Below, piece by piece: positions 1 through 64,000 of a stretch of DNA of 64,000 bases (position 1 is its first letter; each line of letters begins with the position of its first letter). The notes under the pieces are model-generated. The model did not search any database, was not told the DNA's origin, and saw only the letters and a list, made by a program, of their open reading frames with translations. The translations under genes and the position numbers were made by a program. This DNA is from Methanohalophilus portucalensis (GTDB lineage: Archaea; Halobacteriota; Methanosarcinia; Methanosarcinales; Methanosarcinaceae): assembly GCF_002761295.1 (NCBI RefSeq), contig NZ_CP017881.1, positions 1,165,069 through 1,229,068 on the forward strand. Direction: 5' to 3'.

Positions 1-2
1 AC

Positions 3-833
3 CCTCAGGCTTTGGATTACAACCGCATCTACAGGTATAATTACGGTGCGACCAAACTTGCACTGAAAAGGGCAATGGAGAATTTCCCTGCCGTAGACAC
101 TGTACTGGATGAAAAGGACAAAGGTTCCCATGCAGTAATGGGATTCAAGGTTTCCAGACTATGGGACCCTCCATACCTGCAGGTGGCACTGGATAATCCA
201 AACCTGGAAGCAGTGCTTAATGTTGTAAGGCAGCTGCCCAAGAGTGACCATCTCATCCTTGAAGCAGGCACTCCTCTGATAAAACGTTACGGTGTGGATG
301 TAATCACCAAACTGCGTGAAGTCAAACCTGATGCTTTCATCGTGGCTGATCTGAAGACACTGGATACCGGTAATCTTGAGGCACGTATGGTGGCAGATGC
401 CACAGCTGATGCAATTGTGGTTTCCGCCCTTGCACCGGTGCCAACTCTTGAAAAGGCAATCTCAGAGGCCCACAAGACAGGTATTTATGCTGTAATGGAC
501 ACACTCAATCATCCTGATCCTATGGATGTACTGGAAAAACTCAATGAGCTTCCTGATGTTGTGGAACTTCACCGCGCCATAGATGTAGAGGATACTGCTT
601 ATGCCTGGGGTAGTATTGAGGCTATCAAGGAACTGTCCCCGAAGATCCTTGTGGCAGTTGCCGGTGGTGTGCGTGTGCATACGATCCCTGATGCTCTCAA
701 GGCAGGAGCTAATATCCTTGTTGTTGGACGTGCAATTACCAATTCCAAGGATATACGCCAGTCTGCAGAACAGTTTGTCGAAGGTCTGAATAAACCCGAG
801 ATAGACCAGTTCAGGGTAATGACTGATTTCTGA
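3..833 (+). CDS. fae-hps: Fae-Hps bifunctional enzyme, C-terminal 3-hexulose-6-phosphate synthase part (5' truncated by window)
   Basis: The reading frame is open from the window edge, so the N-terminal formaldehyde-activating (Fae) domain lies outside. The visible part starts in the Fae C-terminus (YGATKLAL, with an AMENFP stretch) and passes into an OMP-decarboxylase-like TIM barrel. Its phosphate and metal-site motif is [10 protein letters not shown], followed later by [12 protein letters not shown] and [10 protein letters not shown]. In methanogens Hps makes ribulose-5-phosphate from hexulose-6-phosphate, releasing formaldehyde that Fae condenses with tetrahydromethanopterin. tpiA follows after 10 bp. 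The TTG at position 12 is internal, not the true start. Confidence 0.9.
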
Positions 834-843
834 GGAGATTCCC

Positions 844-1512
844 ATGGACTCGCCCCTGATAGTTGTGAACTTCAAAACCTATTCACAGGGTACAGGTGAG
901 GCAGCAGTAAAAATTGCTGCTGCCTGCAGGGATGTAGCCGCAGATGCGGGAGTGACCATTGGGGTTGCTCCCCAGCTTTGTGACATCTACAGGGTTTCTT
1001 CTCAGGTGGATGTACCTGTCTATGCCCAGCATGTGGATGGTGTTTCCCCGGGTAGCAATACCGGCCATGTAATGGCCTCCTGTGTACAACAGGCAGGGGC
1101 GGTGGGATCTCTTATCAACCATTCCGAACGCAGGCTCAACCTGGCGGATATTGAAGCATCGGTGCGTGCAGCCCAGGCTGAAGGCATGAACACTATTGTG
1201 TGCACCAATAACATTCCCACAACAGCAGCAGCTGCAGCTTTGAATCCGGAGTATGTTGCAGTGGAACCTCCCGAACTCATTGGCACGGGTGTTCCGGTTT
1301 CTCAGGCTGATCCGGATGTAGTGAGGGGCTCGGTTGAGGCTGTAAAAAGAATTAATCCTGATGTTCAGGTTTTGTGTGGGGCAGGTATTTCCCGGGGAGA
1401 AGACCTCACCGCCGCAATGGATCTTGGTTCTGTAGGCGTTTTGCTTGCATCAGGTATAGTAAAGGCAGAAGATCCCAGGTCAGCCCTGGAAGATCTTGTC
1501 AGCCAGCTTTAA
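844..1512 (+). CDS. tpiA: Triosephosphate isomerase, short archaeal type
   Basis: The 222-residue length matches the compact archaeal TIM, about 25 residues shorter than bacterial forms. Visible motifs are VVNFKTY at the N-terminus (catalytic Lys), INHSERR (catalytic His), the loop-6 glutamate region VAVEPPELIGTG, and the phosphate loop CGAGIS. It interconverts glyceraldehyde-3-phosphate and dihydroxyacetone phosphate. A GAGGAGA ribosome site precedes the ATG. It is probably co-transcribed with fae-hps, consistent with sugar-phosphate synthesis. Its stop overlaps the stop of the convergent membrane-protein gene by 4 bp. Confidence 0.95.
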   Translation: MDSPLIVVNFKTYSQGTGEAAVKIAAACRDVAADAGVTIGVAPQLCDIYRVSSQVDVPVYAQHVDGVSPGSNTGHVMASCVQQAGAVGSLINHSERRLNLADIEASVRAAQAEGMNTIVCTNNIPTTAAAAALNPEYVAVEPPELIGTGVPVSQADPDVVRGSVEAVKRINPDVQVLCGAGISRGEDLTAAMDLGSVGVLLASGIVKAEDPRSALEDLVSQL

Positions 1513-1847
1513 AATCCCAGTTGCCACCATGCAATAAACATAAGCAAGGTGGCTATTCCTAATTTTAATCCCATTGATAGTTCTATGTTGAAATGCCTGA
1601 TAATCATATTTGATATCCCGATAGGTGGCGGGGATATGAGAAGGGCTGCAATAAATAGGGCAATGCCTGGGATATAGTTATTATCAACAATGATCAGGTA
1701 TAATCCCAGGAGTCCGAGATATATGCCAAGTCCTGATATCAGGATCAGTCCCATTTTGTAAAACCTGAGATATTCGGTAATATCTTTGCCGAAAGCAGCT
1801 TTTATTCCGCTTTTTTGTGTTTGTTTTTTCAACCTATCACCCTGCAC
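1509..1847 (-). CDS. Small membrane protein, unknown function
   Basis: The 112-residue protein has a basic N-terminus (KKQTQKSGIKAAFGKD) followed by three or four hydrophobic segments, roughly residues 33-52, 58-75 and 92-110. The central LLISPPPIGISN stretch has a proline cluster. I recognise no enzymatic motif. It faces tpiA convergently with overlapping stops and lies 43 bp upstream of tyrA on the same strand. No family name can be supported from sequence alone. Confidence 0.6.
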   Translation of the reverse strand: MQGDRLKKQTQKSGIKAAFGKDITEYLRFYKMGLILISGLGIYLGLLGLYLIIVDNNYIPGIALFIAALLISPPPIGISNMIIRHFNIELSMGLKLGIATLLMFIAWWQLGF

Positions 1848-1889
1848 TGTCTTCGATTGGATATGTGGCTGCTGACATAAATAATTGCT

Positions 1890-3197
1890 TTACTTGCGCA
1901 GGCTACAACCCATGCCTTCCAATAATTCTTCCATATCCCTGTGTATTTCGGAGGCATTCAGATCGCCGCGTATGTTCAAACGGAAGGTTGCGCTAGGGCC
2001 CTTTTTGTGCAGATATGTATCGATCGTTTCGACCTTCACTCCATCTATGCGACAATCCAGGATTTGTTGTATCGTAAAAGGTCTGGCTGAATGAGGAATG
2101 AAAACAGATATATCACGCAGGGTTGGTTTGAGCTTATTTTCTTTCCAGTGATTCAGTTCATCTGCTGACAGGATTCTTATGTTACCTATTTTGAGTTGCA
2201 GTTCCTTTTTTCCTTCCTCAAGGGTTACATTATGCGAAGTAACCTTTTTCACGATTCCAACATGTATCTTTCTGGAATATATGTGCAAAAGTCCCCTCTC
2301 TTGGCCTGTGGAGTGTACAAGTTCCTCGAATTCGGCTACCTTGCTGTTTATGAGTTTGTCCGAGCGACGTAAAGCAGAGGCTGTGTCGCCAAAATGTAGG
2401 GCTGCTGATTTCATTTCTTGACAGAATTGCCCTGTGTCATGGGAACGTACCATTGAAGAAAAATGTTTGCATTGCTCTATAAATATGTCATGTACGGGGA
2501 TTACTTCAGGATTCTCCATCTGGATGAGGGCATAAAGTTCGGGGTTTTGTCCCAGGATACGTCCCACAAAGTCCAGCATTATATCATATACAGGACTCAT
2601 GAAACGCCGGGAGCCTTTCACATCAAAATCCAGCTTCTGCATGGTCGCGCCAATAATTATGTAGGCAAAATGGGTGAGTCCCTGGACAATGGATACAAAG
2701 TGGTCATGTTCATCGGGAGTTATGATTTCTATACTAGCCTCTTCTTCACTTAAGAGGTTGAATATATGGTCAAACCACTGCTCACACCTGTCCTCTACGG
2801 GAGTGAGGATAAAGGTCTGACCCTGCAGGGAGGGAATAGAAGGCCCAAACATTGGATGGGTACCCAGAAATTCTACATTTTCAGGAACATATTTTTTCAT
2901 GGCCTCAACAGGTTTTTTCTTCAGCGATGTCAGGTCCATGAGCAAACTTCCCTTTTTCATTTTAGGGGCAGTCTGTGCTATAATGGTGGGTGTTATGTTG
3001 ATTGGTACTGAAATTATCACAATGTCACATGTCGGGATCACAATGTCGGGCTCATCTGTAAAATGCACACCCAGTCTTTCGGCAACTTCCACTTTTCCAC
3101 TGCGGCCACTTATCCATACTTCATAACCACGTTTTTTGAAAAAGGTTGCAAACCACTGGCCCATTTCCCCGGATCCGCCAATGATGAGTATTTTCAA
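1890..3197 (-). CDS. tyrA: Prephenate dehydrogenase with extra C-terminal domain
   Basis: The enzyme oxidatively decarboxylates prephenate to 4-hydroxyphenylpyruvate in tyrosine synthesis. The N-terminus is a Rossmann fold with GGSGEMG; TCDIVIISVPI and GTHPMFGPS are typical TyrA motifs. The helical dimer domain covers about residues 165-290. Residues about 350-435 form a further domain (begins KPTLRDISVF, contains ETIDTY, ends EGMGCSLRK) whose pattern resembles the ferredoxin-fold anticodon-binding (FDX-ACB) domain of PheT more than a classic ACT domain; this is inference. It is last in the aro operon, overlapping aroE by 4 bp. Confidence 0.9.
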   Translation of the reverse strand: MKILIIGGSGEMGQWFATFFKKRGYEVWISGRSGKVEVAERLGVHFTDEPDIVIPTCDIVIISVPINITPTIIAQTAPKMKKGSLLMDLTSLKKKPVEAMKKYVPENVEFLGTHPMFGPSIPSLQGQTFILTPVEDRCEQWFDHIFNLLSEEEASIEIITPDEHDHFVSIVQGLTHFAYIIIGATMQKLDFDVKGSRRFMSPVYDIMLDFVGRILGQNPELYALIQMENPEVIPVHDIFIEQCKHFSSMVRSHDTGQFCQEMKSAALHFGDTASALRRSDKLINSKVAEFEELVHSTGQERGLLHIYSRKIHVGIVKKVTSHNVTLEEGKKELQLKIGNIRILSADELNHWKENKLKPTLRDISVFIPHSARPFTIQQILDCRIDGVKVETIDTYLHKKGPSATFRLNIRGDLNASEIHRDMEELLEGMGCSLRK

Positions 3198-4000
3198 CCC
3201 AGCCCCTCCAGTACCGCCTTGCGCATGACTTCCACAGGTGGCTTTTGACCGGACCAGATACGGAATGCTTCAGCTCCCTGGTGGACAAGCATTGCAACCC
3301 CGCCGATAGGTTTGGCGCCTGCAAGTTCTGCTTGATGCAGCAGTTTTGTCTGCAGGGGATTGTAAACGATGTCAAAAACAGTCAAATCCGGATGCAGGAT
3401 ATCCTGACTGGCAATGGTTGAATCAATATATGGGTGCATTCCCACGGACGTGGCATTGATCAGTATATCACTGTCTTGCAACAATCCTTTTAGGTCCTCC
3501 ATTCCTGCATGACTACAGCCGACATCCTTTGCAAGAGCTTCTGCCTTTTCAGGGGTACGGTTTGCTATTGTTATACAAGCTCCCTTTTCTGCGAAATGAA
3601 AGGCAATTGCACGGGCGGCACCCCCGGCACCGGCAAGAACGACGTTAGAAGATTTTATTCCCACTCCTGCTTCCCGCAGAGCCATTTCAGCTCCCAGCCC
3701 ATCAGTGTTGTGTCCCCGTATTTCATTATTGAAGGATATGGTATTGACAGCCCCTATCCTGCGTGCCAGTGAATCGGGGTTTGTAAATTCTAATGCTTTT
3801 TCTTTATGGGGCACAGTGATATTGAGGCCGCCAAAACCCATTGCCTGTGCTCCCAGGATAGCGTCATTGAGATCTTTTTGCCTTACCCTGAATGCGTGGT
3901 ATTCGCAATCCATTCCCAGTTTACTGAACGCTGCATTGTGCATTGCCGGGGAGAGGGAATGTTCGATTGGGTCTCCCAGTACACCGAATACTTTTTTCAT
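3194..4000 (-). CDS. aroE: Shikimate dehydrogenase
   Basis: It reduces 3-dehydroshikimate to shikimate with NADPH. The 268-residue protein has the substrate motif HSLSPAMHN (residues 14-22), the catalytic Lys in NITVPHKE, the NTDG motif and a dinucleotide-binding GAGGAARA. NRTPEKA follows, typical of NADP specificity. It overlaps the upstream aroD and downstream tyrA by 4 bp each (ATGA type), showing translational coupling in the aromatic operon. Confidence 0.95.
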   Translation of the reverse strand: MKKVFGVLGDPIEHSLSPAMHNAAFSKLGMDCEYHAFRVRQKDLNDAILGAQAMGFGGLNITVPHKEKALEFTNPDSLARRIGAVNTISFNNEIRGHNTDGLGAEMALREAGVGIKSSNVVLAGAGGAARAIAFHFAEKGACITIANRTPEKAEALAKDVGCSHAGMEDLKGLLQDSDILINATSVGMHPYIDSTIASQDILHPDLTVFDIVYNPLQTKLLHQAELAGAKPIGGVAMLVHQGAEAFRIWSGQKPPVEVMRKAVLEGLG

Positions 4001-4698
4001 ATAATAGTCTCCAGAGCCATTTTAAGCTGGTCTATTCTGATCTGTCCCGGAGCGACCGGTTTTTCCACGCAGCCGTAGGTCAGTAATGAACCGTACCTGC
4101 AGGCCACAACTCTGCTGTGACGTCCCAGTTCCCCCATGGCAATAACACAAACTTCTCCTTTTGCCTGCAATGCAGCATGGAAAAGCTCCAGTATATCTTC
4201 GGGTCTTTGAGGCATGACGGCGAGTTTGGCTATATCGGCTCCCTTGTCCGTGCATTCGTTGAGGATAGCAACCATCTCTTTTAGAGGAGGTGTGGTCTCA
4301 AAGAAATGAGAGGACATTATTACCTTTGTCCCCTGTGATTTTGCCTCCTCTACCAAACGGTTTCGAAGGCAATCGGGACTTTTGCGTTCGATATCGATCA
4401 TATCCACGTAAGGGATCAAATCTTCCAGCAGGGTTATTCTTTGCTCTTCTTGTCCCTGCCAGTTGCCGCCTTCGGAATGTACACGATTGGTTGCAATACG
4501 GGATAATTCGCCCTGCGAATCGAGCAAGTCGAACAATTTCTTTGCCTGCACGGCCTCTTTTATTTCAAGCAAATCCAGCCTGATCTCCAGAATATCCGCA
4601 CCAAGCACATTGGCGATACGTGCCTGTAAAAGAGGGTCGCTGTCAATGGATGCGATAATTTTTACATCTTTTCCGGGGACAAAATCTGCCATGTTCAT
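3997..4698 (-). CDS. aroD: 3-dehydroquinate dehydratase, type I
   Basis: The 233-residue class I dehydroquinase is a TIM barrel using a Schiff-base lysine. Visible features are EIRLDLL near the N-terminus, the catalytic His region MSSHFFETTPP, and the Lys in IAKLAVMPQ. The C-terminus has GELGRHSRVVA and YGCVEKPVAPGQI, characteristic of the family. It converts 3-dehydroquinate to 3-dehydroshikimate. It overlaps its upstream and downstream neighbours by 4 bp each. Confidence 0.95.
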   Translation of the reverse strand: MNMADFVPGKDVKIIASIDSDPLLQARIANVLGADILEIRLDLLEIKEAVQAKKLFDLLDSQGELSRIATNRVHSEGGNWQGQEEQRITLLEDLIPYVDMIDIERKSPDCLRNRLVEEAKSQGTKVIMSSHFFETTPPLKEMVAILNECTDKGADIAKLAVMPQRPEDILELFHAALQAKGEVCVIAMGELGRHSRVVACRYGSLLTYGCVEKPVAPGQIRIDQLKMALETII

Positions 4699-5837
4699 TT
4701 CTCTATGATTGTTTCCTGGACTTTCATCCCGAAATGCCTGCCAGTATCTTCCATATGTACCAGGACCTCGTCTCCTTCTTTCAGAGAGGCTATGGATACC
4801 GGTTTTCCATTGCTTGAAACCAGTTTTATCGTTTCTGCATTCTGGAGGATATTTTTTACTGTATTGCCGTCTTTGGACTGGGCTTCCACAAGCATCAGGG
4901 GGCGACGTTCGATCTTGACCCTGCCCACGATTCCCTTACGTTGCTGGCCTTCTGAATTGACAATCGTTACTTCGTCACCTGCTTCCAGCTCGGACAGGTA
5001 TCTTGTTTTGTCACCAATCTTAACATAAGCATGAACTGCTCCGGCATTTACCCTGAAAGGTCTGGATGCTACATAGGGACTTTCTTCGGATTCAGAATGC
5101 ACAAGGAACATTCCGGAGGATTGGGAACCCACAAGCATACCCTCCCCCCTTTCCATCAGGTTACAGGTATCCACGCAAACCCTGTCGCCCATTCCTACAG
5201 GCTCTATTTTGGTGATGGTGGCTGGTACAAGATCAACTCCCTCTACACCTGCTTCTTCTGCAAGTTTCACAGTTTTCTTCAGGGTATCGGGATTTGCGGT
5301 ATCCAGCAGGACACCATCGGATCCATGCTCCATGGTCTCCAGGGCAAGTTTAGCCTCCTCCGGGTCTCTGACCCCGGATATTATACTCACATCTTTTTCC
5401 TGAAGTTGTGCTATGAGGTTTTCCAGTGGAATAACTTTCCAGTCTGTGCCGATAGCTATCAGGTAGTCACATTCAGTCCCGATTGCAGCGGCAAATTTCT
5501 CATATTTCTTGTCCTGGATTACAACCAGGGCAGCGATGCTCTTTTTCTGGCGTCTCAATGTTGCCAGTTGTTCAAAATCCCGGGAGTTGCTCATGTCCAC
5601 AGGTAATGGAAGTGTCCCGTCGCCTTCTCCTCCGCGACCGATAACTATTATATCTGCGGCAGTATCCGCATTATCGGTAAATGCAGCAATCTTGATGTCT
5701 CCGAGTTCTTTTGCTCTATCTACATCCTCTGCCTCTACCAGAACACAGTCAGCACCTGATTCCAGGCCGCCTGTTATACGTTCCTTCTTATTTTCCCAGT
5801 CGCCTTCATCGGCACGTATCCATACCTGCTTTTTCAT
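4695..5837 (-). CDS. aroB': 3-dehydroquinate synthase II (AroB')
   Basis: This archaeal enzyme is unrelated to bacterial AroB. It oxidatively deaminates 2-amino-3,7-dideoxy-D-threo-hept-6-ulosonate and cyclises it to 3-dehydroquinate. The 380-residue protein starts MKKQVWIRADEGDW and has the conserved central VCVDTCNLMERGEGMLVGS and ASRPFRVNAGAVHAY blocks. It lies 9 bp after AroA' and overlaps aroD by 4 bp. The pairing with AroA' defines the aspartate-semialdehyde route into shikimate used by euryarchaea lacking DAHP synthase. Confidence 0.93.
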   Translation of the reverse strand: MKKQVWIRADEGDWENKKERITGGLESGADCVLVEAEDVDRAKELGDIKIAAFTDNADTAADIIVIGRGGEGDGTLPLPVDMSNSRDFEQLATLRRQKKSIAALVVIQDKKYEKFAAAIGTECDYLIAIGTDWKVIPLENLIAQLQEKDVSIISGVRDPEEAKLALETMEHGSDGVLLDTANPDTLKKTVKLAEEAGVEGVDLVPATITKIEPVGMGDRVCVDTCNLMERGEGMLVGSQSSGMFLVHSESEESPYVASRPFRVNAGAVHAYVKIGDKTRYLSELEAGDEVTIVNSEGQQRKGIVGRVKIERRPLMLVEAQSKDGNTVKNILQNAETIKLVSSNGKPVSIASLKEGDEVLVHMEDTGRHFGMKVQETIIEK

Positions 5838-5846
5838 TTTGTATCC

Positions 5847-6644
5847 TCACTGAAGTTTCTTGAGAGCTTCATCCACGGTTTGATTATTGTGTGCGATCTC
5901 TGTGATCGCCTGCGTCATTCGGGTGGGGCTTGGGTGCTGGAACACATTTCTGCCAATAGCAACACCACGAGCACCTGCGTCCATTGCTTCACGAATCATT
6001 TCCAGGAATTCCCTGTCAGTGTTGGTCTTTGGTCCACCAGCAATTACTACGGGTACAGGGCAGCCTTCTACAACCTTGGAGAAACTTTCAATGTCTCCGG
6101 TGTAAACAGTCTTGATCACGTCAGCTCCAAGTTCAGCTCCTACACGTGCAGCGTGGGCTACCATCTGCGGATCTCTCGGGTTTGTGACCTTTCTGCCCCG
6201 GGGGTACATCATAGCAATCAGGGGTATTCCCCAGTAGTCACACTGTCTACCTATGTGACCCAGTATCTTAAGTTGTTCGGATTCGGTTTCCGATCCCACA
6301 TTGATGTGTACGGATACGGCATCTGCTCCCATGCGGGATGCCTCCTCTACAGTACAGACAAGCACTTTGTCATTGGGATCGGGTCCAAGTGAAGTTGATG
6401 CACTCATATGGAGTATGAGTCCTACATCATGACCATATCCTCTATGACCGTGGAGGATCATGCCTTTTTGCATGAGTACTGCATTGGCTCCTCCTTCAGC
6501 AACGCTATTTATGGAATCTGCTATGTTGATCAATCCCTTTATTGGTCCATCTGTAATTCCGTGGTCCATAGGTATGATAACCATATTCCTGCTGTCTCTG
6601 TCCATTATTCTTTCAATTCGAATTTGTTTTCCTATTTCTGGCAT
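5847..6644 (-). CDS. aroA': 2-amino-3,7-dideoxy-D-threo-hept-6-ulosonate synthase (AroA')
   Basis: The 265-residue class I aldolase belongs to the DhnA/FbaB family and makes the first committed aromatic precursor in archaea lacking the DAHP route. Motifs are the N-terminal [11 protein letters not shown], the Schiff-base lysine in [10 protein letters not shown] and the phosphate-binding VVIAGGPKT and [11 protein letters not shown]. It is first in the five-gene operon, so its upstream region controls the pathway. The same fold also serves fructose bisphosphate aldolase, but the adjacent AroB' settles the call. Confidence 0.9.
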
Positions 6645-6801
6645 ATTACCACTCCGTAGTTATCGTGTTAGTATGTGACATGGTATCACTCAACTCTATT
6701 TATAATTTTCCCTTTTTATATTCTATAAGAGTTTGCTTATATAAAAAAAGTTAATATTTTGCCGGAATAAGCTTATATATGCAGTTCTCCTTCTGGCAGA
6801 T
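6645..6801. promoter_or_regulatory. Divergent promoter region between aro operon and guaA
   Basis: This AT-rich spacer holds archaeal TATA-like boxes in both directions. On the plus strand, GCTTATATATG (6770-6780) is centred about 27 bp before the guaA ATG and no ribosome site follows, so guaA is probably leaderless. On the minus strand, TTTATA/TATAAA-like stretches at about 6697-6745 can serve the aro operon. No clear operator was seen. Confidence 0.55.
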
Positions 6802-7377
6802 ATGGAAGAGTTGAGAATCCTTGTAATCAATAATCACGGACAATTCTGTCACCTTATTCACAGGACCGTAAGGGATCTTGATATGGATACAAGTATTGTT
6901 CCCAACACAACTTCGGTTGAGGAGATCCTTGCCGAAAAACCGGATGGACTGATCTTTAGTGGCGGTCCTTCTCTGGAAAGAGGAGGTCTATGTGAAGAAT
7001 ACGCAAAAGAACTGGATATTCCTATTCTTGGTATATGCCTGGGTCACCAGCTTATAGCACATGCCTATGGAGGGTCCACAGGAGCCGGCAGCCATGGCGG
7101 ATATGCTGCCGTGGATGTAGAGGTTGTGGAGGAAAATGATATTCTCAAAGGCCTTGGTCCCCGCATTTCTACCTGGGCTTCACATGGGGACGAGGTTACA
7201 GAACTACCCCCGGGTTTCCTAAAACTTGCCCGCTCTGATATATGCGCTATCGAAGCGATGAAACATCCAGACAAACCGCTGTACGGTATCCAGTGGCACC
7301 CTGAGGTTGCACATACGGACAAAGGAGAGGAATTATTCCTGAATTTCTTCGACGTTTGTGCAAATTATAATAAGTAA
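6802..7377 (+). CDS. guaAA: GMP synthase glutamine amidotransferase subunit (GuaA-A)
   Basis: This is a stand-alone class I glutaminase that feeds ammonia to the separate GMP synthase ATPase subunit, the usual archaeal arrangement. At 191 residues it has the nucleophile elbow GICLGHQ (Cys about residue 76), an oxyanion region FSGGPS, and the catalytic His/Glu pair in QWHPEVAHT. The partner subunit is not in the window. Confidence 0.93.
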
Positions 7378-7402
7378 AGGTCCCGCCAGGTCTTTACTTA
7401 TT
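7369..7402. terminator. Bidirectional hairpin between guaA and the DNase IV-like gene
   Basis: AATAAGTAAAG (7369-7379) pairs perfectly with CTTTACTTATT (7392-7402), an 11-bp stem with a 12-nt loop. It covers the stop codons of both convergent genes. The position suggests a shared terminator. Confidence 0.6.
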
Positions 7403-8221
7403 TTCATAAGTCTTCTGTAGCAGCAGGGCATCCTCTTCTAGATTTGGACTCTCACAAATCACAAGACCCTGCACCCCGAAGTCCTTTAATGCCTGCATGA
7501 GTTCTGAATAATTCAGGTCTGATTCCTCGAGCACAAGGTGGTTCTTTTCTCCTTTGTCGGTATACTCGATTCCCGAAATATGCATGTGCATATTTTTCAG
7601 GCCTTCCTTGCCCAGGTATTCCTCGATCTTTTCCAGCACTGCACTGAATTCTGCATAACTGTTTTCCTGACCCTTTGAGCGGGCATGCAAATGGGCAAAA
7701 TCGATGCATGGCAGAACGCCTTCAATACCTGCTGAAAGAGCGAGGGTTTCTTCCAGATTGCCAAACTGGCTGGGCTTACCCGTGGTTTCCGGGCGCAGGG
7801 TCGCATTTATTCCCTCATCTTCAAGTTGGCCTGCAAGTTCTTCCAGCAGAGTTTCCACTTTTGAAAAAACAGTGTTCCCACTTTGTTCATGGTAGTAGGC
7901 CGGATGGAAGACTATTGAGCCGGCTCCACAGATATTTCCTATATAGGCAGAATCATAGATGCGTTTGATGCTGGCCTGGATTTTTTCCTCTTCTTTTGAA
8001 TTCAGGTTTATGTAGTAGGGTGCATGTACACTCAGGGCAATCCCTGTTTTGCGGGCTGTATCTGCGATTTTTTCCGCAGTGGGTTCTTTCATCCGTACTC
8101 CCCGTACAAATTCCAGTTCCATGCAACCCAGCCCGAGCTCTTTTACCCGTCGGATACCTCCCTCGCTTCCCCTGCCTTTGGCACTAAGGGGTGTGCCGGC
8201 AGTTCCAAAAAGCAGGGGCAA
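7394..8221 (-). CDS. Deoxyribonuclease IV-like TIM-barrel protein (AP endonuclease family 2)
   Basis: The 275-residue TIM barrel has the metal-ligand pattern of the Nfo/xylose-isomerase-like superfamily: SVHAPYYINL, IVFHPAYY, RPETTGKPSQFG, CIDFAHLHAR, HMHISGIEY and VICESP. These match the family's His, Glu and Asp ligands, so an AP endonuclease or related metal hydrolase is likely. The protein is followed after overlapping sequence by guaA on the other strand. The small gene at 8223 lies 1 bp upstream, suggesting co-expression. Substrate is not certain: sugar isomerases share this fold. Confidence 0.75.
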   Translation of the reverse strand: MPLLFGTAGTPLSAKGRGSEGGIRRVKELGLGCMELEFVRGVRMKEPTAEKIADTARKTGIALSVHAPYYINLNSKEEEKIQASIKRIYDSAYIGNICGAGSIVFHPAYYHEQSGNTVFSKVETLLEELAGQLEDEGINATLRPETTGKPSQFGNLEETLALSAGIEGVLPCIDFAHLHARSKGQENSYAEFSAVLEKIEEYLGKEGLKNMHMHISGIEYTDKGEKNHLVLEESDLNYSELMQALKDFGVQGLVICESPNLEEDALLLQKTYENK

Positions 8222-8222
8222 G

Positions 8223-8552
8223 TCAGATCATCCCCAACTTATCCTTGAGTTCTTCCAGTTTTTCAGGTGAAAATCCCTCAAGAACGCTGAAGAAAGACTC
8301 CATGTCCTCATCTTCCAGCCCCCTGACGTCCTCCTTTCCTTCAATTGCAAGGTCTGCCAGATATTCCACATCTTCCCGTTTCAGTTTTTCCAGGCGATTG
8401 CGGAAATCTTCTCCTGATTCGGCAAAACGATGGGAAATCGGCCTGAGGATAAACGGATAGGGGTGTCCCATCTGTGAAATGTTGTTTCCGCCGGCTTCGG
8501 GGGCAAGTTTGTTAAAAATGTACATGTCTCTGTCTGTAAATTCTCGTCCCAT
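8223..8552 (-). CDS. Conserved small acidic protein of unknown function
   Basis: The 109-residue protein is charged and mostly helical. Its N-terminal half carries an uncommon motif, GGNNISQMGHPYPFILRPISHRFAESG, split here as GGNNISQMGHPYPF followed by ILRPISHRF. The C-terminus is acidic. It sits directly upstream of the DNase IV-like gene and 24 bp after coaD on the same strand. I do not recognise a characterised family. Confidence 0.65.
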   Translation of the reverse strand: MGREFTDRDMYIFNKLAPEAGGNNISQMGHPYPFILRPISHRFAESGEDFRNRLEKLKREDVEYLADLAIEGKEDVRGLEDEDMESFFSVLEGFSPEKLEELKDKLGMI

Positions 8553-8576
8553 GCAGGAAAATAAGGTATTTTTCCT

Positions 8577-9044
8577 TTAAAACTTTCCTCTCAGGTGGCC
8601 ATGTATATCTATTTCCCCATTTGATATCCGGGTTGATGATATGGGTTTTTCATCCTCTGCCATGACATAGTCAATTTTGACAATTTCAAGTTGCTCTCTT
8701 CCATCCTCCTTGCGGAGTTTGTTTATTTTTTCAGCAACATCGGATGTTTCCGGGGAAACCACAATATATCTGTAGTCACCACTGACGGTGGTGCCAAAAG
8801 GATCTTCCAGTTTTTCGATCTGGTAATTTTTATCAGGAATGTTAAGGCTGGCAATATAATCTTCAAGCTGGTTGAAACGGGTGGCATAGGAGGGTATTTT
8901 CCTGTCTTTTTTCTCTGCCATTGAGTCGGATGTTAGGCCGATGTCAAGTAAATCTCCCGCCGCGATTTCAAAAGCCCTGCGAAGAAGTTTACGATGACCA
9001 TCATGGAGGTATTCGAAGGTGCCTCCCACAGCAGTTTTTGGCAT
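8577..9044 (-). CDS. coaD: Phosphopantetheine adenylyltransferase, archaeal type
   Basis: The 155-residue nucleotidyltransferase has GGTFEYLHDGHRKLL, the HxGH signature, and the C-terminal ISSTRIS motif. It transfers AMP to 4'-phosphopantetheine in CoA synthesis. Archaeal CoaD resembles the eukaryotic PPAT domain rather than bacterial CoaD; IVVSPET and VMAEDEKPISSTRI fit that group. It is first in a three-gene minus-strand run. Confidence 0.9.
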   Translation of the reverse strand: MPKTAVGGTFEYLHDGHRKLLRRAFEIAAGDLLDIGLTSDSMAEKKDRKIPSYATRFNQLEDYIASLNIPDKNYQIEKLEDPFGTTVSGDYRYIVVSPETSDVAEKINKLRKEDGREQLEIVKIDYVMAEDEKPISSTRISNGEIDIHGHLRGKF

Positions 9045-9089
9045 AGTTTGTGTGAGGTTTTCCCGGTTGATAAATATTTGTAAATATTA

Positions 9090-9114
9090 GTTGCATACGC
9101 AACGATTATATAAA
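9090..9114 (+). promoter_or_regulatory. Probable MarR operator and TATA box
   Basis: GTTGC-ATAC-GCAAC (9090-9103) is an inverted repeat directly beside the TATA-like ATTATATAAA (9105-9114), which lies 25-30 bp before the marR start. An operator abutting the TATA box suits autorepression of the MarR-MATE operon. Assignment is inference. Confidence 0.5.
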
Positions 9115-9134
9115 TCCAATTTCATCCCCCGGCT

Positions 9135-9575
9135 ATGAATGAGGACGAGCATGTGCACAGTTTGGGGGCAATGATTGCCTGCCTTCATCGACATAACCTG
9201 CGTTACCTTTCTCAGGAACTGGAAATATATGGGATAGGAGGCGGTCAATTCAGGTTTTTGCTTGCTCTGTATCATGTTGAAGGTATTCGTCCGGAAGAAT
9301 TATCCCGCATGCTGATGGTCAACCGGGCCACTGCCACAAGGGCATTGAAAAGACTTGAAAAAGCGGGTTATGTGCAGAGGGTCACTGATCCAAAAGATCG
9401 GCGTGCATTGGTGATTAACCTTACAGAGGAAGGCCACCGCATGCATCGTTTTATCCGCCAGCTTTCACAAAAACGAAGTGAAAGTATGCTTGCTGGTTTT
9501 TCAGAAGAGGAAAAAACCCTTTTTAGAAATTTGCTGGAGAAAGCCATTTCCAACTGTGGGGAGGCCTGTAAGTGA
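9135..9575 (+). CDS. MarR-family transcriptional regulator
   Basis: The 146-residue winged-helix protein has the MarR core: LSRMLMVNRATATRALKRLEKAGYVQR is the recognition-helix region (about residues 57-83), followed by the wing DPKDRRALVINLTEEG. It overlaps the MATE transporter gene by 4 bp, so it most likely represses that exporter in response to a small ligand. The ligand is unknown. Confidence 0.9.
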   Translation: MNEDEHVHSLGAMIACLHRHNLRYLSQELEIYGIGGGQFRFLLALYHVEGIRPEELSRMLMVNRATATRALKRLEKAGYVQRVTDPKDRRALVINLTEEGHRMHRFIRQLSQKRSESMLAGFSEEEKTLFRNLLEKAISNCGEACK

Positions 9576-10930
9576 AAGAGCAGAGCCGTTCCCTCGGGGA
9601 GGAAAGTATTGGCAAACTTCTTTTCAGGCTTTCAGCGCCTGCCACTGTGGGTATGGTTGTTATGGGACTGTACAATATAGTGGATACTATTTTTGTCGGT
9701 CGTGCCCTGGGCGGGGAAAGTGTACAGGGGATAGGTGGTATTGCTGTCAGTTTCCCTGTAATAATGATAGCGATGGCTGTTTCCCTGGCAATCGGTCTGG
9801 GCGGCTCTTCCATAATTTCCCGCCGGCTGGGTGGCGATGATCTGGAAGGTGCTGAACGTACCTTTGGTAATATGGTCGGTCTGTCTATTTCGTTGGGATT
9901 TCTGGTCTTTATCTTTGGCTCTATTTTTATTGTTCCCATTCTCAAAGCCTTCGGAGCAACACCGACGATATTGCCTTTTGCAAGGGATTATTTACAAATT
10001 ATACTTTATGGTACTCCTTTAATCACGTTTGCCCAGGCTATCAATAATGTGGTGAGGTCTGAAGGCAATGCCAAAGTCGCTATGTATACAATGCTTATAG
10101 GGGCCGGCCTTAACATCTTACTTGACCCCATCCTGATATTTGGTCTTGACATGGGTATTAGGGGGGCTGCGGCTGCGACTGTCATCTCCCAGTTTGCCAC
10201 AACAATATTTCTGATACATTATTTTCTGTCGGGTAAAAGTAGCCTGCAATTCCATGCGGGTTTTATGAGACCGGATAAGGGCATAATCAGCGAAATGGTT
10301 GCAATAGGAGCATCCCCTTTTGCACGTAATTCTTCCACCAGTGCTATAGTGGTTGTTGTGAATAATATCCTGGCATTGTATGGCGGGGATGTCTCGATTG
10401 CAATTTATGGTATCTTTAATCGCATGCTTATGTTTTCCTTTATGCCGATGATAGGACTGCTGCAGGGTATGCAACCGATAATTGGATTTAATTATGGGGC
10501 ACATAAATTCGAAAGGGTAAGAGATACATTGCGTATCTCCGTGATAATCTCATCTGTGATTGCAGTGGGAGGTTTCTTAATGTTGTTCTTTTTCGCATCT
10601 TATCTTTTTTCGATCTTCACAACAGATGCAACTCTTATAAAGGAAGGTACAGATGCTACGAAGATCATGGTCATTGCTGTCCCCCTGCTTGGTATCCAGT
10701 TTGTGAGTGGTGGGATGTATCAGGCACTGGGTAAGGCACGGCCTTCTTTCATTCTTTCAACAGCCCGGCAGGTGTTCTTGCTTCCCCTTGTACTTGTTTT
10801 GCCCTGGTTTTTTGATACTACCGGTGTGTGGATAGCGTTCCCGATTTCGGATCTTCTGGCAGTTCTGCTTGCAGTGTATATGTTCATGAAAGAATACAGG
10901 TTACTTGAAAGGAGGTCATCGGGTTCCTGA
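9572..10930 (+). CDS. MATE-family multidrug efflux transporter
   Basis: The 452-residue protein has about 12 hydrophobic segments in two related halves. The N-terminal signature includes GKLLFRLSAPATVGMVV and LYNIVDTIFVGRALG; the second half has the matching PMIGLLQGMQPIIGFNYGA. The family exports cationic drugs or metabolites by sodium or proton antiport. The start is GTG, overlapping the marR stop (GTGA). No other partner is present, so a two-gene export operon is likely. Confidence 0.92.
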   Translation: MKEQSRSLGEESIGKLLFRLSAPATVGMVVMGLYNIVDTIFVGRALGGESVQGIGGIAVSFPVIMIAMAVSLAIGLGGSSIISRRLGGDDLEGAERTFGNMVGLSISLGFLVFIFGSIFIVPILKAFGATPTILPFARDYLQIILYGTPLITFAQAINNVVRSEGNAKVAMYTMLIGAGLNILLDPILIFGLDMGIRGAAAATVISQFATTIFLIHYFLSGKSSLQFHAGFMRPDKGIISEMVAIGASPFARNSSTSAIVVVVNNILALYGGDVSIAIYGIFNRMLMFSFMPMIGLLQGMQPIIGFNYGAHKFERVRDTLRISVIISSVIAVGGFLMLFFFASYLFSIFTTDATLIKEGTDATKIMVIAVPLLGIQFVSGGMYQALGKARPSFILSTARQVFLLPLVLVLPWFFDTTGVWIAFPISDLLAVLLAVYMFMKEYRLLERRSSGS

Positions 10931-10951
10931 ATACTTTCAATTCGCTTTGAC

Positions 10952-10962
10952 TACATATAAAT
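10952..10962 (+). promoter_or_regulatory. radA TATA box
   Basis: ACATATAAATA lies about 75 bp before the radA ATG. A ribosome site AAAGGAG sits 9 bp before the start, so radA has a leadered transcript. Confidence 0.5.
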
Positions 10963-11034
10963 ACGTTCAGCAGGATAGCATCATAAGTACAGTGTACAAG
11001 AGGGAAAACCAGTGCACCTAAAGGAGTATCAGAT

Positions 11035-12012
11035 ATGAGTGAAATTTTGCTTGAAGAACTTGATCATGTAGGGCCGGCAACAGCCCAGAAATTGAATGAT
11101 GCGGGGTATAACAGTGTGGAAGCAGTTGCAGTAGCTTCCCCCTCCGAACTTGTGGCAACTGCCGAGATTGGTGAATCCACAGCTGCCAAGATCATAAGTG
11201 CTGCACGCAGTGCAGCCGATATAGGTGGTTTTGAAACAGGGGATTTCGTGATGCAGAGGCGCATGGAAGTGGGCAAACTCCGCACGGGTTGTGAAGAATT
11301 CGATGAATTGATGGGCGGTGGGATAGAAACTCAATCAATCACCGAGATGTATGGGGAATTTGGTTCGGGTAAGACCCAGATAGCCCATCAGCTGGCGGTT
11401 AATACGCAGTTGCCAAGGGATATGGGTGGACTTGACGGTTCAGTCATAATTATAGACACAGAGAATACGTTCCGTCCTGAACGTATTGAGCAGATGGTTG
11501 CGGGTCTTTCACAAAAATTTGAACAGGATTTTGATCCTGCCGAGTTTTTGAAAAATATACATGTGGCAAGGGCTTACAATTCCAATCACCAGATCCTTCT
11601 GGTCGATGCAGCAATGGAAATGGCCAACAATCTCAAAAATACGGATAAACCGGTCAGGCTGGTTATTGTGGATTCCTTAACAGCTCACTTCAGGGCCGAG
11701 TATGTGGGCAGGGGCACACTGGCTGACAGGCAGCAGAAACTGAACAAGCATCTGCATGACCTGCAACGTTTCGGAGACCTGAACAATGCATCGGTGATAG
11801 TTACCAATCAGGTAATGTCAAAACCGGATGCATTCTTTGGGGATCCTACACGTCCTATTGGAGGCCACATTCTGGGGCATACTGCCACATTCAGGCTCTA
11901 TATTCGCAAATCCAAAGGTGATAAGAGGATCGTGAAACTCGTGGATTCGCCTTGCCTGCCTGATGGAGAAGCTGTTGCGTGTATTACCACTGATGGTCTC
12001 TGCGATGCCTGA
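11035..12012 (+). CDS. radA: DNA repair and recombination protein RadA
   Basis: The 325-residue archaeal Rad51/RecA homologue forms filaments on single-stranded DNA and drives strand exchange. The N-terminal HhH domain contains [17 protein letters not shown]; the Walker A motif is GEFGSGKTQ at about residue 107; Walker B is [15 protein letters not shown]2-loop and C-terminal motifs [14 protein letters not shown] and [15 protein letters not shown] are intact. The last codons are duplicated 4.1 kb downstream, which makes this 3' end a likely integration target. Confidence 0.96.
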
Positions 12013-12025
12013 TAAAAACTATATT
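11968..12025 (+). repeat. Direct repeat copy 1 (radA 3' end)
   Basis: The last 45 bp of radA and 13 bp beyond match 16099-16156 at 53 of 58 positions without gaps. The pair brackets the AT-rich island at 12.03-16.1 kb. Confidence 0.8.
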
Positions 12026-12042
12026 GATCTATAAACTATAAA

Positions 12043-12122
12043 TTCACAGAAAACACAGAGATACAAAAACTCCAAAAAATAAAATCTGGGGTACTTGAAT
12101 ATTTTCTGTGTTTTTTGTGATC
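12043..12122. repeat. Inverted repeat with CACAGAAAACACAGAG motif
   Basis: TTCACAGAAAACACAGAGAT (from 12043) is the near-complement of ATTTTCTGTGTTTTTTGTGA (from 12101), a stem of about 20 bp with a few mismatches. It may end transcription of radA and of the convergent gene. The same CACARAGAACACAGAG-type motif recurs at 46432-46455, so it may be a dispersed repeat. Confidence 0.5.
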
Positions 12123-12552
12123 AAACTCTTTTTCTTCTGAATATTAAGTAGATGACTAATATGCAAATATATCCTCCTGCCACAGTAATTCGATAAGAAA
12201 TATCAAGATTGTAGATATAAAACATTGCTGTTATTGGAATATAAAGCAAAAATCCGATTACTGCACTCTTGATTAGTGTTATGTCACGAATTTTTTCAGG
12301 TGCAGTTAACTTATTACTGTTTAGAATGTAGATTCCAGCTATAACAAAGAATACTAACAACCCCGTATCTAACCAATAGTCTACGGGTCCCCAATTCTGT
12401 ACAACTACTAAATTCGAAATAGTAGTGTCTGCTTTAGAAAAAAAATGCTCTTTAATGTTCATCAGGAAGATGACATAAAGATAATAAAAAAGAAGTCCAA
12501 GCAAACCTCCTGTAACTATGAGGAATTTTGCCTTGAATTGTTTCGCTTGCAT
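12121..12552 (-). CDS. Four-TM membrane protein, unknown function
   Basis: The 143-residue protein has about four hydrophobic segments (near residues 10-28, 58-76, 88-106 and 115-135) and a basic C-terminus FRRKRV. No catalytic motif is visible. It is the last gene of an island operon of exported and membrane proteins, 36 bp after the previous gene. Immunity or transport for the secreted neighbour is possible but unsupported. Confidence 0.55.
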   Translation of the reverse strand: MQAKQFKAKFLIVTGGLLGLLFYYLYVIFLMNIKEHFFSKADTTISNLVVVQNWGPVDYWLDTGLLVFFVIAGIYILNSNKLTAPEKIRDITLIKSAVIGFLLYIPITAMFYIYNLDISYRITVAGGYICILVIYLIFRRKRV

Positions 12553-12588
12553 ATTTTATCCTGAAATTCAATTATTCATTTTATGGGT

Positions 12589-13017
12589 TCATGTATATTC
12601 TCTGACAGATATGTTGAACTTTCCACTTTCGTTGATTAGCTCAAACACTACTGTGTTTGTAAGGTGTGGAGTTGAATGATAGTTTATTGATACATTCTTA
12701 GATGTAATGTAATAATGATAATCGCCAGATGCATAATGCAAATATCCATCTTTAAATGGGTTTGACCACTTCAACAAAAGCATTTTTGTTTTCTTTACGC
12801 TTGCCACTTGTCCGGGATTGAGTTCATAAAATGTTTCTTCGAAGTATTCCTCATTATATCCCGTAACTTTGATTGTTACATTATGGGGCTGCTCATCACA
12901 ATTTTTAATCGTATAAAGTGGTTCAATTGTCATAAAAGTCAGTGGTGCCACTATGAAAAGCATCGTCATAAAGAGGCAAATTGCAAATACTACTACTAAT
13001 TTATTGATAATACTCAA
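12589..13017 (-). CDS. Single-TM exported beta-rich protein, unknown function
   Basis: The 142-residue protein has a membrane anchor or signal segment at residues 7-30 followed by a beta-strand-rich outer part (HNVTIKVTGYNEE, YHYYITSKNVSINYH, TVVFELINESGKFNISV). N-x-T/S sites are compatible with archaeal glycosylation. It follows the decayed gene by 4 bp. No recognised family. Confidence 0.55.
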   Translation of the reverse strand: MSIINKLVVVFAICLFMTMLFIVAPLTFMTIEPLYTIKNCDEQPHNVTIKVTGYNEEYFEETFYELNPGQVASVKKTKMLLLKWSNPFKDGYLHYASGDYHYYITSKNVSINYHSTPHLTNTVVFELINESGKFNISVREYT

Positions 13018-13021
13018 CTAA

Positions 13022-13479
13022 TCACCACATGACATTTATTCCAAAATCCTCAAATCTTTCGCTTCCATCGATTGTATCCTGATAATAATCTTCACTTGGT
13101 GCATGAATGCTATTTTTTGCTGGAAAAACATGCACGTATATTTTGTCATTTATTGCTTTTGGATTAGAAGAAACAGATCGTGACACGCTGTCCTCAATAA
13201 TTAATGAAACAGATGAATTTGATAATTTAAGGACATTGTTTTCTACAAGCATTTTAATTTCTTCAACTGGATTGCTTTACCATTTACAATATCTACTTTT
13301 GGATTCGATGGATCAACACCATATTTTCTAATATAGTCTTTTTTTGCTTTTTCAATGATGTTAATCATTTCAGATTCACTTATTGCGACGTCATAATCTA
13401 TAAAACAAGATCAGAAAGAAGGCATAAATTAAATACACAACACTATGAGACCGATAGCAGCTTTAGCTATTTTGTTCAT
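13022..13479 (-). pseudogene. Decayed gene for a membrane-anchored protein (three frameshifts)
   Basis: Only 76 codons (13022-13252) form an intact frame, but coding sequence continues upstream in other frames. From ATG 13479 one reads MNKIAKAAIGLIV, then in a second frame the hydrophobic VVYLIYAFFLILFYRL, then in the first frame DYDVAISESEMINIIEKAKK and KYGVDPSNPKVDIVNGKAI. A last shift leads into VEEIKMLVENNVLKLS of the intact part. Joined, this gives an N-terminal anchor and a soluble domain of about 145 residues. Sequencing error in AT-rich runs is an alternative. Confidence 0.65.
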
Positions 13480-13502
13480 AGCATTTCACTCCACAATCAT
13501 CG

Positions 13503-13685
13503 TTAATGAATTTCCATTTTTACGATAATCCAGTGAGTAATAATTCCGCAAAGGAAAAATCCTATGAGAAAAATTTGGATTAATTGATCATCATCGACTA
13601 TATTTTGAGCTATAAGTTGGCTAAGTACGCCTATAGCAACAACCATAAGAACTGGGAAAAACTTTGTGATTCGTCTTCTTTTCAT
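13503..13685 (-). CDS. 60-residue membrane protein, unknown
   Basis: It starts with a basic MKRRRITKF and has two hydrophobic stretches (about residues 10-27 and 36-56) separated by the acidic loop NIVDDDQ. Size, charge and context beside an exported protein would fit an immunity or accessory peptide, but nothing in the sequence proves this. It lies within the island operon, 49 bp after the exported protein gene. Confidence 0.5.
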   Translation of the reverse strand: MKRRRITKFFPVLMVVAIGVLSQLIAQNIVDDDQLIQIFLIGFFLCGIITHWIIVKMEIH

Positions 13686-13734
13686 ACTATCACCAAATAA
13701 GAAAAAGCTGATTATAAAATCAGCTAATTTTCAA

Positions 13735-14469
13735 TTAAAATTTATACCAGCTATCACCAACTTTCATATATACACTGCCTGTCAATATCATTGAAGCTAT
13801 GTTTGCAAATGGCACTTTTACATCTAGGCTGCCATCTGAATTTTGTTCCATCCAATAAACAGTTTGAACTCCTATTATGACTAGTGGTCCTAGTATTGCT
13901 GAAGCAAGAGGTGAAATCAAGAGAGCAAGTGCAGCAACTAATCCTCCAGATGCAACTGAACTAGTATTTGCCACATATGAAGCATCAGTTGGGGAGAAAT
14001 ATATATGAACTCCACCAGTAATTAAATTACCATATTGCTCTACATAGCTTCCGTGCCAAAAACTTGACTTCGCTGCAGAAATTGATGCGGCAACTAATTC
14101 ACTATTACTAATAGTTGAAGAAGATAATTGTTTAGTGGTTATTAATTCATTCTGATCTACAAAAGTGAAATATATTTTGTTAGTATTCTTTTCATCTACC
14201 CACGAAATTGCGTATCCAATTGATCCATCATCTTGTACAAAAGATACTATTTTTTCAGTATCAGTTTCTTTCAATACAGTAACATTCTCTGACATTTTCT
14301 TTATTTCCTCTTCATAAATTGAGACTTTGCCAGACATATCTATTGCATCAATATACTCTTCATTTTGAGAAATAGTAGTTTTTGCACTCACAGTTGGCAT
14401 TACCAACATGCTCACAAGAAGCATCACTACGAGCATAACACCCATTCCAGATCTTACATTTGTCTTCAT
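13735..14469 (-). CDS. Exported protein with hydrophobic C-terminal core (bacteriocin-precursor-like architecture)
   Basis: The 244-residue protein has a signal peptide ending near MPTVSAKT (residue 30) and a hydrophilic pro-like region to about residue 150 (SENVTVLKETDTEK, SFVQDDGSIGYAISW). The C-terminal part is glycine/alanine-rich and hydrophobic (SVASGGLVAALALLISPLAS, then AILGPLVIIGVQTVYWM), followed by a beta-rich tail ending GDSWYKF. It leads an operon of small membrane proteins. The plan resembles archaeocin or bacteriocin precursors, but I recognise no named family. Confidence 0.55.
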   Translation of the reverse strand: MKTNVRSGMGVMLVVMLLVSMLVMPTVSAKTTISQNEEYIDAIDMSGKVSIYEEEIKKMSENVTVLKETDTEKIVSFVQDDGSIGYAISWVDEKNTNKIYFTFVDQNELITTKQLSSSTISNSELVAASISAAKSSFWHGSYVEQYGNLITGGVHIYFSPTDASYVANTSSVASGGLVAALALLISPLASAILGPLVIIGVQTVYWMEQNSDGSLDVKVPFANIASMILTGSVYMKVGDSWYKF

Positions 14470-14749
14470 TTAATTTCCTCATTTAATCAATTCATTCAAA
14501 AGCAAAGCTATGCCTGCAATCTCAAACATAGCCCTGCTTCATTCAATGAGTTCAGCCATCATTTTCCGGTAACTGATTCCCACTCCCGAATATCTTAGAG
14601 ATGTTACACCATACTATACGACGATACAATATAAAAATCTTCTAACCAAATCATCAAAATGTTTCTTTTCAGTTGGATGATATGGTCACAAAATTTATAT
14701 CTTATATGTTTCAAATGAAAATTCAAATTATTATTGGAGAATTTTTATT
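14470..14749. promoter_or_regulatory. Divergent promoter region within the island
   Basis: On the minus strand a TATA-like ATTTTTATATTG (rc of about 14625-14638) can drive the exported-protein operon with a leader of about 130 nt. On the plus strand AAATTTATATC (14691-14701) lies about 50 bp before the 14750 start, and TTGGAGAA supplies a ribosome site. No gene was seen in this 280-bp gap. Confidence 0.45.
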
Positions 14750-15169
14750 ATGAGGAAAATTGGACTATTGTTAATGATGCTGATGCTTTCAGTATCTTTT
14801 GCCGGAGCTACAATCAGTCAGGATGGCGAATATACTATCGTTCCTGTCAAGTCAGACAGCAACATAACACCCAGATGGGTTAGCGATACAATTACACAGG
14901 GAGAAACAAACTGGCATGGCAAGTCAGTCAGTTCTTACACAACTTCTCTTCACATAGATTTGAATTGGGGTGACACAAGCGATTCACTCAGGCTAAAAGT
15001 TTACAATCCAAGTAACCAGCTGGTTGGGACATTCTATGATAGTTCTGACGGTGTCATTGATGGAAGAATTAATATTGAGATTAGAAAATCCGGAGGTATT
15101 GATCTCGGAACCTGGCACTATCAGGTTTATGGATACCATGTTACAGGTATAGAAGATTATTATATTTAA
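14750..15169 (+). CDS. Secreted beta-sandwich-like protein, unknown
   Basis: The 139-residue protein has a clear signal peptide (MRKIGLLLMMLMLSVSFAGA) and a mature beta-rich domain with DTITQGETNWHGKSV, TSLHIDLNWGDTSDSL and LRLKVYNPSNQLVGTF. The pattern is like archaeal extracellular pre-peptidase-type beta domains. It is followed after 12 bp by a membrane winged-helix regulator that also begins with a signal peptide and a similar EYxxVP motif. The pair probably acts together. Confidence 0.6.
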   Translation: MRKIGLLLMMLMLSVSFAGATISQDGEYTIVPVKSDSNITPRWVSDTITQGETNWHGKSVSSYTTSLHIDLNWGDTSDSLRLKVYNPSNQLVGTFYDSSDGVIDGRINIEIRKSGGIDLGTWHYQVYGYHVTGIEDYYI

Positions 15170-15181
15170 AAATCATTTTAA

Positions 15182-15913
15182 GTGAATATGAATAAATTAC
15201 GGTTTGTATTTTTATTTCTCATACTTGTTTGCAATCCCACATTTGCCGGTGCAAATGAATATGAAGTTGTCCCATACACAGGTCCGGAAAGAGGGATGTA
15301 TGAAGGAGGTGGTGCCGACACCACTCTTTCTTTTTCTGAGCTCCCGTTGTCTCTTCAAATCGTTTATATTTCCGGGCTGTTGGGTGTCTCGATAGTTTTT
15401 TACAAATTCTTACCTTTGTTTTTGGGAAGAATAAAACGAAAATGTACGAACCCCAATAGAGATAAAATTCTTAGCTACATAGTAGTCAATCCCGGAAACA
15501 CAATAGCTGATATTGAAAAAGATCTTGGATTGAACAGAAGTAGCATTCGTCATCATGTGAGGATGCTTCATTTGTACAACAAAATAAGTATTGTAAAAAA
15601 ATGTAAGTTCACACTTCTTTTTGAGAATTCAGATAATTATACAGGAATCGAACAGAAAATTGCATTTGCTATGCGGAATAGTACAAGAAAATCAATTTTG
15701 ACATCCATAGTTCAAAACCCAGGAATAACTAATCAGGAAATCACAGAGACTTTTGACATCGATAAAAGTACTGTGCATTGGCATATTAGTGATATGTATA
15801 ATGAAGAACTTATAGATTTTGATAATGATGGAAAATTCAAAAGATATTTCCTTAAACCATCAATAGAAAAAAATGTAGAAAAAATTTTAATAATGTCGGA
15901 AACTGAAATCTAA
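15182..15913 (+). CDS. Membrane-anchored regulator with two winged-helix domains
   Basis: The 243-residue protein has a signal-like segment (1-22, ending FAGA), a short outer region with EYEVVPYTGPE, and a transmembrane helix at about residues 60-82. Two winged HTH domains follow: ILSYIVVNPGNTIADIEKDL with LNRSSIRHHVRML, and SILTSIVQNPGITNQEI with DIDKSTVHWHISDM. DNA-binding domains facing the cytoplasm behind an exported sensor suggest a one-component sensor, a design common in Methanosarcinaceae. Co-transcription with the secreted protein at 14750 suggests that protein or its ligand is the signal. Confidence 0.75.
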   Translation: MNMNKLRFVFLFLILVCNPTFAGANEYEVVPYTGPERGMYEGGGADTTLSFSELPLSLQIVYISGLLGVSIVFYKFLPLFLGRIKRKCTNPNRDKILSYIVVNPGNTIADIEKDLGLNRSSIRHHVRMLHLYNKISIVKKCKFTLLFENSDNYTGIEQKIAFAMRNSTRKSILTSIVQNPGITNQEITETFDIDKSTVHWHISDMYNEELIDFDNDGKFKRYFLKPSIEKNVEKILIMSETEI

Positions 15914-16179
15914 TCAATTAATAGTGTACCAGAGAAAAAATAATTTCATCCATTTCTATGATCAAACCAATCCACTTTTCAGTAACTGTTTTGCAGGTTT
16001 CCCCCAACCTTTCGTGACACTTCCGAATCCAATGTCGAGTTTTCCGTTATTTACGTTCCAATGAAAGTGAAATGGAAGATATGGACAGGCTTTGCGGTGA
16101 AGCAGTTGTCTGTATTACCACCGATGGTCTCTGCGATGCCTGAGAAAAACTATATTTTCAAACACTCCTATTGTACATA
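15914..16179. other. Intergenic stretch with second, decayed radA 3' end
   Basis: No intact gene is present. The last third encodes, in frame, [17 protein letters not shown] and a stop, matching the radA C-terminus. Upstream the same frame gives FRYLRSNESE, weakly like [11 protein letters not shown] of RadA, so the duplicated segment may have been longer and decayed. Confidence 0.6.
16099..16156 (+). repeat. Direct repeat copy 2 (radA 3' end)
   Basis: It matches 11968-12025 at 53 of 58 positions, including the codons [10 protein letters not shown], the stop and AAAAACTATATT beyond it. It lies 23 bp before the phosphoglycolate phosphatase ATG. Confidence 0.8.
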
Positions 16180-16860
16180 ATGAAATTCAAAGCACTTGCA
16201 ATAGATATTGACGGCACGATCACCTATAGTGATCGCCGTCTTCATTTTTTGGCAGCAGAACATCTGAGGGATCTGGGTATTCCAGTAGTTCTTGCCACGG
16301 GAAATGTACTCTGCTATGCTGCAGCAACTTCCAAGCTTATAGGACTTGGAGGTAAAGTTATTTCTGAAAACGGAGGTGTCATATCCACAGGATTTGATAC
16401 CAAACCTCACATTTCCGAAAGTATGGAAGAATGTGAAAAAGCATTTTCCTACCTTTCCAGTCGTTTTGATCTGATTAGGCTTGATGGTGACCTGAGAAAA
16501 ACAGAAATTGCCCTGAGGCGCAATGTCAATGCAGATGATTTACAGACAAGTCTTGAAGGGGCAGGATTTTCTATAGAAGTTATTGACACACAATTTGCCC
16601 TGCATATAAAGAGCAAAAAGGTCAATAAAGGCACAGGACTTGAAAAAATGGCTTCATTGACCGGTCTGGATGTTTCTGACTTTATTGCAATAGGCGACTC
16701 CGTAAATGACCGGGAAATGCTTGAACTAGCAGGTTACGGAATAGCGGTAGCCAATGCTGACCCCGGCCTTAAATTAATTGCAGACACTGTGACCTCCACG
16801 TCCTTCGGGGAAGGTACAGTGGAGGCTCTTGAGATATTACGTCGAAAAAGTTTCTTTTAA
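16180..16860 (+). CDS. pgp: Phosphoglycolate phosphatase, archaeal HAD type
   Basis: The HAD-superfamily hydrolase has DIDGTIT (nucleophile Asp), LATGN (motif II) and the C-terminal IGDSVNDREMLELAGYGIAVANA (motif IV). The cap is inserted between motifs II and III, as in Cof-like archaeal phosphoglycolate phosphatases. ATG at 16180 is preferred over the TTG at 16171 because it starts MKFKALAIDIDG. Its stop overlaps the convergent PRC-barrel gene. In the ancestral order it probably followed radA directly. Confidence 0.88.
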   Translation: MKFKALAIDIDGTITYSDRRLHFLAAEHLRDLGIPVVLATGNVLCYAAATSKLIGLGGKVISENGGVISTGFDTKPHISESMEECEKAFSYLSSRFDLIRLDGDLRKTEIALRRNVNADDLQTSLEGAGFSIEVIDTQFALHIKSKKVNKGTGLEKMASLTGLDVSDFIAIGDSVNDREMLELAGYGIAVANADPGLKLIADTVTSTSFGEGTVEALEILRRKSFF

Positions 16861-17120
16861 TCCAGACTGGTGGCTATCTGTTTATCCACCACAATATAAT
16901 CCTTGATCGACCGGACGGCCTTGAAGGGGATCTTCAAAAACTGTCCGTCGGTAACATATTTAGATGTGTCAAGCCCTATGTCGGGTTTGACCATCAGGTC
17001 TTCAAGTTTGCCGGTTTTGACTTCCATTACTATATTGTCGAGTATACCAATTTCTGTTCCGTCTGTTGTCATGACCTGTTTGTTGGATAGGTTTTTTGCA
17101 AATACCTTTGGCATTTTCAT
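16857..17120 (-). CDS. PRC-barrel domain protein
   Basis: The 87-residue protein is one PRC-barrel: VFAKNLSNKQVMTTDGTEIGILDNIVM is the typical strand pattern (split as NKQVMTTDGTEIG and ILDNIVMEVKTG), followed by FLKIPFKAVRSIKDYIVV. PRC barrels act in RNA processing (RimM) or as small partner proteins in archaea. It lies 10 bp after cdc48 on the same strand, so the two are probably co-transcribed; function is not known. Confidence 0.85.
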   Translation of the reverse strand: MKMPKVFAKNLSNKQVMTTDGTEIGILDNIVMEVKTGKLEDLMVKPDIGLDTSKYVTDGQFLKIPFKAVRSIKDYIVVDKQIATSLD

Positions 17121-17130
17121 AACCTCCTTT

Positions 17131-19362
17131 TCAAATATATCCTGTAAATGATCCTGCGTCTGTCTTGCGGATTGATCCGCCCTTTAATTTTTCTTGAACC
17201 CGGTTATAGAACTCTATCATGTCCTCATTGACCGTTGGCTTTACTTTTTCCATAGCTGAAAGGAAATGTCTTTTGCTAACCTTTTCATTATCGAAATTTT
17301 CTCTCAGGGATAACATTGCTGCTTCCCTGCATATGGACTCTATATCTGATCCAACATAGCCTTCAGTCATTGCGGCAAGTTCCTTTATGTCAACATCACT
17401 ATCCAGGGGTATACCCATTGTGTGGATCCGGAATATTCTTTCCCTGCCATCGGCGGGGGCGGCTCCTACCATTACAAGCCTGTCAAATCTTCCTGATCGC
17501 AGTAATGCCGGATCAATAAGGTCAGGCCTGTTGGTGGCCGCAATAACAACCACTTCATTCAGGGGTTCAAGTCCATCCATCTCGGTAAGCATCTGATTGA
17601 CAACCTGTTCGGAAACCCGGCTGCCTACATCACTGCCACCCTGTCTTGTCGAAGAGATAGCATCGATCTCGTCAAAGAATATTATGCAGGGTGCAACCTG
17701 TCGTGCTTTTTTGAAAGTATCACGAATTGCTTTTTCAGATTCCCCAACGTATTTGGACAATATCTGGGGGCCTTTGACACTGATGAAATTGGCATTAGCT
17801 TCGTTTGCCACAGCTTTGGCAAGCAGGGTTTTGCCTGTCCCCGGAGGACCATATAAAAGTATTCCTGTTGGAGGTTTAATGCCCATCTGACTTATTTTAT
17901 CAGGCCATTTAAGCGGCCATTCGACTGCTTCGCTGATATCTTTTCTGGCCATGTCCAGCCCGCCAACATCATCCCATCCCACAGACGGTATTTCGACCAT
18001 GACTTCCCTCATTGCCGAGGGCTCAATTTCCTTTAGGGCTTCCTCGAAGTCATCGGGCGTGACTTCCAGTTTATCGAGTATTTCCTGTGGAATTTCCTCT
18101 TCATCGAGATTGATGTCGGGAAGCAATCTCCTCAGTGCCCTCATAGAGGCTTCCTGTACAAGGGCTAATAGATCGGCTCCCACAAAACCCTGGGTATATT
18201 CTGCCAGGTGTTCAAAATATTCTTCATCGATATTTTCGTTAAGTGGCATTCCACGAGTGTGGATCTGGAGTATTTCGAGCCTGTCTTCACTATCCGGAAC
18301 ACCTATTTCAATTTCCCTGTCAAATCTGCCAGGGCGGCGCAGGGCCGGGTCAATAGAATCAAGCCTGTTTGTGGCTGCAATTACAACTACCTGTTTACGT
18401 TCATCCATTCCGTCCATCAGGGTGAGAAGCTGGGCTACAACCCTTCTTTCTACTTCTCCGGTAACATCTTCCCTTTTTGGAGCAATGGAATCTACTTCGT
18501 CAACAAATATTATTGAAGGTGCATTCTCCGCAGCTTCATCAAATATTTTTCGCAGCCTTTCCTCACTTTCACCATAATATTTTCCCATTATTTCGGGGCC
18601 GGCAATGTTGATGAAATAGGCGTTAGATTCGCTGGCAACTGCTCTTGCTATCAGGGTTTTCCCTGTGCCGGGGGGTCCGTAGAGGATAACACCCTTTGGT
18701 GGGTCTATATTAAGACGCAGGAAAAGCTCGTGATGTTTCAACGGAAGTTCTATCATTTCACGTACCCGTTGAATTTCGGTTCTAAGCCCGCCGATATCCT
18801 CGTAGTTGATACCTCTGGCAGCTCCCTCATAACCCACTACAGGTTTCTGCTGGAGCTGGATCTCAGTATTTTCATTGATGATAAGTATGCCATCAGATGG
18901 CTCGGTTTCAACAGCTATTAGGGGAATGGCCTGACTGCCCGGGGTGGTTTGCCCCATGGAACTGATTATAGGAATAATGTCACCTTTTACAAGGGGACGT
19001 TTCAGGATATTATGTTTGATAACGGCACTTGTATTGTCACCAAACTCCATGACGATTCCCTCTGGAGGTGCAAGGAGTACTTTTTCTGCGGGTATTGGCT
19101 CTGCCTTACTAAGTGTTATCCTCTCACCAATCCCCACTTCTGCATTCTGTCGTGTATAACCATCTATACGGGCAATTCCCTGTCCCCAATCCTGCCTGTC
19201 AGCACGCCATACCTTTGCCGTAGTTTGGCGCTTTCCTTCGATTAGGACAATGTCTCCGGGGGAAAGCTGCAGGCTCAGGAGGGTACTCGGATCAAGTCGT
19301 ATTATACCCCTGCCAAAATCGATAGGATGCGCTTTCTCCACTTTTATCTGTAACTCTTCCAT
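17131..19362 (-). CDS. cdc48: Cdc48/VAT-type AAA+ unfoldase
   Basis: The 743-residue protein has the N-domain (double-psi barrel, about residues 1-185) and two AAA modules. D1 has [15 protein letters not shown] and [17 protein letters not shown]2 has [18 protein letters not shown] and [15 protein letters not shown]. Both contain arginine-finger regions ([12 protein letters not shown] and [12 protein letters not shown]). It unfolds proteins for the proteasome. The C-terminus ends SFTGYI, with a penultimate Tyr but without a fully canonical HbYX motif. Confidence 0.95.
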
Positions 19363-19526
19363 TTAGTTCATCCCGAAAATATGTTGTACTGATATGTCTA
19401 TCTTATTAAATTCCCAAATGATATATATTTATGGTACTGCCCCTGTTTTTTCTTCTTGCAAAGGTTTGATATAGGGGAAGTGTATTTATTAATTTGTGCC
19501 TTCTAGAAAGGCTAATTTAAATAAGG

Positions 19527-19742
19527 ATGTGTATTAGTTTGTTCGAACGTGTTGAATCAAGTGCTCCGGTAGAAACTGGAGAAACCTACGATGTTGTGAT
19601 TGAAGATATTGCCAAGAAAGGCGACGGAATTGCTCGTATTGACGGTTTTGTCATTTTTGTGCCCGAAACAGAAGTGGGCGATGAACTTTCAATTAAGGTA
19701 ACCAAAGTCCTTTCGAAATTCGCTTTTGGAGAAGTAGTCTGA
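19527..19742 (+). CDS. TRAM-domain small RNA-binding protein
   Basis: The 71-residue protein is one TRAM domain: TYDVVIEDIAKKGDGIARIDGFVIFVPE (in pieces TYDVVIEDIAKKGDGIA, RIDGFVIFVP) then GDELSIKVTKVLSKFAFGEVV. Stand-alone TRAM proteins of methanogens act as cold-induced RNA chaperones. The start could be ATG 19527 or TTG 19539 (LFERV), which is better spaced from AAGG at 19522. Confidence 0.88.
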   Translation: MCISLFERVESSAPVETGETYDVVIEDIAKKGDGIARIDGFVIFVPETEVGDELSIKVTKVLSKFAFGEVV

Positions 19743-19895
19743 AATTTCTATTTCACAAACCGGCAGGCAACTGCCTGTCATCTATTTTTTATCCTGTTTT
19801 TATCAAAGTAACGTTTCAGGTTTTGCCTTTTTTGCAACCAGTAAAGTTGTAAGTTTTATTCCATAAAAAAGTACAGGCATGAGCCTGCTTGTAGT

Positions 19896-20075
19896 TCACT
19901 TTTCTTCCCAGACAGCTATGATCTTGTCGATGGCTATGTGGGTGTATTTGTTGTCTTTATTTATTGTCAGCACGCCGTCTGCGCATGCTTCAACGGTTCC
20001 TTTAAAGGTATCGGGGCCGCCACAATAGATATCAAGTTCGGTTCCAAGGTAATGTTCTACTATGAAAGATTGCAT
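19896..20075 (-). CDS. 59-residue Sm-like small protein
   Basis: A short gene easily missed. It begins MQSFIVEHYLGTELDIYCGG and continues PDTFKGTVEACADGVLTINK, then KYTHIAIDKIIAVWEEK. The strand pattern (E-LDI--G---F-G-V---DGVL-I) resembles an Lsm/Sm-like barrel conserved in methanogens. A strong ribosome site, AAGGAGGT, lies 6 bp before the ATG. The function is unknown; RNA or ribosome binding is only a guess from the fold-like pattern. Confidence 0.75.
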   Translation of the reverse strand: MQSFIVEHYLGTELDIYCGGPDTFKGTVEACADGVLTINKDNKYTHIAIDKIIAVWEEK

Positions 20076-20251
20076 GAATTGACCTCCTTTTTGATAATTT
20101 ACCTATGTTTTGAATGTTAATATTTTTTACGGGTTAAAGGCGATTTTCCCTCATTTTGTCTGTCCTGTTCTCACTTGAAATATGGACTTTATGGCCAGCT
20201 ACCTAAAATATATATATAAGTCTCCGCATATTGAAAACCGGTAGGTCGGAT

Positions 20252-21298
20252 ATGTATTCTTTCATCCAGCTTTTGCTCTCTGAAATTATATCCTGTTTCA
20301 GCGGACAATGTTTATCTCAATATATAATGACAATCGTAATGATTCCATTACTATTTCTTATGGTTACTGTTGGGTATGTTTTTTTTGTACCTGTCAAAAA
20401 CAGGCGTCCTGAATTCAGCAGTATGAAAGGATTTTTCCATTTTGTGGTGGATGTTGCTATTTATGCCATTCCCATGCTAATCGTTTTTGCACTTGTGCAT
20501 ATGCAAACAACTGCTGCCACATTACTTGGAATCCCGGCAAACCAAAATTATGCTCGCTACATCATGATCCTGGAAGGTAATGCAGTAAGCCTGATCCAGG
20601 AAATTGCTACTCCTCTGCTAACTTATGTAAGCGGTTTTTTTTACCTTTTAATGTTTCCTTTCTTAATGGTATTCACGTTCCTGCTTTTGGTTTATCTGCA
20701 AAGGCACAAAGCCATTCAGGAATTTGTGGTGGCTTTCATCCTGATTTATATGCTGGCATTTCCGTTCTACGTATTGTTCCCTGTTCATGTGACCGGTTAT
20801 ACCCTTTCAGGTGTCAGTCCGCTTCTTTATAATTTGAGCCCCCTCATAGCTGAAGGTGTGCGTATTGTAGATCCTGAATTGAACAATTGTTTCCCGAGTC
20901 TCCATGCGGCTCTTTCGGTAATGGCTATGATAATGGTCCTGCATAATGTGAAATCCCGCAGATATCAGGCCTTTGCCGTTATTAACACAGCAACAATTCT
21001 TTTTACAATTCTCTATCTGGGGATTCACTGGCTGAGCGATCTTATAGCAGGTACATTGCTTGCGATTGTATGTTGTATGATTGCTTTTCGCTACAGTGAG
21101 CAATTTTTTGCCATTTATCGCTGGATTGTGGCCATGATAGCCTGGAAATTAAAAGGTCCGGCACTGCCCTGCGTGGGGTGTAACAGACGTATCAATTTTG
21201 ATTCGGTTATGCAATGTGATTATTGTGGTACTGAATATAACATCAAATCCCGTGTGGGATCATTGTTAAAACGCTTCAGAAAGCGTTTTTCTTCATAA
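20252..21298 (+). CDS. PAP2-family membrane phosphatase with C-terminal zinc ribbon
   Basis: The protein has about 7-8 transmembrane segments and the PAP2 catalytic motifs CFPSLHAALSV (domain 2) and GIHWLSDLIAGT (domain 3) in its C-terminal half, the arrangement of the PAP2_3/inositol-phosphoryl-transferase-like group. It probably acts on lipid phosphates at the membrane. The last 45 residues form a soluble zinc ribbon (CVGCNRRI...CDYCGTEY, two CxxC pairs), an unusual addition. ATG 20252 is chosen over TTG 20231. The neighbouring flippase-like and glycosyltransferase genes suggest envelope lipid work. Confidence 0.78.
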   Translation: MYSFIQLLLSEIISCFSGQCLSQYIMTIVMIPLLFLMVTVGYVFFVPVKNRRPEFSSMKGFFHFVVDVAIYAIPMLIVFALVHMQTTAATLLGIPANQNYARYIMILEGNAVSLIQEIATPLLTYVSGFFYLLMFPFLMVFTFLLLVYLQRHKAIQEFVVAFILIYMLAFPFYVLFPVHVTGYTLSGVSPLLYNLSPLIAEGVRIVDPELNNCFPSLHAALSVMAMIMVLHNVKSRRYQAFAVINTATILFTILYLGIHWLSDLIAGTLLAIVCCMIAFRYSEQFFAIYRWIVAMIAWKLKGPALPCVGCNRRINFDSVMQCDYCGTEYNIKSRVGSLLKRFRKRFSS

Positions 21299-21303
21299 TG
21301 GAA

Positions 21304-22365
21304 TTATTTTAAAAGTTCATCGACTTCAACGGTATCCTTGAGTATCTTGAAACTCACAAAGCCGCCGACAAGTAGATTCAGGTAGAATGTCAGTGTCCTC
21401 CATGCCACCACAATGATTCCCAGCATATAAGTGGGCACGAAAACTGAAAACAGTGTGGTTGCCCCTATCTCCGCCACGCCGCTGGAACCGGGTGTTGCAG
21501 GTATAATTATCACAATCATCAGTAGAACCTGTGCCGCATAAACAATGACTGGCGAAGGGTACTGGTTTAGCCCCATCAGAAGTACAGGCAACATGGAAAA
21601 TTCAATGAACCAGAATGCAAATGTGCAGAATATTCCTGCTATTAACCCCACTCTGCCTTCTTTCAGGAAAAAGAAAATACTGTAATGAAACTCTTCAAGT
21701 TCGGTATCAACCTTTTCAGATATATTGCAGAATATGTGTTTCTTATCGTCTCCAAAGAGTCTGCTACACTTATTTATTATCCACTGGAGAAATCTGCGTG
21801 TGTAGTGGGGCTTCCAGATTGCATATAGAAGTATTGCAAGTATGAAAAATAAGAATAATTGGCCAAACATAAGTAAACTGTCAAGTTTGCCGCCTCCAAG
21901 TACTTCTCCAAAGAGGGATAGCGCAAAGGGTGCTGCTGTCAATATTATTATAGCATCCAGTACTCTTTCACCAAGCACGACTGCGGTGGCACTTCCTACA
22001 GGCATCCGGTCACTCTGAAGCAGATGTATCCGTAATGGCTCTCCACCTACAGATGAAGGGGTCATTGCTGCAAGGAACGAGCTGGATATAACAATTTCAA
22101 ATGCCTTTTTGATTTCAAGGTTGTACCCTAGGGCTCCAGCCATTGTTTTAGTCCGGATTCCCCACATAGCAAATCCCAGTAAATGAATGCCAGCAGCTGC
22201 AACAAGGTAAAGTGGGCGAATATTGTGAAGACTCTCCGTAGTTTTAGGATCGATTGTGTAAACGAACACTCCTATTATTGTTACAATACTGATTATTGAA
22301 GAAACAGCAAGCCATTTTGCGAATTTATTCATCCTTTGCACCTGATCTTTTTTGCTGGATGCCAT
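21304..22365 (-). CDS. Flippase-like integral membrane protein (UPF0104 / LPG synthase TM family)
   Basis: The 353-residue protein has about eight hydrophobic segments and the family motifs TPSSVGGEPLRIHLLQ (near residue 100) and IPATPGSSGVAEIGA (near residue 290). These are diagnostic of the membrane domain also found in lysylphosphatidylglycerol synthase. The family is thought to flip or modify lipids. It ends 5 bp from the PAP2 gene on the opposite strand and lies 61 bp after the glycosyltransferase. Confidence 0.85.
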   Translation of the reverse strand: MASSKKDQVQRMNKFAKWLAVSSIISIVTIIGVFVYTIDPKTTESLHNIRPLYLVAAAGIHLLGFAMWGIRTKTMAGALGYNLEIKKAFEIVISSSFLAAMTPSSVGGEPLRIHLLQSDRMPVGSATAVVLGERVLDAIIILTAAPFALSLFGEVLGGGKLDSLLMFGQLFLFFILAILLYAIWKPHYTRRFLQWIINKCSRLFGDDKKHIFCNISEKVDTELEEFHYSIFFFLKEGRVGLIAGIFCTFAFWFIEFSMLPVLLMGLNQYPSPVIVYAAQVLLMIVIIIPATPGSSGVAEIGATTLFSVFVPTYMLGIIVVAWRTLTFYLNLLVGGFVSFKILKDTVEVDELLK

Positions 22366-22426
22366 GCTGGTAACGATTTTGCGGAATCAGCATGCAGAGG
22401 CTATTCTCTAGATGTATATCAGACAT

Positions 22427-23563
22427 TTATAATCTTTGGTATGCCAAATCTTCGAGTATCTTTCTCAGTTTTTCTGGTCCATTTATTTCACCGGCAAGTT
22501 TTTTCATTTGTTCGGTTTTATCCCTATACTTGCCGTTTACGGCTTCTCTGACAGATTCAAGTATTTCAGAAGCTGAAGCCTTGTAATCCATCTGTTTTCC
22601 ACATCCTTTAGCTTCAAGTCCCTCTGCATTATTTTGCTGTTCGCTATGCCCCCTGTCAGGGAATGACAACATTGGCACACCATAGGCAAGAGCCTCCATC
22701 ATCGTTGTATGGCCACCAGGGGCAATTGCCAGGTCGCAGCTTTTAAGATAGGGGAACTGGTCGGGAATAAATGGTAGAAGTTCTGCATTATCAGGAAGTG
22801 GGGGTAGTTCTTCTTTATCAAGGCCCGGGCCTGAGAGTAGTGTATAGTTGATATTGCTATCCATACTGGCAGCTTCGATTATTCTACGAAAAATAGGTGC
22901 CCTGTAACCAAAACCACCTATAAGGGAAAGGACATGAGGTCTGGGCAGATTCTGTGCTATCACATCTCCATAATTTCTGGCGGGCAGAGGGCCCGTGTAT
23001 TCCACTTTAGAGGTAGAGTCATCTTCAAAGTTGAGATTCAGGTCACAGATCGTATTGGGTTGTGGATAATCGGGTATGATCGTCCTATCCACGCGTTTGA
23101 AAATTCCGTTGTAGAATTCTTTCGCAATTACTCCCAGTCCCTGAAACAAATAATTCTCCTGAAAGAATATTTCCATATTGGATTGGTTAACCATCAATGC
23201 AACAGGTATCTTTCTTCTCAGGGCTGCTATAGTTCCAAGGTAATAACTGTCCGAAAGAATTACGTCCGGTTTTTCTTCATCAACAAGCTTTTGAACATTG
23301 AAAAGGCCGGGTACCTGTCCCAACTTAATACTTTCCTTTATGGATTTTCCCAGGTTAAGAGAGCCTTTCTCTCCCACAAGTCGAATTTCGGCAGGCACCT
23401 CTCTTACATTCATTCCATGTTCGGCCAGAAACTGTGAGGAATAGCCATAAGCACCACAGGTGACTTCATGTCCTGCCCTGGATAATTCCCTGCCGGCTGC
23501 AAGGCACCTGCCTGTATGGCCAAGCCCCTCCCCACAAACGAATATGAGTATCTTGAGTGACAT
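22427..23563 (-). CDS. GT28/MurG-like glycosyltransferase
   Basis: The 378-residue GT-B protein starts ILIFVCGEGLGHTGRCLAAG, the nucleotide-sugar transferase N-terminus. The C-terminal donor site is APGGHTTMMEALAYGVPML followed by SFPDRGHSEQQNNAEGLEAKG. It resembles the archaeal MJ1255 group. Substrate is not evident; the adjacent flippase-like gene suggests glycolipid or surface glycan synthesis at the membrane. Confidence 0.82.
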   Translation of the reverse strand: MSLKILIFVCGEGLGHTGRCLAAGRELSRAGHEVTCGAYGYSSQFLAEHGMNVREVPAEIRLVGEKGSLNLGKSIKESIKLGQVPGLFNVQKLVDEEKPDVILSDSYYLGTIAALRRKIPVALMVNQSNMEIFFQENYLFQGLGVIAKEFYNGIFKRVDRTIIPDYPQPNTICDLNLNFEDDSTSKVEYTGPLPARNYGDVIAQNLPRPHVLSLIGGFGYRAPIFRRIIEAASMDSNINYTLLSGPGLDKEELPPLPDNAELLPFIPDQFPYLKSCDLAIAPGGHTTMMEALAYGVPMLSFPDRGHSEQQNNAEGLEAKGCGKQMDYKASASEILESVREAVNGKYRDKTEQMKKLAGEINGPEKLRKILEDLAYQRL

Positions 23564-23613
23564 ATTTATGGATTAATCTTTTTACTGGTAATATGTTCTA
23601 TTAATGTCATTCT

Positions 23614-24036
23614 TCACAATTTTTCCGCAGGTGGCGTTGTGTTGAGTTTGACATACTTGACACCTTTCAGGGAAATGAGATTTTCATCAAGTTTCTTTAT
23701 TTTCTCCCCGTCCCCGTCAAAGATTATGATTTCCATACAGTTCTCAGGGTCAAGATGTATATGGATTGAAGTTTTAATAAGGTCTGTGTAGCCATGTTGT
23801 GCGTCTGCAATGGCATTGGATAACCCTCTTTTTGTATGATCATAGATCAGGGTTATTGTACCAACTCTCCTGCCACTAATATCGCCCATCCATTCATGAT
23901 AATTTATATAACTTCGAATAGCATCTCTTATTCCTTCAGACCGGGATGAGTAACCACGCTGCTCTATAATGGAATCAAACTTTTCCAGCAGGTTATTGGG
24001 CAGGGAAACTCCGATTCGCATAAGTTCTTGTTCCAT
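23614..24036 (-). CDS. nikR: Nickel-responsive regulator NikR
   Basis: The 140-residue protein has an N-terminal ribbon-helix-helix domain ([34 protein letters not shown]) and a C-terminal ACT-like nickel domain. Nickel ligands are visible: His in YDHTKRG, and HIHLDPENC giving the His-x-His-x5-Cys pattern. It represses nickel uptake when Ni is replete. No nickel transporter lies nearby. It is divergent from purC; no clear NikR box was identified between them. Confidence 0.93.
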
Positions 24037-24172
24037 GTTATCACCTTTATTTCAATTGTTTTGCGTATTAATAATATTTTGTGTTACTTTGAGTTGTTAT
24101 ATATTGTACTATGTGTAAACGGTGTGATAGATTTATATTGGATTTTGTGTATCTACTATGGAAGGAGATTGC

Positions 24173-24904
24173 ATGATGCCTAATATCCAGATCAAGGAAG
24201 AACTGTACTCAGGAAAGGCCAAGACCATTTATACAACGAATGATCCGGAAGTACTTGTATCCCATTTCAGGGACAGTCTTACCGCTTTTGATGGCAAGAA
24301 GAAAAGTGAAGCTGAGAAAAAGGGATATTATAATGCCCAGATATCTCGCAAGTTGTTCGAGATGCTTGAGGATGAGGGTATAAATACCCATTATCTTGGG
24401 ATGTTTGACGATGAACGGATGCTTGTGGAAAAAGTGGAAATTATTCCTATTGAGGTGATTCCACGCAACATAGCTGCAGGTTCTATCACCCGGAAATATC
24501 CTTTCAATGAAGGGGACGAATTCAAAGAACCCGTGCTTGTAATGGATTATAAGAGCGATGAATATGGGGATCCCATGCTGAATGAGGACATAGCCCTTGC
24601 CCTTGGGATAGCCACAAGTGAGGATATTGCAAAAATCCGTGAACTTGCTCTGAATATCAATTCCATTCTCAAAACGTACATGGAAAACCAGGGCCTTTTA
24701 CTCGTTGATTTCAAACTTGAGTTTGGTTGGGCAAACGGTGAAATTGTGCTTGCCGACGAAATATCCTGTGATACCTGTCGCTTTTGGGATGCGGGTACTC
24801 GTGAATCCCTGGATAAGGATGTATTCAGGTTTAACAAGGGTGATGTCTCCGGAACCTATGAAAAATTGGCGCGCCGCCTTGTCCCTGAAATATTTGAAAA
24901 TTGA
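24173..24904 (+). CDS. purC: Phosphoribosylaminoimidazole-succinocarboxamide synthase
   Basis: The enzyme joins aspartate to CAIR in purine synthesis. Motifs: [12 protein letters not shown] (ATP site), [39 protein letters not shown] and [13 protein letters not shown]. The start at ATG 24173 is preferred over 24158 because the GGAGA ribosome site lies between them. It is alone on its strand; purL lies 2.7 kb away. Confidence 0.95.
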
Positions 24905-25061
24905 ACTGTAAATATTATTGATGGCAGGCTGTTGGATGAATTTTTCAGTCCTGTCTGGTATGTAAGCGGTTGTCTTCATCAATTCAGTCAAATGTCAGGC
25001 ACCGCTGCATCCCATTTTTCTTTTCGAATTCACTTTTATTGCTGCATACCGGCTGTGGATG

Positions 25062-26279
25062 TTATGGCAAAAACCTTGAGAGCGTTGTTTGCTCCTTTAC
25101 ATAAGGCAGAAGCTCTGATTTTTCTCTCCACTGGTAGAAAGGCGTATTGATGCGTGTCTTCATATGCATCAGTGCTTCTTCCAGGGTTTCAAAAGAATCC
25201 GGCTCTGTTGAAAGAGCATTGCGTGCTGCTTCTCTGACAACCCATACTCCCAGGGGTGCCCAGTAATCAGGAGTAATCTCCCTGATTGCAAATACTGCAG
25301 CCTGCTTTCTTATGCTCTCAAGTTTTTCCAGAACCGGCAGCCGGGCTGCATAATATCCTCCTGCCAGGGGTGAGTATCCTTTCTTGCCTGAAGTTCCTTC
25401 CATGTCCTGTCCTATCCAGGCTTTGTCTGCAGACCACACCGTACGTGCCATCCACAACTCCAGCAATTCAAAAGAATAACTCCTGGGTATCAACAGTATT
25501 TCAAAATGGTTTCCAAGATTACCACCGCTGTATAGTTGTATGTCCTTTATTTCAGGGTAATCCAGTAAACCCTTTGCCAGCTCTTTGCCCACCATGTCAT
25601 CTGTGGCGGTAATTGCCCAGCGTGTGGGGACAAGTTTTCTTTCCTGTCCAAGCAATCCGATGGAAAGAAGTCGGGTAATATGTTCACAGCCAACATCATG
25701 GCCATAAAGTTCCAGGGCAGCATCCGTGGCCTTTACATCGGTATCATAGGTCAGGTAGTCAACTTTACCAGGAACCTTCGGGTTTTCTGCGATATCAAAA
25801 CTTTCCATTTTTCCGGCCGGTCCCATCGGTGTGAGTACACCATCGAATTTTTGGGCAGGTTTTAAGGGTTTGCTGAGCAACGCTTCTGTATCCACAGGTT
25901 TGCGGGAAAGTGCCATTTCCTGGGCTTTTTCTATCAGGCGGCTTTTTTCAAATTGTTTTACTTTGACAGTGGTGTTAGCCCGTACCAGCTGGCACCTTTT
26001 TTGTATGATATCGTCTATTCCCATGTCAAGTAGTGCATGAGGGTCCTCCAGCTGTGCAGCGTCCTCACTTTCCAGTAAAGGAGGTATCATGGGTCCGGCA
26101 CTTATCTCGGGATATCCATACCTACCAACAAATACAGCAGGTGGAGATGCTCCAAAAATAGTTTTTTCCCCTTGCTTTTGAGGGGAATATTTGGCGGTGG
26201 CCCTGAACTTTTCAAGTATGGGACACCGCGCTCTTCCGCAAAGTCCTTTCCCTTTACATTCAATACACCGGTTTTTCAA
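25062..26279 (-). CDS. nreA: NreA-type DNA repair protein with PCNA-interaction motif
   Basis: The 405-residue protein starts with a zinc-finger-like CIECKGKGLCGRARCPI and continues IFGASPPAVFVGRYGYP, the Nre family signature. The C-terminus ends QTTLSRFLP, a PIP-box-like Q-x2-L-x2-F motif that in haloarchaeal NreA binds PCNA. The family is linked to repair of DNA damage. It overlaps the upstream HTH gene by 4 bp, so that regulator may control it or simply share its transcript. Confidence 0.9.
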   Translation of the reverse strand: MKNRCIECKGKGLCGRARCPILEKFRATAKYSPQKQGEKTIFGASPPAVFVGRYGYPEISAGPMIPPLLESEDAAQLEDPHALLDMGIDDIIQKRCQLVRANTTVKVKQFEKSRLIEKAQEMALSRKPVDTEALLSKPLKPAQKFDGVLTPMGPAGKMESFDIAENPKVPGKVDYLTYDTDVKATDAALELYGHDVGCEHITRLLSIGLLGQERKLVPTRWAITATDDMVGKELAKGLLDYPEIKDIQLYSGGNLGNHFEILLIPRSYSFELLELWMARTVWSADKAWIGQDMEGTSGKKGYSPLAGGYYAARLPVLEKLESIRKQAAVFAIREITPDYWAPLGVWVVREAARNALSTEPDSFETLEEALMHMKTRINTPFYQWREKSELLPYVKEQTTLSRFLP

Positions 26280-26635
26280 TCATCTTCACCGCACAGGATA
26301 CAATATCCTACTTCTGGTGCATTCTTGTAAAGCCAGCCTGACTTCTGGACATGTTTGCATACTTCACACATACGTTTTACTTTTTGCTTGGGGGTTAGGC
26401 CATCCGTTGCAAGACAGAAGGCAAATTTACGGATTTCTTCATTTGTATTTTCAGAAAATCCTACTTCTGCACCTCTTTTCTCACTGACGTACTGAGATAC
26501 GGCGGCTCTTGACAGGCCCAATAGGTTGGCCACCTGTTGCTGTGTGCACTTATGTTCATTCATAAGCTCACGTGCAAGTACGGCTCTTATGGCTGGCAAT
26601 ACCCTTTGCACCATTATTTCACAGGTAGGTTTCAT
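26276..26635 (-). CDS. HTH regulator with C-terminal Cys motifs
   Basis: The 119-residue protein contains an XRE-like HTH (CTQQQVANLLGLSRAAVSQYVSEKRG, about residues 30-55) and a C-terminal half with CEVCKHV and CILCGEDD, a likely zinc site. It belongs to the archaeal group often annotated as 'transcriptional regulator, XRE-like/COG2522'. It is translationally coupled to nreA. Confidence 0.8.
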   Translation of the reverse strand: MKPTCEIMVQRVLPAIRAVLARELMNEHKCTQQQVANLLGLSRAAVSQYVSEKRGAEVGFSENTNEEIRKFAFCLATDGLTPKQKVKRMCEVCKHVQKSGWLYKNAPEVGYCILCGEDD

Positions 26636-26812
26636 TTAATGGTATCCTCTATGTTAGTTTTATTCAGATGACACTAATCCCTCTCTTTACTGCAGGATAA
26701 GGTGCTATATGTAATTGAAAAGGCCGGCTCAAAAAAGATTTTGTGTTTCTTCCTTTTGCCGGGACAGATGTTTTTCGGATTTCTGTCATTTAATTAGTCA
26801 TTGAAAAAAGTT

Positions 26813-27121
26813 TTAATTCTTGATCTGATCGGGAGAAAACCCTTTCTGGACCAGAACGTCTTTCATCCTTCCAAGATGATTGCCCTGCAACTCTACGGCA
26901 TTGCCACGTACTGTACCACCGCAGGCGAATTTTGATTTGAGGTATGTTGAAAGTTCATGGAGGTCAATTTCATTGGCATCAAAACCTTCTACTACTGTAA
27001 CTTCCTTTCCATACCTTCGCCTGTTTACCTTTACGGTTATTCTCTGTTGCTCTTTGGCCACTTCTTCGCAGATACACAATTCTTTTGGCAATCCGCAAAC
27101 AGAGCACATTTCTGAACTCAT
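26813..27121 (-). CDS. Translation initiation factor aIF1 (SUI1)
   Basis: The 102-residue protein carries the SUI1 fold: [58 protein letters not shown]. It promotes start-codon selection on the 30S subunit. The N-terminus adds a Cys-rich knuckle, [13 protein letters not shown], a possible zinc site. It is divergent from the DUF192 gene with a symmetrical promoter between. Confidence 0.93.
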
Positions 27122-27157
27122 CTTCTGGTTTTTCCTCCGAAAATTTAGTATTATGTT

Positions 27158-27180
27158 GTCTGTATAATTTATATACAGAC
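27158..27180. promoter_or_regulatory. Perfect inverted repeat in divergent aIF1/DUF192 promoter
   Basis: GTCTGTATA and TATACAGAC form perfect 9-bp arms around ATTTA. The element contains TATA-like sequence on both strands and lies 18 bp before the DUF192 start, which has no ribosome site and is probably leaderless. It may be a bidirectional core promoter or an operator covering both. Confidence 0.55.
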
Positions 27181-27198
27181 AAATAGAAGTTAAATGCG

Positions 27199-27558
27199 AT
27201 GCTATTAAAAGTTAATGGTAAAATGATTGCAAGAGACGTTGAAATGGCCGATACATTACTGAAAAGAACAATGGGTCTGATGTTCAGGATGAATATCCCA
27301 CAGGATTATGCTATGTTTTTTTCTATAAACAAACCGTGCAAGTTTTCCATACATATGCTTTTTGTTCCCTTCTCCCTGGATGTTTTTTTCCTTGATTCGA
27401 ATTATCGTATAACACAAATTGAATCACTTCGCCCCTGGCTGGGTTTTGCCCGCGCAAAAAATGCAACCCGATATGTGGTTGAAATGGCTGCAGGTTCCGT
27501 GGAGAAGTATGGACTTGAGGTAGGGCAGCAGATGTCCCTGGAAAACACCCATTCATAA
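27199..27558 (+). CDS. DUF192 family protein
   Basis: The 119-residue protein has the DUF192 pattern: [14 protein letters not shown] near the N-terminus, [18 protein letters not shown] in the middle and [17 protein letters not shown] near the end. It is a cytosolic beta-barrel-like protein without signal peptide. The biochemical role is unknown. A promoter at 27158-27180 probably gives a leaderless mRNA. Confidence 0.85.
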
Positions 27559-27619
27559 GAAATGTTTATTTACATGCCCTATTTATGGGTACATCATTCC
27601 AATTTAATGAGGTTCTCAC

Positions 27620-29764
27620 ATGCTACCTGAAGATGACCTGAAGATCATTGTAGAAAAAATGGGACGGCAGCCGAATAATGTGGAGCAGGGTTGTTTTCTC
27701 AATCTCTGGAGTGAACATTGCTCCTATCGCTCCAGTGCCCCACTGCTTAAGAGTTTTACAACCAGCGGTGACCGTGTAATCATAGGTCCTGGTGATGATG
27801 CTGCAATTGTGCGGTTTGGTGACGGCTGGGTACTTGCCCTGGGTATGGAAAGCCATAATCATCCGTCCTATGTCGATCCCTACAATGGCTCGGCTACAGG
27901 CGTGGGAGGCATTGTCCGTGATATCATCTCCATGGGTGCCCGTCCAATTGCCCTTATGGACCCGCTTTATTTCGGCCCCCTGAACACTCCTAAGAACCTG
28001 TATCTGTTTGAGCACATTATTGAAGGCATCGGCGGGTATGGTAACTGTATTGGTGTGCCGGTTGTCAGGGGTGAAGCATTTTTTGATGAACGCTACAGTG
28101 GCAATCCTCTGGTGAATGTTGTATGTGTGGGGCTTGCCCGGGAGGATCAGCTTGTAACCGCAACTGCCCAAAAGGCAGGTAACAAGATCGTACTTATTGG
28201 CTCCACTACCGGACGCGATGGTCTGGGTGGTGCCTCTTTTGCTTCCAGGGATCTGTCTGAAAGTGCCGAAGCAGAGGATCGGCCCAGTATCCAGATTGGT
28301 GATCCTTTTACTGAAAAACTTCTTATTGAACTCTCTCTTGAAGCGGTCGCAGAAGGTGTCGTAAAATCATGCCGTGACTTAGGAGCTGCCGGACTTGCAG
28401 GTGCTTCCTCTGAAATGGCTTCCAAAGGTGATCTGGGAATTCATATTATTGCGAACGAGGTGCCCCAGCGTGAGGCAGGAATGAATGCCTTTGAGATTAT
28501 GATAGCAGAGTCTCAGGAGCGTATCCTTTTCGAAGTGGAACCTGAAAATGTGGACTATATGCTCCAGCTTGCCGAAAAATATGATCTCAACGGCGCTGTC
28601 ATTGGCGAATTGACCGAGAGGCCTTACTTTACAGTTGAATTTGAAGGTAATACTGAGACGGATATCCCAATTCATCTTTTAACAGAAGGTGCGCCAACCT
28701 TTGAGCGTCCCTCCACTCCCTTTACAGTCAAAAAAGATCCTGTGCCGGCTGCAACAGGGAACCTGAAACAGGCAGTTCTTGATGTACTTGCATCCCACAA
28801 TGTGGCTTCAAAGGACTGGATATACAGCCAGTATGATCATGAGGTCCAGATACGTACAGTAGCCAAACCCGGAGGAGATGCTGCTATCCAGCGGATTATC
28901 GGTGACAGGGGCATAGCTCTTTCATGTGGCTGCAATCCCAGACATACCTATCTTGACCCTTACGAAGGAGGGAAGGGAACCCTTGCTGAAAATGCAATGA
29001 ACCTTGCTGTAAAGGGCGGACGTGGCCTGGCCCTGGTGGATTGCCTGAACTTCGGCAACCCGGAAAAACCGGATATCTACTGGCAATTCAAGTACACCAT
29101 AAATGGACTGGCTGATGCGGCACGTGACCTTTCTATTCCGGTGGTAGGGGGTAATGTTTCCCTGTACAATGAGAGTGAGGAGCATCATACTGCAATCCTG
29201 CCAACTCCTGCAATAGGTGTTGTGGGAGAAGTGGAGAATGTTTCTGCGGTCCCATTCTCGGAATTTACAGGGGCAGGCCAGTCTGTCATCCTTGTGGGAA
29301 TCACAAAAGCAGAACTGGGTGGTTCGGAATACTATAATCTAAGGGGTAGTCCAAATGCAGGCAATGTCCCGCAAGTGCCGGCTGATATGGCGGCAATAGT
29401 TGAATCCCTGATCACAACAATCAGGGCCGATAAAGTCGCTGCTTCTCACGATGTTTCTCAGGGTGGGCTTGCAGCTGCTCTCTGTGAGATGTGTGGGAAT
29501 GTGGGTGTTGAAGTGAACCTTTCTGAGATTGCAGGGGGTATGTCAGCAGAAGAACTCCTCTTCTCCGAATCCCACGGCAGGGCTCTGCTGGCAACAGATG
29601 ATCCGGATGCAGTCTCTGCACAGCTTGGCAATATCCCGCATGTTGTAATCGGTACTACCGGTGGTAACAGTGTAAGGATTACAGTAAGCAATGAGGACAT
29701 TGAATTAGATCTGGATGAGATAAAGGATGCCCGTGCTTCGCTAACCAGATTGATGATGGAATAA
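27620..29764 (+). CDS. purL: Phosphoribosylformylglycinamidine synthase II
   Basis: The 714-residue small PurL makes FGAM with PurS and PurQ. Motifs: [55 protein letters not shown], and the second-half [16 protein letters not shown]. The two tandem AIRS-like halves are complete. purQ and purS are not adjacent. A ribosome site is weak, GAGG 10 bp upstream. Confidence 0.96.
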
Positions 29765-29766
29765 AA

Positions 29767-30945
29767 TCAGGCCAAGGTGGTTATCTGTTCAACGGTTTCC
29801 ACCAGGGCATCAACTTCTTCTTCGGTATTATACAGGGCAAAGGATGCCCGCACCGTTCCTTCCAGTTTCATGAAATCAATCCCCGGCATAGCACAGTGGT
29901 AACCGCTGCGCAGGCATATCTGCCGGGTTTCATCCAGTATCATTGCCACATCATGAGGATTGAGCCCCCGGACATTGAAAGGCACGACTGCACCCCTGTT
30001 TTGAGGGCCGTATACTTCCACTCCTTCTATTTGTGCAAGTCTGTATGCGGCATTTTTTGCAAGTTGTCTTTCATGTTTCTCTATGTCGCTGACACCTATT
30101 TCACGAACATATTTCACAGCGCTGCCCAGTCCGATTACTCCGGGGATATTGGGTGTGCCGGATTCAAACCTGGCAGGTGTTTCTTCCAGTTCGTAGCCTG
30201 TGATTGTAACTGATCTTACTGCTCCTCCTCCTACATTGAGGGGCTTGATTGAATTTGGTTCTTTGATATATGCCACACCGGTACCCTGGGGGCCCAGCAA
30301 GCCTTTATGTCCAGGGGTAACGAAAAAATCACAATCCATTTTTTTGAGGTCTAGAGGCATGTGCCCTGCGGATTGGGAACCATCTATCAGACAGAGGCTG
30401 TTGTGGTCCCGGGCAAGCTTGCATATGCCTTGTGCATCCTGTATGGAGCCGAAGGAATTGGATATGTGGGTAACCGCCAAAAGACGTGTGGAAGGGCGGA
30501 TATGCTGCTCCAGGGCTTCCACGGACACATGGCCTTCATTATCCGGTTCCACAATGGTAAGTTCAACTCCCTTTTCCCTGAGTTCCATCCAGGGGAGCAG
30601 GTCTGAGTGATGTTCCATCAGTGTTGTTATTATGTGGTCTCCTTCCTGCCAGTCTATGCCCCGGGCTATCAGATTAAGGCCTTCGGTTGCATTCTTGGTA
30701 AAAATGGTATTTCCTGCCGGGCAGTTCAGCAAATCAGCTATCGTTTCTCTGGCATCTTCAAAATGATCAGTGGTCTGGCGGGCCAGGTGATGGGCTCCCC
30801 TGCCGTGGTTTGCCGCATACTTGAAGAAATAGTCTTCCATGGCCCTTACCGCCTGCACCGGGGTCTGGGTGGTGGCAGCATTGTCCAGATAAATGTTATC
30901 CTTTAATACGGGAAAATCTGCACGTATATCTTCTACATCATACAT
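29767..30945 (-). CDS. Cysteine desulfurase, SufS/CsdA type
   Basis: This is a PLP enzyme that removes sulfur from cysteine for Fe-S clusters and other sulfur uses. N-terminal YLDNAATTQTP; His stacking region in THISNSFGSI; Schiff-base Lys in VTPGHKGLLGPQGTG; active-site Cys in CLRSGYHCAMPG, the type II RSGHHCA-like motif. At 392 residues it is full-length. The adjacent small gene at 30987 is co-oriented 41 bp upstream. Confidence 0.9.
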   Translation of the reverse strand: MYDVEDIRADFPVLKDNIYLDNAATTQTPVQAVRAMEDYFFKYAANHGRGAHHLARQTTDHFEDARETIADLLNCPAGNTIFTKNATEGLNLIARGIDWQEGDHIITTLMEHHSDLLPWMELREKGVELTIVEPDNEGHVSVEALEQHIRPSTRLLAVTHISNSFGSIQDAQGICKLARDHNSLCLIDGSQSAGHMPLDLKKMDCDFFVTPGHKGLLGPQGTGVAYIKEPNSIKPLNVGGGAVRSVTITGYELEETPARFESGTPNIPGVIGLGSAVKYVREIGVSDIEKHERQLAKNAAYRLAQIEGVEVYGPQNRGAVVPFNVRGLNPHDVAMILDETRQICLRSGYHCAMPGIDFMKLEGTVRASFALYNTEEEVDALVETVEQITTLA

Positions 30946-30986
30946 GCAGGCAAGTAATTGATAAAGAGTAAAATAGGTTTTGCAGG

Positions 30987-31139
30987 TTATTTGGCCTGCA
31001 TCCCGCCTACCATAAAGTGGTAGAGTTCCTCATCATCTTCATTGAGTTTGCCTTCTGTACGTCCTGCGACCACTGAATAGCATTTTCCCTTCTTTTCTTC
31101 ACATCTCAAAATGTCATGTTTTTTCATTATAGTTGTCAT
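30987..31139 (-). CDS. 50-residue conserved-looking small protein
   Basis: A short gene below usual cut-offs. It reads MTTIMKKHDILRCEEKKGKC, then YSVVAGRTEGKLNEDDEELY, then HFMVGGMQAK. A strong AGGAGG lies 8 bp before the ATG, and TATA-like AAATATATATAG (rc at about 31240) lies 100 bp upstream. Charged, two Cys, no signal peptide. It precedes the cysteine desulfurase on the same strand; a sulfur-related role is only a guess from position. Confidence 0.6.
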   Translation of the reverse strand: MTTIMKKHDILRCEEKKGKCYSVVAGRTEGKLNEDDEELYHFMVGGMQAK

Positions 31140-31422
31140 ATGGTATAACCTCCTGTCTTCTTCAATTTCAATACTCTGCTGCCATACATGACCCCTCAGG
31201 CATCAGCAGCATATTAGAATATTAAACAACTTTATAGGTGTTCTTTCTATATATATTTGTTTGTTGATTGTTTTTATAGGGTTATGGATAATGCATTACA
31301 TCGCGGGTACAATTCTCATTTTTCCTTACATTTACTAATGAATTGTCTTAATTACAACGTAATCAGCCCCTGTAATACCTATTATCGTAAGGATTATTAG
31401 CGATGCAGGAGACTTCCATTCC
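31140..31422. other. Intergenic region between divergent small gene and ycaO
   Basis: About 280 bp without a credible gene. It contains a minus-strand TATA-like box near 31240-31256. Upstream of ycaO I see GCAGGAG as ribosome site but no striking operator. Confidence 0.4.
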
Positions 31423-32703
31423 ATGCCTATAATAAACATTGATCCTTCTGTAAAGTATGAGGGAGATAGCCAGAGAGTGCTGGATGGTGAAGCAACCCTG
31501 GAAAAAGCCAGTGCCGGCCTTGATACAATTGGTGTGACCCGCATTGCCAATATTACTGATCTTGATCGGCTGGGTATCCCTGTGTTTTCAGGCATCCGTC
31601 CCACAGCTGCTGATGGTGCCATCTCCGTTTATTCAGGTAAAGGTGTTAATCCGCAGCAGGCCCGCATCTCCACTATAATGGAATGCTACGAACGCTGTCT
31701 TGCAGAGCGCAACGGGGCGAATGCGGATATTGACGAAAACGTAGCTGCTGATGAATTCATGGCCACAATGGAAGAAGCTGCCGGCCAGCATGATCTGATC
31801 CATCCTGAGGAATTCCTGATGCCGCAACCCCTTGATTCTTCTTCATTGATCGAATGGACAGAAGGGTTTGACCTGCTTTCAGGAAAAGAGGTATACGTGC
31901 CTTCCAATGCTGTTTATCATCCCTATGATGCTCCGGGCATGTCTGCCCATCTTTTCCGCAGCAATACCAATGGACTTGCATCGGGTAATGTGATGGAAGA
32001 AGCCATACTGCATGGTTTGCTGGAAGTAATTGAAAGGGATGCTTTGAGTATGGCCGAGTTCAACCGCAATCCGGGAATGGAACTTGTGCTAACTGAGGAA
32101 GACGGGCAGGCCTACGAGATGCTCAAAGCCTTCAGGGATAGTGGTGTGGATATTCGTCTCTGGGTTTTGCTACATGACACTCCTGTCACAACAGTGGTCG
32201 CTGCTACGGATGATGTACAGCTGAAAGATCCAGCCCTGCTGGTAATGGGGGCGGGATCTCATTTAAGGCCGGAGATTGCTGTTATGCGTGCTATTACTGA
32301 GGCTGCACAGTCCCGTGTTGTCCAGATCCACGGGGCACGTGAGGATACGACCCGGGAAGACCTGGTCCGTAAGATTGGTTATGAACGTATGAGAAGGATG
32401 AACGTTTACTGGTATGAGGAAGGTGTGGATAAGATATCCCTGGCAGATATGCAGGACATCTCTTCCCCAACGCCTGCAGGAAACATCAATACCGTTCTGT
32501 CTCATCTGGAAAAAATTGCCCGCAATGCTATTGTTGTGGATTTGAGTCGCAGTTCTATCAATATACCTGTAGTCAGGGTAATAATTCCCGGGTTTGAGCA
32601 ATACACTCTTGATCGTGAAAGGGTTGGTAAAAGGATTCGTCTGGTAGGTAAAAGAAAAGGTCCTGAAAAAGAAAAACCCTGGAAGCGCAGGCCAAAAGTA
32701 TGA
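31423..32703 (+). CDS. ycaO: YcaO-domain protein, McrA thioglycine-forming type
   Basis: The 426-residue YcaO ATPase activates amide backbones. Motifs: ISTIMECYERCLAERNGAN (ATP-binding Glu), HGLLEVIERDALSMAEFNR and ITEAAQSRVVQIHGARED. Methanogens use YcaO with TfuA to convert a McrA glycine to thioglycine; the neighbouring tfuA (4-bp overlap) makes that role likely. The C-terminus is basic (KRKGPEKEKPWKRRPKV). Confidence 0.9.
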   Translation: MPIINIDPSVKYEGDSQRVLDGEATLEKASAGLDTIGVTRIANITDLDRLGIPVFSGIRPTAADGAISVYSGKGVNPQQARISTIMECYERCLAERNGANADIDENVAADEFMATMEEAAGQHDLIHPEEFLMPQPLDSSSLIEWTEGFDLLSGKEVYVPSNAVYHPYDAPGMSAHLFRSNTNGLASGNVMEEAILHGLLEVIERDALSMAEFNRNPGMELVLTEEDGQAYEMLKAFRDSGVDIRLWVLLHDTPVTTVVAATDDVQLKDPALLVMGAGSHLRPEIAVMRAITEAAQSRVVQIHGAREDTTREDLVRKIGYERMRRMNVYWYEEGVDKISLADMQDISSPTPAGNINTVLSHLEKIARNAIVVDLSRSSINIPVVRVIIPGFEQYTLDRERVGKRIRLVGKRKGPEKEKPWKRRPKV

Positions 32704-33347
32704 AAGCAATCGTTTTTGCCGGCACCAGTATAGGCCTGGAAGAAGCAGGAAAACTAAGTGGGGCCACTGTCCACGGCCCTGTTAAACGTGGAGATGTAAC
32801 ACAGGCTGTAAAACAGGGTTATGACTTGATTGGTATCATTGATGGTATTTTTTTCCACAGGGCTGCGGTTGGCCACAGGGAAATACTGGAGGCCCTGCGC
32901 AAAAATGTAACAATCGTCGGGGGGTGTAGCATGGGAGCTTTGCGTGCATCCGAAATGGATCGCTACGGCATGATAGGTGTAGGTAAAATCTATGAATGGT
33001 ACCGTGATGGTGTTATTGAAGATGATGATGAAGTGGCGGTTGCCACAAACCCTGATACCTATGAGTCCATTTCTGCTCCGCTTGTGAATATCCGGTGTAC
33101 CTTCCTCTCTGCTATGAATGAGGGCATTATTTCCTCCGTTCAGGAAGTTTTCCTTCTGGATATTGCAAAAGCTACCCATTATTCTCTAAGGAGCTACTAC
33201 GGCATAATAAAAAGTGCCCGGGAGAAAGAAGTGCTGGATGGACAGACAGCCTCATGTCTACTTGGCTTTTGTCATGATACTGAAGTGGATATCAAAAGAA
33301 AAGATGCTCTGGCGGTTCTTTCCAGAATAAAGGAGTTTGATATTTAA
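32700..33347 (+). CDS. tfuA: TfuA-like protein, YcaO partner
   Basis: The 215-residue protein has the TfuA core: VFAGTSIGLEEA, DLIGIIDGIFFHRAAVGHREILEAL (as IIDGIFFHRAAVGHREIL), VTIVGGCSMGALRASEMDRYGM. TfuA is thought to deliver sulfur to YcaO in thioamide synthesis on methyl-CoM reductase. Overlap with ycaO by ATGA shows coupling. Confidence 0.9.
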   Translation: MKAIVFAGTSIGLEEAGKLSGATVHGPVKRGDVTQAVKQGYDLIGIIDGIFFHRAAVGHREILEALRKNVTIVGGCSMGALRASEMDRYGMIGVGKIYEWYRDGVIEDDDEVAVATNPDTYESISAPLVNIRCTFLSAMNEGIISSVQEVFLLDIAKATHYSLRSYYGIIKSAREKEVLDGQTASCLLGFCHDTEVDIKRKDALAVLSRIKEFDI

Positions 33348-33350
33348 ATT

Positions 33351-33770
33351 TTATACATCACAGTGGGGGTGCTCTATTTTGCCACACACTCCCATTGTCG
33401 GATGACCCATGGTACTGCATATGGTATCGATAGCATGCAGGGAGACAAAGCTTTCAAAACGGTTCACCTCGCTGCAGGCTTCTTCAGGTGAGAGACCATA
33501 GTTTTTGAGCATAAGGCTCAATATCCTGTGTCTGCGAATCAGAAAAGCAGCATAATCTTTCCCTTTTCCTGTAAGTTTCACACCACGATAAGGTACATGG
33601 TTGACATATCCCTCTTCTGCAAGTTCGTTGATTGTTTTGGTTGTTGTAGAGGGGTCTACCTTAAGGTGGGCTGAGAGCTCATTGGTGCGTACGTTTTCTT
33701 TTCTCTGATGAATATATTTGAGATATTCTATTTTACGCGGGGAAAGCTCAAGCCCTGTTATCTTTTCCAT
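33351..33770 (-). CDS. DtxR/MntR-family metal-dependent regulator
   Basis: The 139-residue protein has an N-terminal winged HTH (LSPRKIEYLKYIHQRKENVR, LSAHLKVDPSTTTKTINELAEEGYV) and a dimer/metal helix (FLIRRHRILSLMLKNYGLSPEEACSEVNRFE, in parts RRHRILSLML and ACSEVNRFES). His, Cys and Glu positions resemble the DtxR metal site. The short C-terminus has CGKIEHPHCDV. It lies 46 bp downstream of the MgtC-like transporter gene on the same strand, so metal homeostasis is the probable theme. Confidence 0.85.
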   Translation of the reverse strand: MEKITGLELSPRKIEYLKYIHQRKENVRTNELSAHLKVDPSTTTKTINELAEEGYVNHVPYRGVKLTGKGKDYAAFLIRRHRILSLMLKNYGLSPEEACSEVNRFESFVSLHAIDTICSTMGHPTMGVCGKIEHPHCDV

Positions 33771-33816
33771 GGTTGGAGTTTAATTAAAAATATATTTAAG
33801 TCTTATGAGGTTTTGC

Positions 33817-35115
33817 TCACAAGATAGTTATGACATCTGCATATATCCATACAACAAGCCCGATAATTCCCACAAGAGATAACATTATCAATGTCATACG
33901 GGCTTTTTTTTCAAGTTCCAAAGCACCTGCAATCCGGATGTAGGTGATTTTGTTGAGTGTGCTCACAATACCGGCAATAACTGCGGTCTCAGCAGCCAGC
34001 ATGTACGAAATTTCACCCTTCACTGCAAGGGATGCCATGGAGGCTGTTACTGCCGAACTGCTGGCCACACCTCCCAGCGCAGTTACATATGTTCCGTATG
34101 TTCCCGCGTATTCGTTGGCAAAGGTTGCAAAAAGCTGTAATACCAGAAAGATCGCTCCAAAACGCAGTGCAGGCTTCAGGGCAAAGGGCGAACCAATGTC
34201 AAGGGTCCCTTCCATCTTCTTTGTGATATTCTTGTTTTTCCAAAAAATCCCTATTACTACTACTATCATCAATAATTGCGGAGGTAGCATATACAGTGTA
34301 GTTTTACCTGAAGTATCTACAATCAGGGCAATTACCAGATTACTAATGAACATAGAAAGGTTGGATAAAAGGATGCCGATGTAAAAAGCATTTACAAGCC
34401 CCGCTTTTTCCTTTGCTATCGATGCCAGGGCAGCAGTGGTGGCTTCACTGCTCACAAATCCTCCTAACAATCCTGAATAGGGTATGCCTCCACCTGCTCC
34501 GAAGCGTTTGAGGGAAATGTAGCTGATAAATCCAATAAACATCACAAGTACGACAATAAGGATTGTGGCTTTAAGATCCACAATACCCCATAGTTCTTCA
34601 TCAGGTGCCAGGGGATACAGGATGAAAGCCACGGCAAGGAACTGCAGGCTGTTCAGGATATCTTCATTGGAAAGATTCTGGGCAAAAGAATGGAGCGGGC
34701 GTTTTTCAATAGTCAGGAAAGTTATTGCTACTCCACCGGCAATAGCAAACAGGTAATTACCATTTGCTACCAAAATTCCCAGTAGAAAGGTGCAGAATAA
34801 AGACAGGGCACTTGTCATGCCCAGTTTGCCCCGCATTGTGTAGGTACGGTATATCAGGGCAATACTACATGCTATTATCAAAAAGGCTGAGGCAACTATA
34901 ATATCATTACCGATTGTTTTTCCTGCAATTGTTGCCAGCATGCCTGTGACAGCAGCCAGAGAATATGTACGCACACCTGCAAAAACCGGATGTTCTGCTC
35001 TTCGATGTTCTCTTTCTATCCCGATGATAATACCTATCATCAGGGAGAGGATGAGTTTTTCCAGAAAATCAAATAAAAAAGGATCAAGCCCGATGGTGGG
35101 TATAATTTCCATCAC
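33817..35115 (-). CDS. MgtC/SapB plus DUF4010 membrane protein
   Basis: The 432-residue protein begins with an MgtC-like domain (KLILSLMIGIIIGIEREHR, GVRTYSLAAVTGML) and continues with a DUF4010 domain of about eight TM segments (YSGLLGGFVSSEATTAAL, ALGGVASSSAVTASMA). MgtC proteins affect magnesium or phosphate physiology; the exact role of this fusion is unknown. Total 12 or so hydrophobic segments. Confidence 0.85.
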   Translation of the reverse strand: MMEIIPTIGLDPFLFDFLEKLILSLMIGIIIGIEREHRRAEHPVFAGVRTYSLAAVTGMLATIAGKTIGNDIIVASAFLIIACSIALIYRTYTMRGKLGMTSALSLFCTFLLGILVANGNYLFAIAGGVAITFLTIEKRPLHSFAQNLSNEDILNSLQFLAVAFILYPLAPDEELWGIVDLKATILIVVLVMFIGFISYISLKRFGAGGGIPYSGLLGGFVSSEATTAALASIAKEKAGLVNAFYIGILLSNLSMFISNLVIALIVDTSGKTTLYMLPPQLLMIVVVIGIFWKNKNITKKMEGTLDIGSPFALKPALRFGAIFLVLQLFATFANEYAGTYGTYVTALGGVASSSAVTASMASLAVKGEISYMLAAETAVIAGIVSTLNKITYIRIAGALELEKKARMTLIMLSLVGIIGLVVWIYADVITIL

Positions 35116-35149
35116 TCCACCTCCGGATTGCTAAAGTATTTAAGTTCCT

Positions 35150-35434
35150 TTATTTAAGAACTTCTTCTTCAACTTCTTTTCTGCCTGCTTCCAGTTCATC
35201 ACCCTGTTCATCATCGTATTCAAGCAGCATGGTCTGGAATTCTCCCACATGGGTCTTTTCTTCCTTTGCAATGTCTAGCAGCACTGCCCGGATCTCCTCG
35301 GTGGAAGCAAGTTCGGCCATCTGTTCATAGAGGTTGATAGCATCAAGTTCGGCTATAATGCCAGCCCTTAAGATTTCTTTATCTATGTTCTCATCCTCTA
35401 CAGCATCAAGGTCAATTGGTATCTTTGATAACAT
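35150..35434 (-). CDS. Short ferritin-like/rubrerythrin-like di-iron protein
   Basis: The start at 35434 is chosen because AGGAGG lies directly before it; the longer frame would include the ribosome site. The 94-residue protein has one ExxY/ExxxH pair: IIAELDAINLYEQMAEL and EEIRAVLLDIAKEEKTHVGE. This half-ferritin layout, with two helices that must dimerise, resembles encapsulin-type ferritin-like proteins. Probable iron storage or oxidative defence. No encapsulin gene is visible nearby. Confidence 0.75.
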   Translation of the reverse strand: MLSKIPIDLDAVEDENIDKEILRAGIIAELDAINLYEQMAELASTEEIRAVLLDIAKEEKTHVGEFQTMLLEYDDEQGDELEAGRKEVEEEVLK

Positions 35435-35490
35435 ACGTATCCTCCTATCAATCATTATAGGAATCTTAGAATATAGTTCTTACCATATTG

Positions 35491-36153
35491 TCATATGTCT
35501 AGGGAGTATCCTGCATAAATGTATGCAAATTTATCCGGATATTTGCGTTTAATTTCATCTTTGTGGGATGTGCAGTGTCCGGCTGCTATATATGAAAGTT
35601 GGCCCAATGTGTCCATGTCATTGAAATCATGTAGTCCTCCGAGTACACCTGTGACATGACCCATTTTTGCAGCGTTGCCAATTATTTCCCCCAGTCCCGG
35701 ATGGGCACATCCAGTTATAATATACAATCCATCCGCAGATTGGAGGGCAAGGGATTGTTCTTTTATGTGGTTTCCCAGTTGACCGGTGGTAAAAATTCCA
35801 TTGCAGACCTGCCGTGATTTTGTGACTTCTATAAGATGGGCATGCCTGGCTATTTCCTTTTTGAGATTTGGGGAGAATGCCCCGGGCACATACACTTCCA
35901 GGGCATCTGAATTATGTAATATTGCAGAGAGTCCTCCTATATGGTCCCAGTGCTGGTGGGATAGGACAAGTATGTCTATATCAGAGGGTTTCACGCCCAC
36001 CTTTTGAAGGTTTTCCATCAGGGCGGGTCCGTTCCAACCCGTATCAAAAAGAAGCGTAGTATTCTCCTGTCGAACCAGGCAGGCAAACCCCCAACCTGCA
36101 TGAAAACCTTCGGCTGCATTATTATCATAAACAACGGTAAGTTCCATATTCAA
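35491..36153 (-). CDS. Metallo-beta-lactamase-fold hydrolase (DHP synthase-like group)
   Basis: The 220-residue protein has the MBL signature SHQHWDHIGGL, an upstream LLFDTGWNG, and ITGCAHPGLGEI and VLGGLHDF later. These match the group annotated as 7,8-dihydropterin-6-methyl-4-(ribofuranosyl)aminobenzene-phosphate synthase-like, which is related to methanopterin work. The exact substrate is uncertain. It is last in the Fsr-like operon with a 4-bp overlap upstream. Confidence 0.82.
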   Translation of the reverse strand: MNMELTVVYDNNAAEGFHAGWGFACLVRQENTTLLFDTGWNGPALMENLQKVGVKPSDIDILVLSHQHWDHIGGLSAILHNSDALEVYVPGAFSPNLKKEIARHAHLIEVTKSRQVCNGIFTTGQLGNHIKEQSLALQSADGLYIITGCAHPGLGEIIGNAAKMGHVTGVLGGLHDFNDMDTLGQLSYIAAGHCTSHKDEIKRKYPDKFAYIYAGYSLDI

Positions 36154-36722
36154 TCTTCCATATTGAATTTTTTACGCAGGTAATAGCCAGAATAGATTGC
36201 ACCTGCAGGATTATGTGCAAGCACTCTGTCCTTGACGATCAAGGTGGTTACAGGGGCTTCACTGTTGCGGGTAAATATAATGTCATGGCCCATGCAGAGG
36301 CCAACGATGATATTCAACTCGGTTTGTTTTTTGGCAAGTAAGATGGCCTGTCCCTTCGGGTTACAGGTAACCTCAAATTTATCCGGGTGTATCTTTTCAA
36401 GCTCATACTTTTCCTTTGGGATACCACAGACCTTGCAGCATACAGAATAAACCTCGAAATCCTTTTTCAGTATTCGGGTGATAGTTGCGGCTTCATTGGC
36501 CAGTCCGATACAAAAAGCAATTCCCAGTTTCTGGTAACCCATTTGTTTGGCAAACAGGATAAGTTCTTCCAGACGGGTTTTTTGCATATAATGTTGCCCT
36601 TCGATAGCAGCTGCAACCTGCATACAATCGAGGTCTTTACCGGTATATTCGATATCCTCTGCAAAACCACTGCAATCTTTTCCGTTGCGGCATTCCTTCT
36701 CCTGACAGGTTGCACATTTCAT
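36150..36722 (-). CDS. DUF1847 Cys-rich metal-binding protein
   Basis: The start at 36722 overlaps the stop of the preceding ATPase gene by 4 bp and gives MKCATCQEKECRNGKDCSG, a Cys-rich N-terminus. Further motifs are GIAFCIGLANEA, VCCKVCGIPKE and VTCNPKGQA, then VGLCMGHDIIF. The family is a predicted metal-binding protein of unknown function. Position beside ferredoxin-ATPases and a siroheme-type reductase suggests cluster handling. Confidence 0.85.
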   Translation of the reverse strand: MKCATCQEKECRNGKDCSGFAEDIEYTGKDLDCMQVAAAIEGQHYMQKTRLEELILFAKQMGYQKLGIAFCIGLANEAATITRILKKDFEVYSVCCKVCGIPKEKYELEKIHPDKFEVTCNPKGQAILLAKKQTELNIIVGLCMGHDIIFTRNSEAPVTTLIVKDRVLAHNPAGAIYSGYYLRKKFNMED

Positions 36723-37582
36723 GATTGCATCTCTTCTTTTACTTCTTCCCATAATTCTATGACGCATTTTGCAAAAGAATTGTCGGTATATTCCACAATT
36801 GTTTTTCCCTCCACCATTGCCTTGGTAGGGGTTGTATCATAGGGGATCTCGCCTGCAATTTTAATCCCTTTCTGAGTGCAGAATATTTCTATTTCTTTTC
36901 TTTTGCTATCGTTTATATCGGATTTGTTTATGCAAACCAGAGATGGTATCTCGAAGTGTTCTGTCACTTCTATCACTCTTTTAAGATCATGTATCCCGGC
37001 GACGGTGGGTTCGGTGACTACAAGGGCAATGTCCACACCTGTAAGGGCTGCAATTACTGAACAACCGGTACCCGGTGGTCCGTCTATGATTATTGTGTCA
37101 CAATTATTTCTTGGGGCTGCCTCTTCTGCAATTTCCCGAACGAGTGTGACAAGTTTCCCTCCGGCTTCTTCCCCTATTCCAAGTTTGGCATGGATGAGCG
37201 GTCCGAACCGGGTTTTAGATTCATAGGCTTCTCCGCACTTATTATATTCCATTGTCACTGCATCAGCAGGGCAGACATACTCACAGACTCCGCAACCTTC
37301 ACATATGTATGAATCGATTTCGAAACCTTCCTTTATTGCCCCGAATCTGCAATGTTCAACACATATCCCGCATTCTGTACATTGTTCAGGGTGTATGATT
37401 GCGGTAGGTAATGCGGTAAAATCATAGGTTTTTATTATTTCAGGTTGCAGCAGCAGGTGCATATTTGCAGCATCGACATCACAGTCTGCAATGGTGGCGT
37501 TTTCTGCAAGAGCTGCAAAGGAAGAAGTGAGGGTGGTTTTGCCGGTGCCACCTTTGCCACTGATTACTGTGAGTTGTTTCAT
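36719..37582 (-). CDS. MinD/Mrp-type P-loop ATPase with inserted 2[4Fe-4S] ferredoxin (copy 2)
   Basis: The 287-residue protein has a deviant Walker A, SGKGGTGKTTLT, at the N-terminus. Two ferredoxin motifs are inserted at about residues 63-105: CTECGICVEHC and CEGCGVCEYVCP. Switch region IIDGPPGTGCSVIAAL. The family (COG1149) is associated with Fe-S cluster assembly or delivery in anaerobes. It overlaps its paralogue and DUF1847 by 4 bp each. Confidence 0.9.
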   Translation of the reverse strand: MKQLTVISGKGGTGKTTLTSSFAALAENATIADCDVDAANMHLLLQPEIIKTYDFTALPTAIIHPEQCTECGICVEHCRFGAIKEGFEIDSYICEGCGVCEYVCPADAVTMEYNKCGEAYESKTRFGPLIHAKLGIGEEAGGKLVTLVREIAEEAAPRNNCDTIIIDGPPGTGCSVIAALTGVDIALVVTEPTVAGIHDLKRVIEVTEHFEIPSLVCINKSDINDSKRKEIEIFCTQKGIKIAGEIPYDTTPTKAMVEGKTIVEYTDNSFAKCVIELWEEVKEEMQS

Positions 37583-38403
37583 CTAACTGCCTCCTTGATA
37601 GTTTCAAACATCTGCAGGAATTTTTCTTTCCACTGAGGCATTGTTTCAACAAAAGGTATGCCTTCTGAATAAGCTTCAGCTATTCTGCGGTCATAGGGAA
37701 TTTCCATTATTATTGGTAGGCCGGTTTGATGACAATATTCTTCGACACCTCCATCACCTACTCCTGCACGGTTGATTACCACTCCCGCAGGAATTTTCAT
37801 TTCCCGGACAACTTCCGCTGCTAGTTTCAGATCATTGAGTCCAAAAGGTGTGGGTTCGGTAACAAGGATGCAATAGTCAGTATCTTCAACTGTTGTGATC
37901 ATAGGACAGGCGGTGCCCGGGGGAGCGTCCATTATTACTGTATTTTCGCCTGCATAGGTCTTGAGTTCTTTAATCAGGGGTGATGCCATTGCTTCTCCTA
38001 TATTCAGAAGTCCTGTATGGAACTGTCCTGAAAAAGATCTCTCTATGTTCCCTATGTTGCGTCCTGTTTCACTGATGGCATCATTGGGACAGACGAGGCT
38101 ACAGCCTCCACAGCCATGGCAGAGGTCAGAAAAGACCATTATTTTTTGTGGTAGTGCTGCAAGTGCATTGTAATTGCAAAAATCAGCACATTTGCCACAA
38201 TGCTCGCATTTTTTCTCATCGATTACAGGAACTGGTATCATAACTTCTTTTACTTTTTCAAGTTCGTTGTGTAAAAAAAGATTGGAATTTGGCTCCTCTA
38301 CATCACAGTCAAGGAGGCTGGTTTTCGGAACGGAAAGGAAGAAATTAACAGCAACTGTTGTTTTTCCAGTTCCTCCTTTCCCGCTTGCCACAGTTATTTT
38401 CAT
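37579..38403 (-). CDS. MinD/Mrp-type P-loop ATPase with inserted ferredoxin (copy 1)
   Basis: The 274-residue paralogue of the next gene has SGKGGTGKTTVAVNF, ferredoxin motifs CEHCGKCADFC and CHGCGGCSLVCP at about residues 66-105, and VIMDAPPGTACPM. Tandem pairs of this type are frequent near NifX-like proteins. The two copies probably heterodimerise, which is inference from the pairing. Confidence 0.9.
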   Translation of the reverse strand: MKITVASGKGGTGKTTVAVNFFLSVPKTSLLDCDVEEPNSNLFLHNELEKVKEVMIPVPVIDEKKCEHCGKCADFCNYNALAALPQKIMVFSDLCHGCGGCSLVCPNDAISETGRNIGNIERSFSGQFHTGLLNIGEAMASPLIKELKTYAGENTVIMDAPPGTACPMITTVEDTDYCILVTEPTPFGLNDLKLAAEVVREMKIPAGVVINRAGVGDGGVEEYCHQTGLPIIMEIPYDRRIAEAYSEGIPFVETMPQWKEKFLQMFETIKEAVR

Positions 38404-38414
38404 AGTTATTCACT

Positions 38415-40331
38415 TCAGTTTTCCAGGATTTCTTTGATAAAAGTTCCCTGGCCGATTTTGTCCATAATATTGCCTAACCTTTCTTTACCGGGGCTTGTGC
38501 GGTATTTTATGAATACTCTAGCTATATCATTGATTGTCTCTATGATTTCTTCCTCGTCACAGAATGATTTGATCAATACCCCCTCTGTAGGGCGGCGTGC
38601 ACCATTACCTCCTATCCATAAAGAGTAACCTCGTTTCTCTTCCAGAGCAGCTTCATGGGGACATCCTCTGACACACCATCCACAATTTCCACAAAGATCC
38701 CGGTTTATAACTGCTTTTCCTCCCTCTATGGATATAGCATTAAATTTGCATAGTTCGGTACATCTTCCACATCCAGTGCACTTTGTTTCATCGATAACGG
38801 GCCTGAGCTGGCCCATAATGCCTATGTCATGGTCTCTTACGCGGACACAACTATTTGGACAACCGGCGACACCTACTTTCATTTTATGTGGCGTCAATTT
38901 CTGGGCAAAATGCATTGTAAGTTTGTTGGCAAGTTCTTTTGTACTCACCAGACCTTCGGGGCAATAATCCATTCCAGGGCACGCTGTAGCATACCCCATT
39001 CCGATTGTCTTTAATCCCGCGTCGTATACCTCTGCCATAAGATCATCAATGTTTCTACCAGGCACACCCTGGATCTCTATACTTTTCCTTGCAGTCATTT
39101 CCAGTGTACCGTCACCATATTTTTCGGCAAGTTCGGCAACTTTTCCCAGATATTTATGTGTGGTAATCCCTGAATCGGTTTTTATTTTGACAAAATTGGT
39201 TCCATTTACTTCAGGTCTTACACCCGGATAATCACGAACCCAGTAGTAGCTAACTTTTTCTCCTGAATTGAGACGTTTGTCAAGTTCATGACGGAACTTT
39301 CTCATTTTGAATTGTGCCAGTTCTTTTGTCATTTCAATATCTACTTCATTTAAAATCTTAATATAACCCGCTTCATTTGCATCATTAAGCAATTTTAATC
39401 CTTTGGCATTGCGGGCTATCAATGTAGTCCACCCCTTTGAAGACCCGGAGCTTCCTGCAGAAATATCAGCAACCTTTGATACTGCGTCCCTGCAAATCTT
39501 ACAGCCATCCCAAACACAATCTTGGAGGTCCTTCAGGGATATCTCAATATTTTTCTCATCCGTGGTTATAATCATTTCATCAAGTTGAATGGAATATTTT
39601 TTAATATCGTTAAGTTTGATTCCCTGTTTTTCCAGAAAATCGGATAGTTTGTGATAATTGAAATTTTCCATGCAAAAGAGGCCAATAGTGTATTCAATAG
39701 TAGGATTATTGGCAAATTCTCCATCCTTTCCTTTTTCTACAGGATGCACGTTAAGGCCGTTGAAATATTGCATTCTACGGACACCATAGGTTTGACATGG
39801 AGTTCCTACGACTGCTACTTTGTTGAAATTATCTTTTTCATTTCTGAGGGTAGTTAATAATGGGACGGTTGAATATTTTGCTCCCTGAGATGTTGTTATA
39901 TCTTCCCTTTTTCCAATTATGTTTGCTGCAGGTTTGGCAAAACCAGCTGTTGTTATGGCTCCGTCTATAAGTCCCTTATCCATACAATATGCAATAAGGG
40001 ATGAGACAGCGCCTCCATCCTGTCCATTCTCTGCGAGAGCCTCATCTGTTGCTCTTGCGGAAACTATTTTTTCGTATTGTCCCAATACACTGGGAGGTTT
40101 TGCCTTGAAATTGAAAGTATTAAGTGCTATCCGGGAAGCATCGGTCATTACCCGCTGACATACATCTTTGCATGCTCCCTCTCCATTCCTGTAGCATTCA
40201 TCTTTAAGATATGGTCCGTTTTCATCAAAACGTATAAGATCATAGGGGCAAACAGCAGCACATGCACCACAAAGGGTGCACATGCCTGTATCTACTATAG
40301 CATCTTTCAGGAACCATTTTTTTTCTAGCAT
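38415..40331 (-). CDS. F420-dependent sulfite-reductase-like fusion (Fsr type)
   Basis: The 638-residue protein fuses an F420H2-oxidising FrhB/FpoF-like half with a siroheme sulfite/nitrite reductase half. Residues 18-28 hold a ferredoxin motif CTLCGACAAVCP; FrhB motifs run to about 300 (VAVVGTPCQTYGVRRMQ; CKICRDAVSKVADISAG). From about 370 come TLEMTARKSIEIQGVPGRN, then the siroheme/4Fe-4S ligands CPGMDYC and CPNSC (Cx5C...Cx3C), and two more ferredoxin motifs CTGCGRCTELC and CGNCGWCVRGCP. Fsr reduces sulfite with F420H2; the Methanosarcinales group may act on another substrate. Confidence 0.85.
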   Translation of the reverse strand: MLEKKWFLKDAIVDTGMCTLCGACAAVCPYDLIRFDENGPYLKDECYRNGEGACKDVCQRVMTDASRIALNTFNFKAKPPSVLGQYEKIVSARATDEALAENGQDGGAVSSLIAYCMDKGLIDGAITTAGFAKPAANIIGKREDITTSQGAKYSTVPLLTTLRNEKDNFNKVAVVGTPCQTYGVRRMQYFNGLNVHPVEKGKDGEFANNPTIEYTIGLFCMENFNYHKLSDFLEKQGIKLNDIKKYSIQLDEMIITTDEKNIEISLKDLQDCVWDGCKICRDAVSKVADISAGSSGSSKGWTTLIARNAKGLKLLNDANEAGYIKILNEVDIEMTKELAQFKMRKFRHELDKRLNSGEKVSYYWVRDYPGVRPEVNGTNFVKIKTDSGITTHKYLGKVAELAEKYGDGTLEMTARKSIEIQGVPGRNIDDLMAEVYDAGLKTIGMGYATACPGMDYCPEGLVSTKELANKLTMHFAQKLTPHKMKVGVAGCPNSCVRVRDHDIGIMGQLRPVIDETKCTGCGRCTELCKFNAISIEGGKAVINRDLCGNCGWCVRGCPHEAALEEKRGYSLWIGGNGARRPTEGVLIKSFCDEEEIIETINDIARVFIKYRTSPGKERLGNIMDKIGQGTFIKEILEN

Positions 40332-40340
40332 ACGATCACA

Positions 40341-40706
40341 TCAGTGTTCGTGATCATGTCCACTGCAGGAGTTGTTTGCACCAGCTTGCTCGAGCCTATC
40401 ACTTTTCCAGTCTTCGATGGCATCACTGACTTTTCCCTGTGCACCCACGAAAACTTTGATGTCGAACTGGTCGAACATCTGGACGGCTTTCCACCCCAGG
40501 CCTCCACAGAGCATGGTTTCAACGTCTTTATTTGCGAGTAATTCGGGAGGCAATCCAACACCCCCCATGTGCTCACTGGTATTCTCCAGAACATTTACTT
40601 TGCCGGTCTCACTGTCGTATATTGTGTAATAAGGGACTTTACCAAAGTGCTGGCCTACGGGTGAATCTATTCCACTGTTATCGGTTGCCGGTATGCATAC
40701 TTTCAT
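40341..40706 (-). CDS. NifX/NifB-C-terminal-like (dinitrogenase iron-molybdenum cofactor) protein, copy 2
   Basis: The 121-residue protein has the family core VGQHFGKVPYYTIYD, ENTSEHMGGVGLPPELLANKDVE (as GGVGLPPELL) and MLCGGLGWKAVQMF. The C-terminus ends CSGHDHEH, a His/Cys tail that could hold metal. Such proteins bind metal-cluster precursors. It overlaps the upstream copy by 4 bp and lies 9 bp before the Fsr-like gene. Confidence 0.85.
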   Translation of the reverse strand: MKVCIPATDNSGIDSPVGQHFGKVPYYTIYDSETGKVNVLENTSEHMGGVGLPPELLANKDVETMLCGGLGWKAVQMFDQFDIKVFVGAQGKVSDAIEDWKSDRLEQAGANNSCSGHDHEH

Positions 40707-41095
40707 TTTCTCCCTCCTCTGCCTTGTCCGCGACCCATGCCAGCATGTGCCTTGGCAGTTGGACCGGATACTTTTTCCAGAGTTCCTTTATTATACTGTT
40801 CAATTGCTTCTTTTACCGATACGCCGGTAGTGGTAACGACTTCTATCCCTGCTGTGGAAAGGACTTCATAGGCATTAGGTCCCACATTACCGGTGATCAA
40901 AACATCTGCCTGCATTTTTGCGACTTCTTGGGCAGCCTGTATTCCGGCACCCCCGGTGGCACCTGCTGCAGGGTTCTCGATTGCTTCAAATTCTCCGTTC
41001 TCGGTGTCGGCAATTATGAAATAAGGAGCTCTGCCAAAACGGGGCTCAATATCTGAATCAGTTTTATTGCTTTTTGATGTTACGCAGATTTTCAT
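40703..41095 (-). CDS. NifX-like metal-cluster carrier, copy 1 (first gene of the operon)
   Basis: The start at 41095 is chosen because AGAGGAAT supplies a ribosome site; the frame upstream is leader. The protein has IEPRFGRAPYFIIAD, GGAGIQAAQEVAKMQADVLI and TGNVGPNAYEVL, matching the dinitrogenase FeMo-cofactor domain. C-terminus is Gly/Arg-rich (GMGRGQGRGGRK). The TATA box just upstream (41139-41150) drives the seven-gene run. Confidence 0.85.
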   Translation of the reverse strand: MKICVTSKSNKTDSDIEPRFGRAPYFIIADTENGEFEAIENPAAGATGGAGIQAAQEVAKMQADVLITGNVGPNAYEVLSTAGIEVVTTTGVSVKEAIEQYNKGTLEKVSGPTAKAHAGMGRGQGRGGRK

Positions 41096-41135
41096 TGTTA
41101 TTCCTCTTTTTACTTTATTTAGCACATAAAGGAGG

Positions 41136-41152
41136 AAGTATATATAACTTTC
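41136..41152 (-). promoter_or_regulatory. Core promoter of the Fsr-like operon
   Basis: On the minus strand GAAAGTTATATATACTT contains a BRE-like purine run and TATA box about 45 bp before the first start codon. The transposon's target duplication begins at the next base, 41153, so every upstream control site has been displaced by 5.5 kb. Confidence 0.6.
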
Positions 41153-41161
41153 TCAAAACTA
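41153..41161 (+). repeat. Target-site duplication, left (TCAAAACTA)
   Basis: Identical to 46618-46626 and directly abutting the left terminal repeat. Confidence 0.85.
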
Positions 41162-41232
41162 CGCTTTGTCCGAAAAATCGATTTGACCGATAATTCATAA
41201 TTTTGTCCGAAAAACCCGTTTATTGACCGAAA
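41162..41232 (+). repeat. Left-end array of four TGNCCGAAAA-type repeats
   Basis: CCGA cores start at 41170, 41187, 41207 and 41227, spaced 17, 20 and 20 bp, all in the same orientation (TTTGTCCGAAAAA, TTTGACCGATAAT, TTTGTCCGAAAAA, ATTGACCGAAAAC). Two-helical-turn spacing suggests cooperative protein binding, probably transposase. Confidence 0.75.
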
Positions 41233-41889
41233 ACAAATTCAAAGTAAAAAATCTCTTGTGACTTTCTAACATACTTGTACATAATATTGAATGAGATGAT
41301 TCCGAGGAATTAAAGCAAATAATTCTTGATATATATCATTCTGAATGAAAGAAAGTGGGTTCTCTAAAGCTACATTGAATCATATGAAATAAAATATCAA
41401 ATCAGTAAATCCTTTTGGTTTGAAGAAATCTGTTATCAAATTGATAAAATGTATAGTCTACTATAATGCAAAATATCAAATTAACTATAGTCGAAATAAA
41501 CTATCTTCATGGAGGCCAATAGACCAGAAGTACACATTTGAATTAAAAAATGAATCCACTATGCCTTCCCTAATTCGGCAACATCTGTAAAAATAGATGT
41601 TTTCATCAAATTTATCTATCTTTTATTGACTGTATGCCATTAAATCACAGATTTAATGGGAGTACTAGATTTTAAATCTGGAACAAAAACACCCATCCCT
41701 TTGTATTTTTTAGCCATAACCACACTGGAAACTTCTTATAAAAATGATAATGTATTCAGTGGAAACTAGAGGAACGAGTTTCTACAGACCTCCCTTTGAT
41801 GATAATTAAATGTGGCCGAATATGAAAAAGAAGATATAATAACTCCGTTGTGGAGTTTATTTGCATATTAATAACTAAATTTGTTCATT
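41233..41889. other. Gene-free left arm of the transposon with hairpins
   Basis: About 650 bp without a credible reading frame. CCATTAAATC (41637-41646) and GATTTAATGG (41650-41659) form a perfect 10-bp stem with a 3-nt loop; ACATCT/AGATGT at 41581-41600 is a weaker one. An IS-end-like GAGTTTCTACAGACCTC lies at 41776-41792. Confidence 0.5.
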
Positions 41890-42471
41890 TTAGTATAATT
41901 CCACTTCTATAGTTCCACTATATAAATGATATGAGCCCTCTGCGATTTTATACCCATCAGCATCCTACATGTATACAGTATGAACATTTACTGTTTCCAT
42001 ATTACGTAAACCTTTTACCATTCCTTTTGTAATTTGTTCAAGTTCATAGGAATATATCGGACTGTACATGTAACAGCATGCAAAATTATTGGGGTCGATG
42101 TAAACACCTGCTGAATACCCATATTCTGCTAATATACCTTCCATTTCTTTTTCAAAGGTATTAATTTCTTTTTCTTGCAAGCGTTCCTTCTCTGCTTGTT
42201 TAGCTTCCTCTTCAGCCCTTTGGGCTTCCTCTTCTTTTTCTTCTGCTAATACCTGTGCCTCGTTTGTTGCAATTTCATCATCTGATTCGGTTACTATGTC
42301 TACACATCCATAAGCAATTAAACTGAACAAGACCAATATTATAATCCAGTTATCCCTCATATTCTTTCTTCGCTGACTATCATTGGGAGGGTCGGATTTT
42401 GATTCGTCGTTTAATTTCTGCATTCGTTCTTTTAGTGTTAATTTATCGGTTATATTATCCCATCCTATCAA
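41890..42471 (-). CDS. Cargo lipoprotein-like gene with in-frame TAG (candidate pyrrolysine codon)
   Basis: The frame from TTG 42471 reaches TAG at 41965-41967 after 168 codons, then stays open for 24 more codons (DADGYKIAEGSYHLYSGTIE, then VELY) to TAA at 41890-41892. The tail continues the beta-strand pattern of VNVHTVYM before the TAG. A lipobox-like IAYGC follows a hydrophobic stretch at residues 42-56, so ATG 42360 (MRDNWIIILV) may be the true start. A charged coiled coil (EEKEEEAQRAEEEAKQAEKE) comes next. The host decodes TAG as pyrrolysine, so readthrough is plausible. Function is unknown. Confidence 0.65.
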
Positions 42472-42477
42472 GATGAT

Positions 42478-43167
42478 TTATTTCATTTTATATATGGTAA
42501 CTTTTATACAGATATCTTCTGCTTCTTCTTTTGTAATCCCATATTTATCAGCAACTTTTTGATAAATAACATCTTCATCAACAATTGCATATGGGTCACT
42601 TAAGTCAATTTTGTCCCATTCGGCATCAGAACACTCAGAATAATAATCATCGATTTCAAATTCTAAATCTGTAGGCCGTTCTATATTTTCATTCCCAACT
42701 TTGTCTTTAATTCTGAAAACATATTCATAGGTTGTTCTATCATTTGTTTTTGCAATTTCTGATGTGACATCACCCCAATTACCATTAGGGCACCAATCTA
42801 CAGTTCCAAAAGTGTAAGCTCCATTTACATCTTCTTTCCTGTCATATGCAAAAATACAGATTGCGTCAATGTTGTTGTTTTCAGATGTTTCATCCACAAT
42901 GATCTGAATCAAAGTGGATTTTAGTTCTTCTTTTGTAATATTTGAAGGAATTATGACTCTATATTGTTTCCTAATAGCGTCTCCCCATGGATCATCAGTT
43001 GTCTCTATGATTTCGTAATTTCTAACCAGATCGCGATTATATTCAGGTGGTTTGTCTGCTACAGATGTTACTTCCTCTATGGTATCATCTGTATTTTCTG
43101 AGTCTGTGCATCCAATAGTTAAAAATATTAATAAAATAATACCAACAAATTTCAACCAATTATTCAT
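42478..43167 (-). CDS. Cargo lipoprotein, unknown function
   Basis: The 229-residue protein starts MNNWLKFVGIILLIFLTIGC, a lipoprotein signal with lipobox TIGC. The mature part is acidic, typical of a haloadapted exported protein, with YRVIIPSNITKEELKSTL and DAICIFAYDRKEDVNGAYTF resembling small archaeal extracellular domains. It is followed after 6 bp by the TAG-containing lipoprotein gene, so the two probably form an operon carried by the transposon. Confidence 0.65.
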   Translation of the reverse strand: MNNWLKFVGIILLIFLTIGCTDSENTDDTIEEVTSVADKPPEYNRDLVRNYEIIETTDDPWGDAIRKQYRVIIPSNITKEELKSTLIQIIVDETSENNNIDAICIFAYDRKEDVNGAYTFGTVDWCPNGNWGDVTSEIAKTNDRTTYEYVFRIKDKVGNENIERPTDLEFEIDDYYSECSDAEWDKIDLSDPYAIVDEDVIYQKVADKYGITKEEAEDICIKVTIYKMK

Positions 43168-44024
43168 AATTTACCCTCTGATTAAGACAATATTCTTTGT
43201 TAATATTTATTTCTATTTATTGAGTTTATTTAAAAATGTTCCCTCTATTTTGAACAAAGAACTTAGATTACGGATTGATAGTAATCTGCAGCTAATTGAA
43301 AAAGTTTCAACACGAAAAAAGAAAGAATGTAAATAAATGAGGGCAATAAAATACAGGGATCAAGTCAAAGTAAAATCTGCACCACAACTGAATTTTTGGT
43401 TTATCCTCAACCCATTTTTCTTTTGTGTTCTTTATTGGAAGAACGGATAGGTAAATCTCTCATTTCTGTTTGTGATAGACAAAGATACATATGAATAGAA
43501 GAAGTTTGTTGATTTCTTTTCCTGACTACTTACTACATAATTTTCTTTAAAGAAGTCTATTTTCTCATCACATGGTCATTTGTAAAATCGATAACAGATT
43601 CATACATCTTTCCTATTTCATGATCGAAAAATATTCATAGATAAAGATGATTTCGTTTAACTGAGTGAGTTCATTCAAATCCAGTTTTTTGAGATTACGA
43701 CATATTGATTTTTCATATATTGTTTCTTGATAGTGTTTTGAGTAGAATGAATTGGATTTCTTTCAATTGCCATACAGATACCATAATGAAAAACATCCTT
43801 GCACTTAAGTGAACTATTGATCTAGATATCAATATTATTCAGAATATTTTTTAAATAGGAGATAGAAGGTCTTTTGTTTTTAAGAATATGTTTGGCTGAT
43901 TTCGGGAACTACATATTGAGAATGACATACGGTGGTATTTTCAATACATATGTAACTATCAGAAAAGTCACAAGAAATTAAGATTCGAAAATTCGGGAAG
44001 TGCTGATATTGTGTATTTACACAA
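43168..44024. other. Long AT-rich spacer inside the transposon
   Basis: About 850 bp without an intact gene. It contains the decayed frame listed at 43557-43792 and otherwise only short, low-complexity openings. Confidence 0.5.
43557..43792 (-). pseudogene. Decayed fragment of an unrecognised gene
   Basis: Protein-like sequence is split over frames: KCKDVFHYGICMAIERN, then HYQETIYEKSICRNLKKLDL followed by NELTQLNEIIFIYEYFSIM, then EIGKMYESVIDFTNDHVMRK with TAG. The joined helical sequence looks like a real domain of about 75-80 residues broken by at least two frameshifts. No family recognised. Confidence 0.4.
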
Positions 44025-44516
44025 TCAATATTTGCCTAGAACTATTTCCATCACCTTCTTAATCATTTCATCATCCGTTTTCAGAGTTTCTTTATTTTCA
44101 ATAACCTCCTGGGTGATTTCTTCAATTTCCGATTTTGATAGTTTATTCGATTTTCTGTTTGCTTGTTCTTCATTTCGTTGTTTTATCTTTGTATCATGGT
44201 AATCCTGAATTGAATCAGATAGTTCCTCATCAATTTCCCTTATAATAGGAACAACAGTATCATATTTTGATTCTGCAACCTGATCGAATAATTCATGCAT
44301 CTTTATGGCTTTTGTTTCCAGTTCAACTTTTTTTTGCACAAAAATTCTCTCATTCTTCCGTGGTTTACTCCAATAGGGTGATTTACATTTGGGGCAGACG
44401 TTTGGTTCTCTTGGAAAAGAAGATGTCCATTCGTAATCGCAACGATAACAGTGGTTACCTTTTATCCAGACTCTATATCCCTTTTCACTCAGTTTTATGA
44501 AGTCAACATTGCTCAT
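44025..44516 (-). CDS. Cargo protein with N-terminal zinc ribbon
   Basis: ATG 44516 (MSNVDFIKLSEKGYRVW) is chosen over 44585 because a TATA-like GGTATATATG lies about 25-30 bp before it, giving a leaderless transcript. CYRCDYEW and CPKCKSPYWSKPR form a two-CxxC zinc ribbon at about residues 23-52; a helical charged region follows. It may bind nucleic acid. It is convergent in position with nothing and lies 240 bp from the divergent transposase. Unrecognised family. Confidence 0.6.
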   Translation of the reverse strand: MSNVDFIKLSEKGYRVWIKGNHCYRCDYEWTSSFPREPNVCPKCKSPYWSKPRKNERIFVQKKVELETKAIKMHELFDQVAESKYDTVVPIIREIDEELSDSIQDYHDTKIKQRNEEQANRKSNKLSKSEIEEITQEVIENKETLKTDDEMIKKVMEIVLGKY

Positions 44517-44655
44517 GCTACTATATCGGATTTGAACATATATACCATTTGCGAATAGGTTGTTTGTAAAAGAGGCCTTAGGCATTTATTTTGATTTAAT
44601 ACATATCATAATGGTTTGAGAAGTAAAACTTATATGCGATTAATGTAAAATATAC

Positions 44656-44674
44656 ATATACCAAATTGGTATAT
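44656..44674. promoter_or_regulatory. Palindromic promoter element upstream of transposase
   Basis: ATATACCAA-A-TTGGTATAT is a perfect inverted repeat of 9-bp arms, containing TATA-like sequence on both strands. It lies 84 bp before the transposase ATG. It could be an operator or symmetric core promoter. Confidence 0.5.
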
Positions 44675-44757
44675 AATGTACTTGAAAGGAGTGTATTGAA
44701 CGATCTATGGATTAAGTTGGCACACAATGCATGTACGTGATTGCATAGGAGACAAAT

Positions 44758-46269
44758 ATGATTGATAAAGACAAATCAAAAAACCGAGTAACAAAAAATG
44801 AAAACGATATTGTAATAGATCCATTAGAGTCTATGAAAAGTAACCTTGGGAATATAGTTGAAGAATGTATTGAATGTTATATTGAACCTGGTTCACAGTA
44901 CACTTCAGAGCTTATTGAAAAACATGAAAGATTCGACGGAAAGCAAAAGAATACATCCATACAAAGGTCTATTGACCAAAGAAGAAAAATTAAAGGACTC
45001 TTAATCGCAAAAAAGAAGAATGTAAGTAAATCAAATTCAGATTGGATTGTTAAAGGTAGTCATGGAGCCAAACATTTGGTTACAGTTAATTCTGAAGGGG
45101 AGTATCTATGCGACTGTGAAGATTTTCGACATAGGCATTATATCTGCAAACACATACACGCTGTAAATGCAATAGAAAGCGGTCTTACTCTCCCATCAGT
45201 CCATGTATTGGAAAATAGGTTAAAGGAACTACGACCACACATAAAAAAATGCACACAAAACTGGAGTGCGTATAACAAAGCACAAAAAAAAGAAGAAGAA
45301 CTCCTTTACGTAATACTGAATAAAATATGTTCGATGATTATAGAGTACCCTGAAGCAAAAAGGGGTCGACCAACCGTTCCTATTAAAGATGCTATTTTTG
45401 CAATGGTATGTAAGGTATATAGCATGAAATCAGGGAGGCGAGCAGCACATAATATAAACCTAGCTTATGAAAAAGAATACATAAGTAGACAAGTACCACC
45501 GACTACGATATCAGATTACATGAGAATGTCTGATATTACGCCTATATTAACGGGATTGATTGAACTTGTAAGTACTCCATTTATCGACATTGAAAGAGTA
45601 TTTGCCATGGATTCTTCAGGATTTTCAACAAGCACATACGAAAGCTGGTACAACTTTAAGTATGGCATGGAGTCCAAGAAACACAAATGGTTGAAAGCGC
45701 ATATCAATGTGGGTGTGAAAACAAATATAATCACGGCGGTGAAAATAACCAATAAGGATGAACCAGATCAAAATAAGTTTGAACATCTTTTCAAAGCCAC
45801 ATTGAAGAATTTTCAAATTGATGAACAACTGGCAGATGGAGCATACTGCAATCGTGAAATTTTCAAATTGATTGATGATAGTGGTGCCAAACCATTCATA
45901 CCATTTTCAGATAATTCAAGTAGTAAACCTCGTGGTGTATGGATATGGAAAGAAATGTACGACCTCTTTCAAGAGAACAAATTAGAGTATCTCAAACATT
46001 ATGACAAGCGTAACAATGTTGAAACTACATTCCATATGTTGAAGACTAAGTTCAATGGAACACTGAAAAGTAGATCAGAAAATGGACAGGTCAATGAAAT
46101 CCTGTGTAAGATTCTGTGTCACAATATTTCTGTATTGATACACGAAATATATCAGTTAAATGTATCAGTAGATAACCTTTTTCAAGCGAAAAAGCAAAAT
46201 ATGCCATTGATGCATGTTGTTCATAATAATGGCATTCATGTGAACTATTCCTGCGCACAAAGTTACTAA
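44758..46269 (+). CDS. IS4-type DDE transposase with SWIM zinc finger
   Basis: The 503-residue protein has a SWIM motif (CDCEDFRHRHYICKH, CxCxnCxH) at about residues 117-131 and an RNase-H-like catalytic core with D285 (FAMDSSGFS), D360 (LADGAYCN) and E422. The last lies in YDKRNNVETTFHMLK, which fits the IS4-superfamily Y-(2)-R-(3)-E-(6)-K signature. A GRPTVPIKDAIFAMV helix region precedes the core. The full length and intact triad imply activity. A GGAGA ribosome site precedes the ATG. It is the likely mobiliser of the surrounding element. Confidence 0.88.
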   Translation: MIDKDKSKNRVTKNENDIVIDPLESMKSNLGNIVEECIECYIEPGSQYTSELIEKHERFDGKQKNTSIQRSIDQRRKIKGLLIAKKKNVSKSNSDWIVKGSHGAKHLVTVNSEGEYLCDCEDFRHRHYICKHIHAVNAIESGLTLPSVHVLENRLKELRPHIKKCTQNWSAYNKAQKKEEELLYVILNKICSMIIEYPEAKRGRPTVPIKDAIFAMVCKVYSMKSGRRAAHNINLAYEKEYISRQVPPTTISDYMRMSDITPILTGLIELVSTPFIDIERVFAMDSSGFSTSTYESWYNFKYGMESKKHKWLKAHINVGVKTNIITAVKITNKDEPDQNKFEHLFKATLKNFQIDEQLADGAYCNREIFKLIDDSGAKPFIPFSDNSSSKPRGVWIWKEMYDLFQENKLEYLKHYDKRNNVETTFHMLKTKFNGTLKSRSENGQVNEILCKILCHNISVLIHEIYQLNVSVDNLFQAKKQNMPLMHVVHNNGIHVNYSCAQSY

Positions 46270-46296
46270 AATGAATCACCTTTCGAGTGATTCATT
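46270..46296 (+). terminator. Hairpin after transposase gene
   Basis: AATGAATCAC and GTGATTCATT form a perfect 10-bp stem with a 7-nt loop directly after the stop codon, followed by a T-rich stretch (CTCTTTTT). Confidence 0.65.
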
Positions 46297-46360
46297 GATA
46301 TTCTCTTTTTACCTTATATATTACAACAAGTAGTGGGCTGATATATCTATCATTTTTATT

Positions 46361-46487
46361 GAGGCTTTGTAGAAATCCTCATGAGAATACAAATGTAACC
46401 ACATCGAACACAATGTTCAAAGAAGATCTTCGCTTTCTCTGTGTTCTTTGTGATTTATGCCTGAAGTATAGATTTTCTACAATGTCC
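46361..46487. repeat. Possible miniature inverted-repeat element or IS remnant
   Basis: GGCTTTGTAGAAATC (46363-46377) and GATTTTCTACAATGTCC (46471-46487) are imperfect inverted repeats, outermost base G. Between them lies CTCTGTGTTCTTTGTGATT (46437-46455), a motif also seen after radA. No coding capacity. A matching end motif occurs at 41781-41795. Confidence 0.4.
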
Positions 46488-46543
46488 ATTTTTGTAACTA
46501 CTTATAACTAAGAAAATGAGTCAAATCTGTTGGTATTTCTGTG

Positions 46544-46617
46544 CTGACCGAATATTCCTATCTTTGACCGAAAATTCATGTATATGGCCGAAAATAGCCT
46601 ATTTGTCGGACAAAGCG
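46544..46617 (+). repeat. Right-end array of TGNCCGAAAA-type repeats
   Basis: CCGA cores start at 46548, 46568 and 46588 (spaced exactly 20 bp) in the same top-strand direction as the left array. The terminal copy at 46606-46617 is inverted. TTTGACCGAAAATTCAT here nearly equals TTTGACCGATAATTCAT at the left end. Confidence 0.75.
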
Positions 46618-46626
46618 TCAAAACTA
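46618..46626 (+). repeat. Target-site duplication, right (TCAAAACTA)
   Basis: Identical to 41153-41161 and directly abutting the right terminal repeat. Nine bases is within the range known for IS4-family transposition. Confidence 0.85.
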
Positions 46627-46763
46627 TATTATAGAAAATCTCTTATGCTATATTTATTGAGCTAATGATGGCCTTTAGAATTATGTAAGTATGAATACTG
46701 CAGTAAGGCCTAAAAAAAACAAATTAATTTAAAAATTACAAAAAAAGAGATAAAAAACTGGAC

Positions 46764-47792
46764 TTAGTATGTCCAGTTCTTTGCTGCTTCGATCATTGCC
46801 TGAAGGTTCTGGGTAGGAGTCTTGCTCACAATACCGCAACCCGGTGCGAGAAGCTGTACTCCTGCATCGAGAACTCTCTTGGATTCTTCCTTTACACCTT
46901 CGACATTGTCTTCGCCCTGGTTCCATAGAACACTTACAGGGTCGAGGTTACCTAAGATGAGGGCCTTGTCCACATTCTCAACTGCTGCTACAGGGTCGAC
47001 ATTCTGGTCTACACTGATTGCATCTACGCCGCAGGTTTCCATGATCGCAAGTCCGTTAGTTGTGTCTCCGCAGATGTGGAGGATGGATGGTATACCTTTC
47101 TCGTGGAGTGCTTCAACAATCTTCTGGTGGAATGGAACTACGAAAGTCTTGTAGAAGTCAGCACCAATAAGCTGGTAGCTGGCTGTTGGATCAATGATTG
47201 CAAAGGTGTCGGCACCGTTCTCGACCTGCTTGAGGGCGTACTGTGTGCAGAACTCAGTGGTGAATTCCATGAGTTTGAGGCCAAATTCCTGGTCTGTCAT
47301 GATGTTCATGAACCAGGAGTCACCATTAAGGTGCTGTGCGAGGGAGAATGGTCCGATCATACTGCCGATGATTGGAAGTTCGTCGCCGTATTTGTCTGCG
47401 AGGATCTTGACTGCCTGACATACGTTTCCGATCCTGCCGTCTTCGATGTTGTAACCTTCGAATTGTTCGAGGTCTTCGGCCTTGCTGACAACGTGGCTGA
47501 TAACGGATGGCTGCTGTTCCTTGGTACTTGGCTTGATTCCGCATCCGAAAAATTCTGCTTCTGCTGTGATGTCGAAAGGAACACGTACTGCTTCAAATCC
47601 TACAACTGTGTGGCCTGCTTCTGCCAGTGCTGCCATTTTTACAGGGTCTTCGTGAGCTTCTGGCCAGTAAGCATCTACTGCATCCATCTGTTCTACTGTT
47701 CCTGTCTGGGTGGCACAGATAGCAGGCATCCTGTCTACTTCTTCACCTGCAAATACGCGTGCTAATCTCTCTTTGGGTGTATATTCAACCAT
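46764..47792 (-). CDS. mtbA: Methylcobamide:CoM methyltransferase, probably MtbA
   Basis: The 342-residue uroporphyrinogen-decarboxylase-fold enzyme moves a methyl group from a corrinoid protein to coenzyme M using zinc. Visible zinc-site parts are HICGDTTN and [13 protein letters not shown] (His-x-Cys...Cys). MtaA (methanol) and MtbA (methylamines) are close paralogues; the adjacent pyl genes favour MtbA. It has its own promoter: on the minus strand AGATATATATATGC at about 47850-47863, and an AAGGAG ribosome site. Confidence 0.8.
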
Positions 47793-47932
47793 AACCTTTA
47801 CTCCTTAAAACTTATTTTTATTCTAAAAGGTAATCTGGCTACGCATTTAGCATATATATATCTTTTCATGTTCAGTTTCTCATGAAAAAAGCGCTATCAA
47901 TATACTTGTTTTGCTCTTGAGATCTCTCTACT

Positions 47933-48712
47933 TTACATTACCGCGTAAAGCATTGAAGCCACGCCAATCATCAGAGGTTCCATTACTAGATCGATTTCGT
48001 TCCTTTCCCCGATGTCTTCAGGCAAGCCACAGGGAATTCCCGGTGTGGACACGAGGCATCTTTCTGCGACCATGCCTTCGGAGATCGTATTGGGATTTGG
48101 TGTAGCTTCCAGGACCATGGAGAACTTGTGTTCTTCTTCGGGATCATAGGGTATGATGCCCAGTTCTTTGCGGGCCTTTTCCATAGTTTCCCTGTCGGGG
48201 TCATAGGCATACACATCGAAATCCCTTTTTACGAGATGTTGTGCTCCGGCATAACCCACTCTTCCCAGGCCGATTACAAGTATATCTTTTGAGTCGGCAT
48301 ATTTGTAACGGGAGGCGATTTCAGCATAAACCACTCCGGTGCATACATGATTGGTTGCAATTTTGCCGTTTTTCATATTGTGTGCAATAAAAATGTGGTC
48401 ATCTGCCATCAGTATTATGTCGGCATCACTGGAAACAGCTTCATAGTACCCGGTAACGTCAGGATGCTCGGTTACAGCACCATCAAGGCCGAAATATTCG
48501 GTTATCGTAAGCAGGGATGACGAAAAGTTGGTAATGATACCGTTGCCGGAAGTTATAGGCACAATACCTACCTTTTCTCCGTCAAGAGTTGTGCCGTATA
48601 TTTGTTTGCATATGTCAGCAATGTCCATTCCGGTTGCTTTTTTGATAGTATTGTTATTGCACTCAAGCTGTTTTGTGAGTCCTTCCAGATCTTGTGGTGT
48701 AAGTAGTGCCAT
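47933..48712 (-). CDS. pylD: Pyrrolysine biosynthesis protein PylD
   Basis: The dehydrogenase converts the isopeptide 3-methylornithyl-lysine to pyrrolysine by oxidation and ring closure. The 259-residue protein has a Rossmann-type stretch KDILVIGLGRVGYAGAQHLV and a preceding substrate region GIVPITSGNGIITNFSSSL. It ends the pyl operon, 13 bp after pylC, followed by mtbA with a separate promoter. Confidence 0.95.
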   Translation of the reverse strand: MALLTPQDLEGLTKQLECNNNTIKKATGMDIADICKQIYGTTLDGEKVGIVPITSGNGIITNFSSSLLTITEYFGLDGAVTEHPDVTGYYEAVSSDADIILMADDHIFIAHNMKNGKIATNHVCTGVVYAEIASRYKYADSKDILVIGLGRVGYAGAQHLVKRDFDVYAYDPDRETMEKARKELGIIPYDPEEEHKFSMVLEATPNPNTISEGMVAERCLVSTPGIPCGLPEDIGERNEIDLVMEPLMIGVASMLYAVM

Positions 48713-48725
48713 ATTAATCCTCCTT

Positions 48726-49808
48726 TTACTGCTTCATATCGGATTTGATGAGCTGAATTGCTTTTTTTCTTTTATCAAACATTTCATGCCATGTCGTGCC
48801 GCTGGATATCAGGGTATAGATTGGTTTTTTCCCCTTGCATTTGAATATTTCCAACCCCTTTGATTCATGGAACTGTCGGTAGTCATCACCGCCTGAAAGC
48901 ACATGTTCTCCAACAGGGATAAGTTTTCCATCAGATGCCATCAAGTGCTCGTAGTTACATTGTTTGCCAACAGGAAGAAGTTTGTTTTCCCTTATTTTTC
49001 CTGCAAAAGTTCCCATTAGCCATTCAAGCAGGTTCACACCACTACTGTGATATACTACGGTAGGTGTCTGGCTGGGAAACCGTGCATCGATCTCAATTAC
49101 CCGGATTCCTTCGGGGGAGAGTATTGCTTCCACATCCATGATTCCTTTAAGGGACAGATTGCTGGCCAGCCGGTGTGTGATTTCCCTGAAATTCACATCT
49201 GTTTCCATCGGTGTGACGCGGTGGCAATCATGTCCCTGGTCAATATGGACCTGTGTCTGCTGACCGATCATGAAATTGTTCCCGTCACCCACCACTTCCA
49301 GTGAAACTACCGGTCCGGGTACATATTCTTCAACGACCATCGAATCATCAATGTCTGCCAGTTCACTTTCATTGTCAATTATGCGCGCTCCCTTACTGCT
49401 GCTCATGCATGGGGGTTTAACAAAATAAGGAGGATTTTTGGGATTTTCCGAGGGAATAGGTATATCGATCGATTTGAAATATTTTCTTGAACGCTTTTTG
49501 TCCATGCTGGTATGATAGGCGGTAAAATCAAAAAGAAGAGGGCAACGTAGTTCTGGTTCTATTTTTTTCAAAAAGAGAAGGGTGTCAAGGTTTTCATTTG
49601 TCGGGATTATAGCATCTGAGTGGCGGGATAATTCTATGAGCCTTTCTGGTCTTTCTGTAATATCAAAGCAAAAATGCTTATCCACACTATTACGTATCAG
49701 AGGCTTGTTTTTCCTGTCGATCAGATGTACCTGTATCCCGGATTTCCTGGCAAGATAAGCCACCTCGAAGCCCTGTAGCTTGCCCCCAATCAGACATATC
49801 GTTTTCAT
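48726..49808 (-). CDS. pylC: Pyrrolysine biosynthesis protein PylC (ATP-grasp ligase)
   Basis: PylC links 3-methylornithine to lysine with ATP. From ATG 49808 the protein starts MKTICLIGGKLQGFEVAYLA; longer frames overlap pylB and are not supported. ATP-grasp features: FVKPPCMSSSKGARII, VVEEYVPGPVVSLEVVG, IEIDARFPSQTPTVVYHSSG. The start follows the pylB TAG stop with one base between (TAG-A-ATG), so translation is probably coupled. Confidence 0.94.
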   Translation of the reverse strand: MKTICLIGGKLQGFEVAYLARKSGIQVHLIDRKNKPLIRNSVDKHFCFDITERPERLIELSRHSDAIIPTNENLDTLLFLKKIEPELRCPLLFDFTAYHTSMDKKRSRKYFKSIDIPIPSENPKNPPYFVKPPCMSSSKGARIIDNESELADIDDSMVVEEYVPGPVVSLEVVGDGNNFMIGQQTQVHIDQGHDCHRVTPMETDVNFREITHRLASNLSLKGIMDVEAILSPEGIRVIEIDARFPSQTPTVVYHSSGVNLLEWLMGTFAGKIRENKLLPVGKQCNYEHLMASDGKLIPVGEHVLSGGDDYRQFHESKGLEIFKCKGKKPIYTLISSGTTWHEMFDKRKKAIQLIKSDMKQ

Positions 49809-49809
49809 T

Positions 49810-52100
<2,291 letters not shown>

Positions 52101-52181
52101 CTATAGGGGCGACTTCTGATATCTACATTTGCTGAGGCGTCTAATTTTGCAACATATCCAGACCGTCACTTTCTATTTTAC

Positions 52182-52253
52182 TGGCGGAAACCCCGGGAAT
52201 CTAACCCGGCTGAATGGATCTAGAGTCCATTTGATCTACCTGATCAGGTTTCC
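52182..52253 (-). tRNA. pylT: tRNA-Pyl (anticodon CUA)
   Basis: The 72-nt minus-strand sequence starts GGAAACCTGATC and ends GGTTTCCGCCA with encoded CCA. It pairs GGAAACC with GGTTTCC, has a six-bp anticodon stem with CTCTAGA loop (CUA), a very short D-arm and a one-base junction, and T-arm CCGGG...CCCGG, all hallmarks of tRNA-Pyl. It is first in the operon with pylSBCD. Confidence 0.97.
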
Positions 52254-52279
52254 ACAGGATAGTCTGCTTTATTTCTTTG

Positions 52280-52295
52280 AATTTGTATTTAACTC
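52280..52295 (-). promoter_or_regulatory. pylT promoter TATA box
   Basis: On the minus strand AGTTAAATACAAATTC lies about 30 bp before the tRNA 5' end, matching the archaeal box A position. It probably drives pylTSBCD as one transcript. Confidence 0.5.
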
Positions 52296-52427
52296 TATGG
52301 GTGTGTGATGGGAAATAACAGTTTCCTATCATAAATTATATTAATAATAAGTTCGCTGCTAAAAATTGCTTTATATAACTTCATGCATCTTGAAAAACAC
52401 CAATAAAAGCCGGCAGATGATAATCAT

Positions 52428-53903
52428 ATGCTCCCCTTCAAAGAAAATATACTTGAGTTAATTCCTTCAACCCATGGCGGACTTATCCGGAAGACCTCAC
52501 AGCAGTATTCCATTCCTCTCTCCGATATAGTGGATTTTAGTGCCAGTTTGAATCCTCTGGGCAGCCCTTTTGATAATCCTGAATGGGATATGGACCTGCA
52601 GGATTTGTTTGCCACATCTTTTGAAAAAATGGGCCAATATCCTGATAATCGCTATCTTGAATACAGAGCTGCAGCTGCCTTTTTTGTAGGAGGGGGTGCA
52701 GGTGCTGTTAACATTGTCCCCGGTAATGGTTCATCGGAAATCATCAGGCTTGTCGCCGGTTGTATTCTCAATGAAGGGGATGAGGTAATGATTCCCCAAC
52801 CCACCTTTGCTGAATATGAGCAGCAATGCAGGGTGGCAGGGGCAAAGATTGTGTATTATCCGGTAGAATCCCTGCTTTCCATATCTGAGGATGCTCTGGA
52901 ATCGGCACGTATCCTTTTTGTTTGCAATCCCAACAATCCTACAGGTAAGTTGCTGGCAAGGGAAGATATCCTGCGCCTTGCAGGGCTTTGTGCAGAAACA
53001 GATACTCTGCTTTTTGTTGATGAAGCTTTTATTGAACTATCCGATATATCAAGTACTGTCGTTGATGTTGCCGTCTCTAACGATAATATTTTCGTAATGA
53101 GGTCACTTACCAAATCATTTGCACTGCCGGGTATACGTATGGGATTTGGTGTCGCATCTGAGGTAATGGCTGAAAAATTGAATACTGCCCGTCTGCCCTG
53201 GAATATGGGCTCTCTTGCTGAAGAGGTGGGATGTTCCCTGATGGGTATGGAGGGTGGTATGGAATCAACATACCTGAATGTGTCCCGCCAGAAGATAACA
53301 GAATACAGGGATTATCTTATAGATCGGCTGAGTGATATCTACGGTTTCCATCCTCATTCAAGTTCTGTAAATTATATACTTGTGGATATCTCCGAGCTCC
53401 TTATGGACTCTGTAGAACTCACGAAAAGGCTTGCAATACATGGTGTACTTATAAGGGATTGCAGTTCTTTCCCGCTGATGGAAAACGATTTTATCCGTCT
53501 TGCCGTGCGGCCTCCTGAAGAAACGGATATACTGATCCATACTATCGGAGAGGTCCTTACAGAATCCGGTAAGGATTATGCTGAGGAAAAACTGAAAGAA
53601 ACCATAAAAGGCGTCTCTTCCGGCTGTTCTTCAAGCCGCAATACCTGTGAATACTATCCCTGTCATTTCGAAGGTCAGGACTGTACTTTTTGTTTCTGTC
53701 CCTTCTACCCATGTGAAGATACGCGCACTGGGGGTAAATGGATAGATAGCACTACAGGTAGCAGGGTCTGGAGCTGTGAAGACTGTGTGCTTGTCCATAA
53801 TTCGGATGTTGTACACAGGATGCTTAACATTCTCATGGAGGATGGGGGTACTGACATCAGCCTCAAAAAAGCCTGGGATGAAGTGATAGGTGTCAGTTTA
53901 TAA
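52428..53903 (+). CDS. cobD: Threonine-phosphate decarboxylase CobD with C-terminal Cys-rich domain
   Basis: Residues 1-390 form a fold-type I PLP enzyme like histidinol-phosphate aminotransferase: STHGGLIRKTS, FSASLNPLGSP, FVCNPNNPTGKLL, FVDEAFIEL, PLP lysine in RSLTKSFALPGIRMG. It makes aminopropanol phosphate for cobamides. The last 90 residues are Cys-rich (CEYYPCHFEGQDCTFCFCPF, YPCEDT, WSCEDCVLV). The Methanosarcina mazei homologue with this tail was reported to be a bifunctional threonine kinase/decarboxylase. TATA-like TTTATATAAC lies about 55 bp upstream. Divergent from the pyl operon. Confidence 0.9.
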   Translation: MLPFKENILELIPSTHGGLIRKTSQQYSIPLSDIVDFSASLNPLGSPFDNPEWDMDLQDLFATSFEKMGQYPDNRYLEYRAAAAFFVGGGAGAVNIVPGNGSSEIIRLVAGCILNEGDEVMIPQPTFAEYEQQCRVAGAKIVYYPVESLLSISEDALESARILFVCNPNNPTGKLLAREDILRLAGLCAETDTLLFVDEAFIELSDISSTVVDVAVSNDNIFVMRSLTKSFALPGIRMGFGVASEVMAEKLNTARLPWNMGSLAEEVGCSLMGMEGGMESTYLNVSRQKITEYRDYLIDRLSDIYGFHPHSSSVNYILVDISELLMDSVELTKRLAIHGVLIRDCSSFPLMENDFIRLAVRPPEETDILIHTIGEVLTESGKDYAEEKLKETIKGVSSGCSSSRNTCEYYPCHFEGQDCTFCFCPFYPCEDTRTGGKWIDSTTGSRVWSCEDCVLVHNSDVVHRMLNILMEDGGTDISLKKAWDEVIGVSL

Positions 53904-53922
53904 TTTATACCATCACTATTTA

Positions 53923-55800
53923 TCAATTCGTAGTTGGTTTATCCGGGATCGTAAAGGTAAATGTACTTCCCTTACCAACCTCACTTTTCAGTTCGACCTG
54001 TCCATCGTGCATTTCCACCAGTTCCCTGACAAGGGAAAGTCCCAGTCCGGTGCCCTTATGTTCACTGGATTTGGAGGATTTGACCTGCTGGAAAGGTTCA
54101 AAAATTGTAGTCTGCTCGCTCTCGGGTATGCCTATGCCGGTGTCAGAGACTGCAACTTTCAATTTGTCCTTTTTTTGATTGGCAATAATTGTAATTGTTC
54201 CTTTAGCCGGGGTAAACTTGGTTGCATTGCTCAGCAGATTGTACATAATCTGTTTGAACTTTTTCCTGTCAGCATAAACCCTAATTTCTTCAGACGGTAA
54301 ATCCATTTGCAGGTCTATCCTCTTTTTGGACGTGAGAGGTTTGATGAGTATGCTGATTTCATCCAATACTTCATGCAGCTCAAAACTACTGTATTCAAGT
54401 TGTTCTTGTCCGGCTTCGATCTTTGAAATATCTAGAATATCATCTATCAAACTTAACAGGTGATTGCCGCTTTTGGCAATATTGGAAACATATTTCTTCT
54501 GAGGATCATTGAGTTCGCCCCTTACTTCTTTTGATAGTATGTCGGAAAACCCAATGATTGAGTTCAAAGGAGTCCTCAATTCATGACTCATATTTGCCAG
54601 AAATTCACTCTTGGCCTGGTTCGCTTTTTCTGCAGTTCTTTTAGCCTTGATGGCATTTTCTTCGGCAGTCTTACGTTCTGAAATATCCTGAAACAGTTCC
54701 AGAATGTATGTATCTCCTTTTATGGAAATTTCCTGTGCATTTTTCAATATAGGTTTTTTTCTTCCGTTTTTGCACTTTATTGTGGTGTCCATCCCTCTGA
54801 ATCCTTCCTTTCCGTCTTCCCATATGGGGCACTGTTTTGAGGCTGAGCCCTTGGGGCAAACGATGTCACATAGTTGTCCGACGAGTTCTTCCCCTTTATA
54901 ACCTGTAATCTCACATGTACGGTAGTTTACATCTTTTATGATGTAGTCCTGATCTATCATCAGGACCCCGCCGGGCATGTTTTCATATATAGTCTTTAAC
55001 TTTTCTTCAGCTTCGACCCTTTGTGTAATGTCATTCCCAATGGCAAGAAGGCCAGTGACTTCTCCATTCTCATTTTTTAATGCCGTGTCGAACCACTCGA
55101 CAGTGACCTCATTGCCTTTTCTTGTGACAATAGGGTTGATATTACCCTCTGTAGGATGGCCGGCAATTGCTTTTTTGAATACAGACCTGGTCCTTTCCTT
55201 TTCTCTGCCGGGTATGAATCTGGAAAACCAATCTTCTCCCTTCACTTCCTTAAGTTCGTAGCCGGAGATCCTTTCCATATGGGGGTTGCAATATACGATC
55301 TTTCCCTGCCTGTCAAGAACAGTCACAATCACTCTGGCAGTGCCGATTAGGCCGGTTAATAGGTCGATTTCTTTTACCAAACTGTCTTCATTCTTTTTTT
55401 CTTCAGTGATGTCCCTCATTATTCCCAGGTATCCGTATATTCTGGATTTTTCTGTAAAAAGAGGGGATATTTTAATCTGGCAGTAAAACGTACTTCCATC
55501 CTTGCATTTCCTGATTCCTTCAATCTCATGAGGTTTTCCGGAATAGAGGTCTGAGAACATTTCTTTTTTCTGTTCCGAGGTCAGTTCTTGCTCATGGAGG
55601 ATTGTTATTGGTTTGCCCTTTATTTCAGGCAAAGTCCATCCGAACATCTCTTCTGCAGTTCGGTTCACAAAATTGATGGTAAAATCAGGATTAGTATATA
55701 TTATGGCATCTGTGGACTGCTGGATCATGTCTTCAAATACTTTTGATTTGTTCACAGGTGCATTAAATTCTAAATTATCCACATCAACCACATTGTACAT
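53923..55800 (-). CDS. Cytoplasmic multi-PAS sensor histidine kinase
   Basis: No transmembrane segment is seen. Three PAS/PAC units precede the kinase: about residues 20-135, 145-260 and 262-375. The third has a Cys cluster (QLCDIVCPKGSASKQCPI), a possible redox or heme site. Then HisKA (LANMSHELRTPLNSIIGFSD) and HATPase (NLLSNATKFTP, DTGIGIPESE, GTGLGLSLV). No response regulator is adjacent, so it is an orphan. Possible signals are redox or small ligands. Confidence 0.92.
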   Translation of the reverse strand: MYNVVDVDNLEFNAPVNKSKVFEDMIQQSTDAIIYTNPDFTINFVNRTAEEMFGWTLPEIKGKPITILHEQELTSEQKKEMFSDLYSGKPHEIEGIRKCKDGSTFYCQIKISPLFTEKSRIYGYLGIMRDITEEKKNEDSLVKEIDLLTGLIGTARVIVTVLDRQGKIVYCNPHMERISGYELKEVKGEDWFSRFIPGREKERTRSVFKKAIAGHPTEGNINPIVTRKGNEVTVEWFDTALKNENGEVTGLLAIGNDITQRVEAEEKLKTIYENMPGGVLMIDQDYIIKDVNYRTCEITGYKGEELVGQLCDIVCPKGSASKQCPIWEDGKEGFRGMDTTIKCKNGRKKPILKNAQEISIKGDTYILELFQDISERKTAEENAIKAKRTAEKANQAKSEFLANMSHELRTPLNSIIGFSDILSKEVRGELNDPQKKYVSNIAKSGNHLLSLIDDILDISKIEAGQEQLEYSSFELHEVLDEISILIKPLTSKKRIDLQMDLPSEEIRVYADRKKFKQIMYNLLSNATKFTPAKGTITIIANQKKDKLKVAVSDTGIGIPESEQTTIFEPFQQVKSSKSSEHKGTGLGLSLVRELVEMHDGQVELKSEVGKGSTFTFTIPDKPTTN

Positions 55801-55939
55801 TATAGTATTTCAAATATTTTTATAATGCTAATTTGCATAAACATCCGAGTTATGGTGGATAAGGGAACTCTTTTTATTTATTCTTTGCGTATATTTTATT
55901 GATGTGATACAGCAATTTACGTTGCATGTCTGTTCTCGT

Positions 55940-56623
55940 TCACAAAAGATACCAATCATTATCGTTTTCTGAAAACTCGGGATCAATACCCACAACCCTT
56001 CTTTCAATCCCCAATTTATCGGTGATTGCATCGGAGAGATCCTGAAGATATCCTTTCTGGCTCAAGCTTCCATAAATGAATCTCTTGTTGGGGCGGATAT
56101 GCTCTTCCATTGTTTTTTGTCGGGGTGCGATATCGACTTCAATATCCGTCTTCTCAAGACCTTTGAGCATTGCCTTCCTGAAGTCACCTGTGCAGTAGGC
56201 TATCCTGTGGCTATAGTTGTCACGGGTCTTCTCGAGGTATGTTGCAAGTCTTTTGCTTTCCATACTTATAAAATCCCGCTTGATCTTTGCCACATTGCAT
56301 TTTCCCATCATGAATTTATAATCTGTAAAAGGGTACTCATTATCAATTTCCCGGGGAGTTACGCCACAGGTTCCAAAAACTACTATATGGACATCTTCGG
56401 GCTTTAGCAGGTCAAAAATGATCCTGTCATACATCCTGTGGGATGGACTCGTATGATAGGGTTTTCTCATAGAACAGGGGACGAATATGCAGAATTTGCG
56501 TGTAGGTGCCTCATATTCATTGAGGACCCATTCATTGGCACGTATCATGTCCGGATGATAGATTAATCGCTCTGTATCAAGTGGTTCATCGGACCTTTCG
56601 TTTTCTGGTATTATAGTGGGCAC
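55940..56623 (-). CDS. DUF5591 protein, related to archaeosine synthase core
   Basis: The 227-residue protein has FVPCSMRKPYHTSPSHRMYD, matching the PCSxxKPYxxSxSH active-site motif of ArcS, the enzyme that matures archaeosine in tRNA. Length equals the catalytic domain alone, without the PUA or TGT-like parts. VVFGTCGVTPREIDNEYPF is also conserved in the family. It may be a split ArcS subunit or a paralogue; I cannot tell which. Confidence 0.8.
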   Translation of the reverse strand: MPTIIPENERSDEPLDTERLIYHPDMIRANEWVLNEYEAPTRKFCIFVPCSMRKPYHTSPSHRMYDRIIFDLLKPEDVHIVVFGTCGVTPREIDNEYPFTDYKFMMGKCNVAKIKRDFISMESKRLATYLEKTRDNYSHRIAYCTGDFRKAMLKGLEKTDIEVDIAPRQKTMEEHIRPNKRFIYGSLSQKGYLQDLSDAITDKLGIERRVVGIDPEFSENDNDWYLL

Positions 56624-56728
56624 TTGACTACCGTTGCTGAAAAACTATATATATAATTAACGATTTGATTAGTATGGTTTTGTACAATCTGTGCAACTTT
56701 GTTTATAGGGCTTCAGGTGAGTTTTAAT

Positions 56729-57112
56729 ATGACGGGTTCTATTTCGGAAATGCTGAAAGCTAATTGTGAATGCGATGATGTTGCCAAGTGTATTCTGGGC
56801 TTAAAAGACCTGGATCTAAAGGCCTATAAAATACTCCTTTCCAATGGCCCACTGACAGCTGAAAGACTAGGGAAGCATCTGGGTCGTGAGCGCAGTACCG
56901 CTTATCGTTCTCTCCAGAACCTGATCTCATGTGGACTTGTTTACAGGGAAACACATACCATTGATGTAGGTGGCTATTTTTATGAATATGTGGCTGTAAA
57001 TCCTGCAGAGGTCAGACGAATGCTTCAGGAAAGTGTTGACCAGTGGTATGATAAAGTAAGTCTTCTTATTAATAAAATTGATACGGAACTTGTAGGGAAT
57101 GAAATGGCCTAA
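56729..57112 (+). CDS. TrmB-like HTH regulator
   Basis: The start ATG 56729 follows CAGGTGAG; the longer frame from 56699 is not supported. The protein has an HTH of the TrmB/GntR-like kind: LKAYKILLSNGPLTAERLGK and HLGRERSTAYRSLQNLISCG, then the wing with GGYFYEYVAVNP. Near the start is CECDDVAKCILGL, a Cys cluster seen in small archaeal regulators. It may respond to metal or redox. The target is not visible. Confidence 0.8.
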   Translation: MTGSISEMLKANCECDDVAKCILGLKDLDLKAYKILLSNGPLTAERLGKHLGRERSTAYRSLQNLISCGLVYRETHTIDVGGYFYEYVAVNPAEVRRMLQESVDQWYDKVSLLINKIDTELVGNEMA

Positions 57113-57327
57113 ACATTCGTACATGAATGGAGTAAGTTTATTTTTTACAAAAGAAGTTGCTTTTTCCTGATATGTCCAAAGTTGCCTGGTGAATCAGGTG
57201 ATGCTGGAAATTTTACCCTGTTATTTTGAGTTTTTCTTCATATGCTTTGCATGATGTCCCATTCATTTATTTATGCGAAGAACTATTTCGCAACTGTGGC
57301 TATTGCCTCTGGTATTTGGTGTGAACT

Positions 57328-58488
57328 ATGAAATTCGGGAAAAGTCATCTGCTGCTGCTTTGTATCACTGCCTTTTTTGCCATGGCAGGCGGTGCAATCC
57401 TTGCTCCTGTTTTGCCTGATATGGTGGCGCCTCTTGATACAACATCCCATGAAATAGGGCTTGTTATTTCAGTTTATACCATCTCTACCGCAATTTTCAC
57501 TCTTGTAATTGGCCATTTTGTAGACCGGCTGGATCGGAAAAAAGTACTGGTGCCCTGCCTTTTAATATATGGTTTAATGGGTCTGGCAAGTTTTTTTGCC
57601 ACTAATTTGCAAACCCTTCTGATCCTGAGACTTTTGCAGGGTACGGGAGTGGCCGGAATGATGTCGCTTGCAATGTTGATTATCGGAGAAGCTTATTCTG
57701 GTAGTGAACGTTTACACGCAATGGGTCGGGTCAGTACGACGATAGCGATTGGTATAATTGCGGCTCCTCTTATTGGAGGAGGTCTGGCAATTGCCGGATG
57801 GAATTATCCATTCCTGTTCTATGCTCTTTCCCTGCCCTTTGCATTAATTATGTTCTTTCATCTTCCCGAAACCAGGCCCCAAAATCTGGAAATCAATAAA
57901 AGAGGTTTACTGGATGCATTTGGTGCAATGAGGGATTTCCGTGTGGCCTACACAATATTTCTGGTGTTTGTGACATTTTTCCTGCTGTATTCAGTAGTAG
58001 TTTATGTGCCGTTTATGCTTAAGGAATATTTCGGATATACTGCAGATAAATCCGGAATTGTACTCGCTTTTCAGGGAATTGCCGTTATTATTGTGGCTTC
58101 AAATGTACGCAAGATAGCTGCAAGGTTTGAGATGATTTCAATGATAGGTATTGGCTTTTTCCTTGTAAGTGTTGCTATATTGTTGTTGACACAGGTGGAC
58201 TCTGTACTCTCTGTCATTGCCCTTATGTTTATTTTTGGCTGCGGGTATGGCCTTTCCCAGACGGTTATAGACGGGATGATCGTTCACATATCCCCTCCTC
58301 AGGTAAGAGGGGGCGTACTTTCCATTCATAATTCCACAAAATATGTGGGAATGAGTTTGTCTCCTGCATTGATGGGGATGGTTTATTTTTATTTTGGACT
58401 GCAGACTGTTTTCTTGCTTGCAGGTTTATTGGCTTTGTTGGCCGGGATTTCTGTTTATATGGTGAAGGGATGGTTTGTTGATGTCTGA
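57328..58488 (+). CDS. MFS transporter
   Basis: The 386-residue protein has about 12 TM segments. MFS motif A is visible as GHFVDRLDRKKVLV after TM2; motif in TM4-5 RLLQGTGVAGMMSLAM; PLIGGGLAIAGWNYPF is the motif C antiporter-like region in TM5. Drug or metabolite export is likely. It is not in an obvious operon; 215 bp upstream show no further gene. Confidence 0.88.
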   Translation: MKFGKSHLLLLCITAFFAMAGGAILAPVLPDMVAPLDTTSHEIGLVISVYTISTAIFTLVIGHFVDRLDRKKVLVPCLLIYGLMGLASFFATNLQTLLILRLLQGTGVAGMMSLAMLIIGEAYSGSERLHAMGRVSTTIAIGIIAAPLIGGGLAIAGWNYPFLFYALSLPFALIMFFHLPETRPQNLEINKRGLLDAFGAMRDFRVAYTIFLVFVTFFLLYSVVVYVPFMLKEYFGYTADKSGIVLAFQGIAVIIVASNVRKIAARFEMISMIGIGFFLVSVAILLLTQVDSVLSVIALMFIFGCGYGLSQTVIDGMIVHISPPQVRGGVLSIHNSTKYVGMSLSPALMGMVYFYFGLQTVFLLAGLLALLAGISVYMVKGWFVDV

Positions 58489-58603
58489 ATTAAGTTAGGT
58501 TTGACAGTACAAACGGATATAAGCTCGTTATATTTATCAATTCAGTGGATTATTTATTAGATCGATGTGCTCTGTATTTTGCACTATCTTTTGGGGAATA
58601 TTA

Positions 58604-59380
58604 ATGGAGGCCGATACAGCACAGAAGAAACTGGCAGTACTTATCGATGCTGATAATGCACAACCTTCCATAGTGGAGGGACTTTTTTCGGAAATAGCCA
58701 AATACGGGATTGCAAGCGTAAAACGGATTTATGGTGACTGGACGCGTCCCAACCTTAAAAACTGGAAGGACAGTCTCCTGGAACACTCAATCCAGCCGAT
58801 ACAGCAATTCAGCTATACTTACGGGAAAAATGCTACCGATAGTTCCCTTATTATCGATGCGATGGACCTGCTTTATTCCGAATCCCTGGATGGTTTCTGT
58901 ATTGTTTCTAGTGACAGCGATTTCACACGCCTTTCATCCCGGATCAGGGAATCGGGTCGCAAGGTATATGGTTTCGGAGAAATCAAGACTCCAAAACCCT
59001 TTATTGCGGCTTGTGACAAGTTCATATATACGGAAAACCTGCGTAAAGAGGAAGATGTAGTAGGCACAGTATCTGAGTCACCAATGCAGGCCCCGGGAAA
59101 ATGGGATACCAACCGTCTCAAAGGCGACAGCAAGCTAGTTAAAATGCTAAGGGATGCTGTAGAAGATTCAGCTGAAGAAAGTGGCTGGGCTTTCCTGGGC
59201 AATGTGGGCAGCAATCTTGTGCAGAAACAGCCGGATTTTGATCCTCGCAATTATGGTTACAAGAAAATGTGGGACATTTTCCGGGCAATAGACCTTTTTG
59301 ATATCGATGAAGTCCGGGCGGATAATTCCAGCAATAACCGGTTGATTTACGTGAAGGATAAGAAAAGTGATGGGAAGTGA
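58604..59380 (+). CDS. NYN-domain nuclease-like protein with OST-HTH/LOTUS domain
   Basis: From ATG 58604 the protein starts MEADTAQKKLAVLIDADNAQ. The NYN/PIN-like domain (about residues 8-145) has the acidic residues DADNAQ, DSSLIIDAMDLLY and CIVSSDSDFTRLSSRIRE. The C-terminal OST-HTH domain covers about 185-250 (SKLVKMLRDAVEDSAEESGW, FDPRNYGYKKMWDIFRAI). This combination is like bacterial and eukaryotic MARF1/LabA-type proteins that act on RNA. The cellular role here is unknown. Confidence 0.85.
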   Translation: MEADTAQKKLAVLIDADNAQPSIVEGLFSEIAKYGIASVKRIYGDWTRPNLKNWKDSLLEHSIQPIQQFSYTYGKNATDSSLIIDAMDLLYSESLDGFCIVSSDSDFTRLSSRIRESGRKVYGFGEIKTPKPFIAACDKFIYTENLRKEEDVVGTVSESPMQAPGKWDTNRLKGDSKLVKMLRDAVEDSAEESGWAFLGNVGSNLVQKQPDFDPRNYGYKKMWDIFRAIDLFDIDEVRADNSSNNRLIYVKDKKSDGK

Positions 59381-59412
59381 TTTTCCTTCACAATTGGTTT
59401 CCGGAATTGGCT

Positions 59413-60579
59413 TTAGATGTTTGATATGAATGTCTCGATTCTCTCAAGAGCTTCCTTAATGTCTTCTCTGGAGGCTGCATATGCACATCTTAGGTATCCA
59501 TTTCCTGCCCTGCCGAATACATCACCGGGTATGGTAACAACCTGTTGCTGTTCAAGCAGTCTTTCAGCAAATTGTTCCGATGTCAGGCCTGTGGACGCAA
59601 CTGATGGAAATGCGTAAAAAGCCCCGCCCGGATTGAAGCATTCCAGGCCTATATTATTGAATCCTTTGACAATAAGTCTGCGACGCCGGTTATATTCATT
59701 GACCATTTTCTCTACTTCTTCTTCACCATTCTTGAGGGCCTCTATAGCTCCTACCTGTGCGGTTATGGGGGCACAAAGCATGCTGTACTGGTGTATGCGC
59801 ATCATGGCTGCTAACACCGGTGCAGGGGCAAGTGCATAGGCCATTCTAAAACCGGTCATCGAATATGCCTTGGAAAACCCATTGAGGACTATGGTGCGTT
59901 GCCTCATGCCATCCAGGGAGGCAAAACACGTATGCTGTGTGTCATAGGTCATCCTTTCATAGACTTCATCCGAGATGACCATTATATCATGTTCTTCCAC
60001 AATGTCTGCGATGGGTTCCAGTTCCTTTTTATCCATCACGGCTCCGGTGGGATTGTTTGGATAATTGAGCAGGATGGCTTTGGTTTTCGGAGTGATTGCT
60101 TTTTTCAGATTTTCCGAAGTAAGCTTGAACTCGTCTTCCCTGCATGTTTGTACGGCAACCGGGTTTCCGCCTGCAAAAATGATTGCAGGTGCATAGGCAA
60201 CGTAAGAGGGCTCCACAATTATGATCTCATCACCCGGGTCGGTAATGGCACGCACAGCCAAATCCAGTGCTTCACTTACTCCCGATGTCACCAGTATTTC
60301 GGATGTAGGGTCGTAGTATAATCCTTGCTTCTGGGTGTACATCCTGGATATTTCGTCCCTGAGTTCTACAAGTCCATAGTTGGATGTATAGGACGTTTCT
60401 CCCTGTTCCAGTGAATGAATGCAGGCTTCCCGGATGTGCCAGGGAGTAATATAATCGGGCTCTCCAACTCCGAGGGATATAATGTCCTCATTGTCGGAGA
60501 CCATGTCAAAAAAGCGGCGGATCCCCGAAGGGGGTACTCTGTCCAGATAACTGGCTACAAAGCGTGAAGTGTCTGTCAG
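59413..60579 (-). CDS. Class I/II aminotransferase (aspartate aminotransferase-like), probable CTG start
   Basis: The annotated ATG at 60504 would remove conserved N-terminal sequence. Upstream codons in frame read LTDTSRFVASYLDRVPPSGI then RRFFD, the expected start of archaeal AspAT proteins. The only start-like codon with a good ribosome site is CTG 60579, 7 nt after AAAGGAGGT; the ATG at 60587 is out of frame. PLP Lys in NGFSKAYSMTGFRMAYA; NYPNNPTGAVM is intact. The Lrp regulator gene lies 14 bp upstream, so amino-acid responsive control is likely. Confidence 0.8.
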   Translation of the reverse strand: MTDTSRFVASYLDRVPPSGIRRFFDMVSDNEDIISLGVGEPDYITPWHIREACIHSLEQGETSYTSNYGLVELRDEISRMYTQKQGLYYDPTSEILVTSGVSEALDLAVRAITDPGDEIIIVEPSYVAYAPAIIFAGGNPVAVQTCREDEFKLTSENLKKAITPKTKAILLNYPNNPTGAVMDKKELEPIADIVEEHDIMVISDEVYERMTYDTQHTCFASLDGMRQRTIVLNGFSKAYSMTGFRMAYALAPAPVLAAMMRIHQYSMLCAPITAQVGAIEALKNGEEEVEKMVNEYNRRRRLIVKGFNNIGLECFNPGGAFYAFPSVASTGLTSEQFAERLLEQQQVVTIPGDVFGRAGNGYLRCAYAASREDIKEALERIETFISNI

Positions 60580-60593
60580 TTCTCATACCTCCT

Positions 60594-61085
60594 TTAGGGG
60601 GAAACCGGCAGACGTTTTACATGTTCGGGCTCTTCCATAATCAACCCGTCTTCTTTGTAGGTCTTGAGTACGAAATGGGTGGCGGTGTTATGCACCTGTT
60701 CCAGAGTGGCTATCTTTTCTGCAACAAAAAAAGCGACCTGCTTCATGGATTTGCCACGGACCGTAAGGGCTATGTCATGTTCTCCTGAAAGAAGTCTGAC
60801 AGAACGCACTTCGGGGAAACGGTACAGCCTTTCTGCGATACCCTGGTATCCCTGTTTGCGTTCCAGTGTTACCTTCAGTTCAATGATCGCATAGACATAA
60901 TCTTCCCCGGCAAGTTCCCAGTCAATCACTGTTTTATATTTGCGGATTATCTTTGCTTTTTCAAGCTGATGGATTCGCTTCTGGACTTCTTCCGGGGTCA
61001 TGTCAACAAGGGCGGAGATGTCCTCATAGCTTGATCTGGCATCATTTTCCAGTATCTCCAATATGTCCCTTGTTTGCCTGTCCAT
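60594..61085 (-). CDS. Lrp/AsnC-family regulator
   Basis: The 163-residue protein has an HTH (ILEILENDARSSYEDISALVDMTPEEVQKRIHQLEK, as ARSSYEDISALVDMTPEEVQ) and a C-terminal RAM/AsnC domain (AIIELKVTLERKQGYQGIAE, LLSGEHDIALTVRGKSMKQV). Such regulators sense amino acids. Its stop codon lies inside the ribosome-site region of the downstream aminotransferase, so the pair forms an operon. Confidence 0.9.
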   Translation of the reverse strand: MDRQTRDILEILENDARSSYEDISALVDMTPEEVQKRIHQLEKAKIIRKYKTVIDWELAGEDYVYAIIELKVTLERKQGYQGIAERLYRFPEVRSVRLLSGEHDIALTVRGKSMKQVAFFVAEKIATLEQVHNTATHFVLKTYKEDGLIMEEPEHVKRLPVSP

Positions 61086-61111
61086 GCTCTTTGAGCCACC
61101 TGTATTTTTGT

Positions 61112-61489
61112 TTATTTTGTAAGAATTGCGTTGACAACGCCATCCTGGCCCGGACGACTGGTGATCCTGGCATCTCCAAGTTCGGTCTTGATGATGCTTC
61201 CCTTTGTTAGTATGTTACGCCTGACGTAGTGCTCGTTGGCTTCATTGTCGGTAACATTCTCTATTGTGACTGCTGCTGTCTTGCCGGTAGAGGGATCGGT
61301 GACATTGGCAATTTTTTCCTGAAGGAGTTTTACTTTGTGGCAGCCGCCCCTTGTCTTTACGGATTTCCTTCTTGTTTCTGCGACATGTGTTTCTGCAGGT
61401 TCACTGCCGATTTCATATTTCCTCTTTCCGCGTGCTGTTTTTCTCTTGGCAGCTGTGGCCGTTCTCTTTGATCTTCCCTGGGATATCAT
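61112..61489 (-). CDS. rps8e: 30S ribosomal protein S8e
   Basis: The 125-residue archaeal-eukaryotic protein has [20 protein letters not shown] and [20 protein letters not shown] at the N-terminus and [20 protein letters not shown] with [15 protein letters not shown] at the C-terminus. It binds 16S rRNA. It is upstream of the Lrp-aminotransferase pair by 26 bp. Confidence 0.95.
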
Positions 61490-61641
61490 GATTGGAACCT
61501 CTGTTTTGTGATTTAAGTATAATACTAAGCTTTGCTATTAGGAGAGTTCATTAATTGTAATATTGTATATGAACCTTTCGAATATAGACTTCTCACGGGT
61601 TTGGATAATCATAAATAATGCTTTTACTTATGATATTTATT

Positions 61642-62559
61642 ATGCTTCGTGTAGTGTTCCTTGGTACCGGGGGAGCTCTCCCAACTGTGAACAGGAATCC
61701 CTCTTCCATTCTGGTCAACAGGGAGGGGGAGTTGCTCCTTTTTGATTGCGGGGAGGGGACCCAGCAGCAAATGATGCGTGCCAGGACTGGCATGATGTCC
61801 CTCTCTTCTATATTCATTACACATTTTCATGCAGATCATGTGCTGGGAATTCCTGGCCTTTTGCAAACTCTTTCTTTCCACGGCAGGGATGCTCCACTGA
61901 CTATATATGGTCCTGCCTGGGTGGAACAATTTGTAAAATTGGTATCACTACTTGGCTACTGCCGATTGAATTTTGAGATTAAAGCAGTACCTCTCGAAGC
62001 CGGGGACACTGTCCAACGGGAAGGTTATGTGATTAATGCAATTGCAAGTGAGCACAGTGTTCCTTCTCTTGCCTATTCTCTTGTGGAAAATGACCGCCCG
62101 GGCAAATTTGACCGCCGTCATGCTGAAGAGCTGGGTGTACCCGTAGGCCCCCTTTTTTCCCGTCTCCAGAAAGGTGAATCTGTAGAAGTAAATGGCAGGG
62201 TCATCTATCCCAATGAAGTAATAGGTCCTTCCCGTAAGGGGCGCAAACTCATCTATACCGGTGATACTCGCCCGTGTGAGGCAATTATTAAAGCAAGTAA
62301 AAACGCTGATGTCTTAATTCATGATGGGACACTTGCACAGGAAAAAGCAGATTGGGCCTGTGAATCACTGCATTCTACAGCAAAAGAGGCCGCAGACGTG
62401 GCACAAAAAGCAGAGGTACAGCGGCTCATCCTGACCCATATCAGCTCGAGGTATACTGACGATTCTTCAGTACTTCTGGAGGAGGCAAAAGAAGTTTTCG
62501 AAAATACCTGTGTGGCAGATGACCTGATGGAATTTGAAGTTCCCTATGGGAAACAATGA
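61642..62559 (+). CDS. rnz: Ribonuclease Z (tRNA 3' processing)
   Basis: The start at ATG 61642 gives MLRVVFLGTGGALPTVNRNP, typical of the family. Metal motif FITHFHADHVLGIPGLL; further ligands in IASEHSVPSLAYS, IYTGDTRPCEAI and LTHISSRYTD. The exosite AEELGVPVGPLFSRLQKGESV is present. It removes 3' trailers from pre-tRNAs. The tRNA-Pyl gene here encodes its own CCA, which RNase Z usually cleaves against, a point of interest but not unusual in archaea. Confidence 0.95.
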   Translation: MLRVVFLGTGGALPTVNRNPSSILVNREGELLLFDCGEGTQQQMMRARTGMMSLSSIFITHFHADHVLGIPGLLQTLSFHGRDAPLTIYGPAWVEQFVKLVSLLGYCRLNFEIKAVPLEAGDTVQREGYVINAIASEHSVPSLAYSLVENDRPGKFDRRHAEELGVPVGPLFSRLQKGESVEVNGRVIYPNEVIGPSRKGRKLIYTGDTRPCEAIIKASKNADVLIHDGTLAQEKADWACESLHSTAKEAADVAQKAEVQRLILTHISSRYTDDSSVLLEEAKEVFENTCVADDLMEFEVPYGKQ

Positions 62560-62578
62560 GTGAAGCACTCACGTGCCT

Positions 62579-62842
62579 TTAAATGAAGGTCCAATCGATT
62601 TTCTCATCATTTTTGTTGTAAAGGGTAACTTCGGCCTGCATCTCTTCCATCTGGCTGGGTAATTCCCTGACTCCCAGGTAGAGGGTATCCCCGGGTTTCA
62701 AATCCCTCTTAGGATCAGTGCGGGCAAAATAAACATTCCCTCCACTTTTTATCTCTTTGACCATCACTCCTTTCCATTTCAGGTTGTTTATTATGTTGAC
62801 AACTTTGCACTCGAACCTGTCTGATTCTTCTATTTCTGTCAC
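62579..62842 (-). CDS. Small beta-rich conserved protein, unknown
   Basis: The 87-residue protein has an alternating strand pattern (FECKVVNIINNLKWKGVMVK, VYFARTDPKRDLKPGDTLYL) resembling a TRAM- or OB-like barrel. It follows the AAA ATPase gene by 14 bp on the same strand, so co-transcription is likely. No named family is recognised. Confidence 0.6.
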   Translation of the reverse strand: MTEIEESDRFECKVVNIINNLKWKGVMVKEIKSGGNVYFARTDPKRDLKPGDTLYLGVRELPSQMEEMQAEVTLYNKNDEKIDWTFI

Positions 62843-62856
62843 TTTGTCACCTCTTT

Positions 62857-63960
62857 TCAGGCGTAAAGGTGGGTATTTGTTTCCTTTTTCTGCAACCCGG
62901 ATGCAGCTTTTTCAAAATAATGTGCTTCAACTTTTTCCATGTCGTCCATTATTGCATGGTGAAGGGCACTTTTGAGGACTTTTTCCACAATGTCTCTTCC
63001 TGAAAGGCCGTTGGTCAGTTTTGCAAGTTCACCTACGTTAGCTTCAGCTTTTATGGGGAATGTCTGTAGATTGAGTTCGATTATTTCTTTTCTTTCCTCT
63101 TTGCCAGGAAGTACAAACTCGATCTCCTCTTCAAAACGGCTTCTTACTGCGCCGTCAAGTACTGCTGTCCTGTTTGTGGCACAGATGGTGCACACTCCAT
63201 CTCTCTGGCTGATACCGTCCATTTCGGTTAGCAGGGCGTTGACGATTTCGGCTACATCGCCCCTGAGTTCCTGGTATCGCCTATCAAGGGCAATGGCATC
63301 CAGTTCGTCTATGAAAATAATGCTGGGTGCAAGTTCGCCGGCTCTTTCATACAGCTGATGTATCTGGCGGGAGCCTTCTCCTACAAATTCTCCTATAAGT
63401 TGTGTGGCTTTGACCGGGAGGAATGCCACATCAGTTTTATTTGCAAGGGCTTTTGCGACCATGGTTTTCCCTGTACCTGATGGTCCATGGAACAGGATGT
63501 TGCGAGGTGCCCATTTGCCAAATCTTTCCGGCTCTTCCAAATATCTCTCGATGAGCTTGCATTTGCGTTTTGCTTTAACCTGTCCGACGATATCATCAAA
63601 TGCAACTTCCACGGGATATTCAATATCCGTTTTTTCCTTCTCTTCCTGATTCACTACAATTGTTGTGGACTGGCCTATTATTGTAGCTTCGGGCCTTACT
63701 TCCTGGATTCTGTACGCAAAATCAGGGAACATTCTGTGATCAAAGAGGTAATCGTTTTTTCGGGCAATGTAACCATTCCATTGCATTCTCGCATAACATT
63801 CGAAAAGTTCGGGTTCTTCGATGCGTGGATATTCTTCAATAATTCCACAGAGGGGGTAACCAATAGGTTGCAAAATTACAATTTCTGCAGTAGATTCTTT
63901 TGCCTCGATTGCTTCCTGGGGTATTTTTTTCAGACTGGGACGTTGTGCGGATCTTGCCAT
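62857..63960 (-). CDS. AAA ATPase, proteasome-regulatory-subunit-like
   Basis: The 367-residue single-AAA protein has Walker A HGPSGTGKTMVAKALA, Walker B SIIFIDELDAIALD, sensor ATNRTAVLDGAVRSRFEEE and the pore-loop region KATQLIGEFVGEGSR. The N-terminal 110 residues lack a coiled coil of PAN, so it is not a canonical proteasome activator. It probably remodels proteins; the substrate is unknown. The gene is complete, with GGAG before the ATG. Confidence 0.85.
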   Translation of the reverse strand: MARSAQRPSLKKIPQEAIEAKESTAEIVILQPIGYPLCGIIEEYPRIEEPELFECYARMQWNGYIARKNDYLFDHRMFPDFAYRIQEVRPEATIIGQSTTIVVNQEEKEKTDIEYPVEVAFDDIVGQVKAKRKCKLIERYLEEPERFGKWAPRNILFHGPSGTGKTMVAKALANKTDVAFLPVKATQLIGEFVGEGSRQIHQLYERAGELAPSIIFIDELDAIALDRRYQELRGDVAEIVNALLTEMDGISQRDGVCTICATNRTAVLDGAVRSRFEEEIEFVLPGKEERKEIIELNLQTFPIKAEANVGELAKLTNGLSGRDIVEKVLKSALHHAIMDDMEKVEAHYFEKAASGLQKKETNTHLYA

Positions 63961-64000
63961 ATTTTCTCCTTTAGGTCATATGGGTCGTGTTGCAGTATTA

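Follow-up and report, generated by a model that had tools for sequence, protein, structure and literature searches.

The window analysed in this study, a stretch of 64,000 nucleotides from the genome of Methanohalophilus portucalensis (2.08 Mb), contains a tandem of two genes, the first of which encodes a small exported protein, referred to as SEC, and the second a winged-helix regulator with a transmembrane (TM) helix, referred to as REG, with 18 nt separating the stop codon of SEC from the ATG of REG. Upstream of both genes, a candidate operator dyad is located between two TATA-like boxes, one directed towards SEC and REG and the other towards a divergent gene (Table 1).

Table 1. Features of the SEC-REG locus in window coordinates and, in the last four rows, examples of the leader RNA at other loci
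Feature	Position	Strand	Remarks
SEC	14750..15169	+	139-aa exported protein; signal peptide at about residues 1-20; predicted PPC-like beta-jelly-roll at about residues 44-139
EYTIVP post-signal motif of SEC	14828..14845	+	residues 27-32
REG	15188..15913 (ATG)	+	241 aa; GTG start at 15182 possible
EYEVVP post-signal motif of REG	15257..15274	+	Y25 and P29 at least 90% conserved in 23 aligned REGs
Left half-site of candidate operator dyad, CATTTTGATGATTTGG	14646..14661	-	faces divergent gene; 3 mismatches to right arm
Right half-site of candidate operator dyad, CAGTTGGATGATATGG	14670..14685	+	faces SEC and REG
TATA-like box TTTATATC	14694..14701	+	8 nt past right half-site; likely promoter of SEC and REG, from sequence and conservation
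TATA-like box TTTTTATA	14630..14637	-	past left half-site; likely promoter of divergent exported gene, from sequence and conservation
Divergent gene	13735..14469	-	exported-type, 244 aa; a single Pfam match, below cut-off
Degenerate candidate leader RNA copy	14476..14586	-	5' leader of divergent gene, aligned; uncertain, not among matches at E <= 0.001
Leader RNA, about 112 nt, L087	3763-3874	-	
Leader RNA, about 112 nt, L088	6590-6701	-	
Leader RNA, about 112 nt, L105	6727-6834	-	
Leader RNA, about 112 nt, G000:C1 (genome of M. portucalensis)	2054400-2054513		

The initial annotation had placed both open reading frames at these positions and had assigned two winged HTH domains behind a TM helix to REG, which is borne out by Pfam and hydropathy. 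The chain of REG starts with an N-terminal signal or TM segment, after which the stretch NEYEVVPYTG is found, and it continues with an outer loop of about 35 residues, a TM helix at about residues 58-80 and two winged HTH domains that match the Pfam families HTH_5 (residues 88-128, E 1.9e-9) and HTH_24 (residues 164-209, E 2e-15) above their cut-offs. The hydrophobic segment around residues 58-80 was recognised by eye in the window protein and the same segment was scored in relatives by a hydropathy scan. In an AlphaFold2 read-through model, for which the operon was translated as a single chain and aligned with the help of 18 read-through operons and 22 of 32 other pairs, a long helix at residues 54-85 (200-231 in fusion numbering) precedes two winged-HTH-like units. 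The best relatives of REG with known structure are mostly proteins of the ArsR/MarR type, matched one domain at a time. REG thus combines a DNA-binding domain with at least one TM segment, the features that define a one-component transmembrane transcription regulator. Relatives with other outer parts also exist: in one of them (L182, 823-3186, forward strand) a region of about 600 residues that by eye resembles a beta-propeller replaces the short loop, in appearance a swap of outer domains within this regulator family, and in another (L183, 1204-2235, reverse strand) an extra outer part containing VFVTEEDIKNNPAFQ resembles small membrane proteins encoded near orphan REGs (L059, 5420-5800; L072, 2380-2772).

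In SEC, the signal peptide is followed by the stretch GEYTIVPVKS. An AlphaFold2 model obtained from 22 sequences (pLDDT 83) shows a beta-sandwich whose top structural match is the jelly roll of Tk-SP (PDB 3afg, Z 11.0), followed at lower scores by subtilase tails and by collagen-binding and PPC domains (Z 8.6-9.1), including the PPC domain of the Bacillus anthracis collagenase (5sv5, Z 8.6). GOLD domains of p24 proteins score as high (Z 9.8) and the fold alone can thus not single out PPC. The sequence of the window protein matches no Pfam family at E <= 1, PPC (PF04151) included, and a sequence search of the PDB gave a single match at E 0.17 that is not meaningful; PF04151 is detected at E <= 1 in 6 of the 22 aligned relatives, with a best value of 4.1e-5. 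SEC is accordingly described here as a predicted PPC-like jelly roll. In distant SECs the N-terminal parts are longer and variable, and the PPC-like tail is kept together with the REG neighbour in most of 20 stretches, among which L158-L161 encode larger proteins without REG.

The arrangement of the two genes is conserved. A search of 60 relatives identified SEC at 26 places in 23 genomes and REG in 29 genomes, with REG directly downstream of SEC on the same strand at 22 of these 26 places, at one of which (L007) just the C-terminal part of REG remains. The other four places contain a decayed REG (L015), no REG that we could see (L026), the end of a contig (L018) or an unrelated weak match at a contig end (L023). 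Of the 26 places, 22 entered the SEC alignment (L016, L022, L023 and L025 being broken, N-terminally incomplete or unrelated), and the REG alignment omits the REGs of L003, L007 and L010, which carry a stop or a deletion. In a named collection of 73 loci, several of which are the same contigs as in the search of the 60 relatives, the tandem is present at 63, amounting to 67 pairs in total. The remainder includes five loci where the sequence ends at SEC or a few hundred bases beyond (L093, L105, L111, L132, L143), a REG that has lost its N-terminus (L079), a REG beside a broken SEC (L124) and three loci with room downstream of SEC and no REG match (L139, L146, L148). On the scale of the phylum (294 genomes), SEC is found in 85 genomes and REG (E <= 1e-12) in 147; among the listed SEC places, REG directly follows at no fewer than 56 of the strongest 60.

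Several loci show unusual arrangements. In a Methanoculleus MAG, three pairs are located within about 6.5 kb (L118, 3338-9898), and two Methanosarcina loci contain two pairs each (L123 and L133, with the first SEC of L133 partial). At L205 (5062-5791), SEC lacks its end and REG its N-terminal half, with the operator retained. Contigs labelled WOR-3, Cloacimonadota and Bacteroidaceae (L093, L098, L125) carry all or part of this archaeal pair and are probably misbinned MAG contigs. At nine loci (L108, L112, L117, L123, L128, L130, L140, L145, L061) the pair is found beside genes of ABC permeases and of a large exported membrane protein, and many such permease-adjacent pairs come from Methanosarcina and Methanoperedens. 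These neighbours were not retained as a defining context of the pair, as the permease and large-protein clusters, found in 19 and 20 loci, are absent from the 13-kb stretch taken from the window.

The sequence upstream of SEC points to a regulatory site. The two half-sites at 14646-14685, separated by a spacer of 8 nt, form, just ahead of the TATA-like box, the one conserved block that the window and seven relatives share upstream of SEC, and in L005 and L006 the arms of the dyad extend to 19 bp and are perfect, again with a spacer of 8 nt. Within its own genome the dyad is single-copy at up to 3 mismatches, with no hit in the reversed control. Its core pattern, searched at up to 2 mismatches in the 60 relatives, occurs at eight places in seven genomes, none in the reversed control, and seven of these are directly upstream of SEC. 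The eighth (G001) precedes, at a distance of 193 bp, an exported-type gene that matches Peptidase_C39_2 and of which the divergent SEC neighbour at L077 is a sequence relative. In the other 16 of the 23 SEC-bearing genomes, no core dyad was found at this threshold; in several clades dyads of other sequence occupy a similar place (for example L099, L100 and L129, 14 of 14), and some clades have none. We consider the dyad to be the likely operator of SEC and REG. The initial annotation had proposed the promoter at 14690-14749 as the target of REG, and an operator within the promoter indeed appears likely, with its position shifted to the region upstream of the TATA-like box.

A half-site model derived from the arms of Methanohalophilus and Methanococcoides was applied to SEC loci of other genera, where it exceeded all 200 shuffles at 15 of 60 loci, compared to an expected 0.3, and did not exceed all of them at the other 45. 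The best 8 of 436 control regions all precede genes that by eye have an exported-type N-terminus, one of them the divergent SEC neighbour at L081. A scan for promoters of the sigma-70 style found 9 where 8.5 are expected, with a model that is unsuited to archaea.

The genes that diverge from SEC are predominantly of exported type. At 71 SEC loci, the nearest upstream gene is divergent in 42, codirectional in 21 and not available in 8 cases. Among divergent neighbours within 700 bp, 27 of 38 are exported-type (counting L129 twice due to its split SEC), compared to 216 of 713 in a background that includes them, and they belong to varying families. The divergent gene of the window is in this respect probably a co-regulated cargo. 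The leaders of such genes share a structured element of about 112 nt, which consists of two helices, H1 (GGRGTTCA/TGAACYCC) and H2 (CCCGGAGGCA/TGCCTCYGG), and an inner helix. Since the 26 leader sequences, the one of the window excepted, were gathered by a search in which parts of the helices were prescribed, their conservation is partly by construction. Changes on both sides of a pair are found for 11 of 25 pairs and are distributed across all three helices, a number that is reached in 1 of 500 shuffles; for further pair types, shuffling yields counts as high (reached in 377 of 500), and in slid controls the paired fraction falls to 25-53%. No Rfam 15 family matched the leader at threshold in 10 loci, and in the window between 12000 and 16500 three Rfam matches up to E 1 are all below their family thresholds. 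With a covariance model limited to 102 scored candidates per genome, the leader was detected in at least 21 of 37 genomes and at least 14 of 24 genera, with at least 11 places in the genome of M. portucalensis, which do not include the weak copy of the window, and at least 19 matches in G003, three of which are overlaps on the opposite strand. At 26 of 30 leader loci an exported-type gene starts within 20 nt, and at the other four there is no ORF of 60 aa at this position. The element may represent a new family of RNAs by which the mRNAs of exported proteins are marked.

The half-site of the dyad reappears upstream of some of these leaders. The relationship was investigated with a hand-picked set of 73 sense leaders (E up to about 2e-6), from which weaker and opposite-strand overlapping matches were omitted, and with 126 half-sites found at up to 1 mismatch in 30 genomes. 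A half-site is located 39-87 bp upstream of 26 of the 73 leaders, where uniform placement predicts 0.058, and in 21 cases the distance is 59-66 bp; the nearest half-site has the same orientation in all 26, which are not independent, as 3 belong to divergent SEC neighbours and a large part consists of tandem copies or orthologues. The linked half-sites are found in 10 genomes, every one of which has a match to REG, in the case of G002 a remnant or fragment. Conversely, five leader-bearing genomes without linked half-sites (G004, G008, G037, G042, G045) have no REG match, a comparison that comprises 15 related genomes and in which the SEC of G008 is at a contig end beyond which REG could be located. 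The association is incomplete in both directions, with 95 of the 126 half-sites not linked to leaders and no half-site within 250 bp of 47 of the 73 leaders, and the leader is thus not a feature of REG targets only. In the genome of M. portucalensis, linked half-sites are located at 25091, 47559, 48850 and 2056169. The leaders at 47387 and 2056243 are not followed by any ORF of 60 aa in our scan, and some targets may thus be broken. Six other leaders of this genome (1268016, 1271621, 1274082, 1737044, 1740395, 1745142) precede exported-type genes without a REG half-site and have other upstream sequences in common, either AATATATAC.ATCAC.TCGAATGAGAATTT.CAATGT or TATATA..ATTACATTATAGTATTTT.CAATGT, which again shows that the leader is not confined to REG targets and may hint at a second regulator.

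The operon and its motif, the predicted fold of SEC, the dyad, the association of half-sites with leaders and exported-type genes and its co-occurrence with REG, all established by computation, are in our view best explained if the two genes form a one-component signalling operon of methanogenic archaea in which REG, tethered to the membrane, regulates both its own expression and a regulon of exported-protein genes, with SEC as exported partner, a reading to which we assign a probability of roughly 60%. In this mechanism, REG would be a membrane protein that exposes a short loop on the outside and holds its two winged HTH domains in the cytoplasm, where these would bind the 16-bp half-site immediately ahead of the TATA box. 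The promoter of REG itself contains two such half-sites back to back, where they would serve SEC and REG on one side and the divergent exported-protein gene on the other, and where REG presumably binds as a dimer because two tandem winged HTH domains per chain fit a dyad of 40-46 bp. Elsewhere, single half-sites would recruit REG to genes of exported proteins whose transcripts start with the structured leader. Archaeal activators usually bind directly upstream of the TATA box, and the fixed position and orientation of the half-site upstream of this element point to REG as an activator. Located between divergent promoters, the dyad would drive expression of exported cargo in one direction and of SEC and REG in the other and thereby establish positive feedback; such autoregulation would agree with the conserved dyad in the promoter of REG and with the co-occurrence of leader-linked half-sites and REG. 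SEC, in turn, would probably report cell-surface conditions to REG or modulate this signal. The signalling pair from the outside to DNA that had been proposed in the initial annotation remains the best reading, with the contacts of REG to DNA and to SEC and the activation by REG as its conjectural parts.

For SEC, another role is conceivable. REG might control the regulon by sensing the envelope with its own loop and TM helices, and SEC would then be just a co-transcribed surface output that does not participate in sensing, which we regard as a plausible but less probable explanation. It would account for the properties of G017, where a SEC-sized match is absent and just a PPC-like stretch is found in a frame of 1861 residues, and where two motif-bearing REGs are retained together with leaders and with half-sites that precede the two genes by about 45 and 180 bp, so that SEC is not needed for the circuit. 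It also agrees with the plain exported-type proteins encoded by other half-site genes and with the read-through model, in which the strand of SEC stays in place, the motif of REG is disordered (pLDDT < 50) and a lone bridge is found at fusion residue 173; a contact between the two proteins cannot be deduced from this model. Against it, a mere output would be expected to show the same free exchange as the divergent cargo, whereas SEC is seldom found without an adjacent REG, stays the first gene of the operon across distant groups and shares the outer motif of REG.

This motif, noted in the initial annotation as EYxxVP after the signal of both proteins, is real and kept in both families. In the 50 of 67 tandem pairs where both N-termini are covered (17 were dropped), Yx[VI]xP is present in 39 SECs and 41 REGs, in both members of 36 pairs and in neither of 6, compared to means of 0.9 of 50 (maximum 5) and 1.4 of 50 (maximum 7) in 2000 shuffles of SEC and REG, respectively; the pairs are related and the counts thus not independent. 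P32 of SEC is at least 90% conserved in the alignment. The relationship had been made dependent on a conserved pair and on the presence of the motif in homologues, and the pair is widespread and the motif found in both families. Two further proposals did not hold. The distance from the cleavage region is not the same, since the tyrosine is residue 28 in SEC and 25 in REG of the window, where FAGA ends at about residue 20 in both, and since across the family the offset from the start of the segment varies between 25 and 46 in SEC and between 17 and 34 in REG. For a common ancestry of the exported parts there is no support beyond the five-residue motif, outside which the conserved blocks of the two families differ, and an inspection of 36 stretches containing long or distant matches revealed no SEC-REG gene fusion. 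Among these, L179-L181 have long frames that resemble read-through in high-GC sequence, L182 contains the propeller-like outer part described above, and L184 overlaps SEC in another frame.

A common interaction partner, the other possibility raised in the initial annotation, or a direct contact between SEC and REG may underlie the motif. A recycled export leader that was copied between genes, or a general tag for processing or surface docking, would leave it uninformative on such a contact, an explanation that we hold to be rather unlikely. It would be consistent with the limitation of the similarity to five residues at varying offsets and with the retention of the motif in REGs without SEC neighbour. 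Cognate pairs match in 75 of 144 variable positions, which none of 5000 free shuffles but 443 of 5000 shuffles within groups reach, so that the matching is explained by group and was discarded as evidence for contact, an outcome that also agrees with SEC as a mere output. In conflict with a recycled leader, the motif is maintained in both families across distant groups, and the strict form is missing from both members together in the six motif-free pairs, three of which are from Methanolobus. In G089 and G267, SECs without the motif are accompanied by REGs with a reduced TxxPA form. Residues 29-32 of SEC are moreover predicted as a short strand, with low confidence, both in the model of the protein alone and in the read-through model. 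As a more specific and distinctly improbable version of the favoured mechanism, this strand would close the PPC jelly roll of SEC itself and could be replaced by a like strand on the outer loop of REG, with the state of the surface selecting the bound strand and thereby setting the REG dimer, which would switch the regulon of exported proteins with the new leader RNA. Finally, a different transcription factor that binds the dyad and half-sites and for which SEC and REG are merely one target is very unlikely: the binding of REG to the half-site is itself putative, and genomes that lack a REG match contain half-site-like sequences as well, but there they are not linked to leaders, whereas leader-linked half-sites track REG, half-sites also precede REGs without SEC, and two winged HTH domains per chain would suit the dyad.

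Collectively, the signalling operon with SEC as partner describes a candidate route from the archaeal cell surface to DNA outside two-component systems, which is a poorly known area, and it would place many exported proteins of methanogens without known function or regulation into one regulon. The regulator is widespread, its proposed DNA site is precisely defined, and the candidate targets and the leader RNA that they share can likewise be studied by genetics in Methanosarcina. In a literature search that covered mainly openly accessible papers, we recognised no description of the pair, the half-site or the leader RNA, and novelty is in this respect not proven.

The comparison with known systems illustrates both familiar and distinct features. 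ToxR and CadC contain an N-terminal winged HTH domain of the OmpR type and a large periplasmic domain, and the gene of ToxR in Vibrio adjoins that of its partner ToxS. Both resemble REG as membrane-tethered winged HTH regulators, and ToxR also in its adjoining partner gene. In contrast to the order of DNA-binding domain, TM segment and periplasmic domain in these proteins, REG contains a C-terminal pair of ArsR/MarR-like winged HTH domains behind its TM helix and a loop of about 35 residues, with SEC as PPC-like jelly roll by prediction. ArnR and ArnR1 of Sulfolobus are archaeal membrane-bound one-component regulators with an N-terminal winged HTH domain and C-terminal TM helices, and they share this general type with REG, whereas their domain order is reversed and they are not known to have a SEC partner. 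Closest in kind are the transmembrane transcription regulators that are enriched in Methanomicrobia (PMC10269533) and that combine a DNA-binding domain and a TM segment in one chain as found in REG. In the accessible part of that work, their archaeal members are described without the exported partner gene, operator or leader-RNA regulon that distinguish the SEC-REG pair. The predicted fold of SEC, in turn, is that of PPC and subtilase jelly-roll domains (PF04151; 3afg, 5sv5), with the difference that SEC would be a stand-alone exported PPC-like domain encoded in an operon with a regulator, as opposed to a protease tail.
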